A stretch of DNA of 64,000 nt, from the NCBI GenBank assembly GCA_937922945.1, contig CAKZUP010000009.1, positions 1-64,000 on the forward strand, read 5' to 3'. Positions within the stretch are counted from its first letter, which is position 1, and each line of letters begins with the position of its first letter. Position numbers and translations under genes: made by a program. The stretch comes from an uncultured Granulosicoccaceae bacterium (GTDB lineage Bacteria; Pseudomonadota; Gammaproteobacteria; Granulosicoccales; Granulosicoccaceae). Shown here in pieces: positions 1 through 64,000 of this stretch. The notes under the pieces are model-generated. The model ran no database searches and was not told where the DNA came from. It saw nothing but the letters and a program-made list of their open reading frames with translations.

Positions 1-750
1 AACCTGTGCTTTCCTGATTGGCCTGAAGAAAAAAAGCAATCGATTGCCCGAGAAAGTCTTATCCATACCGGTAAAGCCTTAACCGAATCCTGCTGGCTTT
101 GGAAACGCCCTAATCAGGAAGTACTGCAACGAATGGAAATCGTAGAGGGAGAACACTTACTTCGAGCTGCACAATCCTCCAACAAAGGTTTGATTGTTGC
201 AGCGCCGCATCTGGGCTCGTGGGAGAGTTGTTGTTTGCCGCTGGTGACCGATGAACTGGTGAATTGCCTTTATCGGCCGCCGCGCCTGGCCGCACTCGAA
301 CCATTGATTATTGCTGGCAGAAAAAATATGGGTAGCGATATCGTTAAGCTCGACGCCGCCGGCATTAAACACATATTGTCAAAACTAAAAAGCGGCAGCA
401 CTGTCGGCATTCTGCCCGACCAAGAGCCAGATAAAACCAACGGCGAATTCGCCCCCTTTTTTGCACAGCCCGCTAACACAATGACCTTGCTAGCCAAATT
501 CGCCAACAGAACCAATGCGCAAGTCCTGTTCTGTTTTTCCAAGCGCTTGCCAAACGGCGCTGGCTGGCAAGTGCATTTTTTGCCCGGCGACGATAACGTG
601 CAACACAAAGACAAATCGATTGCCACGAAGGCATTGAACCAAGGTATCGAGCAATGTGTGCTCGCCTGTCCGGAACAATACTTGTGGAACTACAAGCGCT
701 TTAGAGTGTGTGCCGATGGCTCTCGTCGCAACTACAGACGCGCTGCCTGA
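1..750 (+). CDS. Lipid A biosynthesis acyltransferase family protein (5' end outside window)
   Basis: The reading frame is open from the first base, so the gene begins upstream; 249 codons are visible. The family (LpxL/LpxM/HtrB-like, LPLAT superfamily) transfers an acyl chain from acyl-ACP onto lipid A precursors at the inner membrane. The visible H-x4-E catalytic motif is HLGSWE at codons 70-75, followed by a GILPDQEP segment typical of the LpxL family. An internal Met at position 133 is not the true start because the preceding codons continue the conserved domain. The stop overlaps the start of the next gene by one base (TGATG), so the two are probably co-translated. Which acyl position it modifies cannot be told. 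Confidence 0.85.
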   Translation, partial: NLCFPDWPEEKKQSIARESLIHTGKALTESCWLWKRPNQEVLQRMEIVEGEHLLRAAQSSNKGLIVAAPHLGSWESCCLPLVTDELVNCLYRPPRLAALEPLIIAGRKNMGSDIVKLDAAGIKHILSKLKSGSTVGILPDQEPDKTNGEFAPFFAQPANTMTLLAKFANRTNAQVLFCFSKRLPNGAGWQVHFLPGDDNVQHKDKSIATKALNQGIEQCVLACPEQYLWNYKRFRVCADGSRRNYRRAA

Positions 751-1649
751 TGCGTCGTTGGTTTGCGCTATCGAAAACATCGCAATACGACAGCGCACGC
801 TCAAACACGGGCATGGGCATTGTGCTATTTATGCTTGGCCTAACTTTAATGACGGCAATGGACGCTGCGGCCAAATGGTTGGTTGAAGATAAAGTCCATG
901 TTATCCAACTGCTGTTTATCCGTAGCTGCATCATTGCCATTCTTATGGTTGCATACTACGCGTCACGCGATCAACTCCATGAACTAAAGCCAACCCGAAC
1001 CTCGGTACAGTGTATTCGTGGACTAATCGGCTTTCTCGCGCCGTTTACGTTTTTTCTCGGCTTGAAATACTTACCACTTACCGCTGCCAATGTTGTGTTC
1101 TTCAGTAACATATTCATGATTACTCTGGCATCGGCGATTTTTTTGAAAGAGAAAGTGGGCGTTTATCGCTGGGGTGCAGTGGCGGTTGGTTACGTTGGTG
1201 TACTGGTGGCCATTGAACCCAACGCTGAAGGCGAACTATTCGGCTACCTGATGATTCTTGTGGCAAGCGCCGTATACGCCTTTCTCTTTATAAGCGGCAA
1301 AAAACTGGGAGATACCGAATCATCAGCATCATTGGTGCTCTTCTACAATATTGGCGTGGGCGCGGTTGCCCTGCTCTGGCTACCGGGCATCTGGACAACA
1401 TTATCGTTGAATGAATGGGGCGGTGTTCTGCTCGTATCGGTGTTGGCCGTGTTAGGTCAATACTGTATGACACAAGGATTTTCGTTGGCAGATGCATCCC
1501 TACTTGCGCCGCTTAACTACACGACGCTAGTCCTGACACTCGCTTTCGACTGGGTACTTTGGCAAAGCGTTCCCGGCGCTCAAACCATACTCGGCGCAAC
1601 TATCATCATACTAAGCAGTGGCTTTGTGCTCTATCGCCAGAGTCGATAA
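750..1649 (+). CDS. EamA/DMT-superfamily transporter
   Basis: This 299-residue protein is almost entirely hydrophobic, with about ten membrane segments arranged as two EamA repeats, the usual architecture of drug/metabolite transporters. I chose the ATG at 750 because it overlaps the stop of the upstream acyltransferase gene (TGATG), which implies translational coupling. A later Met at 813, just before the first membrane helix, is a possible alternative. Substrates in this family range from metabolites to amino acids and cannot be read from sequence. The position next to a lipid A acyltransferase may be incidental. The TPP riboswitch downstream belongs to the next transcript. Confidence 0.8.
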   Translation: MRRWFALSKTSQYDSARSNTGMGIVLFMLGLTLMTAMDAAAKWLVEDKVHVIQLLFIRSCIIAILMVAYYASRDQLHELKPTRTSVQCIRGLIGFLAPFTFFLGLKYLPLTAANVVFFSNIFMITLASAIFLKEKVGVYRWGAVAVGYVGVLVAIEPNAEGELFGYLMILVASAVYAFLFISGKKLGDTESSASLVLFYNIGVGAVALLWLPGIWTTLSLNEWGGVLLVSVLAVLGQYCMTQGFSLADASLLAPLNYTTLVLTLAFDWVLWQSVPGAQTILGATIIILSSGFVLYRQSR

Positions 1650-1778
1650 AAACACCAAACCGATCACAGGCGTCGCGTTGGAAAAGGTGTTAATCGTGAC
1701 AATAATCCATCCCAGCTTGCATCCGGGTCGATTTACACTCAATATAACGCCTCTGGACTCGTCCAGAAAAAATGATGA

Positions 1779-1860
1779 CTCATCGGGGTGCCGTAAGGCT
1801 GAGAGTAATAACAACCCGTAGAACCTGATCCGGTTAATACCGGCGTAGGAATTGAGCTCA
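1779..1860 (+). promoter_or_regulatory. TPP riboswitch (THI element)
   Basis: The conserved THI-box blocks are present in order: GGGGTGCC near 1785, GGCTGAGA at 1797-1804, ACCC at 1814-1817, GAACCTGATC at 1821-1830, and a terminal CGGTTAATACCGGCGTAGG arm. These form the thiamine pyrophosphate aptamer. It lies about 100 bases before the GTG start of thiB, so TPP probably represses thiBPQ. I could not decide from sequence whether the expression platform acts on transcription or translation. Confidence 0.95.
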
Positions 1861-1961
1861 AATCCGTTAGATGGTCATCACCCTTATTAATCGTCAGAAC
1901 ATTAGCCGCTGCAACAAATTAGTTTGCACTCGCTGATGTTTCAAATAACAGGAGATGATCA

Positions 1962-2975
1962 GTGATCACCGGTATTCGCCGCGCACTTTCCATAGGACTC
2001 ACGGCGGTCCTTCTCACTTTTGCCCAAAGCAGCCATGGCGCGCAAACGCTCACGGTTTACACCTACGAGTCGTTTACTTCTGAATGGGGCCCTGGCCCGA
2101 TTATTAAAACAGCATTCGAAAAACAGTGCGATTGCACGCTCGACTTTGTCGCCATAGACAGCTCAGCCGGCATACTTAATCGTGTACAGCTCGAAGGCAA
2201 ATCCACCAAAGCCGATGTTGTATTAGGTTTAGACTACAACCTGATGGCATTAGCTGAAGATACTGGCCTGCTCTCTGAGTCGGGCGCAGATTTATCCGCC
2301 GTTAAGCTGCCGATAGACTGGGACTCAAACATTTTCGTACCTTACGACTATGGCCACTTCGCGTTTGTTTACGACACTAAACTCTTACCAGAGCCACCCA
2401 AAAGCCTTGATGAACTCGTCAATGCTCCTGACGATCTAAAAATCATTATTCAGGACCCTCGCACCAGCACACCTGGCTTAGGCCTGATGTTGTGGATGAA
2501 ATCGGTGTACGGCGACGATGCGGCCGACGCGTGGAAAAAGCTAAAACCCAAAATTCTGACCGTTACATCGGGCTGGAGTGAAGCCTACTTTTCATTGTTC
2601 CTGAATGGCGAAGCGCCGATGGTGTTGAGCTACGACACATCGCCTGGCTATCACATGGCAATAGATAAAACCGAACAATACCAGGCCGCAGCCTTCGATG
2701 AAGGACACTACCTGCAAATTGAAGTTGCCGCGTTATTGAAGAGCTCGAAGAATCAGGAGCTTGGCAAATCGTTTCTTCAATTCCTTATTTCGAATGAAGC
2801 GCAGTCTGCGTTACCGCTAACCAACGTCATGTATCCCAGCATCGACATTGGTGATGCGCTACCAGCGGAGTTTTCAAAGTTGATTAAACCCACCCAATCG
2901 TTACTTCTCGATACAGAATTAGTAAGAGATCAGCGCAAAGCATGGGTTGATGAGTGGCTTGAAAGCGCAAATTAA
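1962..2975 (+). CDS. thiB: Thiamine ABC transporter, periplasmic binding protein
   Basis: The product is a 337-residue extracellular solute-binding protein that captures thiamine or TPP in the periplasm for ThiP/ThiQ. It has an N-terminal signal peptide ending near SHGA, then the ThiB-like opening LTVYTYESFTSEWGPGP and a cysteine pair (CDC) near residue 46. The start is GTG at 1962, preceded seven bases upstream by GGAG; the nearby ATG at 1955 is in another frame. Length is close to that of E. coli ThiB. It lies directly under a TPP riboswitch and its 3' end overlaps thiP by 26 bases, confirming the operon. Confidence 0.93.
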   Translation: MITGIRRALSIGLTAVLLTFAQSSHGAQTLTVYTYESFTSEWGPGPIIKTAFEKQCDCTLDFVAIDSSAGILNRVQLEGKSTKADVVLGLDYNLMALAEDTGLLSESGADLSAVKLPIDWDSNIFVPYDYGHFAFVYDTKLLPEPPKSLDELVNAPDDLKIIIQDPRTSTPGLGLMLWMKSVYGDDAADAWKKLKPKILTVTSGWSEAYFSLFLNGEAPMVLSYDTSPGYHMAIDKTEQYQAAAFDEGHYLQIEVAALLKSSKNQELGKSFLQFLISNEAQSALPLTNVMYPSIDIGDALPAEFSKLIKPTQSLLLDTELVRDQRKAWVDEWLESAN

Positions 2976-4587
2976 CAGTGCGTTAAATCACTGGTGGCTA
3001 CCGGGATTATTAGCGTTAGTTGTACTGGCGCTAATAACCGGTTTGCCATTAACTGCATTAATTCTCACCACATCTGAGATTAACCTTTCAGGCGTTTTCC
3101 AGAACACCTATTTTAATCGCGTCATTTTTTTTAGTTTTTATCAGGCCCTTTTATCAGCTGTTTTATCCGTTGGGCTAGCCATTCCTCTCGCACAGGCGCT
3201 ATCCAGAGAGCAAGTTTTTCCAGGCAGAAAATGGCTTATCTATCTGTTTAGTTTGTCACTGGTTATCCCGACAATCGTGGCCATTTTTGGCATCGTTGCG
3301 GTGTACGGCAGAACCGGCTGGCTGAATAACTTCACAGCCTGGTTTGGTATTGATCCGTTTTCGATATACGGGCTTAGCGGCATCTTGCTAGCCCATGTTT
3401 TTTTCAACATGCCATTAGCAACGCGTGTTTTACTTCAATCGCTGGACAACATTCCAGACACACAATGGCGCTTGTCGACCCAACTTCGGCTTAACGGGTT
3501 CTCACAATTCAGATTTATTGAATGGCCCGCCATGCGCACCCAATTAGTCGGTGTGTTCATGTTGATTTTCACATTGTGTTTTACCAGCTTTACCATAGTG
3601 CTGACTCTTGGCGGCGGGCCACGAGCAACGACAATAGAGGTTGCCATTTATCAGGCACTGCGATTCGACTTCGATTTAAGCTCAGCGGTGTCGCTGGCGT
3701 TAGTTCAGATGGCATTTTGTACATTGTTATTATTACTCAGTGCCTTTTTTAAACATAACGCACCACTGGGATTTTCTATAACACCAGCAGCAACAGTATT
3801 CAGACCCGTAAACAAGAAGCGCTGGGTGAGTTTCAGCATAATTATCTTAGCTGCGCTTTTCGTCGTACTGCCATTTATGGGCTTGTTGATTTCCGCTGTA
3901 AACCCCTCTACCGTGGCTGTATTAATCCATACAAACACGATACAAGCCACGATTAACACATTCATTATCGCCGTTGTGACAGCCTGCATATCAGTGGCAA
4001 TGGGGATTGCCTTATTGATTAGCTCACGTCACATACGGATAAGGCTTGCCTACCACAAGCTTGGACAATGGATTCAACACGCCGGGAATATTATTCTGGT
4101 TATGCCACCCGTGGTTTTGGGGACAGGCTTATTTTTGCTATTACGAGATTTCGCCGATGTTTTTTCTATTGCGTTACTGCTCGCTATCCTCATCAACAGC
4201 CTCATGGCGTTACCGTTTGTTTTACGAATACTTGACGGCCCGATAATCCAGGCAACCGAACACCACGACAAGCTCATTCAATCCTTGGGCATATCCGGTT
4301 GGTCGCGCTGGCGATTGCTCGATTGGCCGCTGATTCGACAACCCATCGGGTATGCAATGGGTCTCTCTGCTGCTTTGGCGGCAGGTGATCTCAGTGCTAT
4401 AGCATTATTCGGTTCAGAACGCGCATTAACGTTACCGCTGTTACTATTTCAACGCATTGGCAGCTATCGGCTACACGAAGCTGCAACCACAGCCGGTGTT
4501 CTGTTAATGGCCTGCTTAGTGTTATTCGTGTTAATGCGAGCCATTGCTGGCGGGCAGCTACTGAGACCAATCCATGCTGACTCTTGA
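2950..4587 (+). CDS. thiP: Thiamine ABC transporter, permease
   Basis: This 545-residue protein has about twelve membrane segments in two fused permease halves, as in ThiP. Each half carries an EAA-like cytoplasmic loop that contacts the ATPase, around DNIPDTQWRLSTQLRLNGF in the first half and HDKLIQSLGISGWSRW in the second. It forms the inner-membrane channel of the thiamine importer. I chose the ATG at 2950; a TTG immediately before it is also possible. The gene overlaps thiB by 26 bases and thiQ by 14 bases, so translation of all three is probably coupled. Confidence 0.92.
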   Translation: MSGLKAQINSALNHWWLPGLLALVVLALITGLPLTALILTTSEINLSGVFQNTYFNRVIFFSFYQALLSAVLSVGLAIPLAQALSREQVFPGRKWLIYLFSLSLVIPTIVAIFGIVAVYGRTGWLNNFTAWFGIDPFSIYGLSGILLAHVFFNMPLATRVLLQSLDNIPDTQWRLSTQLRLNGFSQFRFIEWPAMRTQLVGVFMLIFTLCFTSFTIVLTLGGGPRATTIEVAIYQALRFDFDLSSAVSLALVQMAFCTLLLLLSAFFKHNAPLGFSITPAATVFRPVNKKRWVSFSIIILAALFVVLPFMGLLISAVNPSTVAVLIHTNTIQATINTFIIAVVTACISVAMGIALLISSRHIRIRLAYHKLGQWIQHAGNIILVMPPVVLGTGLFLLLRDFADVFSIALLLAILINSLMALPFVLRILDGPIIQATEHHDKLIQSLGISGWSRWRLLDWPLIRQPIGYAMGLSAALAAGDLSAIALFGSERALTLPLLLFQRIGSYRLHEAATTAGVLLMACLVLFVLMRAIAGGQLLRPIHADS

Positions 4588-5236
4588 CAACGTGAGTGTA
4601 AAACTCGGCGATCTGCGCTTTAGTTACACGTTAAAAACCGACGCAACGAGAATTAGCGCCATACTCGGTAAAAGCGGCTCTGGCAAAAGCACACTGCTTA
4701 ATGTCATCGCAGGTTTTCTACCAGCCACTGGTGGTGAGCTTGAATGGCAGGGCAAGTCATTGTTGGGGTTACCAGCAAACAAGCGTCCGGTCACAACGCT
4801 ATTTCAACAACACAATTTATTCAGCCATTTAAACGTCGGCCAGAATATTGGTTTGGGCGTAAAACCAAACCTTAAATTGAGCGCGCAGGAGTGGCAAAGC
4901 GTTGAGCGCGTTCTAGAAGAAGTAGACCTGCAAGGATTCATAAAAAAAAGCGCTGCTAATCTGTCCGGTGGTGAGCAACAGCGCGTTGCGTTGGCCCGAT
5001 GCCTGTTGCGCAAACAGCCGATACTTTTACTTGATGAACCATTCAGCGCATTGGATGAAAGTACCCGCTACGACATGATAGAGCTGACACGCAAGGTAGT
5101 CGAGCTACATGAACTCTGCGTGATATTAGTGACTCACAACGCCGATGACGCAAAGCTTATGAACGCGAAACAGTACCAACTACAGGATGGCACGCTTAAA
5201 CCGCAAACAACTGAGCATCGTCAGCAAACGCTTTAA
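4574..5236 (+). CDS. thiQ: Thiamine ABC transporter, ATP-binding protein
   Basis: The 220-residue ATPase powers thiamine import with ThiP. Walker A is GKSGSGKST (residues 32-40), the Q-loop lies in TLFQQHNLFSHL, the ABC signature is LSGGEQQR (130-137) and Walker B is LLLLDEP with the catalytic Glu at 155. This is a compact single-domain ABC protein, matching ThiQ length. It is the last gene of the riboswitch-controlled operon, and its 3' end overlaps the convergent VOC-family gene by 41 bases, so the two transcripts are antisense to each other at their ends. Confidence 0.93.
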   Translation: MLTLDNVSVKLGDLRFSYTLKTDATRISAILGKSGSGKSTLLNVIAGFLPATGGELEWQGKSLLGLPANKRPVTTLFQQHNLFSHLNVGQNIGLGVKPNLKLSAQEWQSVERVLEEVDLQGFIKKSAANLSGGEQQRVALARCLLRKQPILLLDEPFSALDESTRYDMIELTRKVVELHELCVILVTHNADDAKLMNAKQYQLQDGTLKPQTTEHRQQTL

Positions 5237-5624
5237 ATTCTAGTGCGTTGCCAGCTGGGTCGAGAAAAAACATGGTGCGCTGCTCGCCTGGCTGCCCCTC
5301 AAAACGCGTCTTTGGCTTGATCACCCATCGTGTATCCGCATTACCTTCCAACCGACCTTTCAGTTCATCGAACTGATCGAACGTGAGTACGACTCCGAAG
5401 TGCGGAACCGGAACACTGTCGCCATCAACCGGATTCTCAACAGCAACAGGACGCGCGTGCGAAGGGTCAAGGTGAGCAACAATTTGATGACCATACAGGT
5501 TGTAGTCTATCCAACCAGAATCTTCACGTCCCTGCTCACATTGCAATACACCACCATAAAAGGATCGTGCAGCTTCAAGATCATCGACCGGAAACGCGAT
5601 ATGAAAGGGCCGTATATTACTCAT
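5196..5624 (-). CDS. VOC (glyoxalase/dioxygenase) family protein
   Basis: This 142-residue protein has the two beta-alpha-beta-beta-beta units of the vicinal oxygen chelate fold. Likely metal ligands are His8 (FHIAF), His75 (PHFGV) and Glu129 (NALEF). The ending FLDPAGNALEFK is typical of glyoxalase/bleomycin-resistance-like members. The substrate is unknown; this branch is often annotated only as VOC family. It overlaps the convergent thiQ by 41 bases. It lies 113 bases downstream of the threonine aldolase gene on the same strand and may be read through from it. Confidence 0.8.
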   Translation of the reverse strand: MSNIRPFHIAFPVDDLEAARSFYGGVLQCEQGREDSGWIDYNLYGHQIVAHLDPSHARPVAVENPVDGDSVPVPHFGVVLTFDQFDELKGRLEGNADTRWVIKPKTRFEGQPGEQRTMFFLDPAGNALEFKAFADDAQLFAV

Positions 5625-5737
5625 CGTTTTTATAACTCACTGTTATTGTCTTTTACTTTTTATCCGACATACCCGACATAATAGCCGGCCAGTTAATCAA
5701 ATACCGTTAGTTCGGTTCGAGGTTGCGTCAGTCTGAA

Positions 5738-6772
5738 TTAACTAACGTGCTGCTTAAAATAACCGGCAACGACATCTGCAACTGTGTTGACATCTTTATC
5801 GCTTACGCCGCTATGTAAAACTAATCTGCCCGCATTACGTCCAACAGATATTCTGACACCGCGCTCTTTTGCATAAGCCGGCAGCGCCTGACCGTGATCG
5901 ACGCCTTCAATACTATCGTAGTCCAGCCAAACCATATTGGATTGGGTCCAGCCAGATCTGACGTTTACGCCAGCTACATTGCCCAGAAGCCCCGCCAGCT
6001 GTTGCGCATGTTCGTGATCTTCATGTAAACGGGCAAAACCCTCAGTAATAGCGAGTATGCCCGCAGCAGCCAGTATGCCAGCCTGCCGCATACCGCCACC
6101 GGTGACCTTACGCCAACGCAGCGCTTGCTCAATAAACGCTTTATCGCCCAGCAGCACCGACCCAACCGGCGCACCCAAACCTTTGGATAAACACAATGAC
6201 ACCGTGTGAAAAGGTTTGGACACGTCTTCAAGCGATACACCTAATGCGACTGCCGCATTGGCCATTCTGGCACCATCAAGGTGCAGTAATAAGCCATGCG
6301 AATCGGCCAGTAAGCGCGCTCGGTTCATGTAATCAATCGTTTGAACACGACCATGTTGTGTATTTTCCAGACAAAGCAGACGTGTTACAGCGAAATGCAC
6401 ATCTTTGGCTTTTACTTGTTCCGTTACCTGGTCGAGTGGGAGTTCACCGTTATCCGCAAACGGGATCGTTTGAGGCTGAATACCACCCAGTGCCGCTGCG
6501 CCCCCACCTTCATATTTAAACGTGTGCGCATCAGCACCAACAATATATTCATCACCACGCTGACAGTGAGTGAGCAACGCAACCAGATTGGATTGAGTGC
6601 CTGATGGCATAAACAAGGCCGCTTCCTGGCCCAGTAATTCCGCACACATATCCTGAAGGCGATTAACGGTAGGATCGTCACCGTAAACATCATCGCCAAC
6701 TTCCGCTGTGTGCATGGCTTGACGCATTGCACTGGTAGGCAATGTGACGGTGTCACTGCGAATATCGATCAT
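5738..6772 (-). CDS. ltaE: Low-specificity L-threonine aldolase
   Basis: The PLP-dependent enzyme cleaves L-threonine and allo-threonine to glycine and acetaldehyde. The 344-residue length fits the family. The start MIDIRSDTVTLPT is the family hallmark; the PLP-binding lysine is Lys197 in SLCLSKGLG, and LHLDGAR contains the aspartate that holds the PLP pyridine. It follows the thiamine pyrophosphokinase gene by 36 bases on the same strand, so they are probably cotranscribed. An 8-bp inverted repeat (CGTTAGTT/AACTAACG, 5705-5747) spans the stop codon and may help end the transcript, but its loop is long. Confidence 0.92.
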   Translation of the reverse strand: MIDIRSDTVTLPTSAMRQAMHTAEVGDDVYGDDPTVNRLQDMCAELLGQEAALFMPSGTQSNLVALLTHCQRGDEYIVGADAHTFKYEGGGAAALGGIQPQTIPFADNGELPLDQVTEQVKAKDVHFAVTRLLCLENTQHGRVQTIDYMNRARLLADSHGLLLHLDGARMANAAVALGVSLEDVSKPFHTVSLCLSKGLGAPVGSVLLGDKAFIEQALRWRKVTGGGMRQAGILAAAGILAITEGFARLHEDHEHAQQLAGLLGNVAGVNVRSGWTQSNMVWLDYDSIEGVDHGQALPAYAKERGVRISVGRNAGRLVLHSGVSDKDVNTVADVVAGYFKQHVS

Positions 6773-6808
6773 GCTTAAGCGTCCCGGATCTGGCCTGCTG
6801 GCTCAGAA

Positions 6809-7459
6809 TTAGAGTAAGTGTACAAACATGGCCAGTACAATACCGCTTTCAACACTCACCTGTAAACGATCAGCGCTAACAACATTGCTCAAACCGATTG
6901 TACTGCCAGGGATAAGTGTTGCGTTGTTGAGTGGGTACTTGGCTCCTGCGACTGTGACACCCGTCGCATTGCCAGCTACTGGTATCACACTGAAAGTTTG
7001 CCCGCGCACTGCAGGGACAGACAAGGGGTGCGCAAGGTCAACCAGTCGCGCATCGACTGAGCCATCAACCACCCGCAACTGAAAAGACCAGTGATGACCA
7101 CCAAACAACTGCCAGTTAAACAGATGATGATCGGTTCGCCCACCTGAGGCACCCAGCACGACCACCTCGGAAACCGCACGCTCATCGAGCGTTAACAACG
7201 CAAGCTCAAGATCACTGGCATCTTTTTCAGAAGAAAACTGCAAACGCTCAACGTTGAACTGCGCCAAACTATCAGAGGAGGCCTTATCGAGACTGTCAAG
7301 ATCACCCACTAGCAGTTGCGGCTGCAGACCTTCGCTCAAACAATGTCGAACACCACCATCAACACACACCAGATAATCGGCGCTGCTGATATTAATGTGT
7401 TGCGCGCTAAGGGACGTGTAATCGCCATTGGCAAAAACAACCGCTCGGGTAAGGCTCAC
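6809..7459 (-). CDS. thiN: Thiamine pyrophosphokinase
   Basis: The 216-residue enzyme transfers pyrophosphate from ATP to thiamine, giving TPP. The N-terminal catalytic motifs VCVDGGVRHC and LLVGDLDSLD carry the aspartates that bind Mg-ATP, and GASGGRTDHHLFN is another family signature. The C-terminal half is a beta-rich thiamin-binding domain. It stands back to back, through ltaE and a VOC gene, with the thiBPQ importer, so import and activation of salvaged thiamine are encoded together. Its start overlaps the stop of the upstream gene by four bases. No thiamine synthesis gene (thiC, thiE, thiD) is visible here. Confidence 0.9.
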   Translation of the reverse strand: MSLTRAVVFANGDYTSLSAQHINISSADYLVCVDGGVRHCLSEGLQPQLLVGDLDSLDKASSDSLAQFNVERLQFSSEKDASDLELALLTLDERAVSEVVVLGASGGRTDHHLFNWQLFGGHHWSFQLRVVDGSVDARLVDLAHPLSVPAVRGQTFSVIPVAGNATGVTVAGAKYPLNNATLIPGSTIGLSNVVSADRLQVSVESGIVLAMFVHLL

Positions 7460-8772
7460 TCTAATTGGCCACCACTGGCTATAAAGTCATCTGCGAAAGC
7501 CAGAGCACGGGTCAGGCCTTTAAGCGTTGCGGTAAATTTCTCGCCGGCGTTATCATCCACATCGGCTAGCACTTCTACACCAAGCTCAGTACCTTTTATA
7601 AACAGAGGCATAAGGTCGTCACGTATAAATTTTCGCTCGTGTACCAGTTGACGTGTGCCCTGCTCATCGACTCGAATCTCTGAACCCACAATATCGCCAA
7701 ACGCATATTTGTCGACTCGCCAACGAATCTTGGTGGGTGAGTCTATCTCGCGCTCGGGGAACGACATGTACACCAATGTGCGTTTTTCGTTACGTCTGCT
7801 AAGCGACATAACCGGGCGTATTTCATCACTGATATCCTGACCGGTAAAACCCACAGACAGCTCGCACGTGAAACTGGATTTACTCTGTTTGCACTCCGCC
7901 AGCCATTCACCAAAGTAGGCCCGCAACAATTGTTCTGGCTCATCGGCCGACACAACCGGTTCGGGCTCAGGTTCAGGCACAGCGGGCGGTTTGATTTCCG
8001 GCCGCGTCGCAAGTGTTGTATCTGTCGCGCCTGTTGGCAGGCTGCACTCGCTGTCGCTGGGTGGTTTAAGCGTTGTCACCGCTGCCAACTTCACCACACC
8101 GCTGTGTTCAGGATAATCTTGAGTGGGCTCTATCTGCCCACGCAGTTCTGCGTACAACACTTGCAGCGAAGATGTGGATTGATTGAGATAGTCTTGCTGC
8201 AGCTGACCAACCTGCTCGTTATCGCCTTCTACCCAGTACCGTTGCTCAGAGCCACACGGTTGGAAGCTGTTGCGATTCGCGCCATAGACATAAAACCCAC
8301 GTAAGGTTCCTGCCCTGCCACTATCAGATGCGATAAGAGATTGCAATTCGGCCAATCGCTGTTGCGACATGGTTGCAAGACAGTTCTTGGCAATTTTCTC
8401 GGCAGTGGCCTGGGGCGATGAAAACTCCAGATACCATAAACAATTTTGTTTGCGGTATTCAAAGAAGGCCTGCTGTGCCAGTTGAAATTTGTTTAAGGGT
8501 GCGTCGTCAAGGTCGCGTGCTATGTACTCAGATATATCCTGAATATTGTCATCCATTAGATCAAGATAATTATCAATACAATTGTTGATATCTGAATCTG
8601 CACTGGACAGCTTCATGCACTCTTGCAACACGTTGTAATCCTGTGCGCGAGCGACGCCACTGTGCAGCGCTAATGAAATGACAAACAGCAGTGCTGCTGG
8701 AATGATCAACACCGCCCCTGCACCTGCTTTACGTGATTGCATGATTGGCTTATCGGGTTGTTCAGGGGACAT
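7456..8772 (-). CDS. Membrane-anchored protein with LprI-like (DUF1311) domain and possible IalB-like C-terminal domain
   Basis: From the ATG at 8772 this is 438 residues. A longer frame opens at 8922 but lacks a good ribosome site; GGAG lies 11 bases before the chosen ATG. A hydrophobic segment (about residues 17-37) is a signal peptide or anchor. It is followed by a cysteine-containing DUF1311-like region (MKLSSADSDINNCIDNYL, then KQNCLWYL and KNCLATM), the fold of lysozyme-inhibitor LprI proteins. After a proline-rich linker, a C-terminal domain with WLAECKQ and FTCELSV resembles invasion-associated protein B; that part is inference. The role is probably in the periplasm. The 3' end overlaps the thiN start by four bases. 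Confidence 0.6.
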   Translation of the reverse strand: MSPEQPDKPIMQSRKAGAGAVLIIPAALLFVISLALHSGVARAQDYNVLQECMKLSSADSDINNCIDNYLDLMDDNIQDISEYIARDLDDAPLNKFQLAQQAFFEYRKQNCLWYLEFSSPQATAEKIAKNCLATMSQQRLAELQSLIASDSGRAGTLRGFYVYGANRNSFQPCGSEQRYWVEGDNEQVGQLQQDYLNQSTSSLQVLYAELRGQIEPTQDYPEHSGVVKLAAVTTLKPPSDSECSLPTGATDTTLATRPEIKPPAVPEPEPEPVVSADEPEQLLRAYFGEWLAECKQSKSSFTCELSVGFTGQDISDEIRPVMSLSRRNEKRTLVYMSFPEREIDSPTKIRWRVDKYAFGDIVGSEIRVDEQGTRQLVHERKFIRDDLMPLFIKGTELGVEVLADVDDNAGEKFTATLKGLTRALAFADDFIASGGQLE

Positions 8773-8954
8773 AATATTACAGACTCCGGCAAATTCGTTC
8801 TGCTTCGAGCGTAAGCATACCTGACGTGGGTAATTGTTACATTTCGAAGGCGACATCCTGACAATCTGCCAAATTTTCAGCGCCAGATGCGCGCCCACAA
8901 ACGGTATACTGTTACTTTCCATATTACTGTTTGATTTTCTTCGTGCGCCAAACT

Positions 8955-10781
8955 ATGCCCCGCAAGCATTCACAGGCCGGACTGACGCTCCTTTGGATCC
9001 TGCTGTGGCTAACAGGAATGGCAGCAATCTCCTATTGGTGCGTTACCCGCCATGTCCCGGCTTTACAGCAAAAAATACAAAGCAGCGCTCAATCGGCACT
9101 AATGGCTACGGGTGCGAGCAACATTAACCTCTCGGTTGACGGTCGTACCGCGCATTTATCCGGCGTTGTAGCCAGCGAAGCGGTACAAAACAAGGTCGTT
9201 GAAGCGCTCGCCAATGCTGATGGCATTCGCACTGTTGACAATCAACTGAATGTTGTGGGGAATACGGTTAATGTACCTGTTGCGAGCACCGACAACAGCA
9301 TAAGCATCGCGAACAGCAGCGAGGCAGCATCAACACAAGATACACAGCGGCCAAACGACACCGGTGTACAAAAATCAGACGATCAGCAAACTGAACAAAC
9401 CGCGGATGGTGCGAGCGACACACAAAATGACGACGCTGCTCAAAATGACCAGCTCGCATCAAACCAGACAGACCCAAACGAAAGTTCGACTGATCAAGGC
9501 ACGACTAACGAAAATACGTCCGAACAAGCTACAGAGCCGGCATCGGCAGCGAGCAACACAGGCGATGCGCCTGATACCGATTCGGAAGCAGATGAAATCC
9601 TCAGTGATTCACGCACTGATGCTCTCACTGATGCTCTCACTGATGCAGTAGAGGAAGTAGATGCTGTAAAGGAGGAAGATGAAGAGGAAAATGCTGATTC
9701 AATGCAGGACGAAACCGCTGTCGCCGTTGCAGACACCCAGGCGGCCGACGCAACAACTATAAGCACACAGTCAAATGAGCTTGCGCAGAACAATGTGGTG
9801 GTTAACGATGTAGCCAAAAGCGTTGAGGAAAAAGCCCGCGCGCTTATTGAACAAGCGAGAAAAAAACGAGATCAGGCGCCCAACCAGAATTCAGCGAGCA
9901 TCACCGCAACAGACTCAACCGATGCACTGGCTGAATTACCCTCGTCAACAGCTGCGGATGAGACCGGGCTCCTGCCTTCATTCAACCTGAAGGTGGAAAA
10001 CGACACGCTCAGCCTGGATGGCCATATGTCCAACCGCGACGACATGCTGCGCTTTATCCAATCTGCGATGAACACGTTCAACGCCAGCTACGTGATTAAC
10101 GGCATACAAGTTCACGAAGACAGACGTACTGCAGACTGGCTACCAGCATTAACGCGTTTTATACCCAGCATGCAAAACATCAACGTGGCGTCGCTTAGTA
10201 TTAATGAGTCTCAGGTGACCCTGAGCGGCATTGCAATCGATCAACAATCACACGATGAAGTGGTAAACGATGCGCTATCAATATTGTCAACGCTTTCATT
10301 GGTTGAAAGAATTCGTGTAGCAGACGAACCCGCCGGTGAAACGAAGCAAGCCAGTGCGCAGGTTCCAGATAGCAACACGAGTAGCGCCACCACGCCAAAC
10401 CCATCTGCCGACACTAGCGATCAGCGCAGACAACTGCAGCAGGCATTCGACACCCTGGAACGAGAAAAAATTCTGTTTCAAAGCGGCAGCGATGTCTTAA
10501 CAGGAGCCAGCCTTGAATCGATAGAGAAAATTGCTGCCCTTTTTGAGCAGTACCCAGACATCGATATCGAAATAAACGGCCATACCGACTCTTCTGGCAA
10601 TTCCAGGACTAATTTGCGCCTAAGCCAGCTAAGAGCGAACGCGGTGCGCGACTACCTGGTTCAACAAGGCATTACACCCGAACGCCTCACTGCATATGGC
10701 TTTGGCGATGGCGTTCCCATCGCTGACAACAGTACGTCGGCCGGGCGCCAACTGAATCGTAGAATCGAGTTTAACTTTTAG
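8955..10781 (+). CDS. BON-domain and OmpA-like peptidoglycan-binding envelope protein
   Basis: This 608-residue protein has an N-terminal membrane segment (LLWILLWLTGMAAISYW) and then a BON-like domain (about residues 40-95). A long acidic, Ser/Thr/Gln-rich linker (about 100-285) follows, with a second region resembling paired BON domains (about 320-440). It ends in an OmpA C-terminal domain from about residue 490, with the peptidoglycan-binding motif NGHTDSSGN and the end NRRIEFNF. It likely spans from inner membrane to cell wall. I chose ATG at 8955 over an upstream TTG. The linker holds a small tandem repeat at 9614-9649. It is followed 14 bases later by a coiled-coil membrane protein, probably its partner. 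Confidence 0.75.
   Translation: MPRKHSQAGLTLLWILLWLTGMAAISYWCVTRHVPALQQKIQSSAQSALMATGASNINLSVDGRTAHLSGVVASEAVQNKVVEALANADGIRTVDNQLNVVGNTVNVPVASTDNSISIANSSEAASTQDTQRPNDTGVQKSDDQQTEQTADGASDTQNDDAAQNDQLASNQTDPNESSTDQGTTNENTSEQATEPASAASNTGDAPDTDSEADEILSDSRTDALTDALTDAVEEVDAVKEEDEEENADSMQDETAVAVADTQAADATTISTQSNELAQNNVVVNDVAKSVEEKARALIEQARKKRDQAPNQNSASITATDSTDALAELPSSTAADETGLLPSFNLKVENDTLSLDGHMSNRDDMLRFIQSAMNTFNASYVINGIQVHEDRRTADWLPALTRFIPSMQNINVASLSINESQVTLSGIAIDQQSHDEVVNDALSILSTLSLVERIRVADEPAGETKQASAQVPDSNTSSATTPNPSADTSDQRRQLQQAFDTLEREKILFQSGSDVLTGASLESIEKIAALFEQYPDIDIEINGHTDSSGNSRTNLRLSQLRANAVRDYLVQQGITPERLTAYGFGDGVPIADNSTSAGRQLNRRIEFNF
9614..9649 (+). repeat. Three tandem copies of a 12-bp unit inside the BON-OmpA gene
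   Basis: CACTGATGCTCT occurs at 9614 and 9626 and is followed by CACTGATGCAGT at 9638. In protein it gives the repeated tetrapeptide DALT within the acidic linker. It is in frame (12 bp), so slippage would only lengthen or shorten the linker. Confidence 0.9.
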
Positions 10782-10795
10782 ACGGACTAGCCACG

Positions 10796-11617
10796 ATGAA
10801 TACGTTGCTTATTGAAATAATAGCTTGCCTGTTCGCTGCGGCCTTTCTCAGTTTATTCATTGGCTGGGCCATACGCAGTTCGCTTGCTACTCGCGAAGTT
10901 GAATCAGTCAATGAAAGCTGGCAAACAAAATATGCCGATCTGGAAATGCGATCCAAACAAGATTCAGAACAACTTGAAGATCAATTACAACAACTAAAAT
11001 CAGAAGCGGCCGATCTATCCAATCGTAATGACAATATCAATGAATCATTACGCGAAAACGAGATAAGCATTCACAAGGCTCGCGCAGACGCCATTGAGCT
11101 CAATCGCCAACAAGCAGATACGCAAGAACGCCTGCAACGCATCATTGCGCAAAAGGATGAAGAACTAAAACGCATTCGTGCAGCCGGTACTGCTGGAATG
11201 GCGGGTGCTACCGGCGCTGCCGGACTCATGGCCGCCAACGCCGATGAAACCGAAGCAAAGATGGCAGCGCTTTCGGCAAAAAGAGAAGCGTGGGAGTCAG
11301 AACGAGCGCGTTTAGTGGGTGGCGTCAATGAAGATCAGGCGACCATCGCGATCGATCCTGCCGATCTTCCGACAGACATTTACTCAGATCAGCTGGACCA
11401 AACCGTGCGCATTGATGCAGAGCAACTAGCGCATTTGAAAAATCGCTCGCGCTCAGACTCAACCCGAACTGAGTCAACGCCCTCTGAATCGACCACACTT
11501 GAAGAAGAATCAGATAAGACCATGACGCTGGACCAAGATCAGGATGAAACCATGTTGCTCGACAGCGTTCAGCGACGCCCTACACCCGGTGGAACGCCTG
11601 AAGATAATGACAGTTAA
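10796..11617 (+). CDS. Membrane-anchored coiled-coil protein with repeated T-x-x-[IL]-D motifs, function unknown
   Basis: I do not recognise this 273-residue protein. It starts with one membrane helix (about residues 5-24). A long heptad-rich coiled coil follows (about 35-125), rich in Gln, Glu and Lys, then a Gly/Ala-rich patch AGTAGMAGATGAAGL. The C-terminal tail is disordered-looking and acidic. The tail contains four similar motifs: ATIAID, QTVRID, MTLD preceded by KT, and ETMLLD. It lies 14 bases after the BON-OmpA gene and its 3' end overlaps the DsbA-like gene by 11 bases, so it is part of that operon. Cytoplasmic or periplasmic orientation of the tail is not clear. Confidence 0.6.
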   Translation: MNTLLIEIIACLFAAAFLSLFIGWAIRSSLATREVESVNESWQTKYADLEMRSKQDSEQLEDQLQQLKSEAADLSNRNDNINESLRENEISIHKARADAIELNRQQADTQERLQRIIAQKDEELKRIRAAGTAGMAGATGAAGLMAANADETEAKMAALSAKREAWESERARLVGGVNEDQATIAIDPADLPTDIYSDQLDQTVRIDAEQLAHLKNRSRSDSTRTESTPSESTTLEEESDKTMTLDQDQDETMLLDSVQRRPTPGGTPEDNDS

Positions 11618-12242
11618 ACCCCACACGCTTTATTACGCACACGACCCTATGTGCAGTTGGTGCTGGGGATTTAAACCGACATGGCTTGAGCTTCAACAGA
11701 ACCTGCCTGATACCGTTGCCGCCAAATATGTTCTCGGTGGCTTGGCACCGGATACAAACGAACCCATGCCAAAGGCGATGCAGGAACACTTGCAGTTTAA
11801 CTGGCAGCGTATCGCCCAGAGCATCCCGGGTACGCAATTCAACCATGACTTCTGGACAAAAAACAAACCACGTCGAGCGACGTATCCGGCCTGCCGAGCA
11901 GTCTTGGCAGCCACAGCTCAAGATCAACGATTTGAAGAACCGATGATAAGGGCAATTCAGGAGGCCTACTACCTTCAAGCAAAGAACCCATCCGACGACG
12001 ACGTACTCTGCTCACTGGCACTGCAAATCGGGTGTGATGTGAACGAATTCGAAAAAGCGCTGCACAGTGACATTACGAATAATGCATTAACAGAGAACAT
12101 CACCTTTTCAAGGGCACTCGGTGCTCAGGGCTTTCCCAGTCTCTTTTTTGAAGCAGTCGGTAAAAAACCTGTACCCATTGCTCTTAGCTATACCGACAGC
12201 GCCGCCATTGTTGAACAAATACACAGCCTAGTCGCCACCTGA
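11607..12242 (+). CDS. DsbA-family (FrnE-like) thioredoxin-fold oxidoreductase
   Basis: The 211-residue protein begins MTVKPHTLYY and carries a CxxC redox motif, CSWC, at residues 16-19 (DPMCSWCWG). This is typical of the DsbA-family branch that includes FrnE and 2-hydroxychromene-2-carboxylate isomerase-like proteins. No signal peptide is present, so it is probably cytoplasmic. The cis-proline region is GFPSLFFE near residue 175. I chose the ATG at 11607, which overlaps the preceding gene, rather than an upstream ATG at 11544 that would add a tail unlike the family. The substrate is unknown. Confidence 0.8.
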   Translation: MTVKPHTLYYAHDPMCSWCWGFKPTWLELQQNLPDTVAAKYVLGGLAPDTNEPMPKAMQEHLQFNWQRIAQSIPGTQFNHDFWTKNKPRRATYPACRAVLAATAQDQRFEEPMIRAIQEAYYLQAKNPSDDDVLCSLALQIGCDVNEFEKALHSDITNNALTENITFSRALGAQGFPSLFFEAVGKKPVPIALSYTDSAAIVEQIHSLVAT

Positions 12243-12360
12243 GTCACAACTTTGGTTCGCATCAAGTGCAATCAAATCCAAGTCACAGCTTCTGCATCAC
12301 GTTTCATTGATTAAGCAAGCCTGCCGTTAACCTCCTCGTGTAGGAGGCAGAAACCAGGCC

Positions 12361-14031
12361 ATGATAAAAATAATAAAGTCTCTGTTACCGATCACCATTG
12401 TGCTCATAAGCGCATGCGGTGGCGGAACCGGAGGCGGTGGTGAATCATCAAACGTTCCGGCAATTGCGCCAGCATTGCCCGCTACCGAAGTAAACAATGC
12501 AGCACCCGACACACCCATGTCGAAAGAAGCTGCATTCAGAATACTGGAACAGTCAACGTTTGGTGCTCGACTTGACGACATCAATAGCATCGCCGGTGCC
12601 GGACCAGAATCCTGGATAGATCATCAGATGGCATTACCAGCCACGTTTATGTCTGACGGTTTAAATCTGGCTCAAAACGATAGATGGAATGAGTATATAA
12701 ATGTGTGGTGGCGACTGGCAGTTTATGCCGACGACCAACTGCGCCAGAGAACCGCGTTCGCTTTAAGCCAGATTTTTGTTATATCGTCGGTGAGTGGCTT
12801 GGGCGACGAACAACCTGCGCTTGCCAACTACTACGATATCCTGCTGCGCAACGCGTTTGGCAACTACCGAGATCTAATCGAAGAGATTACGCTTAATCCG
12901 ATAATGGGTGAGTACCTCAGCATGAAAGGCAACCACAAGCCCGATGCTGAACTCAACCTGCGACCAGACGAAAACTACGCTCGCGAACTGCTGCAGTTGT
13001 TCAGCATTGGCTTAAGCCAACTGAACGAAGATGGCACGACAATAAACGATGCTGATGGTGTACCACTACCAACCTACGATCAGGAAACAGTGGAAGCATT
13101 CGCGCATGTTTTTACCGGATGGCACTTCGCCAACGCCGAGCATTTCCGCTGGCCTAAAAACAAAGACTTTATAAACCCGATGGTTGCATGGGACGACATG
13201 CATGATAAAGGCGAGAAAGTTCTGCTAAACGGTTTCACTGTTCCAGCTGGTCAAAGCGCAGAAAAAGACTTGGCGGATGCACTGGATAACATTGCGAACC
13301 ACCCGAATGTCGGCCCGTTTATCGTAAAACATTTAATTTCGAAACTGGTCACAAGCAACCCGACCCCCGAATACGTTAAAGACGTGGTTCAAGTGTTTAA
13401 CGAAAACGCCAACGGCGAACGAGGAAACCTTGGCAGTACCATTAAAGCGATTCTGATGCACAAAGAAGCACGCCAGGGCCATGAGCTTTACCCACAGAAA
13501 TTTGGCAAAGCAAAAGAGCCTTTGTTACGCATATCCCAGCTATGGCGAGCATTCGAGCCCGATTTTATTCACCCGGATTTTAATTATGCGTGGGTGGGTA
13601 ACGAATTGCAGCAAGCACCATTAGCATCACCTTCGGTGTTCAACTTTTTCAGCCCTGAATTCAGTCAACCCGGCACGATTCAAAATAACAATTTAGTGTC
13701 TCCTGAATTCGAAATCATGGACGAGTCGAGCATGATTAGTATGTCGAGCCGCTTACTGGCAAACAGTCTGTGGTCGCACAATTATAAAGTCGCCAATGAC
13801 GGTCGACGCATCGCCATTAATATTGATCGTGAGATGGAACTTGAAGATGATCGTGAAGCATTGCTTGATCACCTTAACTTAGTGCTGCTTGGCGGAAGAA
13901 TGTCGGCAGATCTGCGACTGGAAGTGAATCGCCTGATGGATACGCGCGATTACAGTAACGCGGCATCGCAACGCATAGCCGAGGCTATCTTCCTGATCGT
14001 AAGCTCACCTGAAGCAGCGATACAGTTTTAA
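12361..14031 (+). CDS. DUF1800 family lipoprotein
   Basis: This 556-residue protein starts with a lipoprotein signal whose lipobox is LISAC (Cys19), followed by a glycine-rich spacer. The body matches DUF1800: an early AFRILEQSTFGAR segment, the motif RPDENYARELLQLFSIGL, a VFTGWHF block, and PSVFNFFSPEF near the C-terminus. The family has no firmly established activity. It is almost always followed by a DUF1501 gene, as here 52 bases downstream. The pair is common in bacteria that export large surface proteins. An outer-membrane or periplasmic place is inferred from the lipobox. Confidence 0.85.
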   Translation: MIKIIKSLLPITIVLISACGGGTGGGGESSNVPAIAPALPATEVNNAAPDTPMSKEAAFRILEQSTFGARLDDINSIAGAGPESWIDHQMALPATFMSDGLNLAQNDRWNEYINVWWRLAVYADDQLRQRTAFALSQIFVISSVSGLGDEQPALANYYDILLRNAFGNYRDLIEEITLNPIMGEYLSMKGNHKPDAELNLRPDENYARELLQLFSIGLSQLNEDGTTINDADGVPLPTYDQETVEAFAHVFTGWHFANAEHFRWPKNKDFINPMVAWDDMHDKGEKVLLNGFTVPAGQSAEKDLADALDNIANHPNVGPFIVKHLISKLVTSNPTPEYVKDVVQVFNENANGERGNLGSTIKAILMHKEARQGHELYPQKFGKAKEPLLRISQLWRAFEPDFIHPDFNYAWVGNELQQAPLASPSVFNFFSPEFSQPGTIQNNNLVSPEFEIMDESSMISMSSRLLANSLWSHNYKVANDGRRIAINIDREMELEDDREALLDHLNLVLLGGRMSADLRLEVNRLMDTRDYSNAASQRIAEAIFLIVSSPEAAIQF

Positions 14032-14083
14032 GCCTTGCGTTATTCCAGGCACAACACAACAATAAATAGAACAAGAGTCTGTG

Positions 14084-15454
14084 ATGAATAAAAGTGAAAG
14101 ACGACGCTTCCTGCGAACAGGGGCAAAAACAATCGCAGGCGCAGGCTTAGCCTTGGGTGCCAATCCATGGCTAACCCTTGCGCAAGCAGCTGACTCAAAT
14201 TTTGCCGACGGTGAAGATTACCGCGCCTTGGTTTGTGTTTATCTGGAAGGCGGCTCTGACGGTTTTAGTCTATTGGTGCCTACAGGCAATGCCGAGTACA
14301 ACGAATACACGCAATCGCGCAGAGAATTGTCTGTTGCACGTGAGAGCTTACTGGACTTAACAACGACCTCGGGTAATCACGACTCGCTTGGTTTTAACAA
14401 ACACGCAGAGCCACTTTATAACTTATTCCAAGAGCATCGAATGGCACTGATTGCCAACGTGGGTAATTTAATTGTTCCAACCACACGCGGTGAATACGAA
14501 GACAAGGCAGTACCCCTTCCAGCGCAACTGTTCTCTCATTCCGATCAGGAAATTCAATGGCAGCAATTGCAAGGTCGGGGTCGAGGCGAACAAGGTTGGG
14601 GAGCTGCAGCGGCGGAACATTTTTCTACCTACCAGGATCGCGACTACTTAACATCAGTCACATTAGATGGTTCTAATTATTGGCAATCCGGTACCGGCCA
14701 AAGACCTTTTTCAATGCAGGAAAAAGGCTTACTCGATTTTGCCGGTTTAGACATGTTCAACGACTGGGAAAAACCGCGAGCAGAAGCGTATCGCCGTGTA
14801 ATGCAACAACAACAGAATCATCTTTTCTCAAGCGCTTATGCTGATATTCAGAATCGTGCGTTGCGAATAACCGCTGAGCTGGGTGCGATACTACACACCA
14901 ACGGACCTATCATCACAGAGCAACCTGAGGAAAACTCACTGGCGGCACAGCTGGGCATGGTTGCGCAGCTCATCGCCGCTCGCGGACAGCTGGGCATGCG
15001 CCGACAAATATTCTACGTGCGCATGAAAGGTTTCGATGTGCATGATCATCAGAATCAAATGCAACCATGGTTATTCGGGGAACTGGCAGAAGCATTGTCC
15101 TACTTCCAAACAACGCTCGATGAAATAGGTGAAGCTGATAATGTCACCACCTTTACCGCATCCGATTTTGGCCGCACGCTTACCGGTAACGGCGATGGGA
15201 CCGATCATGGCTGGGGGAATCATATGATGGTTATGGGAGGTGCGGTAAAAGGCGGTGATGTCTATGGCACCATACCAAGCATGGGTGTCGATGGCCCGGA
15301 CGCAGTCCGAAACGGTCGCGTGGTACCCACATTGGCATCGGCACAATACGCGGCTACCTTGCTTCGCTGGATGGGAATTCCCGAAGATCAGTTGCATGTG
15401 GTACTACCAACACTACAAAACTTTCAGCAAACCGATCTGGGCTTTCTTGCCTGA
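14084..15454 (+). CDS. DUF1501 family protein exported by the Tat pathway
   Basis: The 456-residue protein opens with a twin-arginine signal (ERRRFLRTGAKTIAGAGLALG), so it is folded in the cytoplasm before export. The body has DUF1501 features: VCVYLEGGSDGFSLLVP near residue 50, the HSDQEIQWQ block, and a C-terminal TASDFGRTLTGNGDGTDHGWGNH segment. That last block resembles the metal-binding region of the alkaline-phosphatase/sulfatase superfamily to which DUF1501 is related. The activity is unknown. A GTG directly before the ATG is an alternative start. It pairs with the DUF1800 lipoprotein upstream. Confidence 0.85.
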   Translation: MNKSERRRFLRTGAKTIAGAGLALGANPWLTLAQAADSNFADGEDYRALVCVYLEGGSDGFSLLVPTGNAEYNEYTQSRRELSVARESLLDLTTTSGNHDSLGFNKHAEPLYNLFQEHRMALIANVGNLIVPTTRGEYEDKAVPLPAQLFSHSDQEIQWQQLQGRGRGEQGWGAAAAEHFSTYQDRDYLTSVTLDGSNYWQSGTGQRPFSMQEKGLLDFAGLDMFNDWEKPRAEAYRRVMQQQQNHLFSSAYADIQNRALRITAELGAILHTNGPIITEQPEENSLAAQLGMVAQLIAARGQLGMRRQIFYVRMKGFDVHDHQNQMQPWLFGELAEALSYFQTTLDEIGEADNVTTFTASDFGRTLTGNGDGTDHGWGNHMMVMGGAVKGGDVYGTIPSMGVDGPDAVRNGRVVPTLASAQYAATLLRWMGIPEDQLHVVLPTLQNFQQTDLGFLA

Positions 15455-15609
15455 TTGTTTGGCGTACTTAGTGTGTATAGACTGCCTGACTAATTCTGAC
15501 GCTGGCACAGCTGCCCTTCTTGGCAGCCATGCCAGTTGTCGCATTGGCGTTATCTGCGCCCACCCGTATACTGCCTGATCATAACCTGGCAATCACTGCG
15601 GCCCACACA

Positions 15610-16545
15610 ATGGATACAGCAAAACCGATCAATGCTGAATCACTATCCATTCCCATCGTCATGGCGATTGGCGAACATCATAAGCACACAACGTTTATTG
15701 CGTCAGGCTCAACCAGTAAGGCTTTTCGGGTTACAACCAATCAAGCAGAGTACGTTCTCAGAATAGCCAACCCCAATAAAAGCAAGCAAAGCTCCTATGG
15801 GTTGGATTTTCATCTGAGAGACCAACTACACAAACAAGATTTGCCCGTTGCAAAACCTGTAGCAACTCATCACACGCTTGCTCTCGATACAGAACACGAA
15901 TGGGCGTTCGATGAATATTGTGCAGGAGCACACCCAGCCAGAGCGACTATTACGCCACCGGTATCCAGGCAGCTTGGCTTATTGTTAAGTGCAATGCATG
16001 GCACTCCGGTTTCAGGATTTGGCCGCTTGGCGTATTCAGAAAACAGATTCATGGCAAATGACCAACAAGCCGTAACCGGATTCCTCAGGCGGTTCGAATC
16101 GCCCTGGCCATTCTGCGCGGAACCACTCGATACACATCCATTAATTCGAAGAGAACCCACGTTAGTGAAAAAACTAACGGCATTAGAGTTACCGATTAGA
16201 ACGCTCATCGAGCGAAGCGAACCGGCCATTATTCATAGTGATCTACACGAAGGCCAACTGCTGGTAGTCAAAGACACGCTCACGGCGCTGCTGGATTTCA
16301 ATGATGCTGTGGTGGGTAGAAAGGAGCTCGATCTGGGTTCTTATCTGTATTTCCACGGTCAGCACTGCCTCAACCAGCTACTGGCGGGCTACACGACCTG
16401 CGAGCCTGAAAAAGCCCGCCTTCAGCGCCACGCCTGGCTGGCCTCTATCCTGATTGCGCTGCACCATGGCAACCGGGGCCGTATGCTCAATCGGCCCCAC
16501 CGAATTGCCTACGCTGCCCGCTTCCTGAAAAGTGCGCTGTGCTAG
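15610..16545 (+). CDS. Aminoglycoside-phosphotransferase-type (APH) kinase family protein
   Basis: The roughly 311-residue protein has the APH/choline kinase fold. Visible motifs are a nucleotide-binding start SGSTSKAFRV, a lysine-less FVLRI-like strand (YVLRIANP), the catalytic loop HSDLHEGQ and the metal-binding DFND (ALLDFNDAV). It probably phosphorylates a small molecule; the substrate is unknown. A longer frame opens at TTG 15520 or ATG 15529, but the added residues are unlike the family, so I prefer ATG 15610. Similarity to SrkA/YihE or homoserine kinase type II is possible but not decided. Confidence 0.7.
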   Translation: MDTAKPINAESLSIPIVMAIGEHHKHTTFIASGSTSKAFRVTTNQAEYVLRIANPNKSKQSSYGLDFHLRDQLHKQDLPVAKPVATHHTLALDTEHEWAFDEYCAGAHPARATITPPVSRQLGLLLSAMHGTPVSGFGRLAYSENRFMANDQQAVTGFLRRFESPWPFCAEPLDTHPLIRREPTLVKKLTALELPIRTLIERSEPAIIHSDLHEGQLLVVKDTLTALLDFNDAVVGRKELDLGSYLYFHGQHCLNQLLAGYTTCEPEKARLQRHAWLASILIALHHGNRGRMLNRPHRIAYAARFLKSALC

Positions 16546-16866
16546 CGCGTTTTCCTGAAAAGCACACGCGGCCAGTTCTTGTGTAACAACAACAAGACTG
16601 GCTCTTGCAAGCAATTCATGTACAAGATATCATGTACATGAATTAGACCTACGGATAGGTCATTTATGCCTTTTGAACGATTCTCATTTGACAGTAATTA
16701 GCTTTAATGAGATTCTTTGTCTCATTACTGCTCATCGAAAGGTGCAGTATGGACTCGTAAAGTCAGACAAACTTCAGATCACTAACTCCGCTGAAGCTGT
16801 ATGCTCTTGCGGGCGAACCGCCATCGCTTGATGGCAAAACATAATCCACTTGGAGGAATCACCCTA
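16546..16866. other. Non-coding regulatory region before the TRAP operon
   Basis: This stretch of 321 bases has no convincing gene. It holds a perfect 12-bp inverted repeat (16613-16644), a short hairpin GACCTA/TAGGTC (16646-16661) and an 8-bp hairpin TAATGAGA/TCTCATTA (16705-16727). An alternative outer pairing CAGTAAT/ATTACTG (16692-16730) could compete with the last. A ribosome site GGAGG lies at 16852-16856. Confidence 0.6.
16613..16644. promoter_or_regulatory. Perfect 12-bp inverted repeat, probable operator
   Basis: AATTCATGTACA (16613-16624) and its exact complement TGTACATGAATT (16633-16644) flank an eight-base spacer. Size, AT-rich ends and palindromic ATGTACAT cores suggest a dimeric regulator site, of the kind GntR- or LacI-type proteins bind. 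It lies about 220 bases before the dctP start. No regulator gene is adjacent, so the binding protein would be encoded elsewhere. Confidence 0.65.
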
Positions 16867-17967
16867 ATGCGCAGCACCATGCTTAAAACCATAGGCGCCT
16901 CGCTTGCACTGGCTGTACTAACTACAGTCAACGCTCAAGCTGCCACAACCATAAAAGTACAATCTGTTATCGGCGACAAAGCCGATGAAATCGTGATGTT
17001 GAAAGACTTCGCGAAAAACGTTAGCGACCTCACTGGTGGCGAAGTTCTTATCGAAGTATTGCCAGCCAACTCGGTTGTTGGTAACGCCGATATCCTCGAT
17101 GCGGTAGACAAAGGTCTGCTCGACGGTGGTTTCGCGTGGACTCACTACTGGTCTGGTAAACACCCTGCGGCTATGCTGTTCGGCTCACCTGTTGCCGGTG
17201 CGGGCGTTGGTATCGACAACATTGCCTTCATTTCCTGGTTCCACTTTGGTGGCGGTAAAGAGCTTTATGATCGTCTTTGGGACGAAATGGGCGTGAACGT
17301 TCACGGTCTTCTGCTTCAACCGGTTGGTCCTGAAGCACTGGGTTGGTTCAAAGAGCCTATCAACAGCATGGATGACTTCCGTAAGCTGCGTTTCCGTGCA
17401 CCTCCTGGAATTCCTGGTCAGACTTACAAAGATATTGGTGTAGCCGCTGTTGCAATGGGTGGTGGCGATATTTTGCCAGCACTTGAAAAAGGCACTATCG
17501 ATGCTGCTGAGTGGTGCTGCCCGAAGCCAGATAGCGTGTTCGGTTTCCAGAAAGTACTGAAGCACTACTATCTACAAGGTTTGCACCAGGTTGTTGTAAA
17601 CGCTGATATGTACATCAATGGCGACGTCTGGAACAAGCTAACAGCTGACCAGCAAATTGCGATGAACGTTGCTGCCGATGCATCACTTATGCGTGCAATC
17701 AGCTACCGCATTTACGAAAACGGTAAAGCGCTGAAAGACTTGACAGAAAACGAAGGCGTTATTCTGCATGACACTCCAGCTGACTACTTTGTTGAGTATA
17801 TGGCTGCTGCTAACGCAACACTGGAAAAGAATGCTGCTGAAAACGAATTCTTCAACGAAGTCTGGACTTCAATGAAAGATTTCGCGGCTGTAGCAGTACC
17901 TTTCTGGGCTGGCGCTCAAACTTCAAATGCGTCTCTTGGTAATGCATTCGCCAACTCGCTGAAGTAA
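16867..17967 (+). CDS. TRAP transporter solute-binding protein (DctP family, TakP-like)
   Basis: The 366-residue periplasmic receptor has a signal peptide ending near NAQA. It has the DctP fold, with the ligand arginine region RKLRFRAPPGIPGQ and the conserved GTIDAAEWCCPKPD segment, features of the TakP-like branch that binds oxo- or hydroxy-acids as dimers. I chose ATG 16867 because GGAGG sits 10 bases upstream; a longer frame from 16801 has no such site. It heads a cluster with DctQ, DctM, a TerC-like protein and three dehydrogenases. The context suggests a C3 sulfonate or hydroxyacid ligand. A terminator-like hairpin after the gene would let it be made in excess over the permeases. Confidence 0.9.
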   Translation: MRSTMLKTIGASLALAVLTTVNAQAATTIKVQSVIGDKADEIVMLKDFAKNVSDLTGGEVLIEVLPANSVVGNADILDAVDKGLLDGGFAWTHYWSGKHPAAMLFGSPVAGAGVGIDNIAFISWFHFGGGKELYDRLWDEMGVNVHGLLLQPVGPEALGWFKEPINSMDDFRKLRFRAPPGIPGQTYKDIGVAAVAMGGGDILPALEKGTIDAAEWCCPKPDSVFGFQKVLKHYYLQGLHQVVVNADMYINGDVWNKLTADQQIAMNVAADASLMRAISYRIYENGKALKDLTENEGVILHDTPADYFVEYMAAANATLEKNAAENEFFNEVWTSMKDFAAVAVPFWAGAQTSNASLGNAFANSLK

Positions 17968-18001
17968 TTGCCTACTGTATTTTGAAGTACAGAAGAGAAA
18001 T

Positions 18002-18070
18002 GACTATTGCCAGTAAATTGCGATAGTCGAAATCAGGCCTCGGAGCTGTCAGTTTCGGGGCCTGTTTTTT
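18002..18070 (+). terminator. Two hairpins, the second with a T-run, between dctP and dctQ
   Basis: A first hairpin pairs GACTATTGC (18002-18010) with GCGATAGTC (18020-18028). A second pairs CAGGCCTCG (18034-18042) with CGGGGCCTG (18056-18064) and is followed by six T, a classical intrinsic terminator. Partial read-through would give low permease and high binding-protein expression. Confidence 0.8.
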
Positions 18071-18108
18071 GTCCCCCCTACTACAACGAACACATTGACG
18101 AGTAAGCA

Positions 18109-18798
18109 ATGGCTGATGACGTAGATCCAGATAAGCTGGAAATAGCTGATGAACTCATAGCCGAACGGCGTTCCGCAGCTCCGGGCGAATTGCCCGACGA
18201 TATGAATCCCAAGCACCGTGCCATTATCGGTTTCATTGACACCTTCAACGAATGGGTCGGAAAAACCGTTTGCTGGATGTTAGTTCCATTATGTCTGGCA
18301 ATGGTGTACGAAGTGGTGGTGAGAAAGTACGGGACTAACCCGGCAGATTGGGCAACGCACTTTAGTCTTTGGATTTCAGGTTCAGACGCAGAAAGCCCGA
18401 TACAACCTCGACCTACCGCATGGGCATACGATGTGAGCCGAATGTTATACGGTGCCATGTTTATGCTTGGTGCTGGCTACGCGCTGGCTAAAGGCGTACA
18501 CATTCGAGCCGACTTTATCTACCGCTATTGGTCAGACAGAACACAAGGCATTATCGATCTCGTTCTGTATTGCACACTCTTTATGTTTGGCATGGCCGGT
18601 TTAATCTATAGCGGCACTGAATACTTCATGTCATCCATTTCGCCTCGACTTGAAGTCGCAAACGATACTGCCTGGGCACCTTATCTGTGGCCGATCAGAC
18701 TTTGCATTCCTGTAGGTGCTGCATTTCTGCTTATACAAGGGGTTTCTGAAATACTCAAATCCTGGTACGCAACAACCCGTGGGAGATGGCCAGTATGA
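18109..18798 (+). CDS. TRAP transporter small permease (DctQ family)
   Basis: The 229-residue protein has four predicted membrane helices, at about residues 52-72, 113-133, 152-172 and 190-210. It also has an unusually long hydrophilic N-terminus (about 45 residues) and a loop of about 35 residues between helices 1 and 2. It pairs with the DctM subunit in the inner membrane. Its stop overlaps the start of dctM in an ATGA arrangement, so translation is coupled. The extended loop is consistent with the larger DctQ of TakP-like systems. Confidence 0.85.
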   Translation: MADDVDPDKLEIADELIAERRSAAPGELPDDMNPKHRAIIGFIDTFNEWVGKTVCWMLVPLCLAMVYEVVVRKYGTNPADWATHFSLWISGSDAESPIQPRPTAWAYDVSRMLYGAMFMLGAGYALAKGVHIRADFIYRYWSDRTQGIIDLVLYCTLFMFGMAGLIYSGTEYFMSSISPRLEVANDTAWAPYLWPIRLCIPVGAAFLLIQGVSEILKSWYATTRGRWPV

Positions 18799-20159
18799 GC
18801 CCTGAAATTATCGGTCTGATCATGATCGGCGTTATGCTGTTCGCGATCTTCATCGGCTTTCCTATCTCGTTTACCTTGATCTTCCTGGCAACTGTGTTTG
18901 GAGCATGGGGCCTTGGTGGTAATTGGGATTTGGTGTACTACCTCGAAACCTTGCAATTCTCCAGCGCCATGATGGAGCAAACGCTCTCGGCAGTGCCTCT
19001 GTTCATCTTTATGGGCATTCTGATGGAGCAAGCAGGCCTGATGGAACGGCTTTTTCTGGCCGTACAGTTAATGCTGTCGCGGGTGAAAGGCTCGTTGTAC
19101 ATCGCGGTGCTGTTTGTATCCACTATATTCGCTGCAGCCACAGGCATCGTGGGTGCATCGGTAACCATTCTGGGCATCATGGCCGCAAAAACCATGAACC
19201 GTTCCGGCTACGATGTTCGACTTTCAGCAGGCGCGATAACCGCCGGCGGAACACTGGGTATCCTGATTCCACCAAGCATCATGCTGGTTGTAATGGGTCC
19301 GATACTCGAAGTGCCGGTAACTGACCTTTTCGCAGCCGCTATTATTCCAGGCTTTCTTATGGCCACGCTGTACATCGGCTATGCGCTAATTCGCTGTCAG
19401 ATAAACCCGTCACTGGGGCCACCACTACCCGAAGAATTCCGCGCGTCATCGATGTGGATTATTGTGAAAGAATTCTTGCTCGGTTTGGTTCCACCAGCGG
19501 TTCTGGTTGGATTCGCATTGGGCAGTATTCTGTTGGGCTTTGCCACACCCACCGAAGGTGCAGCAGTTGGTGCGTTCGGGTCGTTCTTGCTGGTTTGTGC
19601 TTATCGCAAACTAACCTGGGATGGCTTCCGCGGCGCTCTGTTGAAAACGCTGGAAATTTCAGTGTTAATACTGTTCCTGGTAGCAGCGTCGAACTTCTTT
19701 GGTGCTGTGTTCAGTAAACTGGGCACGCCCAATATGCTCACAGAGTTTCTGCTCACGCTGGACTTACCGCCCTATGGAATACTTATCCTTATTATGGCGT
19801 TAATATTCCTGCTTGGCTGGCCACTGGAATGGGTTCCAATTGTTCTGATCATTGTGCCTATTCTATTGCCATTGGTTGAAAGCCTGCCGTTTGAAGGCAT
19901 ATTGGCCGATACGCAAAGCAGACTGACCTGGTTCGGAATATTGGTGGCCGTGAATTTACAAACGGCCTGGCTATCGCCGCCGGTGGCATTGTCGGCATAC
20001 TTCCTCAAAGGCGTTGTGCCTGAGTGGGATTTAAAAGACATATACATCGGTATGATGCAATTTATGGTTATCCAGCTATTGGGCTTGATCATCATTATGG
20101 CGATACCGCAAATTGCGCTTTGGCTACCTGAGTATATGAATGCCACAAGAGTAAGATAA
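18795..20159 (+). CDS. TRAP transporter large permease (DctM family)
   Basis: The 454-residue protein has about twelve hydrophobic helices and the family motifs GIVGASVTILGIMA and ITAGGTLGILIPPSIMLVV, which form part of the sodium- and substrate-binding core. It moves the ligand delivered by the binding protein, driven by a sodium gradient. I prefer ATG 18795, coupled to the dctQ stop by ATGA and preceded by GGGAG, over the ATG nine bases earlier. A GC-rich hairpin follows the stop at 20181-20200. Confidence 0.9.
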   Translation: MSPEIIGLIMIGVMLFAIFIGFPISFTLIFLATVFGAWGLGGNWDLVYYLETLQFSSAMMEQTLSAVPLFIFMGILMEQAGLMERLFLAVQLMLSRVKGSLYIAVLFVSTIFAAATGIVGASVTILGIMAAKTMNRSGYDVRLSAGAITAGGTLGILIPPSIMLVVMGPILEVPVTDLFAAAIIPGFLMATLYIGYALIRCQINPSLGPPLPEEFRASSMWIIVKEFLLGLVPPAVLVGFALGSILLGFATPTEGAAVGAFGSFLLVCAYRKLTWDGFRGALLKTLEISVLILFLVAASNFFGAVFSKLGTPNMLTEFLLTLDLPPYGILILIMALIFLLGWPLEWVPIVLIIVPILLPLVESLPFEGILADTQSRLTWFGILVAVNLQTAWLSPPVALSAYFLKGVVPEWDLKDIYIGMMQFMVIQLLGLIIIMAIPQIALWLPEYMNATRVR

Positions 20160-20180
20160 CTCAATTAATCATTAGTACGT

Positions 20181-20200
20181 GCACCCCGAATCCGGGGTGC
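20181..20200 (+). terminator. GC-rich hairpin after dctM
   Basis: GCACCCCG pairs with CGGGGTGC around a four-base loop. There is no following T-run, so it may be a processing or stability element rather than a full terminator, and the genes beyond may still be cotranscribed. Confidence 0.55.
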
Positions 20201-20235
20201 ATTGGATCAACACCACGAGTTCCTAAACATTTCTT

Positions 20236-20850
20236 ATGTCAGAATTTTTCACTAGTCTGCAATCGCTAGATGCAGTTAACGTACTAATCCAGGTTATTTT
20301 TATCGATCTGGTTCTTGCCGGCGACAACGCCATTATCGTTGGTATGGTTGCATCCAGAGTGCCTCCGGAGATGCGTCAGAAAGTCATTCTCTGGGGTATC
20401 GGTGCAGCGGTCGTTATGCGCATCGGCTTCTCCCTTATCACCGTACAACTTCTTAGTATCGTTGGTTTAAAACTTATTGGCGGCGCATTGCTGCTGTGGG
20501 TGTGCTGGCGTCTTTGGCAAGAATTACGCACAGGTTACGACGAAATCGGTGATGAAGAGTCGGCAAAGCCGTTTACGTCAATGCGTCCTGCTGTTATACA
20601 GATTGTTATTGCCGATCTTTCAATGTCTATCGATAACGTTCTTGCCATAGCAGGTGTGTCGCGAGAGTATCCGGCCATCCTCGTGTTCGGTTTGGCATTG
20701 TCTGTGGCCTTCATGGTGTTCGCCGCTACCCTTATTGCCAAGCTATTAAAGCGATACCCATGGATTGCCTATGTCGGGTTGGTGCTGATTTTCTACGTAG
20801 CACTAGTGATGATGTGGGAAGGTGGACAGGAAGTATTAGCCGTACTTTAA
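20236..20850 (+). CDS. TerC/YjbE-family integral membrane protein
   Basis: The 204-residue protein has about seven membrane helices. It shows the TerC-family signatures FIDLVLAGDNAIIVGMVA near the start and IVIADLSMSIDNVLAIAG in the second half, each with Asp and Asn residues buried in helices and proposed to bind metal. Characterised relatives (Alx, MntP-like TerC proteins) export manganese or handle metals during secretion. Its place here, 76 bases after dctM and 72 bases before the HpsN-like gene on the same strand, is unusual and could mean a role in the same pathway. I see no yybP-ykoY manganese riboswitch in the short leader. Confidence 0.8.
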   Translation: MSEFFTSLQSLDAVNVLIQVIFIDLVLAGDNAIIVGMVASRVPPEMRQKVILWGIGAAVVMRIGFSLITVQLLSIVGLKLIGGALLLWVCWRLWQELRTGYDEIGDEESAKPFTSMRPAVIQIVIADLSMSIDNVLAIAGVSREYPAILVFGLALSVAFMVFAATLIAKLLKRYPWIAYVGLVLIFYVALVMMWEGGQEVLAVL

Positions 20851-20922
20851 ACAGACCTTTTGATAACGAGACAACGCAATATCGCAGCACTTACCACTAT
20901 TAATTTAATAAAGAGTTTATAA

Positions 20923-22248
20923 ATGAGTATTGAATACATAAAAAAAGCCACCGCATCAGCAGCGGCACAGGACGATAAAACTCGTGAAATCGTTCAAGAT
21001 ATTCTGGATACCATTGAAACAGGCGGCGAGTCTGCCTGTATTGACTACGCGAAAAAGCTCGATGGTTATGAGGGTGAAATCGTGTTATCCGCCGACGCTA
21101 TCGCTGAAGCATCTAGCCGCGTACCGCAAAAAACCAAAGACGATATTCAGTTCGCTTATGATCGTGTCAGACGCTTTGCTGAAAAACAGCGCGATTCGCT
21201 AAGCGAATTCGAAGTTGAGTTATCGCCCGGGCTATGGGCTGGTCAAAAACAGATTCCCATGCAAACGGCGGGTTGTTATATCCCCGGCGGTCGCTATGCA
21301 CACGTTGCCTCGGCCGTTATGTCTGTTGGTACAGCAAAAACCGCCGGTGTTTCGCACGTGGTTGCCTGCTCGCCACCAAAACCTGCGACCAACGATCAGC
21401 CTGGCGGCCCTAATCCTGCCATCGTCTACACAGCCAACCTATGTGGTGCAGACACTATTTTAGCGCTGGGTGGCGTACAAGGTATTGCCGCTATGGCATT
21501 CGGCTTGTTCACCAATCACCCAGCCGATATTCTGGTTGGACCGGGAAATCGATTTGTTGCCGAAGCCAAACGATTGCTGTTCGGTCGCGTGGGTATTGAT
21601 TTGTTCGCCGGACCAACAGAAATCGGCATTATTGCTGATGCATCTGCCGACCCGCACATTATTGCCACCGATTTAGTGAGCCAGGCCGAGCACGGCCCTG
21701 ACTCACCAGCATGGCTGTTTACCAGCGATCGTGCGCTGGCAGATAAAGTGATCGACATGATGCCTGGTTTGATTGCAAAGCTGCCTGATACAGCCCGCGA
21801 AGCAGCCACTGCAGCCTGGCGCGACTACGGTGAAGTTGTTTTTTGTGAGAACGACGAAGCCATGGCTACCATTAGCGATAAGTACGCATCGGAGCATCTT
21901 GAAGTCCATGCCGATAATCTGGATTGGTGGGTAAACCGACTGCGTAACTACGGTTCACTGTTTGTTGGTGAAGAAACCACCGTGACATTTGGCGACAAGT
22001 GCTCCGGCACCAACCACATTCTGCCAACCCGTGGCGCGGGTCGTTATACAGGCGGATTGTCGGCTGCAAAATTTATTAAAACAGTCACAACCCAGCGTAT
22101 GACACAGGAAGCCTGCAAAGAAGTGGCTTCAGCGGCTGCTAGAATCTCCCGACTCGAAGGCATGGAAGCGCATGCCCGTTCAGGCGATGAACGACTTGCA
22201 AAGTATTTTCCGGATAGCACCTTCGAACTGCAACCTGCGTCTGAATAA
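20923..22248 (+). CDS. hpsN: HisD-family dehydrogenase, probable sulfopropanediol 3-dehydrogenase (HpsN-like)
   Basis: The 441-residue protein belongs to the histidinol dehydrogenase family. Zinc ligands Gln254, His257, Asp358 and His417 and the catalytic pair Glu324-His325 (YASEHLEV) are all present, so it should be a four-electron NAD+ alcohol-to-acid oxidase. It is not near any his gene. It follows a TRAP transporter and precedes an SDR and a zinc dehydrogenase, as in clusters that degrade 2,3-dihydroxypropane-1-sulfonate, where HpsN makes sulfolactate. The segment GCYIPGGRYAHVASAVMSV also looks more like HpsN than HisD. The substrate assignment rests on context and family resemblance; another hydroxyacid alcohol is possible. 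Confidence 0.75.
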   Translation: MSIEYIKKATASAAAQDDKTREIVQDILDTIETGGESACIDYAKKLDGYEGEIVLSADAIAEASSRVPQKTKDDIQFAYDRVRRFAEKQRDSLSEFEVELSPGLWAGQKQIPMQTAGCYIPGGRYAHVASAVMSVGTAKTAGVSHVVACSPPKPATNDQPGGPNPAIVYTANLCGADTILALGGVQGIAAMAFGLFTNHPADILVGPGNRFVAEAKRLLFGRVGIDLFAGPTEIGIIADASADPHIIATDLVSQAEHGPDSPAWLFTSDRALADKVIDMMPGLIAKLPDTAREAATAAWRDYGEVVFCENDEAMATISDKYASEHLEVHADNLDWWVNRLRNYGSLFVGEETTVTFGDKCSGTNHILPTRGAGRYTGGLSAAKFIKTVTTQRMTQEACKEVASAAARISRLEGMEAHARSGDERLAKYFPDSTFELQPASE

Positions 22249-22263
22249 CGAACCTGGCTTACT

Positions 22264-23034
22264 ATGCTAAAGGCACTTGAATCGTTCAGTCTTGCCGGCA
22301 AGACCGCTCTGGTCACCGGCGCATCTTCCGGCATTGGTCAGGCACAAAGTATTGCCTTGGCCAATGCCGGCGCGACACTTATTCTCGTCGGGCGTCGCGA
22401 AGATGCTCTGGAAGACACGCGCACAACAATAGAACAAAACGGCGGCACCGCCTTCTCATTACCATTCGATCTGCACAACCGGGGAACCTTTAGCACCCTG
22501 CGCGATGCAGCAATTGAAAAAACCGGTGCAGTCGATATCGTGATTAATGCTGCAGGCGTGAATCATCGCGAACCGGCTGAACAAATTACTGAGCAAAGCT
22601 GGGACGACACGCTGAACCTGAATCTGAGTGTGCCGTTTTTTCTGGCCCGCGAGTTTGTACCGGCCATGCAGGAACGCAAATGGGGTCGCATCATAAACAT
22701 TGCCTCCCTGCAGACGCAGCGTGCGTTCACAAACGGCATGGCCTATGGTGCATCAAAGGGCGGCATTGGTCAGGTCACACGCGCCATGGCAGAAAGCTGG
22801 TCGGCTCACGGCATTGCCTGCAATGCCATCGCACCCGGTTTTTTCCCAACCGGTCTGACTGCACCCGTGTTTGAACAAAGCGACTTGACTCAGAAGCTGG
22901 CAGATCAAACCGCCATTGGTCGAAACGGTGAGCTGGATGATCTTCATGGCGTTACCGTTTTTCTCGCATCTCCGGCATCAAACTATATCACCGGACAAAT
23001 TATTTACGTGGATGGCGGCTTTACCGCGAAATAA
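22264..23034 (+). CDS. Short-chain dehydrogenase/reductase, probable sulfonate-pathway 2-dehydrogenase
   Basis: The 256-residue classical SDR has the cofactor motif TGASSGIG (18-25), NAAG near 95-98, and the catalytic set Ser148, Tyr161 and Lys165. The C-terminal DGGFTAK end is typical. It begins 15 bases after the HpsN-like gene, so it is almost certainly cotranscribed. In known dihydroxypropanesulfonate pathways two further dehydrogenases (HpsO and HpsP) interconvert the enantiomers. This gene and the zinc dehydrogenase downstream could fill those roles, but I cannot assign which is which. Confidence 0.8.
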   Translation: MLKALESFSLAGKTALVTGASSGIGQAQSIALANAGATLILVGRREDALEDTRTTIEQNGGTAFSLPFDLHNRGTFSTLRDAAIEKTGAVDIVINAAGVNHREPAEQITEQSWDDTLNLNLSVPFFLAREFVPAMQERKWGRIINIASLQTQRAFTNGMAYGASKGGIGQVTRAMAESWSAHGIACNAIAPGFFPTGLTAPVFEQSDLTQKLADQTAIGRNGELDDLHGVTVFLASPASNYITGQIIYVDGGFTAK

Positions 23035-23087
23035 TCAGACTCATTCGTGTTTGTAGCGCTGATTTACCTGCAGTACCCATAAATTAG

Positions 23088-23103
23088 ACCTTCTCAAGAA
23101 GGT
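23088..23103. promoter_or_regulatory. Short inverted repeat before the zinc dehydrogenase gene
   Basis: ACCTTCT pairs with AGAAGGT around two bases. It lies in the 135-base gap between the SDR and the zinc dehydrogenase, about 70 bases before the GTG start. The two-base spacer fits an operator better than a hairpin. Confidence 0.4.
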
Positions 23104-23169
23104 TATAATCCACTCTAAAGGCTGGACAAACTCGTTTGGTCCTTCCCACAATGACGCAGGAGTTATCAA

Positions 23170-24162
23170 GTGAAAGCGCTGTTCTATACAGGCAAGTTAT
23201 CAATGGAAATACGCGACGAGCCAGAACCGGTCGCAGCTCCGGGGATGTCTTTAGTGAAAATAGAAGCGGCAGGCATTTGCGGCTCAGACATGCACGCTTA
23301 TCATGGTCACGACGCTCGTCGAGTGCCACCGATGATTCTGGGACATGAGCTAGCTGGCACCGTGGTCGATGGCGGGCTTAAAGGCTCACGCGTCGCGATC
23401 AACCCAATGCTCACTTGTAACCAATGCCGCGAGTGCATGCAAGGCAACCCCAATCGCTGCCAGCAGCGCGACTTGGTCGGCCTTGGACGTGCTGGCGGAT
23501 TTGCCGATTATATCGCTATCGAAACAGCCAATTTATTTTCGCTCAGCGATAGTCTTAGCGCCACACACGCAAGTCTTATGGAGCCTACGGCAGTATCATT
23601 ACATGCAGTCGTGATGGCCGAAAAGGCATTAACCCGCCCTATTTCAGAATCCCGCACACTCATCATCGGTGGGGGCGCCATTGGCTTATTGGCGGCTTTG
23701 GTACTCAAGCAAAAAGGCGCGCGAGAAATCGTCATTGCCGAAACCAACGCGAGCCGCCTGGCAACACTCAAGCGCATTGATTGTGGCTCGACCTACAACC
23801 CGCTGGAGTCAACCAACCCAGCCGATGATTATTTCGATCTGGTGGTTGATGCTGTGGGAAGCGGTGCAACTCGAGCCCATGCGAGTCAGAAAGTGCGCGC
23901 CGGTGGCGTTATTTCTCACATTGGCCTGCAAGATAACGAGCCTGGGCTCGACACCCGAAAACTAACTTTGCAGGAAATCAGTTTCATTGGCCACTACACT
24001 TACAATGCGACCGATTTAAAGGCTGCGTTAAATCTGATCGACAGTGGTGCCCTTGGCAACCTGGATTGGGTAGAATCTCGGCCGTTGGATGAAGGTGCTG
24101 CTGCATTTCAGGCTATCCACGATGGTACTGCAGCGTCACCAAAAATCGTTTTGCACCCTTGA
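23170..24162 (+). CDS. Zinc-dependent medium-chain alcohol dehydrogenase
   Basis: The 330-residue protein has the catalytic zinc site Cys37 and His59-Glu60 (GHE). Four structural-zinc cysteines, Cys83, 86, 89 and 97, lie in NPMLTCNQCRECMQGNPNRC. The cofactor fold carries GGGAIGLLAA. The start is GTG at 23170 with an AGGAG-type ribosome site about six bases upstream. It resembles sorbitol/threonine dehydrogenase-like polyol dehydrogenases. Its place behind the HpsN-like and SDR genes suggests it oxidises or epimerises the same substrate. Substrate specificity is not shown by the sequence. Confidence 0.82.
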   Translation: MKALFYTGKLSMEIRDEPEPVAAPGMSLVKIEAAGICGSDMHAYHGHDARRVPPMILGHELAGTVVDGGLKGSRVAINPMLTCNQCRECMQGNPNRCQQRDLVGLGRAGGFADYIAIETANLFSLSDSLSATHASLMEPTAVSLHAVVMAEKALTRPISESRTLIIGGGAIGLLAALVLKQKGAREIVIAETNASRLATLKRIDCGSTYNPLESTNPADDYFDLVVDAVGSGATRAHASQKVRAGGVISHIGLQDNEPGLDTRKLTLQEISFIGHYTYNATDLKAALNLIDSGALGNLDWVESRPLDEGAAAFQAIHDGTAASPKIVLHP

Positions 24163-24303
24163 TGTTTATCGAAACGTTTATCATTAAACAATAACGACCA
24201 TCGTGAGCAGTGCGGCAACTTTCGGTAGTCTGGTGAGTATCTGGCAAATCCGCGGATTCATTTTTAAGACCGTTCCATGGAAGACTGTACGATCAACGTA
24301 GAT

Positions 24304-25140
24304 ATGATTAGAGCTAACGTGAATAAAAACAATTTCAATCGCCATTTTTTGACAGGTTTATTGCTCGCCTTCATGAGCATTTGCGCCCAACCTCTTCACG
24401 CACTGGAATTTGAGTGTGAGGCTAATGGCGATAAGCGCTTTATCCGTATGGAGCTTCCTGGTATTTCACATTTGTGCGAAGTCACGGTAACGTATCTGAA
24501 CAATGAGCGTAAAGTCATGTGGTACGCCGACCACGACTCGCTGTTTTGCTCTGATAAAACAGCAGAGCTGACAGAAAAATATCAATCGAAGTGGGGATTC
24601 CAATGCACACAGTGGCCTGACCACGATGGCATTGACCAACTCAATGATCGACAACGCGCCATCGTCGATGCTGAGCTAAAACAAGTTATTGCTGAAGGTG
24701 AACAGCAAGACAAACCGTTTATGGTTGAAGGTTTGAAAGTGGCCGCCAGCAATCCTGGTGTAAATCAACAAAGTGCCGGTGATACCAGCCTATTGGTTTT
24801 ACAGTTTTTTTTACACGAGCCCGATACCAGCGTCACCAGAGATATCACACACATTATCAGTGATAAAGGTGGACGTTACGATCGGCTATCACGACTGGAT
24901 TCGCTGGCAAACTATGTCGATCCCAACGAGGGATACATTGTGAATTCCGCTTTGATTTCATCCGTTACCGATAACGGTGCAATGGAAGTGATTACCGTAC
25001 TCGATGCCGAAACGCCAAACGATTCATCAACCCCCAATGAAGGCTGTTACGGCAACCAAACACTGACCCAACACACCGATGGAAAATTGATTGCCCGCAC
25101 ACCACACAGATTCGTTTGTGTTGGTAATGATGCGGGTTAG
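24304..25140 (+). CDS. Secreted protein of unknown function
   Basis: I do not recognise this protein. From ATG 24304 it has 278 residues with a signal peptide (hydrophobic core FLTGLLLAFMSICA, cleavage probably after PLHA). The mature part holds six cysteines in FECEA, HLCEV, LFCSD, FQCTQ, EGCYG and FVCVG, suggesting three disulfides and a periplasmic or extracellular place. An upstream ATG at 24277 is possible but lengthens the signal without a ribosome site. It stands alone between the dehydrogenase cluster and a convergent CsaA-like gene. Confidence 0.6.
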   Translation: MIRANVNKNNFNRHFLTGLLLAFMSICAQPLHALEFECEANGDKRFIRMELPGISHLCEVTVTYLNNERKVMWYADHDSLFCSDKTAELTEKYQSKWGFQCTQWPDHDGIDQLNDRQRAIVDAELKQVIAEGEQQDKPFMVEGLKVAASNPGVNQQSAGDTSLLVLQFFLHEPDTSVTRDITHIISDKGGRYDRLSRLDSLANYVDPNEGYIVNSALISSVTDNGAMEVITVLDAETPNDSSTPNEGCYGNQTLTQHTDGKLIARTPHRFVCVGNDAG

Positions 25141-25196
25141 ATTTCTTATCTGACAAAACAGTAGTGGCCAAGTAAGCTGTGCAAAGTTTGAGCTTG

Positions 25197-25535
25197 CTAC
25201 ATCAATTTTGCACCGTTGGGTACCGCATCTGTTGGGGAGATGAGAACGATGGCCCCATCGTTTCTGGCAAAGCCTGTTACCAGACATTCCGACATAAACG
25301 GTCCTATTTGCTTCTTTGGAAAATTAACTACCGCCACCACCTGACGTCCGATTAACGAATCAATGCTATACAGATCTGTTATCTGTGCACTCGATTTACG
25401 AACACCAATTTCCTCACCAAAATCGATGGTTAATTTATAGGCCGGTTTTCGCGCCTCAGGAAACTCATCAACCGCCAGCACGGTTCCAACGCGCAACTCC
25501 ACTTTTTCAAAATCTGACCAAGTAATTTCGTTCAT
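25197..25535 (-). CDS. csaA: CsaA-like tRNA-binding-domain protein
   Basis: The 112-residue protein is a single OB-fold domain related to the EMAP-II/tRNA-binding module. It starts ITWSDFEKVELRVGTVLAV and includes AQITDLYSIDSLIGRQVVAVVNF. CsaA in Bacillus acts as a secretion-related chaperone and dimerises; gammaproteobacterial copies are uncharacterised or proposed to bind tRNA. Length and motifs fit the family fully. It is a single-gene unit, convergent with the secreted protein gene. Confidence 0.85.
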   Translation of the reverse strand: MNEITWSDFEKVELRVGTVLAVDEFPEARKPAYKLTIDFGEEIGVRKSSAQITDLYSIDSLIGRQVVAVVNFPKKQIGPFMSECLVTGFARNDGAIVLISPTDAVPNGAKLM

Positions 25536-25983
25536 CTGGTTAATCTCTGTTTGTCGGACTCATTATTAGAGTGCTCGTATCAACATTCCAGTATCAAGGC
25601 ACTTTGCTGTCGGGATACTACGTATCCCCAGCCTGCTTGTCTAGCAAGTGAAATGCGCCATAAGCCACAGTGGAAAACGCTCAATTAACAAGCTGTCATT
25701 GTGGAGTGAGCACCCTGTTTGCTAGCACCAAAACAAAACGTTGAGCCTGACCACAATTTCATACAACAGCCACAGGCTGTTTATCGTATCGCATCACAGT
25801 CCCTGTGTTAACGCGTTCCAGAAATACGGACAAATTGATGCTCAGAACCCAAATCTGAATCACACACTCGATAAATTTCACACTAGGCCGAAAACACAAT
25901 GGAGGAGAACAAAGCGGGCTGAATCTGCCCACTGAGTACTCGAACAAAACAATAGCCCGCAAAGCAACTAAGAGACGGACAAT
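25536..25983. other. Long non-coding region with several short inverted repeats
   Basis: No convincing gene lies in these 448 bases; a 64-codon frame at 25741 has no ribosome site or family resemblance. I see three palindromes: GGGATAC-TAC-GTATCCC (25612-25628), ACAGCC-ACA-GGCTGT (25766-25780) and the longer-range GCGGGCT (25914-25920) with AGCCCGC (25954-25960), which ends 24 bases before the next start. The last could form a leader stem in the OmpA-lipoprotein mRNA. The region probably holds two divergent promoters. Confidence 0.5.
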
Positions 25984-26664
25984 ATGAACTTCGTAAAAAC
26001 TACCCTTATCGCCACTGCAGCTCTGGTCACCGTAGGCTGCGCAACAGATGACCCCAATCGCCGAGCTAAAACCGGTGCAGCCATTGGTGCAATCGCCGGC
26101 GGCATACTGGGCAATCAGTCCAGCAGCAAGAACGGTAAATTCGTTGGTGCAGCCGTTGGTGCGCTAACTGGTGCAGCTGTTGGCAACTATATGGATAAGC
26201 AGCAAAGAAAGATGGAACAACAGCTGGCTGCAGAACAAGCCAATCAGGAAATTTCTATCACGCGTATTGATGAAGAAACCTTGAAAGTTAACGTCAGCAG
26301 TGAAGTTTCATTCGATGTTAATCAAGCTTCGATTAAAAACAGTTTTCGCGACAGTCTGAATAAGGTCGCAGGGGTTATTTCTGAATACGAAAAAACCGCT
26401 ATTCATGTTGTGGGTCATACAGACAGCACCGGATCAAACAGTTACAACCAACAGCTTTCGGAAAAGCGCGCCGATTCAGTGGCTCGTTACTTAAGCCAGA
26501 ACGGTGTTCAGCGCGATCGTATGCGCATGGCTGGTCGAGGCGAGAACATGCCTGTTGCCGATAACGGAAGCAGCGCTGGCCGAAGCCAGAACCGTCGTGT
26601 TGAAATTTACTTAAAGCCAATCGTTGAAGGTCGCGAGAACGACGCGTTCCGTTCACCGATCTAG
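25984..26664 (+). CDS. OmpA-family lipoprotein with glycine-zipper domain (YiaD-like)
   Basis: The 226-residue protein has a lipobox VGC (Cys19), then a glycine-zipper stretch rich in GAAIGAIAGGILG and GAAVGALTGAAVG (about residues 30-70). Its OmpA C-terminal domain carries the peptidoglycan-binding motif VGHTDSTGSN and the ending NRRVEIYL. It is anchored in the outer membrane and should bind the cell wall. Length and order match YiaD-type proteins. A strong intrinsic terminator follows at 26736-26763. Translation initiates at ATG 25984; the ribosome site is AGAGACGG-like rather than a perfect match. Confidence 0.88.
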   Translation: MNFVKTTLIATAALVTVGCATDDPNRRAKTGAAIGAIAGGILGNQSSSKNGKFVGAAVGALTGAAVGNYMDKQQRKMEQQLAAEQANQEISITRIDEETLKVNVSSEVSFDVNQASIKNSFRDSLNKVAGVISEYEKTAIHVVGHTDSTGSNSYNQQLSEKRADSVARYLSQNGVQRDRMRMAGRGENMPVADNGSSAGRSQNRRVEIYLKPIVEGRENDAFRSPI

Positions 26665-26735
26665 TTTACGTCACTGGCACATAAAGCCAGAACATTGATA
26701 AGGTAAATGGATTGACCTTATCGGGTTAAATATGC

Positions 26736-26763
26736 AAATGGCCGCTTTAGAGCGGCCATTTTT
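26736..26763. terminator. Strong intrinsic terminator, probably bidirectional
   Basis: AAATGGCCGCT (26736-26746) pairs exactly with AGCGGCCATTT (26751-26761) around TTAG, with T residues on the right. It lies between the convergent OmpA lipoprotein and class II aldolase genes and can serve both. Confidence 0.9.
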
Positions 26764-26779
26764 ATGTCCGCCAAAAAGA

Positions 26780-27601
26780 CTAAGCTGAAATTGATGCGTC
26801 CCGCCACGTGGGATCGACACGATCCAGCAATCGCAAATACGCTGGCCATTCCGGCAATGGCACGTCTGCTCCAGCCTGCGCCGCACCACTTTCAAACTGC
26901 TCTCTGGTTTTTAGAACAATTTCCGGTCGTGGTTTTTTCAGCCGTGCACCACCAGCCACAGCCGCGAGTGCTTTGAGTTGTACGCCTGCACAGTCCTCAA
27001 AGTGATATAAGCGCGTAAATGCTTGCGCAATACTCTGCCCACAAACAAGAATGCCGTGGTTGTACAACAACATGGTGTGCTTCTCTGTACCCAGATCGTC
27101 AACAATGGCTTCCCGCTCGGCTAAATCCAGCGCAATACCTTCAAATTCGTGCGTGCCGATGCGATCGTAGAACATACACCCCATTTGCGTCAGCGGCATA
27201 AACCCTTCCTCAAGACAGCTAATAGCCGTGGCATTTTGAGAGTGCGTATGTAGCACACATTGCAAATCGCTTCGGGCGGAATGTATTGCCGAGTGAATGG
27301 TGTAGCCTGCCTGATTTATCGGGAAAGGACTATCATCGAGCTTATTGCCGTCTATATCGATTTTCACCAGATTGTCTGGGCGTATTTCATCGTACCCAAG
27401 ACCAAATGGATTGATTAACAAATGCTCTGTATCGGGTATGCGTGCGGTTATATGGTTATAAACCTGCGCTGTCCAACCATAGTAATGAACCAACCGGTAC
27501 GCGGCCGCAAGATCAACCCGGGTTTGCCACTCGTTGTCACTGAATTGTTCAGGGCGTGCACCCAGTGCATAAATATCGGCGGTTGGTTGAACACTTGACA
27601 T
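26780..27601 (-). CDS. Class II aldolase/adducin family protein
   Basis: The 273-residue protein has the zinc-site histidines His118 and His120 (VLHTHSQ) and His182 (YNHGILV). The position of the catalytic Glu of fuculose-phosphate aldolase reads INQAG here, as in the adducin-like branch of the family, so aldolase activity is uncertain. Ribosome site AGGAG precedes the ATG. It starts 18 bases after the stop of the SLC13-type transporter gene on the same strand, so the transporter may bring in the substrate. Confidence 0.82.
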   Translation of the reverse strand: MSSVQPTADIYALGARPEQFSDNEWQTRVDLAAAYRLVHYYGWTAQVYNHITARIPDTEHLLINPFGLGYDEIRPDNLVKIDIDGNKLDDSPFPINQAGYTIHSAIHSARSDLQCVLHTHSQNATAISCLEEGFMPLTQMGCMFYDRIGTHEFEGIALDLAEREAIVDDLGTEKHTMLLYNHGILVCGQSIAQAFTRLYHFEDCAGVQLKALAAVAGGARLKKPRPEIVLKTREQFESGAAQAGADVPLPEWPAYLRLLDRVDPTWRDASISA

Positions 27602-27619
27602 ACCCGAGCTCCTATAAAC

Positions 27620-29398
27620 CTACAACGGAAAGAAAAATAAAATAAGTGGAATGCTTATCGCAACAATAATAATTTCCAGTGGTAAGCCCATGCGCCAGTA
27701 GTCATTGAACTTATACCCACCCGGCCCCATCACCAAGGTGTTGCACTGATGTCCGATTGGCGTCAGAAAAGCACAGGACGCGCCTACAGCAACACTCATT
27801 AGAAAAGGATCGGCATTGACGTTCAACGCCGTTGACATCGCGATTCCCAGCGGAGCCATAACCAATGCGGTAGCCGCATTGTTGATGACATCGGATAACA
27901 ACATCGTAACCACCAACAATAATGTAAGCACCACAGGAATGGGAAAACCCTGAGTCCATTCAATGAGTGAATCAGCCACCAGCTGAGTTGTGCCAGTTGT
28001 CGTTAACGCATTTCCAACCGGAATCATGGCTGCCAGCAAGACGATAACTGGCCAATCGATATCATCGTAAATTTGTCGTGGCGACAAAATACCAAACAGA
28101 ACATACGCCATAATCGCCAGCAAAAAGGCCGTTGTCAGCGATGTAAAACCGATAATACCCAACATGATTGCCACACCGAAGATGGCGGAAGCAACGGCGA
28201 CGCGTCGTGTACGATTCAAATCGATGGCACGCTTGGCCAGTGGCCACATGCCCAGTTTGCGAAACTGCTCGTCTATGGTTTCAGTATCGCCTTTAAGCAA
28301 CAGCACATCACCCGCTCTGAATATTTGCTGGCGCAAGCGTTGGGTTACCGGTCGACCATTTCGAGCCAAGCCAACCACCGCAACCGTTCGAGCCGACTCG
28401 CGTCGAATAAAATCAACACCTTCACCGACCAACGATGACTCATTATTGATGACCCCTTCCACCATAACTTCGTTCTCAGGCTCCGGCTGAACGAAGGCGG
28501 GCGTTGCCGAACTCAGCAGTTCAAGTGAATGGGTATCGAGGAATTCGCGCAGATTATCCGGCTCAGCCCGGAGTATTAAAATGTCTTCTTCTGCTATCAC
28601 ATAACCAGCCCGCACTGCTCGCGCAAAGCGTCGCTTACCGGCAACACCGATAATTTCCACCCCTTCGCTGTCGAGGACATCTGTATCCCCCAGGGTTTTT
28701 CCAACCAGCGGCGAATCAGCTGGAACCTTTGCTTCTGTCAGATATTGCCCGACTTCAAATAATTTATTCGCCGTGTTGGTTTGCATGCGCTCTTTCGGAA
28801 TTAAGCGCCAACCTATAAACGTTATAAACAGACCACCAACAATCGCCAGTGGCAAACCAACCGGTGTAAATGAAAACATACCGAACGGCTCACCCGCGTA
28901 ATCGGCGCGAATGCTGGCCACAATAATATTCGGTGGTGTGCCAATTAAAGTCATCATGCCCCCGAGCAAACTACCAAACGCCAGAGGCATAAGAATTAGT
29001 GCCGGCGATCGATTACGTTCATCGCAAGTAGACAATGCAATGGGCAGCAATAAGGCCAGAGCACCGACATTATTCATAAACGCAGAAGCCACCGTAATAA
29101 CAGCTGTTAACGCGGCTATGTGCATAATCGGTGTTTCTGTAAGGTGGCTTATACGACTGGCAATTTCGTCTACAACGCCAGCGTTCTTCAGGGCACTACT
29201 GATAATTAGCACGGCCGCAACCGTGATAACAGCAGGATGCCCGAACCCTAGAAAGGCTTTATCCGGCTCAACAAGCTGGAAAAGAATGCACGCAATGAGT
29301 GCCGACATCGCCACCAGATCGTAGCGCCACTTGCCCCAGCCGAACATCAGCATGGCAAAACCAAGAATTGCGCTTATTAGAATCTGTTCTGTTGTCAT
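27620..29398 (-). CDS. SLC13/DASS-type anion permease with two RCK_C (TrkA-C) domains
   Basis: The 592-residue protein has hydrophobic halves separated by a soluble middle part (about residues 205-390). The membrane parts carry SLC13-type motifs (AFMNNVGALALLLPIA; LLSDVINNAATALVMAPLGIA). The middle holds two TrkA-C-like domains (EVGQYLTEAKVPADSPLVGKTL and MVEGVINNESSLVGEGVDF). Proteins of this build import dicarboxylates, sulfate or other anions with sodium. It is probably cotranscribed with the class II aldolase-like gene. The substrate is unknown; a carboxylate or sulfate is an inference from family. Confidence 0.85.
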   Translation of the reverse strand: MTTEQILISAILGFAMLMFGWGKWRYDLVAMSALIACILFQLVEPDKAFLGFGHPAVITVAAVLIISSALKNAGVVDEIASRISHLTETPIMHIAALTAVITVASAFMNNVGALALLLPIALSTCDERNRSPALILMPLAFGSLLGGMMTLIGTPPNIIVASIRADYAGEPFGMFSFTPVGLPLAIVGGLFITFIGWRLIPKERMQTNTANKLFEVGQYLTEAKVPADSPLVGKTLGDTDVLDSEGVEIIGVAGKRRFARAVRAGYVIAEEDILILRAEPDNLREFLDTHSLELLSSATPAFVQPEPENEVMVEGVINNESSLVGEGVDFIRRESARTVAVVGLARNGRPVTQRLRQQIFRAGDVLLLKGDTETIDEQFRKLGMWPLAKRAIDLNRTRRVAVASAIFGVAIMLGIIGFTSLTTAFLLAIMAYVLFGILSPRQIYDDIDWPVIVLLAAMIPVGNALTTTGTTQLVADSLIEWTQGFPIPVVLTLLLVVTMLLSDVINNAATALVMAPLGIAMSTALNVNADPFLMSVAVGASCAFLTPIGHQCNTLVMGPGGYKFNDYWRMGLPLEIIIVAISIPLILFFFPL

Positions 29399-29524
29399 TA
29401 TTTCGCTGTTTTACCTACAAAAGCCGTGTCACCGTTGCACGGCTCTTGCATTCTACTAGGGTGTGTCCACAGGTTCAGTCACCAATCAATAACTGACACA
29501 AAAACCGGATTTATATTGCACTAA

Positions 29525-30532
29525 ATGAATACCCGAGGTCCACAACTGCGTACAGCAGACAACAATATTGATATTCAGGTGGAAGGTAAGCAGCACGGAC
29601 ACCTGACTTTGCCGTGCGCATCGGCTAAATCGGCTCTCGGGACCGTACAGATCCCGATATGCGTTATCCGCAATGGCGATGGACCGGTTGCCTGTCTGGT
29701 TGCTGGTGCTCGCGGAGATGAATTCGATGGTCGAGTGGCACTACACGCTCTCATTAATCAAATTGCGGTAGACGAGGTAAGCGGCTGCCTGATTATCGTG
29801 CCAACCCTGAACCCGCTGGCCGCAGCGTCCGGCTCGCGCCAGAGCCTTGTGGACAATCAAGACCTTAACCAGTGCTTTCCAGGTAACGCAGAAGGCTCTA
29901 TTACTCAAACAATCGCCGCACATATTATTGCAACGATTATCGAGCCGGCAGAGCTGATTATCGAACTGCAATCGGGTGGTGAATCAACTCGCTATACCCC
30001 AATGGCTGCGGTGCATTTCAACGCCGATAAAGATCTGCAACAACGATCGGAACAAAGCATGATCGCATTTGGCGCACCCTACAGTGCACGCTTGCTACCC
30101 GAGCATCAAGGCAGTTTGTCCAATGCAGCAAGTTCATTTCAAAAAGAGTATGTGTTGGCTCTGTTGGGTGGCGGTGCAAGCACTCACGCCAACGCGATTG
30201 AAGTGGCATTAACCGGGTGCAAAAATGCATTGGTTCAATTGGGCCTGCTTAAGCAGGAATTAGTGCTTCGTTCTACACGTATGCTAGAGGTTGCTTCCGA
30301 GAAAAACTACGTGATTGCACCCTGCGCTGGTTTACTGGAAATGTGCAAAGAGCCCGGCGAGGAAGTTTATATGGGCAGCCCGGTTGCACGAATTATCCAA
30401 CCGGGCCATACCGGCATGGCAGCGTCGATTTTAAAAGCGAATAGAAATGGCATTCTGATGGCTCGACACTGCCATGGTTATATTGAGCAGGGTGATTGTG
30501 TTGCGGTAGTTGCAGATGAAGTGCAACGTTAG
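29525..30532 (+). CDS. Succinylglutamate desuccinylase/aspartoacylase family protein with substituted metal site
   Basis: The 335-residue protein aligns by motif with the AstE/AspA/DoeB family of zinc deacylases. However, the usual GNHGDEYEG reads GARGDEFDG, so the first zinc His is Arg63 with Glu66 kept. The usual DLNRxFPG reads DLNQCFPG (Gln116), and the usual DLHSGG reads ELQSGG, so the second His is Gln149. It probably does not bind zinc in the normal way and may be inactive or altered in chemistry. The frame is intact and the C-terminal beta domain is kept, so it is not an ordinary decaying pseudogene. It is divergent from the SLC13 permease. Confidence 0.75.
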   Translation: MNTRGPQLRTADNNIDIQVEGKQHGHLTLPCASAKSALGTVQIPICVIRNGDGPVACLVAGARGDEFDGRVALHALINQIAVDEVSGCLIIVPTLNPLAAASGSRQSLVDNQDLNQCFPGNAEGSITQTIAAHIIATIIEPAELIIELQSGGESTRYTPMAAVHFNADKDLQQRSEQSMIAFGAPYSARLLPEHQGSLSNAASSFQKEYVLALLGGGASTHANAIEVALTGCKNALVQLGLLKQELVLRSTRMLEVASEKNYVIAPCAGLLEMCKEPGEEVYMGSPVARIIQPGHTGMAASILKANRNGILMARHCHGYIEQGDCVAVVADEVQR

Positions 30533-30570
30533 CATGATCAAAAATCGCCTGCTAATAACGTTTCCAGGCT

Positions 30571-31254
30571 CTAAACAACCGTAGACTCAAGCTCCTTCGC
30601 TAACGCAGTATCAAGTTCCAAACCTGCCGCAAGCGAGTCCATGTATTCTCGTTCTTGTGGGTCTTCAAAATCCACAACCATGGCTGAGGCCAGATAAATC
30701 TCTGCGGCAGCTTCAGGTGAATCGGCAGACGCAACCACTTCGGCAACATCTAATGGCTTATTCAGCTCTTTCATTAGAAAGCTCGTTATATCCTGCTCAA
30801 GCCCAAGGCTTTGAATCTTCAACGTGATAAGATTTTGCTCATCGCCATCGACATGCCCATCGGATTTTGCGGCGCTTATCATGGCCTTAACAATGGCCTC
30901 GCTGCGCACGTTTGCTTCTACAACAGCCAGCTCGTCTATTGGGGTACCGGTATCTTTGATGGTGACATTCTGATTTTGCTGCCATTGTTGATATGTTTTG
31001 TAAGCGATACCACCCACCGCCGCAACACCACCGACTTTAAGCGCAGTTTCGGTCAGTTTCCGACCGCCTCTGGTGCCAAGCAACATGGCCACCGCACCAG
31101 CCGCAAGCGCGCCTTTGCCAAGACCATCGAGCATGGCATCGCGTTGTTCACCCGATTCAGGTACACCCAGTTTTTGCTCGGCAAAATCAACCCCTTTCTT
31201 CGTTGCAGTTTGTGAGGTTTCAAGCAGGTTTTGCAGGATGGTTTTAGCGTCCAT
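30571..31254 (-). CDS. DUF533 (YebE-like, TerB-fold) protein
   Basis: The 227-residue protein has an amphipathic N-terminus and a small Gly/Ala-rich membrane-interacting stretch (GKGALAAGAVAMLLG; KVGGVAAVGGIAYKTY). The C-terminal helical domain begins AIVKAMISAAKSDGHVDGDEQ, the TerB-like signature of DUF533/YebE. Function is unknown in the family; E. coli YebE is an envelope-stress-related inner membrane protein. It is convergent with the aspartoacylase-like gene. Confidence 0.82.
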   Translation of the reverse strand: MDAKTILQNLLETSQTATKKGVDFAEQKLGVPESGEQRDAMLDGLGKGALAAGAVAMLLGTRGGRKLTETALKVGGVAAVGGIAYKTYQQWQQNQNVTIKDTGTPIDELAVVEANVRSEAIVKAMISAAKSDGHVDGDEQNLITLKIQSLGLEQDITSFLMKELNKPLDVAEVVASADSPEAAAEIYLASAMVVDFEDPQEREYMDSLAAGLELDTALAKELESTVV

Positions 31255-31321
31255 AAATGTTCCTTATGTTTGATGTCATAACAAGATAGTATGGGCAATC
31301 AATCGATATTTCACTAGTCGC

Positions 31322-32158
31322 ATGCAAGCCCCTGTTAGCGTCATCATACCCACCTACAATCGTTGCAAGTCGGTTTGTACAGCCATTGAATCGGTGCAGC
31401 AACAAACCCGCGCAGCCGCCGAAATTATCGTTATTGACGATGGGTCGACCGACAACACGGCAGCCACACTGAGCAACAGGTTTGACGATATCCGGGTTAT
31501 TAAGCAGGAGAACCACGGCGTGTCACATGCGCGCAATCAGGGAATTAGCGCTGCGCTCTCGCCTTGGGTTGCATTTCTGGATTCCGATGATCGCTGGTTT
31601 AAGGAAAAGCTTGCGGTGCAATTCGAGGCTATTAACCAAACACCTGACGCAGCGCTGTGCCATTGCGATGAGCATTGGATTCGAAACGGCAAACGCGTCA
31701 ACCCGATGAACAAACACAAAAAACGCGGCGGGTGGATTTTTGAATACTGTTTGCCATTGTGCGCGATATCACCCTCTGCATCCATGGTACGCAAAGCAAT
31801 ATTCGATGAAGTCGGGTATTTCGATGAGTCTTTGCCTGCCTGTGAAGATTACGATTTATGGCTACGCATTTGTTCGCGCTATCCAGCGCTGTACGTTGAT
31901 CAAGCGTTACTCGAAAAAACCGGTGGCCACGACGACCAGCTCTCCAGAGCCTATTGGGGCATGGACCGGTTTCGTCTGGTTGCCTTGGCAAAGCTACTGC
32001 GTTCATCAACAGGCACATCGACACTAAGCGCTGAACAACGCCAATTGACGCAAGCTACATTTGTGCAAAAGCATAAAATACTGTTGAAAGGCGCAGTTAA
32101 GCGAAACAATGTTGCGCTGGAAACCGAGCTTAACACTCTCTATGCAGACCTTTTATGA
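31322..32158 (+). CDS. Family 2 glycosyltransferase
   Basis: The 278-residue GT-A enzyme opens VSVIIPTYNRCKSV, with IIVIDDGSTDNTA for nucleotide binding and the metal-binding DSDD at residues 87-90 (AFLDSDDRW). The acceptor-side motif is ACEDYDLWLR. It transfers a sugar from a nucleotide donor to a glycan or lipid acceptor. No other polysaccharide gene is adjacent, so its product cannot be guessed. It is divergent from the DUF533 gene. Confidence 0.88.
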   Translation: MQAPVSVIIPTYNRCKSVCTAIESVQQQTRAAAEIIVIDDGSTDNTAATLSNRFDDIRVIKQENHGVSHARNQGISAALSPWVAFLDSDDRWFKEKLAVQFEAINQTPDAALCHCDEHWIRNGKRVNPMNKHKKRGGWIFEYCLPLCAISPSASMVRKAIFDEVGYFDESLPACEDYDLWLRICSRYPALYVDQALLEKTGGHDDQLSRAYWGMDRFRLVALAKLLRSSTGTSTLSAEQRQLTQATFVQKHKILLKGAVKRNNVALETELNTLYADLL

Positions 32159-32262
32159 GCTTTGGCATGCCAGCAGCATCGGCACAGCAGTTTTACCGCA
32201 GGGGCTCATGCAGTTTTGTATACTGAACAGCCTCCACCCCACGCCTATAAGCGGGTTATTAC

Positions 32263-32634
32263 ATGTCAGCTCTACTGTTTAAATTGCGCAATGTTCCAGA
32301 CGATGAAGCTGATGATATTCGATCGCTCATGCATGAACATGCCATAGAAATTTATGAAACCAGTGCAGGCAACTGGGGCATTTCCATGCCGGCAATTTGG
32401 GTGCAACACAATGAAGACTTACCAAAAGCAAAGGAGCTGGTAAAAACCTATCAGCAAGAACGCGCGCGAACGGCTCGCGAAACCTACAACGAAGACCTGC
32501 GTTCGGGCCGCGCGCCGAGCTTGTGGCAATCTGTTTCCAAGCGCCCTCTGGCATCGCTGGCAATTGTGTTGTTTTGCCTGTTTGTGTTGTATGTGATGAT
32601 TAGTCCGTTCATCCGACTGGCTGCGACCTCTTAA
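32263..32634 (+). CDS. DUF6164-like small membrane protein
   Basis: The 123-residue protein begins LLFKLRNVPDDEADDIRSLM and continues EIYETSAGNWGISMPAIWV, the conserved part of DUF6164-type proteins, a small ferredoxin-like (DUF2007-related) domain. One C-terminal membrane helix (LASLAIVLFCLFVLYVMI) anchors it. Function is unknown. It stands 104 bases after the glycosyltransferase and may share its transcript. Confidence 0.7.
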   Translation: MSALLFKLRNVPDDEADDIRSLMHEHAIEIYETSAGNWGISMPAIWVQHNEDLPKAKELVKTYQQERARTARETYNEDLRSGRAPSLWQSVSKRPLASLAIVLFCLFVLYVMISPFIRLAATS

Positions 32635-32837
32635 CTGCGGCGGGTTAGTCCGGCTTATGCAATACGAACGTCCGGTGAATTTCCTGGCCACGCTATAACG
32701 CAAAAAACTCCGCCACCTCGCGTCCTGCCACTCTGAATTGGCTGCGTACAGGCGACAATAAATTTGCGCCCATGACGGGTTTTTAAAGTTAGTTGGTATA
32801 TAGTCTGACCCATTTAAAGCTTAGTCACGGAATCACC

Positions 32838-33833
32838 ATGCAAGCCATACAAGTAGACAAAAATGACGACGGCAAAGTGAGCGCTGCTTTAGTCGATCTG
32901 GATCCATCCAGTTTGCCTGAAGGCGACGTTACAGTGAACGTTGAGTATTCCACCCTGAACTACAAGGATGGCCTGGTTCTGAACGGCCTCGGCGGGCTGG
33001 TTCGACACTACCCACACGTTCCCGGAATCGATTTCGCCGGTACCGTATCAGAAAGCACGAGCGAGGCTTATAAAACGGGCGACAACGTTGTGCTCACTGG
33101 ATGGCGCGTTGGGGAAACACACTGGGGCGGCTATTCAGAGCAAGCCAGAGTGAAATCAGACTGGCTATCACCTTTACCTAACGGATTGGATTCAAGGCTC
33201 GCTATGGCGGTTGGTACGGCTGGCGTGGCGGCCATGCTAGGCATAATGGCTCTGGAAGATGCGGGCATGCAAAAAGATGCAGGGCCGGTTCTTGTCACTG
33301 GTGCTGCTGGCGGGGTTGGTTCAATCGCCTGCGCATTGCTTGCGGCTACTGGCTATGAAGTTGAGGCGGTCACAGGCCGCGAGTCCAGCGCTGAGCATCT
33401 GCGTTCGTTGGGCGTGAGCACAATCATTCCGCGAGCCGAAGTCGAAACACCCAATGGCAAACCATTGAACAAAGAACGCTGGGCAGGCTGCGTCGATTCT
33501 GTGGGCGGCGGCATGCTGGCCAATATTCTCACCCAGATGAAATACAGCACGTCAGTTGCGGCAATTGGCCTGGCAGGCGGCGCGGGGCTCGACACAACAG
33601 TTATTCCGTTTCTGCTCAGAGGCGTCAATTTACTCGGTATAGACTCAGTCATGTGCCCTGCGCCCAGACGTGCCGTGGCCTGGCAGCGACTCGCAGACGA
33701 CTTACCCACGGAAAAGCTGGAAGGCATGATTGAAGAGGTGTCGCTTGCCGAAGTACCGGGGCTGGCTTCTGCCATTCTGGCTGGTCAAATTCAGGGCAGA
33801 ACGGTGGTAAAAGTGGGTAGCAGCAATACCTGA
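32838..33833 (+). CDS. acuI: Acrylyl-CoA reductase AcuI/YhdH-like MDR oxidoreductase
   Basis: The 331-residue protein is an MDR enzyme without zinc cysteines. It has the YhdH/AcuI start VNVEYSTLNYKDGLVL, GIDFAGTV, the NADPH motif VTGAAGGVGSIACALL and the late block GINLLGIDSV-like (GVNLLGIDSVMCP). AcuI reduces acryloyl-CoA to propionyl-CoA, for example during DMSP or 3-hydroxypropionate metabolism. I chose ATG 32838; an upstream frame from 32793 lacks a ribosome site. No DMSP gene is adjacent, so a general detoxifying role is as likely. Confidence 0.85.
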   Translation: MQAIQVDKNDDGKVSAALVDLDPSSLPEGDVTVNVEYSTLNYKDGLVLNGLGGLVRHYPHVPGIDFAGTVSESTSEAYKTGDNVVLTGWRVGETHWGGYSEQARVKSDWLSPLPNGLDSRLAMAVGTAGVAAMLGIMALEDAGMQKDAGPVLVTGAAGGVGSIACALLAATGYEVEAVTGRESSAEHLRSLGVSTIIPRAEVETPNGKPLNKERWAGCVDSVGGGMLANILTQMKYSTSVAAIGLAGGAGLDTTVIPFLLRGVNLLGIDSVMCPAPRRAVAWQRLADDLPTEKLEGMIEEVSLAEVPGLASAILAGQIQGRTVVKVGSSNT

Positions 33834-34206
33834 ATGCATCAGCAGCCCGCCCCGGATAGGGCTGATTTGCCGTTTAAGCGCCTATTTCGTATTTCTTAAC
33901 TATTAGGTAACGAAAAACGGGGGTTTTTTGGCCAGACGACATGTAAGTGGGTCCGAATCTGGCTTTAACCCAGAGGCGTGATGCATGAAACATATGCATT
34001 ACCTTCTTGTCAGAAAAATTGGGCTCCTGAACTACACTATTCTGACGATATATTCACAATAATTAAGGTTTGTTTAAGGTTTTCAAGTTAGAGTTGCTTC
34101 TTGTTTTGACACAGGTAATTTTTTGTGTCAAACGCCGTCTTCTGCTCCAACAGGCCGGTTCGGAAATGTCAGCCGAAGACAAAAGCTCCAAATCACTGAG
34201 ATAAAA
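33834..34206. other. Non-coding region and leader before the GH16 gene
   Basis: These 373 bases hold no convincing gene. A GC hairpin CAGCCC/GGGCTG (about 33842-33863) just after the acuI stop may end that transcript. ATGCAT repeats itself at 33982 and 33994 as a short palindrome pair. A perfect 9-bp inverted repeat TTTGACACA/TGTGTCAAA (34105-34113 and 34124-34132) lies 75 bases before the GH16 start and may be an operator or leader hairpin. The rest is AT-rich and probably promoter. Confidence 0.5.
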
Positions 34207-35685
34207 ATGCGATCAATTAGTTTAGGCCTGTTCTTGCTTTGCTGTGTCACCCAATCTGCTTGGGCAGATGATCAGAAACCCTCTCTGGTTAACGGCGTTT
34301 CAGCAACATCCATTTCCAGTAGCTCAATTAGAGTCACGTGGAATAAACCGTGGGACAACGTGGGCGTCAAGGGTTACAACGTCTACCGCAATGGCTTTTA
34401 CTACGCCACTGTTTTTAATACCAATTTTATCGATGAGGGCTTAAACGCCAACGAAACTTACCGCTACGGTATTGTGGCTTTCGACGATGCTCGAAACTTC
34501 ACCAGCGTCTCTAGCGAAGCAGATGCAACCACAAGCGGCGGCTCGAACAACAACAGCGAAGCAGCACCGCCACCTCCAGAACCAGAAGCCGACAACGGCA
34601 CAGTAAACCGCCCCGATGGCCTGTATGGCGAAATCATTGATGGAAATCAGGCTAAGGTCAAGTGGCGTGCCCCCAGCGGTAATGTTCGCGGCTATAACGT
34701 TTATAAAGATAACAGCTACGTAGCCACAGTTTTTACTCCTGAGTACACAGCAAAAGATCTGGGCTGGGGCCGTGACTACCGGTTTCAGGTAGTTGCCTTC
34801 AACTTCTCAAGCCAATTTTCAAACAAATCAGATGTATTAACGGTCAACACTGCTAACGGGGCGTCAACAGAAACCAGTAACGATTCAAGCGCTCAGGCCG
34901 CCACGACAACGGTTAGCCAACCACAGAACGATGCAGGTTCAGACAACGGTTCTGCACCAGATGGCTACAGGCTGGTTTTCTCGGACGAATTCAACGGCTA
35001 CAACCTCGATTCATCCAAATGGAACTCGCGTTATCGCTGGGGACCAGGCTGGACGATCAATGGTGAAAAGCAGTATTACGTCGACCGCATAAACAACCCT
35101 GACTTCGGCCACTCGCCGTTTTCATTCGATGGCAATCACATGACCATCTCTGCCATCAAGACGCCAGAGCACCTGCGCTCAAGCGCTAACTGGCAACCAT
35201 ACCTATCTGGTGCCCTGACGACCTATAACAAGTTCAAAATGAAGTATGGCTACGTTGAAATGCGAGCACAACTTCCAAAGGGTAAAGGTTTATGGTCAGC
35301 ATTCTGGTTACTGCATCAAAACGATAACGATCGCCGACCTGAAATCGATGTTGTTGAGTACATTGGCAGTCAGCCCAATAAGGTTTACAACACTTACCAT
35401 CATTATGAAAACTGGCAGTTGAAATCCACACCGTCTTTCGAAGCGCCAGGCGCAGACTATTCACAAGCCTTTCACACCTATGCCGTTAAATGGGAGCCGG
35501 GTAAAATCACCTGGTATGTCGATGGCCAGGAACGTAACTCGCATAGCAACGGTAACGTGGCTTGGGAAGATATGTACCTACTCGTGAATCTGGCCGTTGG
35601 TGGTTGGTGGCCTGGTGATCCAGACGGCAACACGCAATTCCCTGCGAACATGAAAATCGATTACATTCGGGCGTATCAGAAATAA
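34207..35685 (+). CDS. Secreted family 16 glycoside hydrolase with two fibronectin type III domains
   Basis: From ATG 34207 the protein is 492 residues with a signal peptide ending SAWA. Two FN3-like domains (about residues 24-110 and 135-215), each with a GYNVY motif, are joined by proline- and Asn/Ser-rich linkers to a GH16 catalytic domain (about 252-492). The GH16 catalytic motif is EIDVVE: nucleophile Glu379, Asp381 and acid/base Glu384. GH16 enzymes cleave beta-1,3/1,4-glucans, agar or carrageenan; which one cannot be told. No transporter or SusC/D-type partner is adjacent. An upstream ATG at 34123 would precede the signal and is rejected. Confidence 0.88.
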   Translation: MRSISLGLFLLCCVTQSAWADDQKPSLVNGVSATSISSSSIRVTWNKPWDNVGVKGYNVYRNGFYYATVFNTNFIDEGLNANETYRYGIVAFDDARNFTSVSSEADATTSGGSNNNSEAAPPPPEPEADNGTVNRPDGLYGEIIDGNQAKVKWRAPSGNVRGYNVYKDNSYVATVFTPEYTAKDLGWGRDYRFQVVAFNFSSQFSNKSDVLTVNTANGASTETSNDSSAQAATTTVSQPQNDAGSDNGSAPDGYRLVFSDEFNGYNLDSSKWNSRYRWGPGWTINGEKQYYVDRINNPDFGHSPFSFDGNHMTISAIKTPEHLRSSANWQPYLSGALTTYNKFKMKYGYVEMRAQLPKGKGLWSAFWLLHQNDNDRRPEIDVVEYIGSQPNKVYNTYHHYENWQLKSTPSFEAPGADYSQAFHTYAVKWEPGKITWYVDGQERNSHSNGNVAWEDMYLLVNLAVGGWWPGDPDGNTQFPANMKIDYIRAYQK

Positions 35686-35724
35686 TCAACTCAATGCTAC
35701 GGTGTTTAAACAGATACCGTAAAA

Positions 35725-35802
35725 GATCATAACCCCACCTTAGGGTTTGATCGTCGGTAACACCAGAAGCCCTGCATCGATCTATCGATGCGGGGCTTTT
35801 TT
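35725..35802 (+). terminator. Double hairpin terminator after the GH16 gene
   Basis: A first hairpin (35725-35752) pairs GATCA/TGATC and AACCC/GGGTT with one bulged T. A second and stronger one pairs AAGCCCTGCATCGAT with ATCGATGCGGGGCTT (one mismatch) around CT, then runs into T residues (35767-35802). The second is a clear intrinsic terminator. Confidence 0.92.
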
Positions 35803-35994
35803 GTGTGTGCGACTTTTCTATTTTTTGAAACGCAGATAAAACGTGAGCTACGACACACTTTTCCAATTATCGCAATGGCTCACGAAGCGGTAGCGTTTTT
35901 ACACGACTGCCCAGCATTTCAGTAACAAGTCTCTCGCCCCACGAAAACAAGCTCGGTACACTCATTACCACTTGTTATTCAAAGCTGCCTTGCC

Positions 35995-37497
35995 ATGCCA
36001 CACATTCGTATTCCTATGAGCTCTCTTCAGAGGCAATCACCTGTCTCTCGACGAGTCTTTCGTGTGACTGGCCTGTTAACCGTTCTATTAACGCTAACTG
36101 GCTGCCAGGCGACCAGCAACAATTCAGCATCGGGCAAAAGACTTATCGAGGTTGCAAAAAGCTACTCGGTTACCAAACATGAAAGTAGCGCCGCGCCAGC
36201 CTTGTTCGATTGGAACACACGAATTCATCCGCTATTCGAACAAGCTCGGCACTTGGTTAGCGAACATACTGGTGTGGATTTATCAGATGTGAGGTTAAAT
36301 ATTGCTAGCGACAACTCCATAACAGATGAAGTTGGCTACGAGACACACCGGCTAATACATAGCCAGTTCAACGACCGGAATTTCGCCAATCTGTTTCTTG
36401 ATTCGGTTATGCGCGGACAACAAGGCACCTATGCTGCGCTGTACGCTACGCGCAAACGCGAAGTCATGATTAGCTTACCGCTCATGCGCAGTTACCAGCA
36501 ATCGCTGCCCAACAGCGTATCGGTTCAGGAGTCGGCAATACTCGCGTTACTCATCCACGAATTGGTTCATGCAGCCGATGACAAGCGTTATCAGATACAC
36601 GAGAACAGAGATCTCAATTTTCGCGCATCGTTTGCTCAGTCGGCGGCCTTTGAAGGGCATGCGCAATTCAGAACCCGTCAAATTTGTTCGAACGCCGGTT
36701 GTCTACCCGGACTTCAGGCACTGGATACGTTTATGTTCGGTGAACGCAACCCGCCGAACTCACTGACTCAAACAGTGCAAGCCGTAAGCCGTAATGTTCT
36801 CGAATATTCCTATGTAGAGGGTGAGCGATTTATCTCAGCACTCGCTAACCGACCTGACGGCCAGAAGCTCATTGATGAATTGTTAAGCAACCCTCCTCAA
36901 GACCCTATTCAGATACTCGATCCGAAAAGCTTCCCGAACAACCAACGCGAACAACGTAATCAGGAGCTGATTCGAATCAGCACTAACTTTGATCACCCTT
37001 GGTTACAGCCGCCGTGGACCAGCGTGCAAACCTCACCGCTAAAAGGAGTCAATCTGAGAACCGATCCGACACGACGTGACGCCGCAGTCGATGGGTTTAC
37101 ACGGCTCATTACATCCATGGTTGCGGTGCAGCTTTATGACCAATCTCAATCGGGTCTTACGCCAATAGAACTTACCGTACTTAGGACAGAATCTAACGAC
37201 ACAGCCAATCTCTTTGCCAAAACGCTTTATGAAAACACGCGTATCAAAGGTGCAACATTAGTTAAACCAAGAACCTTGGTGAAAGTCTCAGGACAATCAA
37301 CGCAACAGCCCGCCATGCTATACATGTCGAAAGAGCCAGCTGAGAACAACCAGCAGTACTACACCTTGATTGGTGTCAGCGGTACAAACGTTGTGCAAAT
37401 AGCAGGACTTGGGCTATCTGAAACGCTGTTTGTCGATTATGTTGATCAGCTATTGATAAAGCTGGAAGACATACGCACAGCTGCGCTGAACCGGTAA
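35995..37497 (+). CDS. Lipoprotein with HExxH metallopeptidase-like motif, function unknown
   Basis: I do not recognise the full protein (500 residues from ATG 35995; ATG 36016 is possible). The N-terminus has a lipobox LTGC with Cys37, so it is a lipoprotein. The segment ALLIHELVHAADD contains HExxH at residues 188-192. About 30 residues on, FEGHAQFR supplies a Glu and His that could complete a zinc site as in gluzincins. It probably acts on a protein or peptide in the periplasm. Cysteines in QICSNAGC form a likely disulfide. It stands alone after the GH16 terminator. Confidence 0.62.
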   Translation: MPHIRIPMSSLQRQSPVSRRVFRVTGLLTVLLTLTGCQATSNNSASGKRLIEVAKSYSVTKHESSAAPALFDWNTRIHPLFEQARHLVSEHTGVDLSDVRLNIASDNSITDEVGYETHRLIHSQFNDRNFANLFLDSVMRGQQGTYAALYATRKREVMISLPLMRSYQQSLPNSVSVQESAILALLIHELVHAADDKRYQIHENRDLNFRASFAQSAAFEGHAQFRTRQICSNAGCLPGLQALDTFMFGERNPPNSLTQTVQAVSRNVLEYSYVEGERFISALANRPDGQKLIDELLSNPPQDPIQILDPKSFPNNQREQRNQELIRISTNFDHPWLQPPWTSVQTSPLKGVNLRTDPTRRDAAVDGFTRLITSMVAVQLYDQSQSGLTPIELTVLRTESNDTANLFAKTLYENTRIKGATLVKPRTLVKVSGQSTQQPAMLYMSKEPAENNQQYYTLIGVSGTNVVQIAGLGLSETLFVDYVDQLLIKLEDIRTAALNR

Positions 37498-37500
37498 CTC

Positions 37501-37523
37501 GGCAAGCGGCAAGCGGCAAGCGG
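37501..37523 (+). repeat. Three tandem copies of a 7-bp unit just past a stop codon
   Basis: GGCAAGC is repeated three times and followed by GG. CGGTAACT occurs on both sides (37492 and 37521), the first copy spanning the stop codon of the upstream lipoprotein gene. This looks like replication slippage. Confidence 0.85.
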
Positions 37524-37725
37524 TAACTGTATGCGCTGTTTGAAAATAGCGTAATACCTAAGAACCTCCTCGCATTTCTCCAGCTGGTTCCATTTAATTG
37601 ATAGAGCCGAATCGGTTACTGATGCGGTACAAATACCATCGTTGTTGACAGTTTGGTGACATCGATTCCGGTGCGATTCATTATAATCAGGAGAATCATG
37701 TCGACCCGCAACCGGGGCCAAACCA

Positions 37726-39117
37726 ATGAATAAATTCACCGTTTCTCAATCAACGCTTCTGCTACCTCTGTTGATTGTGGCCAGTATTGCCTTACAAGGC
37801 TGCTCCGAGTCAAGCACGCCTGTTGAAAATTCTGCCCAGCCAGTATTGGAAGACGACGCAAGTACTAATTCTGCAGAAGAAAATCAGAACACCAGTTCTG
37901 CCGACAACAGTACAAGTGAAGCGATACCTGGCACCGAGATGGAACAGACCGCGACAACACCAGACGTACCACCCTTGCAGAATACGAACACGAATGTCGA
38001 TACCAACGTAAATGCCGATATACCATCCAATGATGTGAATGTTGACGCGCCCGATCCGATGGTTCAAAACCGCACCGATGTCAGTTTTGAAGTCACCGTT
38101 CCAGCCTATCAATCCGAGGCATTGCAACTGCAATTAAGTTGGGGCGAATTCAATACGTCACTCAATTGGATCGGCGATGAATTCTGGTCTGCCGATGCTA
38201 ACTTGCCAACCGACACTGAAGCGCTTTTGTCTATTGTGTTCTATGACGACAATGGCGATATAGCACTGGGCAGTTACGAAGCCACATACCGCAGCGGAAC
38301 TAACGCAGCTGAAATTTATCAGGTTGCAGCAGATCAGTTCGACACTAATCGATGGGATGAAGACGGTGATGGCACGAGCAATCTCGACGAGCTAATTGCC
38401 GGTACAGCTCCGGGGGTTGACGAAGACAGCCTTCTTGCCATTCAAGACGAAAGGCGCATGGGCCTGCTTTTCATTGCAAATTATTTTGAAACCATAATCG
38501 GTAACGAAAGACCTAACCAGTTTATCGATGTAGAAAATTTTTCAGATTGGCGCGGTCGCGGAATGAGAGCAGATATAGATGCCAACGGGAACGGCACGGC
38601 ATCTGCGAGCAGTAACTTTGGTAGTGAGAGGGAAAATCGTAGCGCCGTGCGTACAGTTTCAGACAACACAGTATTGTGGGAAGGGAACTGGAGTTACTAC
38701 GATGGCGATTACAGTCTTTCGCAAACGTTCAACAGTGAAGTTACTGTCGATGGCGATACCAACACGCTGGTGGAAACTGGTACCGGCTCGTGGGTAGGTA
38801 CCTACAGCGATAGTTGGGAAACCAGCGTCAACTTGACCGGCAAACCAATTGAAGGCTCGGATTACTGCACGGCTGAGAGCGGTACGATCACACAAACCAA
38901 TCGAAGTAACCGCGATGGTGGCACTGTCTCTACACTCACTGTTACAAAAGAACCGGGAAATGATCTGTGGCGCGTGAAGTCGAGCTTCGAATCAAACAAC
39001 AATTCAAACACCGCCGAGTACTTCGCACGTGAACTCACGATGCATCAGATTGTGCTCGGCTACCAAAGGCAGGTTTCAGAACATGATGATTTTTTCTGTA
39101 ACTTTGCTGATCTTTGA
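37726..39117 (+). CDS. Lipoprotein with acidic linker and a calcium-loop motif, function unknown
   Basis: The 463-residue protein has a lipoprotein signal with Cys26 in LQGC. A low-complexity Asn/Thr/Asp-rich linker follows to about residue 110, including NTNTNVDTNVNAD. The middle holds DEDGDGTSNLDELIAG (about residue 212), a calcium-binding loop of the EF-hand/thrombospondin-3 kind. The C-terminal half is beta-rich with repeated Gly-Ser-Trp and aromatic pairs. I do not recognise the family. It is probably on the cell surface or outer-membrane inner face. It has no clear operon partner. Confidence 0.6.
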   Translation: MNKFTVSQSTLLLPLLIVASIALQGCSESSTPVENSAQPVLEDDASTNSAEENQNTSSADNSTSEAIPGTEMEQTATTPDVPPLQNTNTNVDTNVNADIPSNDVNVDAPDPMVQNRTDVSFEVTVPAYQSEALQLQLSWGEFNTSLNWIGDEFWSADANLPTDTEALLSIVFYDDNGDIALGSYEATYRSGTNAAEIYQVAADQFDTNRWDEDGDGTSNLDELIAGTAPGVDEDSLLAIQDERRMGLLFIANYFETIIGNERPNQFIDVENFSDWRGRGMRADIDANGNGTASASSNFGSERENRSAVRTVSDNTVLWEGNWSYYDGDYSLSQTFNSEVTVDGDTNTLVETGTGSWVGTYSDSWETSVNLTGKPIEGSDYCTAESGTITQTNRSNRDGGTVSTLTVTKEPGNDLWRVKSSFESNNNSNTAEYFARELTMHQIVLGYQRQVSEHDDFFCNFADL

Positions 39118-39181
39118 TAGCAATACAGGATTACAGTATCTAATTGCACTGTTTGACTACAGCGCTAAATTGAAGAAGACG

Positions 39182-39733
39182 TCAGCACCAACTCACGCGC
39201 TTGGAAAAACGCGGCTTCAGAAAATCCATTTGATCTGCCAGAACATCTCTGTTGGATAGATAGAAGAATTCGTAGCGGTTCGGCGCAAAGGGCACGGCCA
39301 GCAATTGCATGTTGGCTTCTTCTGGTGTTTTGCTACCTTTACGATTATTACAACGCCTGCAAGCCGTTACGCAATTCGTCCATTGATCACGCCCGCCACG
39401 AGAGGTTGGCTTTACATGATCACGTGATAAATCGCGCAGCGGGAACGCATCACCACAGTACATACAAACCTGTTGATCTCTGGCAAACAGTAGGGAATTG
39501 GTTAATGGTGGCGTAAACTGTGCGCTATCGACTCGTCCGTCACACGCAATGATACTGGGCAATTCCAGTCGGGATCGAACACCAAGGCTGTTGTAGCCCC
39601 CGTGGATTGTATGGATGACTTCGCCGAGACTCCAGATAACCTGATCTTTGACCATGAGCGTTGCAGTTTCCTGCCAGGTCAGCCAGGCGATTGGGGTACC
39701 GGCCTTGTTTAGACGTAGTACTTTGGCATTCAT
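39182..39733 (-). CDS. HNH endonuclease family protein
   Basis: The 183-residue protein has a C-terminal HNH domain: CMYCGD, the core LSRDHVKPTSRGGRDQWTN with catalytic His, and the second zinc-knuckle pair CRRC, followed by NRKGSKTPEEA. This arrangement is common in stand-alone bacterial HNH proteins of about this length. I prefer the ATG at 39733 with GAAG just upstream over an ATG at 39781. Function of these chromosomal proteins is unclear. No intron, intein or restriction gene is next to it. Confidence 0.85.
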   Translation of the reverse strand: MNAKVLRLNKAGTPIAWLTWQETATLMVKDQVIWSLGEVIHTIHGGYNSLGVRSRLELPSIIACDGRVDSAQFTPPLTNSLLFARDQQVCMYCGDAFPLRDLSRDHVKPTSRGGRDQWTNCVTACRRCNNRKGSKTPEEANMQLLAVPFAPNRYEFFYLSNRDVLADQMDFLKPRFSKRVSWC

Positions 39734-39832
39734 TACACTTCTATTGCTTTTATTCCAGCCTCCTCCGTATCTGTATAACACATAAACGATACAAGGTTAA
39801 ACCGTTAAAGCATAATCAGCGTGTAAATTTGT

Positions 39833-40801
39833 TTAGAAAAGCACCTGCTCCCAGTGCCTTCTCATGCCTCTGGCAAAATTGGTCAATGCAAGATCGGCTG
39901 AAATAGCGACCTTGCGAAACTTGCGCCAAGGCTGATTGGCTTCCATGTATCTGCGCTCTTCAAGTAAAAAGCCCAAGGATTCACCCACTGTATCGAACAT
40001 AACATCGGGTGCATACGCAGATTCCCATGCAGCACGGGCAGCCTTGCCTCGATCTTCTGACTCATCGGATATAGAACGTAGCAATGATGGAATCGACTTA
40101 ATATCACGCTCATCCACTCGCACAGCGAAATCCCAGTTAATGTGAGGCGTTGGCACCCATTGATTGGCAATAATAACAGGCGCCCTTCCCGCTTCCAGGG
40201 TTTCGAACAAACGATAAGACGATGTTCCAATACCACGTGGGCACAACATAAACTGACTCTCAGCCATGGTTTGTGCAAAGTTTTGTCCCTGCGCCGCTTT
40301 GGTATCTTTCGTACAATCCCAGACATTGAATTCTGATGTGTCCTGAACGCCTTTGCTCGCATCGGTTAGCGCTATAACATCCTTGCGGCAGCGGTGACTC
40401 GCCGAGCCGACAAATGAGAACAACCAACGCTTTTCAACATCACGACTATGTACATCCTTAATGAATTCGTTGGGTGTATCGAGATAGGGGAATGCAACCT
40501 GTTTACTGTGCTGAAAGAATCGACGCGGCATTGAACAGTACAAACCTGGCAGAGCCGACCATGGCTTATCTGCCTCGTTATACATAAACGTTTTTTCTGG
40601 AAACTGCTCTACTAACGGGTGATGCCTTACCTTTTTGTACAGATAATCCTCGAAGTGAGTGTTTTCCACGAACAGGATCATGTCCGCTTCATCGGCCGAA
40701 TCGCAAAGCGTATGGTTCCCGAGCTTATCTATTGCCGCTAAGCCAATAAACTTATCGAGCAGCTCGTGTGTTTCATAAGCAGATGTAGCCAGAATTTTCA
40801 T
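39833..40801 (-). CDS. Exostosin-family (GT47-like) glycosyltransferase
   Basis: The 322-residue protein has the exostosin signature ESQFMLCPRGIGTSSYRLFETLEAGRAPVI in the second half (about residues 185-215), with the early motif RWLFSFVGSASHRCR. It has no signal peptide or membrane helix, so it is cytoplasmic and probably adds sugar to a cell-surface glycan. It is flanked by the HNH gene and an ABC exporter on the same strand. Gaps of about 100 and 180 bases make a shared transcript uncertain. Confidence 0.75.
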   Translation of the reverse strand: MKILATSAYETHELLDKFIGLAAIDKLGNHTLCDSADEADMILFVENTHFEDYLYKKVRHHPLVEQFPEKTFMYNEADKPWSALPGLYCSMPRRFFQHSKQVAFPYLDTPNEFIKDVHSRDVEKRWLFSFVGSASHRCRKDVIALTDASKGVQDTSEFNVWDCTKDTKAAQGQNFAQTMAESQFMLCPRGIGTSSYRLFETLEAGRAPVIIANQWVPTPHINWDFAVRVDERDIKSIPSLLRSISDESEDRGKAARAAWESAYAPDVMFDTVGESLGFLLEERRYMEANQPWRKFRKVAISADLALTNFARGMRRHWEQVLF

Positions 40802-40983
40802 TTGTATTGAACACCTTTTGCCAGTTTGGTTAGACGTCCGCAGCCCTCCCTGAGTCTGTTATCGTCCACTGCGTGAATAACAGCAGACGCGTCTATGTTG
40901 GTGGTGAAATACTTCACACTCTTTTTATAGCAGCCTGGGTCTTCTGTGTGAAATGAATGGGAAAAATACCCTTATGTGTGTGA

Positions 40984-42909
40984 TTAAACCCCCAGAAAGC
41001 CGCCCGATTGCCGCTCCCACAAACTGGCGTAAAGCCCGCCTTTTTCAAGCAGTTGCGCGTGACTACCGGTTTCAACGATAGCGCCACCTTCGAGCACAAC
41101 CAGTCGATCGAGTGCAGCAATAGTGGATAGGCGATGAGCAACCGCCAAAACGGTTTTGCCTTTCATCAAATTGCTTAATTGCTCTTGAATAGCCGATTCC
41201 ACCTCAGAGTCCAGCGCCGACGTTGCTTCATCGAGAATCAGAATGGGAGCATCCTTTAATATGACGCGGGCTATGGCGATGCGTTGTCGCTGGCCGCCTG
41301 AGAGTTTCACTCCACGCTCGCCCACTGTGGCATCAAGACCGACACGCCCATGAAGGTCGACAAGCTTCGGAATAAATTGCATGGCTTCGGCTCGCGTAGC
41401 GGCTTCTATGACTTGTTCATCGGTCGCGGATGCCATGCCGTAGCGAATATTGTCACGCACGCTACGATGCAGTAAGGAGGTATCTTGCGTTACTACTGCA
41501 ATGTTGCTTCGTAAGCTGGTTTGAGTGACTTCATTAATGTTTTGTCCATCGATGCTCACGGTGCCATGACGTATGTCATGAAAGCGCATTAACAGATTGA
41601 TCAACGTAGATTTGCCTGCACCCGATCGTCCTACCAAACCGACTTTTTCACCAGCAGCGATGGTTAAAGTGCAATCGTTAATAATCGGCAATGTAGTTGG
41701 TTCAACAATGTCAGACTCAACGGTTGCAGTAGCAGAACTTGCAGTATTGCGTGCACTACTCCCAGACGACTCGTTTCCAAGAATGACTTCTTCATAATTG
41801 AACGAAACACGGTTGAAACTAATTTCACCTGCACGCACAACCAACGCACTCGCGTCAGGTTTATCAACAATGTTTGTCGGCATACAGATAGTTTCGATAC
41901 CGTTTTCCACCGTACCTACATGCTCAAATAAGGAAGTGATAGTTCGTAGGATCCAGCCAGACATCTGATTTATACGCAATATCAGGCCATTGGCAATCGC
42001 AATTTCTCCTACCGTAACGCTGCCATTCATCCATAACCAGACCGACAATGCCGCCGTACTGAACATGAGTACGCTGTTCATGATCGTCATGGTGATGGTC
42101 ATGCTCATGATTGATGCCATAAGAGCAACAAAAGCTCGTATATGCGTCTTTATGGCCTCTGCTGCAAAGCGTTCCTCAAGTAAGTCATGCGCGAATAACT
42201 TCACCGATTGAATGTTGGTGTAACTGTCCACCACCCTCCCCGTAACCATGGATGTCGCTTCCGATACGCGTGCAGATTTATCCCGCACCGGTGGCACCAT
42301 GAATCGGACGATGCACAGATAACCGATAAGCCAGAAAAATAATGGCAGCAGCAACAGCGGCTTTATATCGATAAGCAAAACGGCAATACCAACTACATAA
42401 ATAATGAGAAGCCACACGCCATCGACAATATTAATGATGACTTCTCGAACCGAATGACCTGTTTGCATAACTTTCTGCGCGACTCGACCGGCAAAATCGT
42501 TTTGAAAAAAGGTCATGCTTTGTCTCAACACATAACGATGATTCTGCCAACGGGTAGCAGCGACCAAACCGGGCGACAAAGAGAAATTAATTAAGCATCG
42601 TGTAGTAAGCAGGCTCAGCGGCCTGATGATAAAGGCCACCACTGACATTCCCAGCAATGCCCAACCGTGTGTTGCCAGAAACGCCTCGGGCTCGGTTGTG
42701 CGCATCCAGTCAACCAGATAACCGATAAACACATAGAGGTAAATTTCGCACAAGCCGGCTACCCCGGAACAGGCAAGGGTTAAATAGACAAGCCGCTGCA
42801 TGGGCTGAACGTAGTGCCAGATAAACGCAAGAGGCCGTTGTGGCGGTCGCGTTGCCGCAGAATCAGGCAACGGATCAACCAGCTTTTCGAAGTAGGAATA
42901 AAGCGCCAT
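40984..42909 (-). CDS. ABC exporter (fused membrane and ATPase domains, MsbA-like) with an insertion in the ATPase
   Basis: The 641-residue half-transporter has six membrane helices (about residues 45-330) and a C-terminal ATPase. Walker A is GRSGAGKST, the signature is LSGGQRQR and Walker B is ILILDEATSALD. A Ser/Thr/Ala-rich stretch of about 33 residues sits between the A-loop tyrosine (VSFNYEE) and the strand PIINDCTLTI, where most homologues have only a few residues. It exports lipid or another hydrophobic compound as a dimer. It is divergent from the LysR gene 174 bases away, and LysR could regulate it. Confidence 0.88.
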   Translation of the reverse strand: MALYSYFEKLVDPLPDSAATRPPQRPLAFIWHYVQPMQRLVYLTLACSGVAGLCEIYLYVFIGYLVDWMRTTEPEAFLATHGWALLGMSVVAFIIRPLSLLTTRCLINFSLSPGLVAATRWQNHRYVLRQSMTFFQNDFAGRVAQKVMQTGHSVREVIINIVDGVWLLIIYVVGIAVLLIDIKPLLLLPLFFWLIGYLCIVRFMVPPVRDKSARVSEATSMVTGRVVDSYTNIQSVKLFAHDLLEERFAAEAIKTHIRAFVALMASIMSMTITMTIMNSVLMFSTAALSVWLWMNGSVTVGEIAIANGLILRINQMSGWILRTITSLFEHVGTVENGIETICMPTNIVDKPDASALVVRAGEISFNRVSFNYEEVILGNESSGSSARNTASSATATVESDIVEPTTLPIINDCTLTIAAGEKVGLVGRSGAGKSTLINLLMRFHDIRHGTVSIDGQNINEVTQTSLRSNIAVVTQDTSLLHRSVRDNIRYGMASATDEQVIEAATRAEAMQFIPKLVDLHGRVGLDATVGERGVKLSGGQRQRIAIARVILKDAPILILDEATSALDSEVESAIQEQLSNLMKGKTVLAVAHRLSTIAALDRLVVLEGGAIVETGSHAQLLEKGGLYASLWERQSGGFLGV

Positions 42910-43083
42910 TATGCGTTTTCATCAGTAGAGTCGCGGATGTAACACAAAACACCCCGCGTATTCCACTCAGAATATCCCTGTTACGCCAAAATTGTGCGTT
43001 AGATTCGCACTTTTCATTTGTTATTCAGCATCCTATAATATATGCTTAGCATCCATAAATAGTGAAATAGAAGCACTAATAGA

Positions 43084-43992
43084 ATGGACAAATACACAGA
43101 AATGCTGGTTTTCTCAAAAGCGGCCGATATGGGTAGCTTTTCAGCAGCAGCTCGTGATCTTGATTTAACACCCTCGGCTGTCAGCAAGCTTATTACACGG
43201 CTGGAAGATCGCTTGGGTGCTCGGCTGTTCCAACGCACCACTCGCAAACTCAGCCTAACTGCCGAAGGTCACGCGTTTCAAGACCGTTGTGGCGCCATAT
43301 TGCAAGAGATTCAGCAAGCTGAAGATGCTGTTATGGCCTTGCACGACAGAGTCACCGGCACCCTTCGCATCACCACCATCTCGGCGTTTGCTCGCATACA
43401 GATGATAAAACTGATGCCTGAGTTCATGTCCAATTTCCCCGAACTTCGGGTGGAGCTTGAGCTCAGCGAACGTGAAGTTGATCTGGTTGGTGAGGGGGTC
43501 GATGTCGCTATTGTGCTTAGCGATGGTCTGACCGATGAGTCCCTGGTAGCACGACGCCTGGCGGTCAACAAGCGCGTTATCTGCGCATCGCCCGAGTATC
43601 TTGCCAAGCACGGCACGCCAACCACACCAGAAGACTTGATGAATCACAATTGCCTTACGCATTCATCAATCCAGCACTTTAACGATTGGGAATTTCAAAC
43701 ACCCGATGGCATTCGTGCTCAGCGCGTGAAAGGCAACTTTCATACAAACAGTGCATCGGCTTTGCATGAAGCGGTGAAAGCCGGTATTGGTATCGCGCGA
43801 CTGGCAAGCTACGTTGTACAACCTTCATTGGAAAATAATCTTGTTGTACCGCTATTGCAGGACCACGCGGTAGACAGCTCTTCCATACAACTGGTTTATC
43901 CACACCGCAGACATTTAAGCAACAAGGTTCGGGTTTTCACCGACTTTATGGTGAGTAAATTTACGCCTAATCCGCCTTGGGAACAAACGTAG
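43084..43992 (+). CDS. LysR-family transcriptional regulator
   Basis: The 302-residue protein has an N-terminal winged helix-turn-helix (FSKAADMGSFSAAARDLDLTPSAVSKLITRLEDRLGARLF) and a C-terminal effector domain of the periplasmic-binding type. The effector part has the GTLRITTISAFARI start and is close to the AaeR/DmlR-like branch. It lies back to back with the ABC exporter gene; divergent targets are the rule in this family, so the exporter is the first candidate target. A 13-bp inverted repeat follows the gene. Confidence 0.88.
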   Translation: MDKYTEMLVFSKAADMGSFSAAARDLDLTPSAVSKLITRLEDRLGARLFQRTTRKLSLTAEGHAFQDRCGAILQEIQQAEDAVMALHDRVTGTLRITTISAFARIQMIKLMPEFMSNFPELRVELELSEREVDLVGEGVDVAIVLSDGLTDESLVARRLAVNKRVICASPEYLAKHGTPTTPEDLMNHNCLTHSSIQHFNDWEFQTPDGIRAQRVKGNFHTNSASALHEAVKAGIGIARLASYVVQPSLENNLVVPLLQDHAVDSSSIQLVYPHRRHLSNKVRVFTDFMVSKFTPNPPWEQT

Positions 43993-44013
43993 TACTCAAC
44001 GAGGTTACTAAAC

Positions 44014-44044
44014 AATCAGGCCGACGCTTAACGTCGGCCTGATT
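44014..44044. terminator. Long perfect hairpin between the convergent LysR and glnK genes
   Basis: AATCAGGCCGACG (44014-44026) pairs exactly with CGTCGGCCTGATT (44032-44044) around a five-base loop. There is little T-run on the plus side; on the minus side GTTTAG follows. It probably ends both transcripts. Confidence 0.8.
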
Positions 44045-44088
44045 AAGAAAACTGATCTGAAGCATATTTTTTAGAACAGTTATTCTAC

Positions 44089-44168
44089 AAACGACACAAC
44101 ACCACTAGACAATCTCACCACTCGACAACCCTAATACTTGACAACCCTAGTACTCGACAACCCCATCA
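44089..44168. repeat. Five degenerate copies of a 16-bp tandem repeat next to the glnK stop codon
   Basis: The clearest units are CTCGACAACCCTAATA (44121-44136), CTTGACAACCCTAGTA (44137-44152) and CTCGACAACCCCATCA (44153-44168). A weaker one lies at 44105-44120 and a fainter one at 44089-44104. The last unit abuts the glnK stop codon at 44169-44171. On the minus strand they would lie in the 3' untranslated part of the glnK message, before the hairpin at 44014-44044. Confidence 0.85.
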
Positions 44169-44510
<342 letters not shown>

Positions 44511-44539
44511 TTAGTCCTCAAATTATTCCTTAAACCATT

Positions 44540-44587
44540 CCTGAGGATATTTCCCCTGAAATATTTCCTTTGAAATATATCCTCAGG
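44540..44587. promoter_or_regulatory. 11-bp inverted repeat with nested near-repeats between amt and glnK
   Basis: CCTGAGGATAT (44540-44550) pairs exactly with ATATCCTCAGG (44577-44587). The loop holds two near-identical 14-mers, TTTCCCCTGAAATA and TTTCCTTTGAAATA. It begins 11 bases from the amt stop codon. It may be a partial terminator or processing site that sets the ratio of PII to transporter. Confidence 0.7.
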
Positions 44588-44598
44588 CCGCAGATGGA

Positions 44599-45789
44599 TT
44601 ACTTCGACGAAGCCGATATTTGGTGAATGCTCAAGTCTGCGCCATTAAACTCTTCTTCTTCACTTAATCGGATACCCGAGAGGGCTTTAATCACACCATA
44701 AACGATAAAGCCGACAATTGTCGCAAATACAATACCAGCCAGACTACCAATTAACTGAGCCGTGAAGCTTACACCGCCAAGCCCTTTCATCGATTCCTGT
44801 CCAAAAATACCACAAGCAATGCCACCCCATGCGCCACATATGCCATGCAGAGGCCAAACACCCAGAACATCATCAATTTTCCACTTGTTTTGAGCGATGG
44901 TGAAAAACCAGACAAACAAAAGACCAGCCACAGCTCCCACAATCAATGATCCCATGGGATGCATGACATCAGAACCTGCACAAACAGCAACGAGCCCAGC
45001 TAACGGACCATTGTGTAAGAATCCAGGGTCGTTCTTACCCGCAACCAGCGCCGCAAGTAAGCCACCCACCATGGCCATCAGTGAATTCATTGCCACCAGA
45101 CCACTGATATCACCAACAGCCTGCGCGGACATTACATTAAAACCGAACCAACCAACGGTCAAAATCCACGCGCCGAGCGCAAGAAACGGAATACTTGACG
45201 GAGCGAAGCTTGCACCGATGGAACCGTCCGCACGATAACGACCCTGTCGAGCACCCAATAAAACAACCGCGCCTAATGCAATCCATCCACCCATACCATG
45301 CACAACGATAGAGCCTGCGAAATCGTGAAATTCAGCGCCAGCGACACTGGCTATCCAGCTTTGAAAACCGTGGTTACCATTCCAGATTAAACCTTCAAAA
45401 AACGGATAGGCCAACGCAACGATAATGAAGGAGGCAATTAACTGCGGATAGAACTTCGCCCGCTCTGCTATACCGCCGGAAATAATGGCTGGGATAGCAG
45501 CGGCAAATGTAAGCAGGAAGAAAAATTTAACCAGCTCATAACCATTGTTACCAGTCAGGTCGGATGCTGCAGCGAAGAAATCCATGCCGTAGGCTAATTG
45601 ATAGCCAATGAAAAAATAGGCAATTGTGGATATGCCAAAGTCGGCAAATATTTTTGATAACGCATTAACTTGATTTTTCTCGCGCACCGTACCGACTTCT
45701 AAAAACGCGAAACCCGCGTGCATGAATAAAACTAATATTGCTCCGATTAATACAAAAAGCGTATCACTACCTGTCTGCAAAGCTTCCAT
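44599..45789 (-). CDS. amt: Ammonium transporter (Amt family)
   Basis: The 396-residue protein has about eleven membrane helices and no separate signal peptide. Family motifs include FLEVGTVREKNQVNALSK, GSIVVHGMGGWIALGAVVLLGARQGRY and WPLHGICGAWGGIACGIFG, the last carrying one of the pore histidines. It conducts ammonium across the inner membrane and is regulated by the PII protein encoded 91 bases downstream. The gene order amt-glnK is inverted from the common one. Inverted repeats at 45933-46011 lie upstream. Confidence 0.93.
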   Translation of the reverse strand: MEALQTGSDTLFVLIGAILVLFMHAGFAFLEVGTVREKNQVNALSKIFADFGISTIAYFFIGYQLAYGMDFFAAASDLTGNNGYELVKFFFLLTFAAAIPAIISGGIAERAKFYPQLIASFIIVALAYPFFEGLIWNGNHGFQSWIASVAGAEFHDFAGSIVVHGMGGWIALGAVVLLGARQGRYRADGSIGASFAPSSIPFLALGAWILTVGWFGFNVMSAQAVGDISGLVAMNSLMAMVGGLLAALVAGKNDPGFLHNGPLAGLVAVCAGSDVMHPMGSLIVGAVAGLLFVWFFTIAQNKWKIDDVLGVWPLHGICGAWGGIACGIFGQESMKGLGGVSFTAQLIGSLAGIVFATIVGFIVYGVIKALSGIRLSEEEEFNGADLSIHQISASSK

Positions 45790-45932
45790 ATATGACGCAC
45801 CTAACTAACAATCGATGTGAAAAGAGGGAGTGCGTGAATGTCATTTTCAACACAAACACAAAACGAAAAAATACCCGCGCACCTCATTAGCGCAAGATAC
45901 TATCAAAGAGTTCGATAGAAGTGCATCCTATG

Positions 45933-46011
45933 AACCAAGAAAGCGCTATCTTGGTTTTTAACCGGCAATTAGCGCTTTATTTTAGGGCGCTCGCACCTAT
46001 ATAGTGCGAGC
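45933..46011. promoter_or_regulatory. Two inverted repeats upstream of amt
   Basis: AACCAAGA (45933-45940) pairs with TCTTGGTT (45949-45956) and is followed by T residues on the plus strand. GCTCGCAC (45989-45996) pairs with GTGCGAGC (46004-46011) around CTATATA; its GCAC-N7-GTGC core resembles an NtrC-binding site. They lie about 145-220 bases before the amt start. The second could instead be the terminator of the M48 gene, whose stop is 71 bases away. Confidence 0.5.
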
Positions 46012-46081
46012 CAGTGGCAGGATAAGGCTGACTTATAAACCAGATTACTTTGGCTGCATGGAGTCAGCAGTACAACAGTAA

Positions 46082-47281
46082 TTAGTCAGGCTCTAGATCT
46101 TGCTCGATGGTTTGGGCCACAAAGGTACGTGAGATACCCAATCCATCGGCAATTTGATTCAGCACATCCTGCTCTGCATTTACCACAGCACCATCAGCCA
46201 TAGCAATAACACAAAGATCCCGGATTACCTGCATGCATTGAGTATCTGTGCAGTTTTCTTTTGCCCGTTCAATTCGCTGTGGAAGTTGTTCCTTAATACG
46301 CTGTGGATTTAACTTGTCGCTGTATTCACCTTTCTCGAAGAACTTCTCAAACGCCGCTATCTCTTCATCTGAAATACCATTAGCCGAATTCGCAACGACT
46401 ATTGAACCTGCGAACAATAAATGCCGCATAGCTATAGCAGTATCTGTTTTTGCATCGAGGTAGCTAGGTTCCATCAGACTCATTAGCCTTTGCACACCCA
46501 CGTCGAGTTCGTCTAGTGATGTGCCAGACTTATCCATCAAATTTGACGCAAAAAACAAACGCAGCGCTTTCACACGTAACGGACTAAACGGATGCGTTGA
46601 AAACCAATCGCCTTCCGGCGCACCCTGCCCCGGTTCATCATGAGCCGCTTGCATATCATCGACTTGCTGCAAAAATTCATCTAATTCAAACTTAACGGTA
46701 TTGCCGGTTAAACCAGACGCCAACTTGAATAATCCACTGGCGACACTGTGAAAATCCTGAGCACAATAAGCGCCCGCCCTGTCGGCTGAAATTTCGGCGT
46801 TACGGGACCAGGCAAACAACTTCAAAGCCAGCTTGGGATCGGGCCTGCTTCGCCCTTTCACGATATAGCCAATTGGGATGGCGTGATGGTTGTAGACATG
46901 ATGACCGAATTCATGCCCCATAACGAACTGTAATTCTTTTGGGGTAAAGCTCTCTAACAGCGCAGAAGAAAACATGACATACAAACGCCCCTCTTCCGGC
47001 TTGAAACACATTGCGTTAAATTGCGGGCTCGCATAAACGTACAACTCTAACGGTATATCCATAGATAAACGCTCGATGCATTCATCGGATAATTTATAAA
47101 TGTCCGGCGCCATTTTACGGCTCAAACGTACAGACGTTGACAACAATCGTCTTCGTAAACCAGTTGGTCCTTCGGCTTCGTGCTCTTCTAATGCATCGTT
47201 TACGCGTTTAACCGTTTTGTCTTCAAGCAAAGCATCAGATTGGGCTTTGTCATTACGGTATCGAAGATCGTCGGCATGCAC
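46082..47281 (-). CDS. M48-family metallopeptidase with C-terminal TerB-like domain
   Basis: I start the gene at GTG 47281, because GAGGAG lies seven bases upstream; the product is 399 residues. The zinc motif is HEFGH at about residues 123-127 (VMGHEFGHHVYNHH), with a downstream Glu in AEISADRAG. No membrane helix is present, unlike HtpX or Ste24, so it is probably soluble in the cytoplasm. From about residue 285 the protein has a TerB-like helical domain (LCVIAMADGAVVNAEQ). The fusion is uncommon in my knowledge. Its target is unknown. It is downstream of the EAL gene on the same strand, with a gap of 189 bases. Confidence 0.8.
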   Translation of the reverse strand: MHADDLRYRNDKAQSDALLEDKTVKRVNDALEEHEAEGPTGLRRRLLSTSVRLSRKMAPDIYKLSDECIERLSMDIPLELYVYASPQFNAMCFKPEEGRLYVMFSSALLESFTPKELQFVMGHEFGHHVYNHHAIPIGYIVKGRSRPDPKLALKLFAWSRNAEISADRAGAYCAQDFHSVASGLFKLASGLTGNTVKFELDEFLQQVDDMQAAHDEPGQGAPEGDWFSTHPFSPLRVKALRLFFASNLMDKSGTSLDELDVGVQRLMSLMEPSYLDAKTDTAIAMRHLLFAGSIVVANSANGISDEEIAAFEKFFEKGEYSDKLNPQRIKEQLPQRIERAKENCTDTQCMQVIRDLCVIAMADGAVVNAEQDVLNQIADGLGISRTFVAQTIEQDLEPD

Positions 47282-47470
47282 AGGCAGGCTCCTCAAGATA
47301 GTGTATTAAGTGCTTAATGCGGGTTTCTTGTAAGTCGAATACTAATGATTAGAGACGACTATTATTACTGAAGTTCAATCTGGCTTATTGTTATTGTTAG
47401 TGTTCCGGGCTATTTTTAACATGCAGACCAACCAAACAGGTACAGCATTAAAATAGCACCTTTGCATCGC

Positions 47471-48646
47471 TCAATGTTTAAGCAGCAGCGAACTTTCTAA
47501 TTTATGCAACAAAGAAATTACTTGATTTACCAGTAAATCCATTCTGGTTACTGCCATCTCCAAATCGTATTTTTCATCATTAACGTTACGCCTATCCAGA
47601 ATGCTTTGAGTTAACCCGTATAACTCACGGATCGGTTGTTCCAGAGAATCGAACGAAGCAGTTCCGCGCAACTGTTGGCCCACTCCAAAATACCAGCTTC
47701 CCAGCCGGGAGGCTTCCAGTCTTTCACTGATGTCCGGGTCTATCACTGACGGTAAACATGCGTTTGCACCAACACGCGCACAATAGATCACATCGAACAG
47801 GCATTTCCTGTGATGAAGCACATTATGAACAGCCTGATGAATACGACCGATTTGTGAACCATCAAATTCATGTGACTTTGATGCGAATGTTTTGAGCGCA
47901 TCCAGAGACAACGGATGACTGATGTAAAACCCTTGCGCCTCCTCACAACCGTTTGCCATAAGAAAATGATAAGTCGCACTGGACTCTATACCTTCAGCCA
48001 CTGATGTCATGCGCAGTTCACGCGCCATCGATATGGATGCTTTTACAACATTTAAGTTTTGCCGCGATGTACCCATGCGTCTAACCACACCTTGATCGAG
48101 CTTCAGAGCTGAAAAGGGCAATTGACTGAGCCGATCAATGGAGGAATACCCCGTTCCAAAATCGTCCATGAGTACGTCAATGCCCAGCTCTGTCAGACGG
48201 ATAATATCTTCACGAATTTGATCAAAGCTACCCATTACCGCACTTTCAGTGATTTCTATTTGTAAATCACTTGGTTTGATGGCGTTTTTTTCTAAGTATG
48301 TTTTTATCTGCTCACTGATAGTTTGAGACTGAAGGTCGTTTGGAGCAACGTTCATAGACAAAGACAGATCGAGCCCGATGTTACGCAATTCCTGTGAGGC
48401 ATTTACCACCTGATCGAGCAACATCACCGTGATGTCGTGAAGTAAACCACTGCTTTCCGCCAAAGGTATAAACACATTGGGTGGAATGATGTCACCCTCG
48501 CCCACATTCCAGCGGACTAACGCCTCGGCACCGATTACGTTTCCCGTAAGCAGATTAACTTTCGGTTGGTAATAAAGAATAAGCTCGTTATTCTCAATAG
48601 CACGTTCAAGTGCTTGTTGAGTGAGTCCGGATTGCATAGACCGCAC
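47471..48646 (-). CDS. EAL-domain c-di-GMP phosphodiesterase with a C-terminal CZB-like domain
   Basis: The 391-residue protein has a complete EAL domain: EAL at 41-43 (GAEALVRW), Asn99, Glu131 (EITES), DDFGTGYSS at 161, Lys182 (LKLDQ), Glu218 (AEGIES) and Gln238. All residues for metal binding and hydrolysis of c-di-GMP are kept. The last 130 residues form a helical domain (VHNVLHHRKCLFDVI; ASRLGSWYFGVG; SLEQPIRELYGL) like the zinc-binding CZB domain, but the CxLG and ExPHxxVH ligands read SRLG and EQPIRELY. The start is GTG at 48646, one base overlapping the DUF349 stop, or ATG at 48637. No membrane segment is seen. Confidence 0.82.
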   Translation of the reverse strand: MRSMQSGLTQQALERAIENNELILYYQPKVNLLTGNVIGAEALVRWNVGEGDIIPPNVFIPLAESSGLLHDITVMLLDQVVNASQELRNIGLDLSLSMNVAPNDLQSQTISEQIKTYLEKNAIKPSDLQIEITESAVMGSFDQIREDIIRLTELGIDVLMDDFGTGYSSIDRLSQLPFSALKLDQGVVRRMGTSRQNLNVVKASISMARELRMTSVAEGIESSATYHFLMANGCEEAQGFYISHPLSLDALKTFASKSHEFDGSQIGRIHQAVHNVLHHRKCLFDVIYCARVGANACLPSVIDPDISERLEASRLGSWYFGVGQQLRGTASFDSLEQPIRELYGLTQSILDRRNVNDEKYDLEMAVTRMDLLVNQVISLLHKLESSLLLKH

Positions 48647-51465
48647 TACTGATTGCTGGCACTGAGGAAACGGGATTGCAATGTATCTTTCAGAGACTGC
48701 TTCACCGGTCCTGACGCATACCAGTCAATCGCCAACTGCTTAAGTTCTGCGCGCTTATCAACGACAGAAGAAGATGTCATACCCTCGCGTAAATTTTCCA
48801 GCTGATACTGCATCCGAAGTGCTTTATCTTCAGCGGGTGTATCTTTGTCTGCCAGAATCTCCATTCTGATCAGGATTTGACGCCGTACTTTTTCATTCTC
48901 GTCGTAGTCGAACTGAGTGTTGTTTTCCAGATGCTTCAGCGCGGCCTCACGCCTTGCTACCAATTTGCCAAGCATTTCTCGAGCTATACTCGATTCTGAA
49001 TTTTCCCATGCATGTTTGACATCGTCGCGCAATGTATCGGTGTTATTTTCAGGCGACTCAACCGCAATTTCAAGCTGCTCGCACAACTCAACCAGCCGAA
49101 CCACTTCGTTTGCTTCGGCTTTTACTCGTTGCTTCTTAGCGTTCTCCTGCATTTTAGAACACGCATCCAGCGCACCACGAAAATCCCGAATGAGAAACTT
49201 CTTTTCTTTTTCAGGAAAATCTGCCAGCGATTGAAATTCTGTTTGCAGCGCTTGTACTTGCTGGTCGTCACTTTCAGATGATCTGGAGATTTTCCTTAGC
49301 TCTTTAATAATGTCACGCGCTCGGAAGACGTGCCCCATACTCGCCTGATACTGCTCTCGCTTTTGCTCATGCTGATGTTTGTAAATGACTTTGCAATGCG
49401 AATTAAACTCTTCCCATAAAGCCTGATCATCTTTTCTACGAACAATACCCACTTGCTTCCAGGCACTTTGCAAACGCTTGGCCTGATTGGCTGAGTGCTG
49501 ATTGATATCCGCTTCAGCCAGCTTTTTAATTTTTTCTATTAATTCCTGTTTTTCCAGTACATTGGCATCGTACTGTTCAGACAGTTTCTCGTCGAAGGGT
49601 TTTAGTACGTCTGAAAAACGCTGCTCCAACGCTCTGTCTGGTTTTCTATCCGGCACACGATTATTACTCCAATCGCGCTTTGCGTTGTTCACTGTCCGTT
49701 GTATCGCTTTCCAATCAGGCGCATCCCAATCGATCGCTTTAAACTCTTGCTCAAGCTTATCGCACAACGCTTTTTTCGCATTCAGTTTGGCTTCACGCTG
49801 CTCCTGCTTCTCGGCAAAGTACGCCTTACAAGGTTCGTATGCGGTATCACCCGCTGTTTTAAATCTTGTCCAGAGATCATTCGATGCACGACTAGCACCC
49901 AGGCTTTTCCATTGGGCTTGATAGGTTTTTATTTCCTTCGCCAGCGCTTCAGGTTTTAATTCTTTTGCGGGCAAGGCCTCCATGGCATCGCATAGCGCTT
50001 CCAATTTTGGTCTGGCCGCAAAGTCTTGCCAATCGGCCATTTCATCGAGTTGTTTTTCTGCTCTTAGTAGCTTGTCTGAGAACTGACTTCGCTCGGCAGG
50101 TTCCATCGCATCGACTTTCTTTTGCAATCTGCGAAACATACTACTCGCTGGGCCCCACTTACCATCGGTAACGGTTGCTGCTAAAGCGGCAAATTGCTTA
50201 TGCGTAGCTTTTGCTCTATCGAGAGATTCTTGCTTGGCTTTCTCCAAACGGTTTTCAAGTGCTGTTGCGTGTGCTTTTAATTCAGCAATATAAGCGCACT
50301 GTTCAACATTGATACCCGGTAAAACAGACTGTGTGTCCAGTAGCGCCTGAACGCGTTTTGTTCGATCTTTGATAGCGCCAGGGCGTCCTTTCGACAACTC
50401 GAATGGCGGATTGAATAACACACCCACCGATTTTGCATGCGCAAGCACTTTTTCGCTGTCACTCCCGGCCGCAATAGGTTCGGCGTATTCAAACTTATCA
50501 AGCTCTTCCAGCTTTACCTCTTTCAACGCCAGCAACAAAGCGTCGCGTGCGGGATCTGGCTTGGCAGGTGTTACCTCGACCGCCGCCGTACTAACCTTTT
50601 CGGCTGAAACTTCTGATGGCGGATTGGATTGGCTTGCATCCGAGGATGGGGTTACAACCGGTTCAGCCGATAATTTTTCTGCCTTGGCTTTATCGTCGTG
50701 TTCTTTAATGACTTCGCTGACTTTCTGACTTGCAGCTGCAAACTGAGGTTCATCATTTGCGCGATACTCCGTACCGACCGATTCCCACTTGGCTTTTAAT
50801 GCTGCATAGCGACCGGCATACTGTGGAGACCAAACGCTCTCGGACAAAGACACCATGGAGTTAAGCGTAGACACAACCAGCTCTTGAGCTGCCGTTTTTT
50901 CCGCTTCCAGAGCAGCTCTTTCATCCAGTCCAGACTGTAATAGCTTCGCTACCTCTTTATCGCGAGATCGGCACGCGACTAAGGCCGCCTTTATGTTGTT
51001 ATCGTCTTTCAACTGTTTGGCACAGGTCACGCGTACATCATGAAATCGCGTCTGCTCAAGCACGCCAAGTAATGCCGATTCATCGGTGATTCTTGCCAAT
51101 GCGGCAGTACGAATTGACTCGCTGCTACTGTTGGCTGCCAATAGCGGTGCGTAAACAGACGCCTGTTTGTTCAGTAGCGCTTCTGCTTCTGAATCTGTTA
51201 TGGCACTTTCAAGCGATAACTGGGTTATACGAGATTCAATCGAACCAGCCATCGCTGGTTGCGCATCAAGTACGCGCTGTAACACAGACACACTGGAGAG
51301 GTTAGCAATGGCAGCAGCACGCACCGATTCATCAGTATCGGTACTGGCCATACGTTCAATTAGCAGCTGATGTTCAGGCGAGTTACTGTCCATCGAATCC
51401 AGACTCGCTATTCGAACTTCGGGGTCTTTATGTGTGTGACGATCGGGCTTAAGAAAATTTTTCAC
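48646..51465 (-). CDS. Large DUF349-repeat protein with N-terminal HEAT-like repeats
   Basis: The 939-residue cytoplasmic protein has HEAT-like helical pairs at the start (PEVRIASLDSM, ESVRAAAIANL, ESIRTAALARI). An acidic, proline-rich linker follows (about residues 265-310), then a long series of DUF349 helical modules with repeated W-x-x-hydrophobic motifs (AQWKSLGASR, AWKQVGIVRRKDD). DUF349 proteins are widespread and their role is unknown. Its stop overlaps the EAL gene start by one base, which couples the two and hints at a link with c-di-GMP signalling. Confidence 0.82.
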   Translation of the reverse strand: MKNFLKPDRHTHKDPEVRIASLDSMDSNSPEHQLLIERMASTDTDESVRAAAIANLSSVSVLQRVLDAQPAMAGSIESRITQLSLESAITDSEAEALLNKQASVYAPLLAANSSSESIRTAALARITDESALLGVLEQTRFHDVRVTCAKQLKDDNNIKAALVACRSRDKEVAKLLQSGLDERAALEAEKTAAQELVVSTLNSMVSLSESVWSPQYAGRYAALKAKWESVGTEYRANDEPQFAAASQKVSEVIKEHDDKAKAEKLSAEPVVTPSSDASQSNPPSEVSAEKVSTAAVEVTPAKPDPARDALLLALKEVKLEELDKFEYAEPIAAGSDSEKVLAHAKSVGVLFNPPFELSKGRPGAIKDRTKRVQALLDTQSVLPGINVEQCAYIAELKAHATALENRLEKAKQESLDRAKATHKQFAALAATVTDGKWGPASSMFRRLQKKVDAMEPAERSQFSDKLLRAEKQLDEMADWQDFAARPKLEALCDAMEALPAKELKPEALAKEIKTYQAQWKSLGASRASNDLWTRFKTAGDTAYEPCKAYFAEKQEQREAKLNAKKALCDKLEQEFKAIDWDAPDWKAIQRTVNNAKRDWSNNRVPDRKPDRALEQRFSDVLKPFDEKLSEQYDANVLEKQELIEKIKKLAEADINQHSANQAKRLQSAWKQVGIVRRKDDQALWEEFNSHCKVIYKHQHEQKREQYQASMGHVFRARDIIKELRKISRSSESDDQQVQALQTEFQSLADFPEKEKKFLIRDFRGALDACSKMQENAKKQRVKAEANEVVRLVELCEQLEIAVESPENNTDTLRDDVKHAWENSESSIAREMLGKLVARREAALKHLENNTQFDYDENEKVRRQILIRMEILADKDTPAEDKALRMQYQLENLREGMTSSSVVDKRAELKQLAIDWYASGPVKQSLKDTLQSRFLSASNQ

Positions 51466-51534
51466 GCGTGAAGTACTGGCAGGCTTGGAAACGATAGTTA
51501 ACCACAGTATAACAAGTGCTTAACACTGATTTCG

Positions 51535-53688
51535 CTAAACACGCCGTTTCAGACGACAATTTACCCGTATTAGCGCCGATATGAGCAACGTGAGCACCAA
51601 AAAGCCTGAGATAAATCCACCACCAACCCGAACACTGGCAACGCCATCAGACGACGCTACGGGCTGCTCAGAACCGTTATTGCCTTCCGATTGACCCTCT
51701 CCCCCAGCATTTGAGACAGTCTCGGGAGAATCAGGTACGTTTTGTTCAGGTGAAGCATTGTCAATAGTTTGATCTGTGTCGCGATAAACCAACGTGTAAT
51801 CGCTACGGTTCGCACCGCTCACCGAAATGTATAACTGGCTTCCCACCTCCGTATTAAGCCGGCACACGGCGCCGGATTCTGAACTTACATCGGCGGTACA
51901 CAATACGGTTGGCGATTGCGTTTGATCATTAAAGCTACTGGCAGAAACACGTAAGCGCGTGGCAGGCAACGCATTCAACTCAATTTCAATCGCTTGCTGC
52001 GTTGGCTGGGTTAAGTAGGTATCAAGCGCATCGACTTCCAATGTAGATTTAACCAACTGCTGTGAACCAATCAGTGGCTGACCGACTTTGATCATAGAAC
52101 CTTCAGATGGCACACCATTTTCATCTACAACAAACAACAGGTAATGACCAGGTGGCGCAACGTTTCTCGACTCTGGCATTGTCAATGTTAGTCTTCTGTT
52201 TGATTGCGTAAAGCTTAATGGCACCAAACGTTGATCTTGATTCTCCGAATGTGTAACCGAGCCAATTTTTATTAAATGGGCTTTCGATATTGCCTCATTA
52301 TGATCAACGCTGATAAACATCGATTTTGCATAATCGGCAGCAGTAGGTACGGACGCCAACGCCGGCCGTGTCGCAAGCGTTCCATCCGCATTAAACAAAT
52401 ACGGCGGACTAAATATTTCGGCATTGCGCTCTTCATAACCAAGCGCATAACAATCACCACAAATACCACCGCCGGCCGATAATACCTTGCCATCGGGTAA
52501 GAGCATCGCGATGGAATGATACTGCCGGTCGGTTGGTATCGTATTGAGCTCTGTCCATCGACCAGTGTCCGGCTGCCACAACTCCGGCACCATTACCGGC
52601 GCTGTCGGGCTAAAGTATTGAGCCCCATCGCTATTACCGCCTGTTGCTAAAACAGAACCGTCTGCGAGTATGGTGAGATTGTGTTGCCGTCGTCCATTAA
52701 ACAACGGTGTTGTGTCTGTGGTTTGTCGAGTAGCTGTATCGATGACCACGGCGGTGTTTAAACCTTGTCCACCACCTGCAACCAATATTTTTCCTGTTGT
52801 ATACATGGCATAGCTGCCATAGTCACGATTCTCAACCGAGTCACGTGTGGTTTGTGCGGTATAGCGTCCACTATTTTCCGTCTCTATATCCAACAGTAAA
52901 TTAGAAGGGCCGAATGATAGAACCGAGCCTTCGGGAGTTTGTTGCAACCATTGGTAATCGCCTGTGAGCTCTATCGGATAAGAGCCGCTCAATGCACGCC
53001 AGGTTTGGTCAAACTGAAAAACCTCACCTAAAGGAGATGGCTCATAGGTTCCACCTAGAGTAAGCATTTCTCCGTTTGCCAGCGCTGCCACCGACGAGTA
53101 CCAGCGTGGTGCATTCATGTTTACGGTGCGATGCCACGTGTTGGTAACAGGGTTGTAGATATTACTGTTTGCCAAAGGACCGTTTGCACCGGCCCGACCA
53201 CCGTCTCCACCAGCAAACAGAATTCGACCGTCCCATAAATGAGCAGAGCCTGCGCAAAACAAATCGGTATCGGTGTCGTTGTTGGTTTGCTGATGCGTAT
53301 CCGCAATGGGGTCCCACAACGTAACGCGCGTGGTGTAGTTGTCGGTGGTATGCGGATCGTCGTCGGAGTCATCAGGTGTTGCATCCCAGGCAAGCACCTT
53401 TCCATTTGGTAGCAACGCTGCATGTACTGCCACCAACGGCCAATCGTATACTGCTGACCATTGGCCGCCAATGGAAGGGTTAATGGTGGGCACCGGCGCA
53501 TCGCGCACAATGTCACTGGCAGCTATCGGCGAAGACGCCGCAGGTGCAACCATACTTATTAGTGGTCCGGTGTTGGGTTCGTCAGCATGCTCATCGCCGT
53601 GAGCTTGCGCTTTAGTTGTATACCCAAGCGCCGCAACGAGCGGTAGCCAAGCCAATAAAACGGTTTTTGAAAGTTCAGGTAAGGTCAT
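51535..53688 (-). CDS. Galactose-oxidase-like copper radical oxidase with C-terminal sorting signal
   Basis: The 717-residue secreted protein has a signal peptide ending KAQA, a Kelch-type beta-propeller (about residues 75-440) and an early-set domain (about 445-545, DUF1929). All five active-site residues of galactose/glyoxal oxidases are found: Cys145 (LFCAG), Tyr197 (RWYSS), Tyr390-His391 (RQYHSIAMLLPDG) and His480 (SVTHSENQDQR). It should form the Tyr-Cys cofactor and oxidise an alcohol or aldehyde to make hydrogen peroxide. A C-terminal extension of about 170 residues ends in GGGFISGFLVLTLLI and RLKRRV, a GlyGly-CTERM-like tail. The natural substrate is unknown. Confidence 0.87.
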   Translation of the reverse strand: MTLPELSKTVLLAWLPLVAALGYTTKAQAHGDEHADEPNTGPLISMVAPAASSPIAASDIVRDAPVPTINPSIGGQWSAVYDWPLVAVHAALLPNGKVLAWDATPDDSDDDPHTTDNYTTRVTLWDPIADTHQQTNNDTDTDLFCAGSAHLWDGRILFAGGDGGRAGANGPLANSNIYNPVTNTWHRTVNMNAPRWYSSVAALANGEMLTLGGTYEPSPLGEVFQFDQTWRALSGSYPIELTGDYQWLQQTPEGSVLSFGPSNLLLDIETENSGRYTAQTTRDSVENRDYGSYAMYTTGKILVAGGGQGLNTAVVIDTATRQTTDTTPLFNGRRQHNLTILADGSVLATGGNSDGAQYFSPTAPVMVPELWQPDTGRWTELNTIPTDRQYHSIAMLLPDGKVLSAGGGICGDCYALGYEERNAEIFSPPYLFNADGTLATRPALASVPTAADYAKSMFISVDHNEAISKAHLIKIGSVTHSENQDQRLVPLSFTQSNRRLTLTMPESRNVAPPGHYLLFVVDENGVPSEGSMIKVGQPLIGSQQLVKSTLEVDALDTYLTQPTQQAIEIELNALPATRLRVSASSFNDQTQSPTVLCTADVSSESGAVCRLNTEVGSQLYISVSGANRSDYTLVYRDTDQTIDNASPEQNVPDSPETVSNAGGEGQSEGNNGSEQPVASSDGVASVRVGGGFISGFLVLTLLISALIRVNCRLKRRV

Positions 53689-53952
53689 TTTTTTATATCG
53701 TTTGTAGCGCTTTTTCGCACACCGATTCCACTTGGTTCAGTCGAGGCCCGTTTGTTGGGATCCAAGCTTGAAACCCAAGTATGAGAACCAAGTCTGATTG
53801 TAATCTTGCAAGCCACGATCCATCGCGCTGAGAAGCTTACCCCGATAACCGAACCGGATATCAACAGCATGGCAAAACTGTCGGTTTTGACATAAGGATT
53901 TGAGCAATTGCCCACAAAGCCGGGTTGCAGCATTGAAACCGGACGCTAGTCG

Positions 53953-54954
53953 ATGTTTCAACCCGTTAGCGATGCTGATTTCGGCCGATACCTTACTCTA
54001 CAACGACCTGATCAATTGCGCCTTATGAATAACACAGCTCAGACTCTTCCAGTAAAAGCCTTTGGCAACGTATCGCAGGTGTTTGAGCAGCTAGAGAGCA
54101 TACTACTCGGCAAACGAGACCAGCTTGAGCTGGCGATGGCCTGCATGCTGGCAAAAGGTCATCTGCTCATCGAGGACGTTCCAGGTACAGGTAAAACGAC
54201 GCTGGCACAGGCGCTGGGCGTCAGCATGGGCCTGGACTGGAAACGCGTGCAATTCACCAGCGACCTATTGCCAGCCGACGTTGTGGGTGTATCGGTTTTC
54301 AATAGTCATTCACAATCATTCGACTTCCGGCCCGGCCCGGTTTTCACATCGGTTCTGCTTGCAGACGAAATTAATCGTGCGCCGCCAAAGGCACAAAGCG
54401 CATTGCTTGAGGCCATGGAAGAACGGCAAGTATCCGTTGACGGAAACACCCACCCTCTGCCGGATGAATTCTTTGTTATTGCCACGCAGAATCCGGTAGA
54501 GCAGCTTGGCGCATTCCCACTACCTGAATCCCAGTTGGATCGCTTTCTGGTTGGACTCGCGCTGGGATACCCTGATCCCGCCACCGAACGGGCGCTAATG
54601 GAAGACGGCGACAAACGCTCACTGATCGCAAACCTTGAACCTGTCGGTTCGGTACAGCAACTTCGACAATGGAGTGAAGAGGCCAACGCGGTGCACGTTT
54701 CAGAATCGTTGTACGACTACATACTGGCATTGCTTCTGCGCTCGCGCGAAAACGGCAACGGCTTGAGTTCACGCGCTGGTTTGAATCTGGTTCGTTTATG
54801 TAAAGCCCTTGCCTATATCAACCAACGAGACCATGTGCTCCCCGATGATGTGCTTCGCGCGTTCCCTGCTATGGCGGGTCACCGCCTTACCGGTAGAGTG
54901 AGTACTGGCCAGGCAGCGGCCATGGATATACTCAACACCGTTCCCGCGCCTTAA
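53953..54954 (+). CDS. MoxR-family AAA+ ATPase
   Basis: The 333-residue protein has Walker A in DVPGTGKTTLAQAL, Walker B in FTSVLLADEINRAPPKAQ, sensor 1 in FFVIATQNPVEQLG and the lid segment FPLPESQLDRFLVGL. It is a cytoplasmic chaperone-like ATPase that works with DUF58 and transglutaminase-like proteins. Start is uncertain between ATG 53953 and ATG 54025; the first 24 residues look unlike the family. It heads the three-gene operon of MoxR, DUF58 and TgpA-like proteins, which is a standard order. Confidence 0.9.
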   Translation: MFQPVSDADFGRYLTLQRPDQLRLMNNTAQTLPVKAFGNVSQVFEQLESILLGKRDQLELAMACMLAKGHLLIEDVPGTGKTTLAQALGVSMGLDWKRVQFTSDLLPADVVGVSVFNSHSQSFDFRPGPVFTSVLLADEINRAPPKAQSALLEAMEERQVSVDGNTHPLPDEFFVIATQNPVEQLGAFPLPESQLDRFLVGLALGYPDPATERALMEDGDKRSLIANLEPVGSVQQLRQWSEEANAVHVSESLYDYILALLLRSRENGNGLSSRAGLNLVRLCKALAYINQRDHVLPDDVLRAFPAMAGHRLTGRVSTGQAAAMDILNTVPAP

Positions 54955-54982
54955 AAACACGCACTCGGCGAACCGAATACGC

Positions 54983-55987
54983 ATGAACTCCATTGGTGCA
55001 ACATCGGCAGCCAAGCCGACAGCAAGATCGGCAACCAAACCGGAAGCCACATCGTTCAAGCAACGACTTTTCCGTACGCGCCCGGAAGATGTTCTGCCTC
55101 TCACGATAGAACATCAACGCATTTACATTTTGCCTACAAGACGCGGACTAGCCTATCTTTTCTCGCTACTGATCATGCTGATCGCCGCAGTAAATTACGC
55201 ATTGAGCCTGGGTTATGCCCTGTGTTTTTTACTCACCGGTTTATTTGCAGCCTCGCTGCTACATACTTATCGAAACGTTGCTGGCATTACATGCGAAAAA
55301 ATTAGTAGCAAGGATAGCTTCGCAGGCGAAAGCGCAGAATTCAGCATCAAGGTAAAAAATCAATCCAGACTTGACCGTATAGGCTTGACGATTAAGGCAA
55401 CGGATACATCGGGTGTAATCGATGTACAAACCGAAAACACAGAGAATGTTGTTCTAATTAAAGCAACCACCGAACGTGGTGTTCGCAAACTGGGCAGGCT
55501 AACGATTACCAGTACGTATCCGTTAGGACTATGGCGCTGTTGGTGTTACGTTCATGGTAATGCCGAGGCCATTGTTTACCCCAAACCCGAAAGCACACCA
55601 CCACCGCTGCCCGCACTGTCGGTGGAATCAGCCGGCGAACAATCGCGCTTATCAACTCAAGGTGATATTTCAGGCCTACGCGAATACAACCCCGGCGACA
55701 CGCTATCGTCTATCGCGTGGAAAGCAGCGGCACGCGGACAAGGCCTGTTCGTTAAAACATTTGACGACGAAAGTTCCGGTGGTAAAACGCACTTTGATTT
55801 GCGCTCTACCGGGTTGCACGATTTAGAACAACAGCTTTCGCGCATGGCGGCGTGGGTACTGTTGGCCGAAAAATCCCGAACCGAATACTCATTCGAGTTG
55901 GCAGATACGCGTTTAGAGCCTGGCTTTGGCAGTGCACAAAAACGACGCGCATTGGTCGCATTGGCAAAATACGGACAGCCATCATGA
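54983..55987 (+). CDS. DUF58 domain protein
   Basis: The 334-residue protein has two membrane helices near the N-terminus (about residues 56-95), then a beta-rich soluble part. It carries the family signature GDISGLREYNPGDTLSSIAWKAAARGQGL, which precedes a von Willebrand-A-like domain (DDESSGGKTHFDL). It lies 28 bases after the MoxR gene and overlaps the transglutaminase-like gene in an ATGA stop-start arrangement. In this operon type it is thought to be a partner loaded by MoxR. Function is not established. Confidence 0.88.
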   Translation: MNSIGATSAAKPTARSATKPEATSFKQRLFRTRPEDVLPLTIEHQRIYILPTRRGLAYLFSLLIMLIAAVNYALSLGYALCFLLTGLFAASLLHTYRNVAGITCEKISSKDSFAGESAEFSIKVKNQSRLDRIGLTIKATDTSGVIDVQTENTENVVLIKATTERGVRKLGRLTITSTYPLGLWRCWCYVHGNAEAIVYPKPESTPPPLPALSVESAGEQSRLSTQGDISGLREYNPGDTLSSIAWKAAARGQGLFVKTFDDESSGGKTHFDLRSTGLHDLEQQLSRMAAWVLLAEKSRTEYSFELADTRLEPGFGSAQKRRALVALAKYGQPS

Positions 55988-58035
55988 TCGGGCTTCTGGG
56001 TAAGTCTCGGCTTTTGCGTCGACGAAAACCTAAGCAAAGTGCCGTAAAACTGGACAAGCGAAGCTTGCACGCATTAGCCGCACTGCTGCTGTTATCGCAG
56101 CTGCCGCACCTGTTACACCTTCCCATCTGGGTGAGCGCTCTTGGTGTAAGCATTATCGGACTAAAGTTACTTGCACACTACAGCCCATCAACGGCGATTA
56201 ATTTCCTGCTAACACCCGTTAGTCTGATCGTTATCGCGGTAAGCGGCGCCATATTGGTACGAACACACTATGGATACTTTTTAGGTCGCGACCCGTGCGT
56301 GGCGTTTCTGTTTATTTTGGTTTCGGCCAAGTTTGCAGAATTAAAGAGGCCAGCAGAATCGACCCTGTTACTGTGTCTTGCAGGCTTTTTGCTGATGACT
56401 CAATATTTTTATTCTCAATCTATTCTGTCGGCATTAATCACGCTACCCGCGGTGTTGGCACTGGGTAATGCACTGGCTGTTATTCGCGATTCAACCAACG
56501 CGCCCAAGACAAAACAAAATCTTCGCATGGTCGGCAAGCTGTTGTTACAAGGTGCACCGCTGGCAGCATTGTTGTTTGTGGTGTTCCCACGCTTACCAGG
56601 GCCATTATGGTCTTTGCCCGATGATGCTACGGCAAAAACCGGTTTGTCCGACTCCATGTCGCCCGGGTCCATTGGCTCTTTATCATTGTCTGATGAGGTG
56701 GCATTCAGAGTGGAATTTAAAGGCTCGCCGCCACCCCCGGATCAACGCTATTGGCGCGGCCCTGTGCTCAATGAGTTCGACGGATTTAACTGGTCTGCCA
56801 GTACCAATCCAACTCGAATACAGGTATCGGGTTCTCAGCGTCCTAACTCGCTTGAATATACCGTGATGATGCAACCCAACCACCAACGCTGGTTGTTCGC
56901 GCTCGACTACCCTACCTCTGTTCCAATGTCGGATACCGTGGATGAGGCCGATAGCCGGATCATGGCACGCATCACCGCAGACTTGCAGCTGAAAAGCTCA
57001 AAGCCGATAACTCAGGTGGTTCGCTATAAGCAAAGTTCCAGCTTATCCGACAAATTCAAACCGCCGATAAGGCCTGAGCCTATTCAAACCCAGCTAGCCG
57101 GACAAAACCCGAAAACCATGGCGTTCGCCGCACAAATGCGCGCGCAGGCTGGCAGCGATCGGCAGTACATAGAGAATCTTTTAAGGCATTTTAACCAAGA
57201 GAACTTTCACTATACGCTCCAGCCAAGTTTACTGGGCAATAGCCCGGTTGATGAATTTCTGTTTAACACCCGCGAAGGATTCTGCGAACACTACGCATCG
57301 GCTTTTGTTGTGTTGCTAAGAGCCGCTGCTATTCCGGCAAGAGTGGTTACCGGGTATCTTGGTGGTGAGATGAACGGAAACTACATGATAGTGCGCCAAT
57401 CGGATGCGCACGCATGGGCTGAAGCCTTTATCGATGGCCACTGGGTAAGATACGACCCCACAGGTGCGGTTGCACCCGCACGAGTGGATACCAGCATGGC
57501 AGCAGCGTTAGGTGACGGCGAACCCATTCCAATGATGGCTCGTTCTGGTAACGGCTGGCTAAAACGATTCAAGCTCAGCATGGATGAAATGAATCATGAC
57601 TGGCAAAGGCTGGTCGTTAATTTCAATAACGAATCGCAAAATCGAATCTGGCAGAAACTCGGCTTTCCAAAACTCCAGCTATGGCAAATAACCATACTGG
57701 TTTTAATTATCTCGGCCATTTGGTGTTTTGCGGTGCTCGGCATGCCACTACGCCGAGCAAGCGGTAAAACACCAGCCGATCGTATGTGGAATCGTTATGT
57801 CAGAACGCTGGGGCGCTTAGGCATACAACGCGAAACAACGGAAACACCAAACCAGCTCATTAATAGAGCGGCCGAATCGCTACCAAAGTCGAGCTTAATA
57901 AAGTCTGTTGGTGATGACTTGGTTAAGCTGCGCTTTCACCGACCCGATTCAGCAACCAATGCTGCGTTAAATGCATCAATAAAGCGCGGCCTAACTAAAC
58001 TATACATGCACAGTTTAATGAACCGAGCCGGATAG
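55984..58035 (+). CDS. tgpA: Membrane-bound transglutaminase-like protein (TgpA-type, DUF3488)
   Basis: The protein from ATG 55984 is 683 residues. About six membrane helices form the DUF3488 part, followed by a periplasmic transglutaminase-like domain (about residues 400-520). The catalytic triad is Cys in GFCEHYASAFVVLL, His in SDAHAWAEAFI and Asp in WVRYDPTGA. One more helix (LWQITILVLIISAIWCF) and a cytoplasmic tail follow. I chose ATG 55984, which overlaps the DUF58 stop by four bases, over a frame reaching 55852. Pseudomonas TgpA is essential but its substrate is not known. Confidence 0.9.
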   Translation: MIGLLGKSRLLRRRKPKQSAVKLDKRSLHALAALLLLSQLPHLLHLPIWVSALGVSIIGLKLLAHYSPSTAINFLLTPVSLIVIAVSGAILVRTHYGYFLGRDPCVAFLFILVSAKFAELKRPAESTLLLCLAGFLLMTQYFYSQSILSALITLPAVLALGNALAVIRDSTNAPKTKQNLRMVGKLLLQGAPLAALLFVVFPRLPGPLWSLPDDATAKTGLSDSMSPGSIGSLSLSDEVAFRVEFKGSPPPPDQRYWRGPVLNEFDGFNWSASTNPTRIQVSGSQRPNSLEYTVMMQPNHQRWLFALDYPTSVPMSDTVDEADSRIMARITADLQLKSSKPITQVVRYKQSSSLSDKFKPPIRPEPIQTQLAGQNPKTMAFAAQMRAQAGSDRQYIENLLRHFNQENFHYTLQPSLLGNSPVDEFLFNTREGFCEHYASAFVVLLRAAAIPARVVTGYLGGEMNGNYMIVRQSDAHAWAEAFIDGHWVRYDPTGAVAPARVDTSMAAALGDGEPIPMMARSGNGWLKRFKLSMDEMNHDWQRLVVNFNNESQNRIWQKLGFPKLQLWQITILVLIISAIWCFAVLGMPLRRASGKTPADRMWNRYVRTLGRLGIQRETTETPNQLINRAAESLPKSSLIKSVGDDLVKLRFHRPDSATNAALNASIKRGLTKLYMHSLMNRAG

Positions 58036-58041
58036 CCCGAA

Positions 58042-59235
58042 CTATTCGGGCAACACAGGATCTTCGGCCATACCTAAATGCAATTTGGTCCCTTTATAAG
58101 GATGGGCCTTTGCAACTTGAATATTCAGTTCAGCCCCTATCCCCGGTTCGGTGGATGGAATAACGTAACCGTCTTCCCACGTCATGGGTTTACGCAGTAT
58201 GTCTGAATGAAATCCGCCCCAGCATTCGATACTTTCCAGAATTAAAAAGTTGGGTGTGCAGGTTGCAAGTTGCGCATTCGCGGCACCTTCTATCGGGCCG
58301 CAGTACAAGTGAGGTGCAATGAGCGCATGGTAGGTTTCTGCCATAGACGCAATTTTTTTACCTTCCAGTAAACCACCTACCCGGCCTAATGCCATTTGCA
58401 GAATCGACGCGGCTTCATGTTCAAGCACTCGTGCAAATTCATACTTGGTGGTTAGCCTTTCTCCGGTGGCTATTGGAATCGATGTTTGCCTTGCAACCCT
58501 TGCCATCTCTTTCGGGTTATCTGGTGGCATCGGCTCTTCGAACCACAATGGATCGCTACTTTCCAATCGCTTGGCCAGACGAATCGCACCAGAGGCGGTA
58601 AATTGGCCGTGCGTACCAAATAGAAGATCAGCCCGTTTGCCCACAGCGCTGCGTAAGGTTTTTACAAACCGCTCAGAACGATCGAGTTCGCTGAGCGAGG
58701 GTTGCCTGCCATCATAGACGGAGTAAGGACCAGCTGGATCGAACTTCAAAGCGGTAAAACCCATGTCGATATATTCCAGTGCGCGCTCCGCAGCCAGATC
58801 GGGGTCACGGTAGACAGAGTCGTCTTCGCCTTCGCGTGGATAGATATACGTATAACTTCGCAAGCGATCGTGAACCTTACCACCAAGCAACTCATAAACC
58901 GGTTTGTTCACCGCTTTGCCCACAATATCCCAGCACGCGGTTTCCAAACCGCTGAGCACGCTCATTAGCGACACATCCGGGCGTAGGGTATAGCCACGAC
59001 CATAAACGCGTCGCCATAACTTTTCGATATGAAACGGATCAGCGTCGATCAGATGATGCTCGAACACATCTTTAATCATTGCCTCAACCACCGACGGACT
59101 AAATGTGGCGGTATACACTTCGCCAAACCCCTCTATGCCATCATCGGTTGTGAGCCGTACAAAGACAAAATACTGTCCACCGAAATGCGGCGGTGGATTG
59201 CCAACCACATAGGTATCTAACGATTGAATTTTCAT
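58042..59235 (-). CDS. Mandelate racemase/muconate lactonising family enzyme (enolase superfamily)
   Basis: The 397-residue protein has the capping domain and TIM barrel of the superfamily. It keeps Lys164 (ALKFDP), Glu233-Glu234 (LWFEEP), Glu259 (ATGERL) and His in IAPHLYCGPI. The usual barrel Asp metal ligand reads Gly207-Thr-His209 (LLFGTHGQF), and the usual Asp of the His-Asp dyad (QPDVGRVGG) reads Ala in QMALGRVGG. It probably acts as a sugar-acid dehydratase with a shifted active site. It lies seven bases after the GH31 gene, so the pair is cotranscribed and may process one glycan. Confidence 0.82.
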   Translation of the reverse strand: MKIQSLDTYVVGNPPPHFGGQYFVFVRLTTDDGIEGFGEVYTATFSPSVVEAMIKDVFEHHLIDADPFHIEKLWRRVYGRGYTLRPDVSLMSVLSGLETACWDIVGKAVNKPVYELLGGKVHDRLRSYTYIYPREGEDDSVYRDPDLAAERALEYIDMGFTALKFDPAGPYSVYDGRQPSLSELDRSERFVKTLRSAVGKRADLLFGTHGQFTASGAIRLAKRLESSDPLWFEEPMPPDNPKEMARVARQTSIPIATGERLTTKYEFARVLEHEAASILQMALGRVGGLLEGKKIASMAETYHALIAPHLYCGPIEGAANAQLATCTPNFLILESIECWGGFHSDILRKPMTWEDGYVIPSTEPGIGAELNIQVAKAHPYKGTKLHLGMAEDPVLPE

Positions 59236-59242
59236 GTCATTC

Positions 59243-61612
59243 TCAAATAGTCGAGTTAACGATTAACGTACGCTCATTCAGTCCAATAACGTTCACAGAA
59301 TGCGAGGGACGTGAATCACCCGACCACCTCTCGTGAACATCAACTCTGACGTTTTCTGTATCCCAACTCACGCCAACCTCCAACAACGATGCCTGCTGTT
59401 CCTGATAGCGCCATGAATCCCCATCGTCGGTGAAAATCCGTTGCGTAGCTTTTCCAGAACCTGGCCCAACAAAAACGATAATTGAAACCTGTGTTGCATC
59501 GTGTGGGGAATGTGCCTGCCAGTCTTCGGCTATGGGTAGTACGGCGCCTGCACGGACAAATACGGGCAACGACCCTAACGGCGCATCGACCACGACGGTT
59601 TCGCCACCGGCGTACCAGGGGGCGGTGTTGGTTGTGAAATCAACATGCGGATCAAAAGCAAACCATCCTTCCGAATGAGCGGGCAGATAAACTGACCGCG
59701 TGATATCACCCTTGCGAATGACAGGCGCTACCAGAACACCATCACCGACCATAAATTGGGTGTGATCGTTAATGCAGCTATCGTCATCGAAGTGCAGCAT
59801 CATCGGTGCAATGGTTGGCTCACCGGTTTCGTGCGAGTGCCAACTCAGGTGATATAACAAGGGAAGAAATCGATAGCGAAGCGTTAGCACCGATTGTATC
59901 TGTGCTTCAACCTCAGGATACATCCAAGGCAGTGTTGCTGGGTTTGTTTCCTGCGGTTTCCATGAATTCATTACAGCACGCGGGTGCAGACACATCATTT
60001 CCACCCAGCGACAAAGCAATTCAGCGTCTGGTTTGGGTCCATCGAACCCGCCAATATCGTGCCCGTGAAAGGGCAAACCGGACAGACTCATTGACAAGCC
60101 ATTGGCTAAATTCCATTCCAATGTATGCCAGGATGTTTTGTTATCACCACTCCACGTTTGCGCATAGCGCGCGATACCCACAGGGCCTGCGCGTGAAATG
60201 GTGTAGGGACGTTTTTTCGGTTCATGTGCAAGCGTTGCTTCAAAGCTTGCACGCAACATCAGTAAGGCCTGAATAGGCCGCACATCCATGGCTTTTAACG
60301 GGCTACCAAATCCGTTTACTGTTGCCTGCTCATCCCAGATTTCACATTCATTGTTATCATTCCATGTTGATGTAAAACCGGCTTCAAGCACTTGCTTTGT
60401 CACACCTGCTTGCCACCACTGAACGGTTTGCGGGTGAGTAAAATCGAGGCTGGCACCTGGGCCTCCCCAGAACATTTCAATAGCGGGCTCACCCTTTCCA
60501 TCTTTTATAAAGCCACCAAATGCCGCCACTTCATCGAACAACGGGTGCTCACGCAACAACACGGGCTTGATATTGGCGCAGGTATGCAACCCGGCGTTTT
60601 TTAACCGGGCAAAAAAAGCGTTTTTATCGGGGAATTTTTTGGTATTCCATGTGAAGACATAGCGCCGACCATCATCTCTGGTGGTATAACCAGAACCTGA
60701 ATGTACTGCACTTAATGGCATTGATCTTTTATAAGACTCTTCTACAAAGTCGAGTATCGCACTTTGCGCATTGTCTGCATCGGCTAGATGCATGGATGTG
60801 TGCGCAAAGCCCATCGACCATCGTGGTTGAAAGTGCGGCTTGCCCACCAGAGACTGAAAACGACTAACAACCTCAGCCAATGATGGCCCATCGACAATGT
60901 AGTAAACCAGAGCCTTCTCATACGCTTCCACCACACGGTAGTGTTTGTGATAATTCGAATGTTCCGCACCAAGATCGATATTGGTTTCAGCGAACGTATC
61001 GTAGAACACGCCACAATAGCCTTGCGCATGGTTACCAGTGATAATCCAGGGCACATGTTTGTATAACGGATCGGAGGTTTCAGCGTTATAACCCAACGCA
61101 TCGGTTTGCAGAACACGAAAACGTTTGCCGGTTCTATCCAACGAGCCAGCTTTATCGCCCAAGCCAAGGTGCAGACTGGTTAAATCTCGCAGTTGTGCAT
61201 GTTGAATAAGCCCACGATTGGGCAACACACGATACGCAGCCATAGGGCGATCTTGTAAAAGCATTTGCGCCCTTCCATTGCGAATTCTGTCGATATCGAT
61301 TGACAGCGACTCGCCCTTTACTGTTAGCGAGAAATGCTCACTGTGCAAAGCAGTTGCATCGGCTGACATTGTCGTTGGCGGGTTACTGAACCCATCGCTG
61401 GCCAGACGACTCCGACCCTGCCAGTCGATGTCTGTGTCCGGTGGCGCAATCATCCAGGTATTGGCAACAAAGTCGTTATCCTCTGGCAATATTGCCACGC
61501 GGCAAAGCCAGGGCTCCAGAATGTCCAGCTTTAACTGATAACCAGAACTCAGCGAGGCCACAGCACCGGTATCTGTTTTTACCAGGCCAGAGTTTATTTG
61601 CAGCACACTCAT
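59243..61612 (-). CDS. Family 31 glycoside hydrolase (alpha-glycosidase)
   Basis: The 789-residue protein has no signal peptide and is probably cytoplasmic. It has an N-terminal beta-sandwich, a TIM barrel and C-terminal beta domains. The nucleophile is Asp419 in WNDNNE, and the acid/base is Asp490 in YAQTWSGDN, the GH31 hallmarks. GH31 covers alpha-glucosidases, alpha-xylosidases, alpha-galactosidases and sulfoquinovosidases. The substrate arginine and tryptophan pattern of sulfoquinovosidases is not seen, so an alpha-glucosidase or alpha-xylosidase is more likely. Its 3' end is followed closely by the enolase-superfamily gene. Confidence 0.9.
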   Translation of the reverse strand: MSVLQINSGLVKTDTGAVASLSSGYQLKLDILEPWLCRVAILPEDNDFVANTWMIAPPDTDIDWQGRSRLASDGFSNPPTTMSADATALHSEHFSLTVKGESLSIDIDRIRNGRAQMLLQDRPMAAYRVLPNRGLIQHAQLRDLTSLHLGLGDKAGSLDRTGKRFRVLQTDALGYNAETSDPLYKHVPWIITGNHAQGYCGVFYDTFAETNIDLGAEHSNYHKHYRVVEAYEKALVYYIVDGPSLAEVVSRFQSLVGKPHFQPRWSMGFAHTSMHLADADNAQSAILDFVEESYKRSMPLSAVHSGSGYTTRDDGRRYVFTWNTKKFPDKNAFFARLKNAGLHTCANIKPVLLREHPLFDEVAAFGGFIKDGKGEPAIEMFWGGPGASLDFTHPQTVQWWQAGVTKQVLEAGFTSTWNDNNECEIWDEQATVNGFGSPLKAMDVRPIQALLMLRASFEATLAHEPKKRPYTISRAGPVGIARYAQTWSGDNKTSWHTLEWNLANGLSMSLSGLPFHGHDIGGFDGPKPDAELLCRWVEMMCLHPRAVMNSWKPQETNPATLPWMYPEVEAQIQSVLTLRYRFLPLLYHLSWHSHETGEPTIAPMMLHFDDDSCINDHTQFMVGDGVLVAPVIRKGDITRSVYLPAHSEGWFAFDPHVDFTTNTAPWYAGGETVVVDAPLGSLPVFVRAGAVLPIAEDWQAHSPHDATQVSIIVFVGPGSGKATQRIFTDDGDSWRYQEQQASLLEVGVSWDTENVRVDVHERWSGDSRPSHSVNVIGLNERTLIVNSTI

Positions 61613-61734
61613 CGTAGAACGATTCTCGGCAGCTCAGACTAGGTTGAGCGGCAGCACAGGTGAATTTACTTAAAGTACGAATAGTGCCTCAATTCATCGC
61701 TATACTGCAACGATACCAACGCCAGATTTCAATC

Positions 61735-62718
61735 ATGTTCTACTCAAACACGCCGCTCGATCGGGCTGACCATCTTCGCAGTGATGGTGCGACGCTTAAA
61801 ACACTTTTTGAATCCGAGCGTGCGTTGCTACTACCCGTCTGGCGCGGAAAACTGTTGGTTGGTGACAAAAACAACGTAGCTGGCAACTCAGGGCCGGCAA
61901 TGATCACTATTCCAGTTACGCAGTGCCCAGCAAGCGCCGATGCAGACTTGTTCTTAGGCTTGCTCGATACAACACCTGTTTTCGCCCGCAGCTTATCGAG
62001 TCTCGAAGAACCCCAACTAACGAGCTGGCTTTCACTCGCTCAAACAACAGAGCCCGAATTCAACGCGGTTCGTTTCGACGACTTACGCGTTATCGGACCC
62101 GCACTCAACGCCAACGATGGCGCACTCATGGCTTACGCACGCGGATTGTTGTTCTGGCACGACAGTTGTCGATTCTGCAGTCGATGTGGGCACGCCTTGC
62201 ATAGCATAAATGGTGGACACGCCAAGACTTGCGACAACTCTGCATGCAACTACCAGAGCTTTCCACGCACAGACCCAGCAGTTATTATGCTGGTTACTCA
62301 CGATGCAACTAATAATGCACCTGCACAATGCCTGTTGGGAAGAAACGCGGCATGGCCGAAAGGCGTTTTTTCCACACTGGCAGGTTTTGTGGAAACCGGT
62401 GAAAGCCTTGAGCAAGGCGTGCAACGCGAAGTATTTGAAGAAGCGAATATAAGAACAGAGAACGTTCGCTACATTGCATCACAACCATGGCCCTTCCCAC
62501 GATCTATCATGCTCGGCTTTGAAGCCACAGCAACAAGCACGGAAATAACCATAGACCCGAAAGAACTCGATGATGCCCGCTGGTTCACCGCAGAAGAACT
62601 CAAAACATTTGGCACATGGGGTGATGAACAATACGAATTTCAATTACCAAGAACTGATTCAATAGCAAGATTTTTGATCGATCGCTGGATAAAGGAGCAT
62701 GAATTAACGGCAAGCTGA
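61735..62718 (+). CDS. nudC: NAD+ diphosphatase/NADH pyrophosphatase (Nudix)
   Basis: The 327-residue enzyme cleaves NAD(H), and also removes NAD caps from RNA in E. coli. It has a zinc ribbon (CRFCSRCG then CDNSAC), the Nudix box GFVETGESLEQGVQREVFEE and the NudC-specific SQPWPFPRSIMLGF. Start is ATG 61735 rather than the frame opening at 61660, which adds a hydrophobic tail unlike the family. It is divergent from the GH31 gene. The Gly usually following EExG in the Nudix box is Asn. Confidence 0.92.
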   Translation: MFYSNTPLDRADHLRSDGATLKTLFESERALLLPVWRGKLLVGDKNNVAGNSGPAMITIPVTQCPASADADLFLGLLDTTPVFARSLSSLEEPQLTSWLSLAQTTEPEFNAVRFDDLRVIGPALNANDGALMAYARGLLFWHDSCRFCSRCGHALHSINGGHAKTCDNSACNYQSFPRTDPAVIMLVTHDATNNAPAQCLLGRNAAWPKGVFSTLAGFVETGESLEQGVQREVFEEANIRTENVRYIASQPWPFPRSIMLGFEATATSTEITIDPKELDDARWFTAEELKTFGTWGDEQYEFQLPRTDSIARFLIDRWIKEHELTAS

Positions 62719-63010
62719 ACTCCACAATTGTTATTACCTGAGCAAAGCGTTGGTCAACCGCTGGCGGTGTTTTCTGCAAGCGCGGCTTGAACAGCGCTAT
62801 ATAATTTTCATTCGAACCAGTGTGGCTGAGCGGTCCTGTTCTTTCGCTGAATGAAACGCTGTAATTGTAAAAGCCAGTCTGATCTCCCTCTATTCAATCG
62901 CCATTAAAGTATGCAGTTGCAATAGATGTTCAGTTGTCATTCAGTATTGTCCCTATATGCTGCGCTCAAACACTACAAAACACACTAAGACTGACTCAGG
63001 GAGATTGACA

Positions 63011-64000
63011 ATGAAAGGCAAAATCACTGGTATAGCGCTCAGCGGACTCATTTTAAGCACCACACAATCGATGGCAGTTGAAATAAATCTGCCTGGTATT
63101 AGCATCGACGACAAAAGCGTTACCGTTGGCGTTGTGTCCATCACGGAAGGTGATGTGGTTTTTACCGAGGGAAAAACCAACTCGGGAGAATTCAGCGGTC
63201 GCGAAATCATCAACGCTGATCATTCTCGCAGCAACTTCGAAGGCAATGATTTGGTCGGTACACGAATTTCCGGCTCAAACTTTTCCCGCTCTAATTTAAG
63301 CATGGCCAACCTCCGCGGCGCACGCATTTCGGGTTCAATACTCTCTCGGGCCAATCTGACTCAAGTTAATATTTACGGCGCTCTTATTTCATCGTCAGAT
63401 TTCTCCAGAGCCAAACTAGGCCAAGTCGTCGCCGCCGATTCGCACATAAGAAACTCAGACTTATCGCGGGCAAACTTTGATGGCGCAGACCTCAGCGGAG
63501 TCGTTTTTGAAAATTCTGATTTAAGCCGCGCCAGCTTTATAGGCGCTTGCCTTTACGGGGCGCGTTTTATCAATTCAAATTTCTCAAGGGCAAACTTCAC
63601 CGATGCCGTATTAACCGACACTGCTAACACGCGCAGCGAATTCTCCCGAGCCACTATGGAAAAAGTTGATCGCGTATCTTCGTGTGGGCGCACCAGCGGC
63701 AAAACCACACAGCCGGATGGATGGTCAAGCTCAATGAAAACTGAGATCATCCGAAAAGACATAGCGGCTGCCAGTTCAATTCTTGCAGCGCTTAGTACCG
63801 GTGAGAATGCCAAAATAGACCTGACAGTCAATTTCGCGTTTAACTCTGACCTTATCGAGGGCAACGCTCGCGAACAGCTCAGAGAAATTGGCATTGCTTT
63901 AAACGATGCTGAACTGGCTGGAACAGCTATTCTTATTCAAGGCCATACCGATAGTACCGGCGATGCCAGCTACAACGCTGACTTATCGAATCGACGAGCG
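63011..64000 (+). CDS. Pentapeptide-repeat protein with C-terminal OmpA-like domain (3' end outside window)
   Basis: The frame opens at ATG 63011 with GGGAG upstream and is still open at 64000; 330 codons are visible. A signal peptide ends near SMA. From about residue 68 to 220 it is a pentapeptide-repeat beta-helix with a strict 20-residue period: the Ser-Arg pair recurs with Arg at residues 73, 93, 113, 133, 153, 173, 193 and 213. The following domain (from about residue 275) has the OmpA motif QGHTDSTGDASYN, so it should bind peptidoglycan. The protein is periplasmic or surface facing. I know of no close characterised relative; the repeat domain itself may bind a partner or a surface. Confidence 0.8.
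   Translation, partial: MKGKITGIALSGLILSTTQSMAVEINLPGISIDDKSVTVGVVSITEGDVVFTEGKTNSGEFSGREIINADHSRSNFEGNDLVGTRISGSNFSRSNLSMANLRGARISGSILSRANLTQVNIYGALISSSDFSRAKLGQVVAADSHIRNSDLSRANFDGADLSGVVFENSDLSRASFIGACLYGARFINSNFSRANFTDAVLTDTANTRSEFSRATMEKVDRVSSCGRTSGKTTQPDGWSSSMKTEIIRKDIAAASSILAALSTGENAKIDLTVNFAFNSDLIEGNAREQLREIGIALNDAELAGTAILIQGHTDSTGDASYNADLSNRRA

Follow-up and report, generated by a model that had tools for sequence, protein, structure and literature searches.

The window analyzed here is the whole stretch of 64,000 nucleotides, and the gene under study (the query) lies at its right-hand end. Its open reading frame opens at window position 62957, has an ATG at 63011, and extends beyond the window to a stop at 64159 on the same contig, giving a protein of 382 residues from the ATG. 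This ATG, with a GGGAG ahead of it, is likely the start of the gene. A promoter-like match at 62934–62961 is weak (three matches vs 2.0 expected by chance). The preliminary description of the gene was sound as an observation and needs one correction: the window cuts the gene, and about the last 52 residues of the protein, part of the OmpA domain, are encoded past position 64000 on the same contig. The features are listed below.

61660–62718, forward strand: nudC-like gene (NADH-pyrophosphatase-like NUDIX; Pfam NUDIX 5.1e-18, NUDIX-like 1.8e-9)
62719–63010, forward strand: upstream non-coding stretch, with ribosome-binding-site-like letters (GGGAG, 62999–63003) ahead of the ATG
63011–63076, forward strand: signal-peptide-like N-terminus of 22 residues, resembling a Sec signal without a Cys lipobox (judged by eye from the sequence)
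63200–63679, forward strand: eight 20-residue pentapeptide coils (Pfam, shuffles, AlphaFold2, Foldseek)
63224–63649, forward strand: Ser-Arg ladder of eight SR pairs at 60-base spacing, on sites i+1 and i+2 of S(D/N)(F/L)SR
63680–63832, forward strand: linker containing SSCGRTSGKTTQPDGW, weakly like the CGDxxTxLPxG C-cap (loose pattern match)
63833–64000, forward strand: first part of the OmpA domain (Pfam OmpA 2.1e-19; alignment to 5u1h and 3td3)

The OmpA domain reaches 64126, and the gene ends at 64159 (7834–8160 in the 19-kb stretch L005). The CG..T..PDGW stretch of the linker was considered a possible vestige of the common C-cap, to which its spacing is a poor fit; homology of SSCGRTSGKTTQPDGW to the CGDxxTxLPxG C-cap seen in other proteins with pentapeptide repeats is doubtful. 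Cys180 and Cys225 are the only cysteines of the 382-residue protein. Overall, the mature protein has an acidic pI of 5.2, and the helix part one of 9.1.

The query gene is located between the nudC-like gene, which forms the left border of the putatively inserted stretch, and a convergent M48 peptidase gene. Its neighbors are nudC-like, GH31, M48, and YbjQ genes, with no signaling genes next door. An M48 match occurs in 14 same-genus genomes; in all eight of these that were examined, the nudC-like and M48 genes are immediate neighbors separated by 2–70 bases. The gap in the query genome is 1488 bases. The query gene is therefore probably a lineage-specific gain, with loss elsewhere still conceivable. 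No tRNA was found in L005, and no inverted repeat in L005 6600–8400. Within the query genome, estimated to be 94% complete, the query gene is the sole match to PF00805. We note that two adjoining YbjQ (putative heavy-metal-binding) genes lie by the M48 gene (L005 9076–10030; window numbering 65075–66029, past the window end), and that YbjQ matches adjoin M48 in 8/8 relatives examined. The M48 matches of three same-genus genomes (L176, L177, and L179) have one TAG within the matched frame, which a motif search did not place.

Pentapeptide helix, Ser-Arg ladder, and OmpA domain

Pfam Pentapeptide (PF00805) matches the query with an E-value of 3.4e-27 and 94.1 bits against a curated cutoff of 20.2. 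The single-sequence AlphaFold2 model (mean pLDDT 52.9) has low confidence at the N-terminus and in the OmpA part, and features a helix over residues 61–200, with pLDDT of 74–90 in ten-residue blocks and one strand per coil at an exact spacing of 20 residues. Foldseek superimposes this model onto solved pentapeptide proteins, with rmsd of 0.8 over 102 columns for 2f3l and 1.8 over 160 columns for 2w7z; many matches with better E-values than these two have rmsd of 6–12. The model and its Foldseek matches support the prediction that the N-terminal part is a square right-handed β-helix of 20-residue coils, as had been proposed from the sequence with one coil per 20 residues. Passages of PMC2964730 describe the i−1, i+1, and i+2 sites of such helices as solvent-exposed.

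The ladder itself is exactly as first described. Eight Ser-Arg pairs start at window positions 63224, 63284, 63344, 63404, 63464, 63524, 63584, and 63644, a spacing of exactly 60 bases. Their arginines are residues 73, 93, 113, 133, 153, 173, 193, and 213, numbered from the ATG at 63011, and are encoded by CGC, CGC, CGG, AGA, CGG, CGC, AGG, and CGA, five different codons among eight. Arg occupies site i+2 of S(D/N)(F/L)SR in the pentapeptide frame and fills one of the 20 coil columns completely (8/8); Ser is found at −1 from Arg in 8/8 coils and at −4 in 7/8. An 8-Arg column arose in 0 of 20000 register-preserving shuffles, in which residues were permuted within each of the five pentapeptide positions, and the maximum was seven, in five shuffles. 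The Ser-Arg pattern is genuine and clearly exceeds what chance would give. Pairwise identity between the coils is 0.28–0.57 for DNA and 20–60% for protein, and the low DNA identity bears out the earlier view that the column does not stem from a recent DNA duplication. The straight positive Arg stripe that was also proposed stands in part. Arg is at i+2, an exposed site, but an acid is placed three residues ahead of it (−3) in five of the eight coils and the net charge of the ladder face is only +0.38 per coil. The stripe is therefore not made of positive charge alone.

The OmpA-type domain that was said to follow the helix is likewise present. The match to Pfam OmpA (PF00691) covers positions 2–98 of the 98 in the profile, with 70.1 bits against a cutoff of 27.2, and corresponds to residues 293–390 of a 400-residue reading of the frame. 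The domain aligns through GHTD...LSxxRA with OprF and Omp38 (5u1h and 3td3; E-values of 3.8e-18 and 6.2e-15), and the Asp and Arg of this motif, the residues that hold peptidoglycan, are present in the query. A second OmpA-domain match within the window, at 26290–26607, is part of a 230-residue open frame.

Nearest relatives of the domain were taken from a phylum search in which the best five candidates per genome were scored among the matches listed. Those nearest to the query among the domains scored (42–52% identity) occur in L192–L195, where the solenoid is built of TPR and not of pentapeptide repeats (Pfam TPR over cutoff in three of the four, weak in L195). Since the nearest OmpA domains stand behind TPR in four proteins, a swap of the repeat domain is suggested.

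No second protein combining pentapeptide repeats with an OmpA domain was found among 57 relatives or, with the helix region alone as the query, in 48 family genomes. The same holds for 369 class genomes and 398 phylum genomes among the matches listed for the best five candidates per genome, a search that a weak fusion could escape; the relative, family, class, and phylum sets overlap. Among plasmids, 599 records matched the query, none of them with a single place covering 80% of it. A scan of genome contigs yielded five distant pentapeptide loci out of 111 pattern matches. L078, a candidate for a long match to the query, and L100 were rejected, as both have an OmpA domain without pentapeptide repeats. 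Neither a pentapeptide-OmpA fusion nor an Arg row was found by title or abstract in searches of the open-licence literature, and neither OmpA nor arginine occurs as a word in the main text of PMC8145042.

Arginine ladders in other pentapeptide proteins

A 20-spaced Arg ladder at i+2 is present in 14/14 pentapeptide proteins that have both Cys-DW-Cys and CGxxT caps and in 0/44 without the N-cap, counts from which the query and the variant L136 were kept out and for which the sampling is partly biased. The 14 capped proteins look exported and carry a Cys..DW..Cys N-cap and a CGxxT..LP..W.C C-cap. The comparison drew on 100 distinct pentapeptide reading frames. For 84 of them, 1000 register-preserving shuffles were made per frame; the other 16 were skipped because their regular span is shorter than 80 residues. 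All 14 doubly capped proteins have Arg runs of 5 or 6, with p from <0.001 to 0.015. For the query, which the trimming rule reduces to seven coils, and for L136, whose N-cap has NW in place of DW, the ladder has p < 0.001. The lowest p among the 44 frames without an N-cap is 0.017 and their longest Arg run is 3; the row is therefore not needed by the fold. L056, with a DW N-cap and without a C-cap, has no ladder, and L055, which has the same caps and was skipped in the shuffles, has a longest Arg run of 1. Both are short, like Caulobacter YjbI (183 residues).

Six of the 14 (L038, L043, L044, L045, L050, and L099) were found with the query itself, seven (L101, L131–L135, and L137) with an alignment of those six, and one (L139) via a C-cap alignment that omits the ladder. 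This C-cap search matched 38 of 289 genomes. The DW N-cap occurred in three of the 30 loci read, all three with the ladder, and two of them are L132 and L137 again. Capped members are present in 4 of 48 genomes of the family of the query genome and in 7 of 398 genomes of the phylum sample at E ≤ 1e-40. In an alignment of six capped proteins, Arg 105, 125, 145, and 165 of L043 are invariant and exactly 20 residues apart. The 6-long Arg run of L037 was rejected as a ladder; it lies upstream of the pentapeptide helix, inside which the run is 1. PMC2275737 reports RL1369 as a pentapeptide protein in the culture supernatant of Rhizobium leguminosarum, and its predicted signal is nearly identical to that of L132. 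Judged solely by this likeness, the laddered group probably already includes a protein detected outside the cytoplasm.

Proteins with a CxxC N-cap behave differently. Six of the 15 that also have a C-cap show Arg rows with p ≤ 0.009, mostly at i+1 and with Leu immediately before the Arg in 19 of 31 coils, and the longest Arg run in the eight without a C-cap is 3. With Arg mostly at i+1, these rows were rejected as the same pattern as that of the query. L145, L148, L160, and L161 are secreted proteins with a CxxC N-cap and 20-spaced Arg runs of 5–7, again mostly at i+1. Arg rows may have originated more than once in exported pentapeptide proteins.

Residues around the ladder were compared between the query and the 14 capped proteins plus L136 (77 coils). 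Common to both are A/S at −4, a hydrophobic residue at −2, A/S at +1, and frequent acid at −3, which occurs in 41/77 group coils and, as noted, in 5/8 of the query. They differ in Ser at −1 (8/8 query vs 14/77 group coils) and in Lys or Arg at −5 (1/8 vs 51/77). Net charges per coil on the four faces are +0.50, +0.38, −0.25, and −0.38 in the query and +0.32, +0.47, −0.23, and −0.25 in the group, where the ladder-face charge includes the Arg used to select the coils. An i+2 Arg run of at least 5 is found in the query (8) and the capped group (5–6). As for the Cys-DW-Cys N-cap and the CGxxT...W-C C-cap, the query has no N-cap and a loose CG..T..P on the C-side. It scores 1.3e-28 against the group profile, worse than several ordinary pentapeptide proteins (e.g., L080, 1.4e-69). 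In single-sequence models, the offset of the strand from the Arg row differs between the query and L038, so the two rows may be on non-equivalent faces. With the profile score and the strand offsets against it and one likeness only in its favor, the query was not filed as a member of the capped ladder group.

Possible roles of the arginine row and comparison with known systems

For most pentapeptide proteins no function is known, and the binding surface of the exported ones of the YjbI/PerA type, which influence antibiotic sensitivity and bacteriocin killing, is not established. A similar Arg row in other exported proteins offers a concrete, testable feature for this function. The 20-spaced i+2 Arg is a sequence mark of the capped, exported members and points to residues for mutation, and the fusion suggests that the same Arg surface may also serve on the side of the outer membrane that faces the wall.

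Our preferred reading, advanced tentatively and with somewhat less than even confidence, is that the query is a peptidoglycan-anchored, periplasmic variant of the secreted pentapeptide proteins whose Arg side docks on an anionic surface of the envelope. We infer an exported, soluble protein that would reside in the periplasm, held to peptidoglycan by its C-terminal OmpA domain. Its exposed corner Arg at i+2, in the same pentapeptide of each coil and usually with an acid or amide three residues earlier, would form an ordered row on a rod with two mildly positive and two mildly negative faces. Through its Arg side the rod would dock on an anionic partner, possibly outer-membrane phospholipid headgroups, LPS, or an acidic protein, and the protein would thus bridge the wall and that partner. 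Computation supports the fold family, the Arg row beyond chance, the OmpA domain with its motif, and a row of like kind in secreted pentapeptide proteins. Docking is favored by the i+2 row in every capped protein and none of those without an N-cap, by the invariant arginines in the alignment of six of them, and by face charges that are alike in the query and the group. Against it count the acidic mature protein, the weak score to the group profile, the differing strand offsets in the query and L038, and an OmpA part folded without confidence; the acid at −3 in five of eight query coils may also neutralize the arginines. A bolder form, in our view unlikely, takes the Arg corner row as a geometric docking strip of an envelope pentapeptide class, swapped in the query onto a peptidoglycan anchor. 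If this were true, the strip, with one Arg per coil, would match anionic headgroups or LPS phosphates, and the query gene would be a natural domain swap and a new kind of outer membrane-wall staple.

The serious and main rival to docking, which we regard as somewhat less probable, is that the row is structural, each Arg supporting the corner turn or pairing with the −3 acid or the next coil, so that it stabilizes the helix and binds nothing. The frequency of acid at −3 in both the query and the group fits this idea, as does a query helix without capping Cys pairs. Arg is also permitted at i+2, where passages of PMC2964730 give G/R in the Qnr consensus. The 44 pentapeptide frames that lack the N-cap nonetheless do without a row, and a structural role leaves the link of the row to capped, exported proteins unaccounted for.

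It seems distinctly unlikely that the query is instead an envelope-stress sentinel or receptor like YjbI/PerA, its Arg side meeting a specific protein partner, with envelope status read out from whether it is present or lost. PMC12864828 describes YjbI (PerA) of Caulobacter as a pentapeptide protein that is exported, sits at the outer membrane, and silences two envelope-stress pathways. PerA has also been named as a candidate for the receptor of the CdzC/D bacteriocin (PMC12864828, PMC7690452), and both points lend the idea some weight. The query, however, is without the two Cys pairs and the charged tail that PMC12864828 gives, with the signal, as conserved features of YjbI, and none of its neighboring genes is a signaling gene. 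The weakest explanation, a leftover of coil duplication with Arg under no selection, agrees with some remaining 60-base-spaced DNA similarity and with coils up to 60% identical in protein, but is very improbable given the low coil DNA identity vs Arg and Ser in 8/8 coils and five Arg codons, and given that the capped group retains Arg without Ser.

The passages of PMC12864828 also bear on the docking reading. They place YjbI on the cell surface, with its charged C-terminal tail crossing the outer membrane, and report simulations in which its helix lies lengthwise in LPS. As YjbI is a protein of broadly similar kind, its location at the outer membrane and these simulations speak for docking. 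The cell-surface place counts against likeness to the query, given the periplasmic action expected of its OmpA domain. The passages searched make no mention of an Arg row, and OmpA occurs in them only in a reference.

Among known systems, the query has its helix fold in common with the Qnr/MfpA/HetL-type pentapeptide proteins (Foldseek), from which it differs by its OmpA domain. The known proteins of this type in the compared set work in the cytoplasm, unlike the place proposed for the query. With OprF and Omp38 it shares the OmpA-type periplasmic domain, which in those proteins sits behind an outer-membrane barrel and in the query comes after a soluble β-helix. The TPR-OmpA proteins L192–L195 have the same order of parts as the query: a signal-like N-terminus, a repeat solenoid, and then the OmpA domain. 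In YjbI/PerA two Cys pairs flank the helix and a charged tail occupies the C-terminus, where the query has its OmpA domain; because these two defining features are absent, the query was not filed under YjbI/PerA. The capped secreted group resembles the YjbI/PerA class, as YjbI is described in the published passages. It is like the query in its signal-like N-terminus, pentapeptide helix, i+2 Arg ladder, and face charges, and differs in having both caps, shorter Arg runs (5–6), and no OmpA domain, whereas the query combines a run of eight with an OmpA domain.
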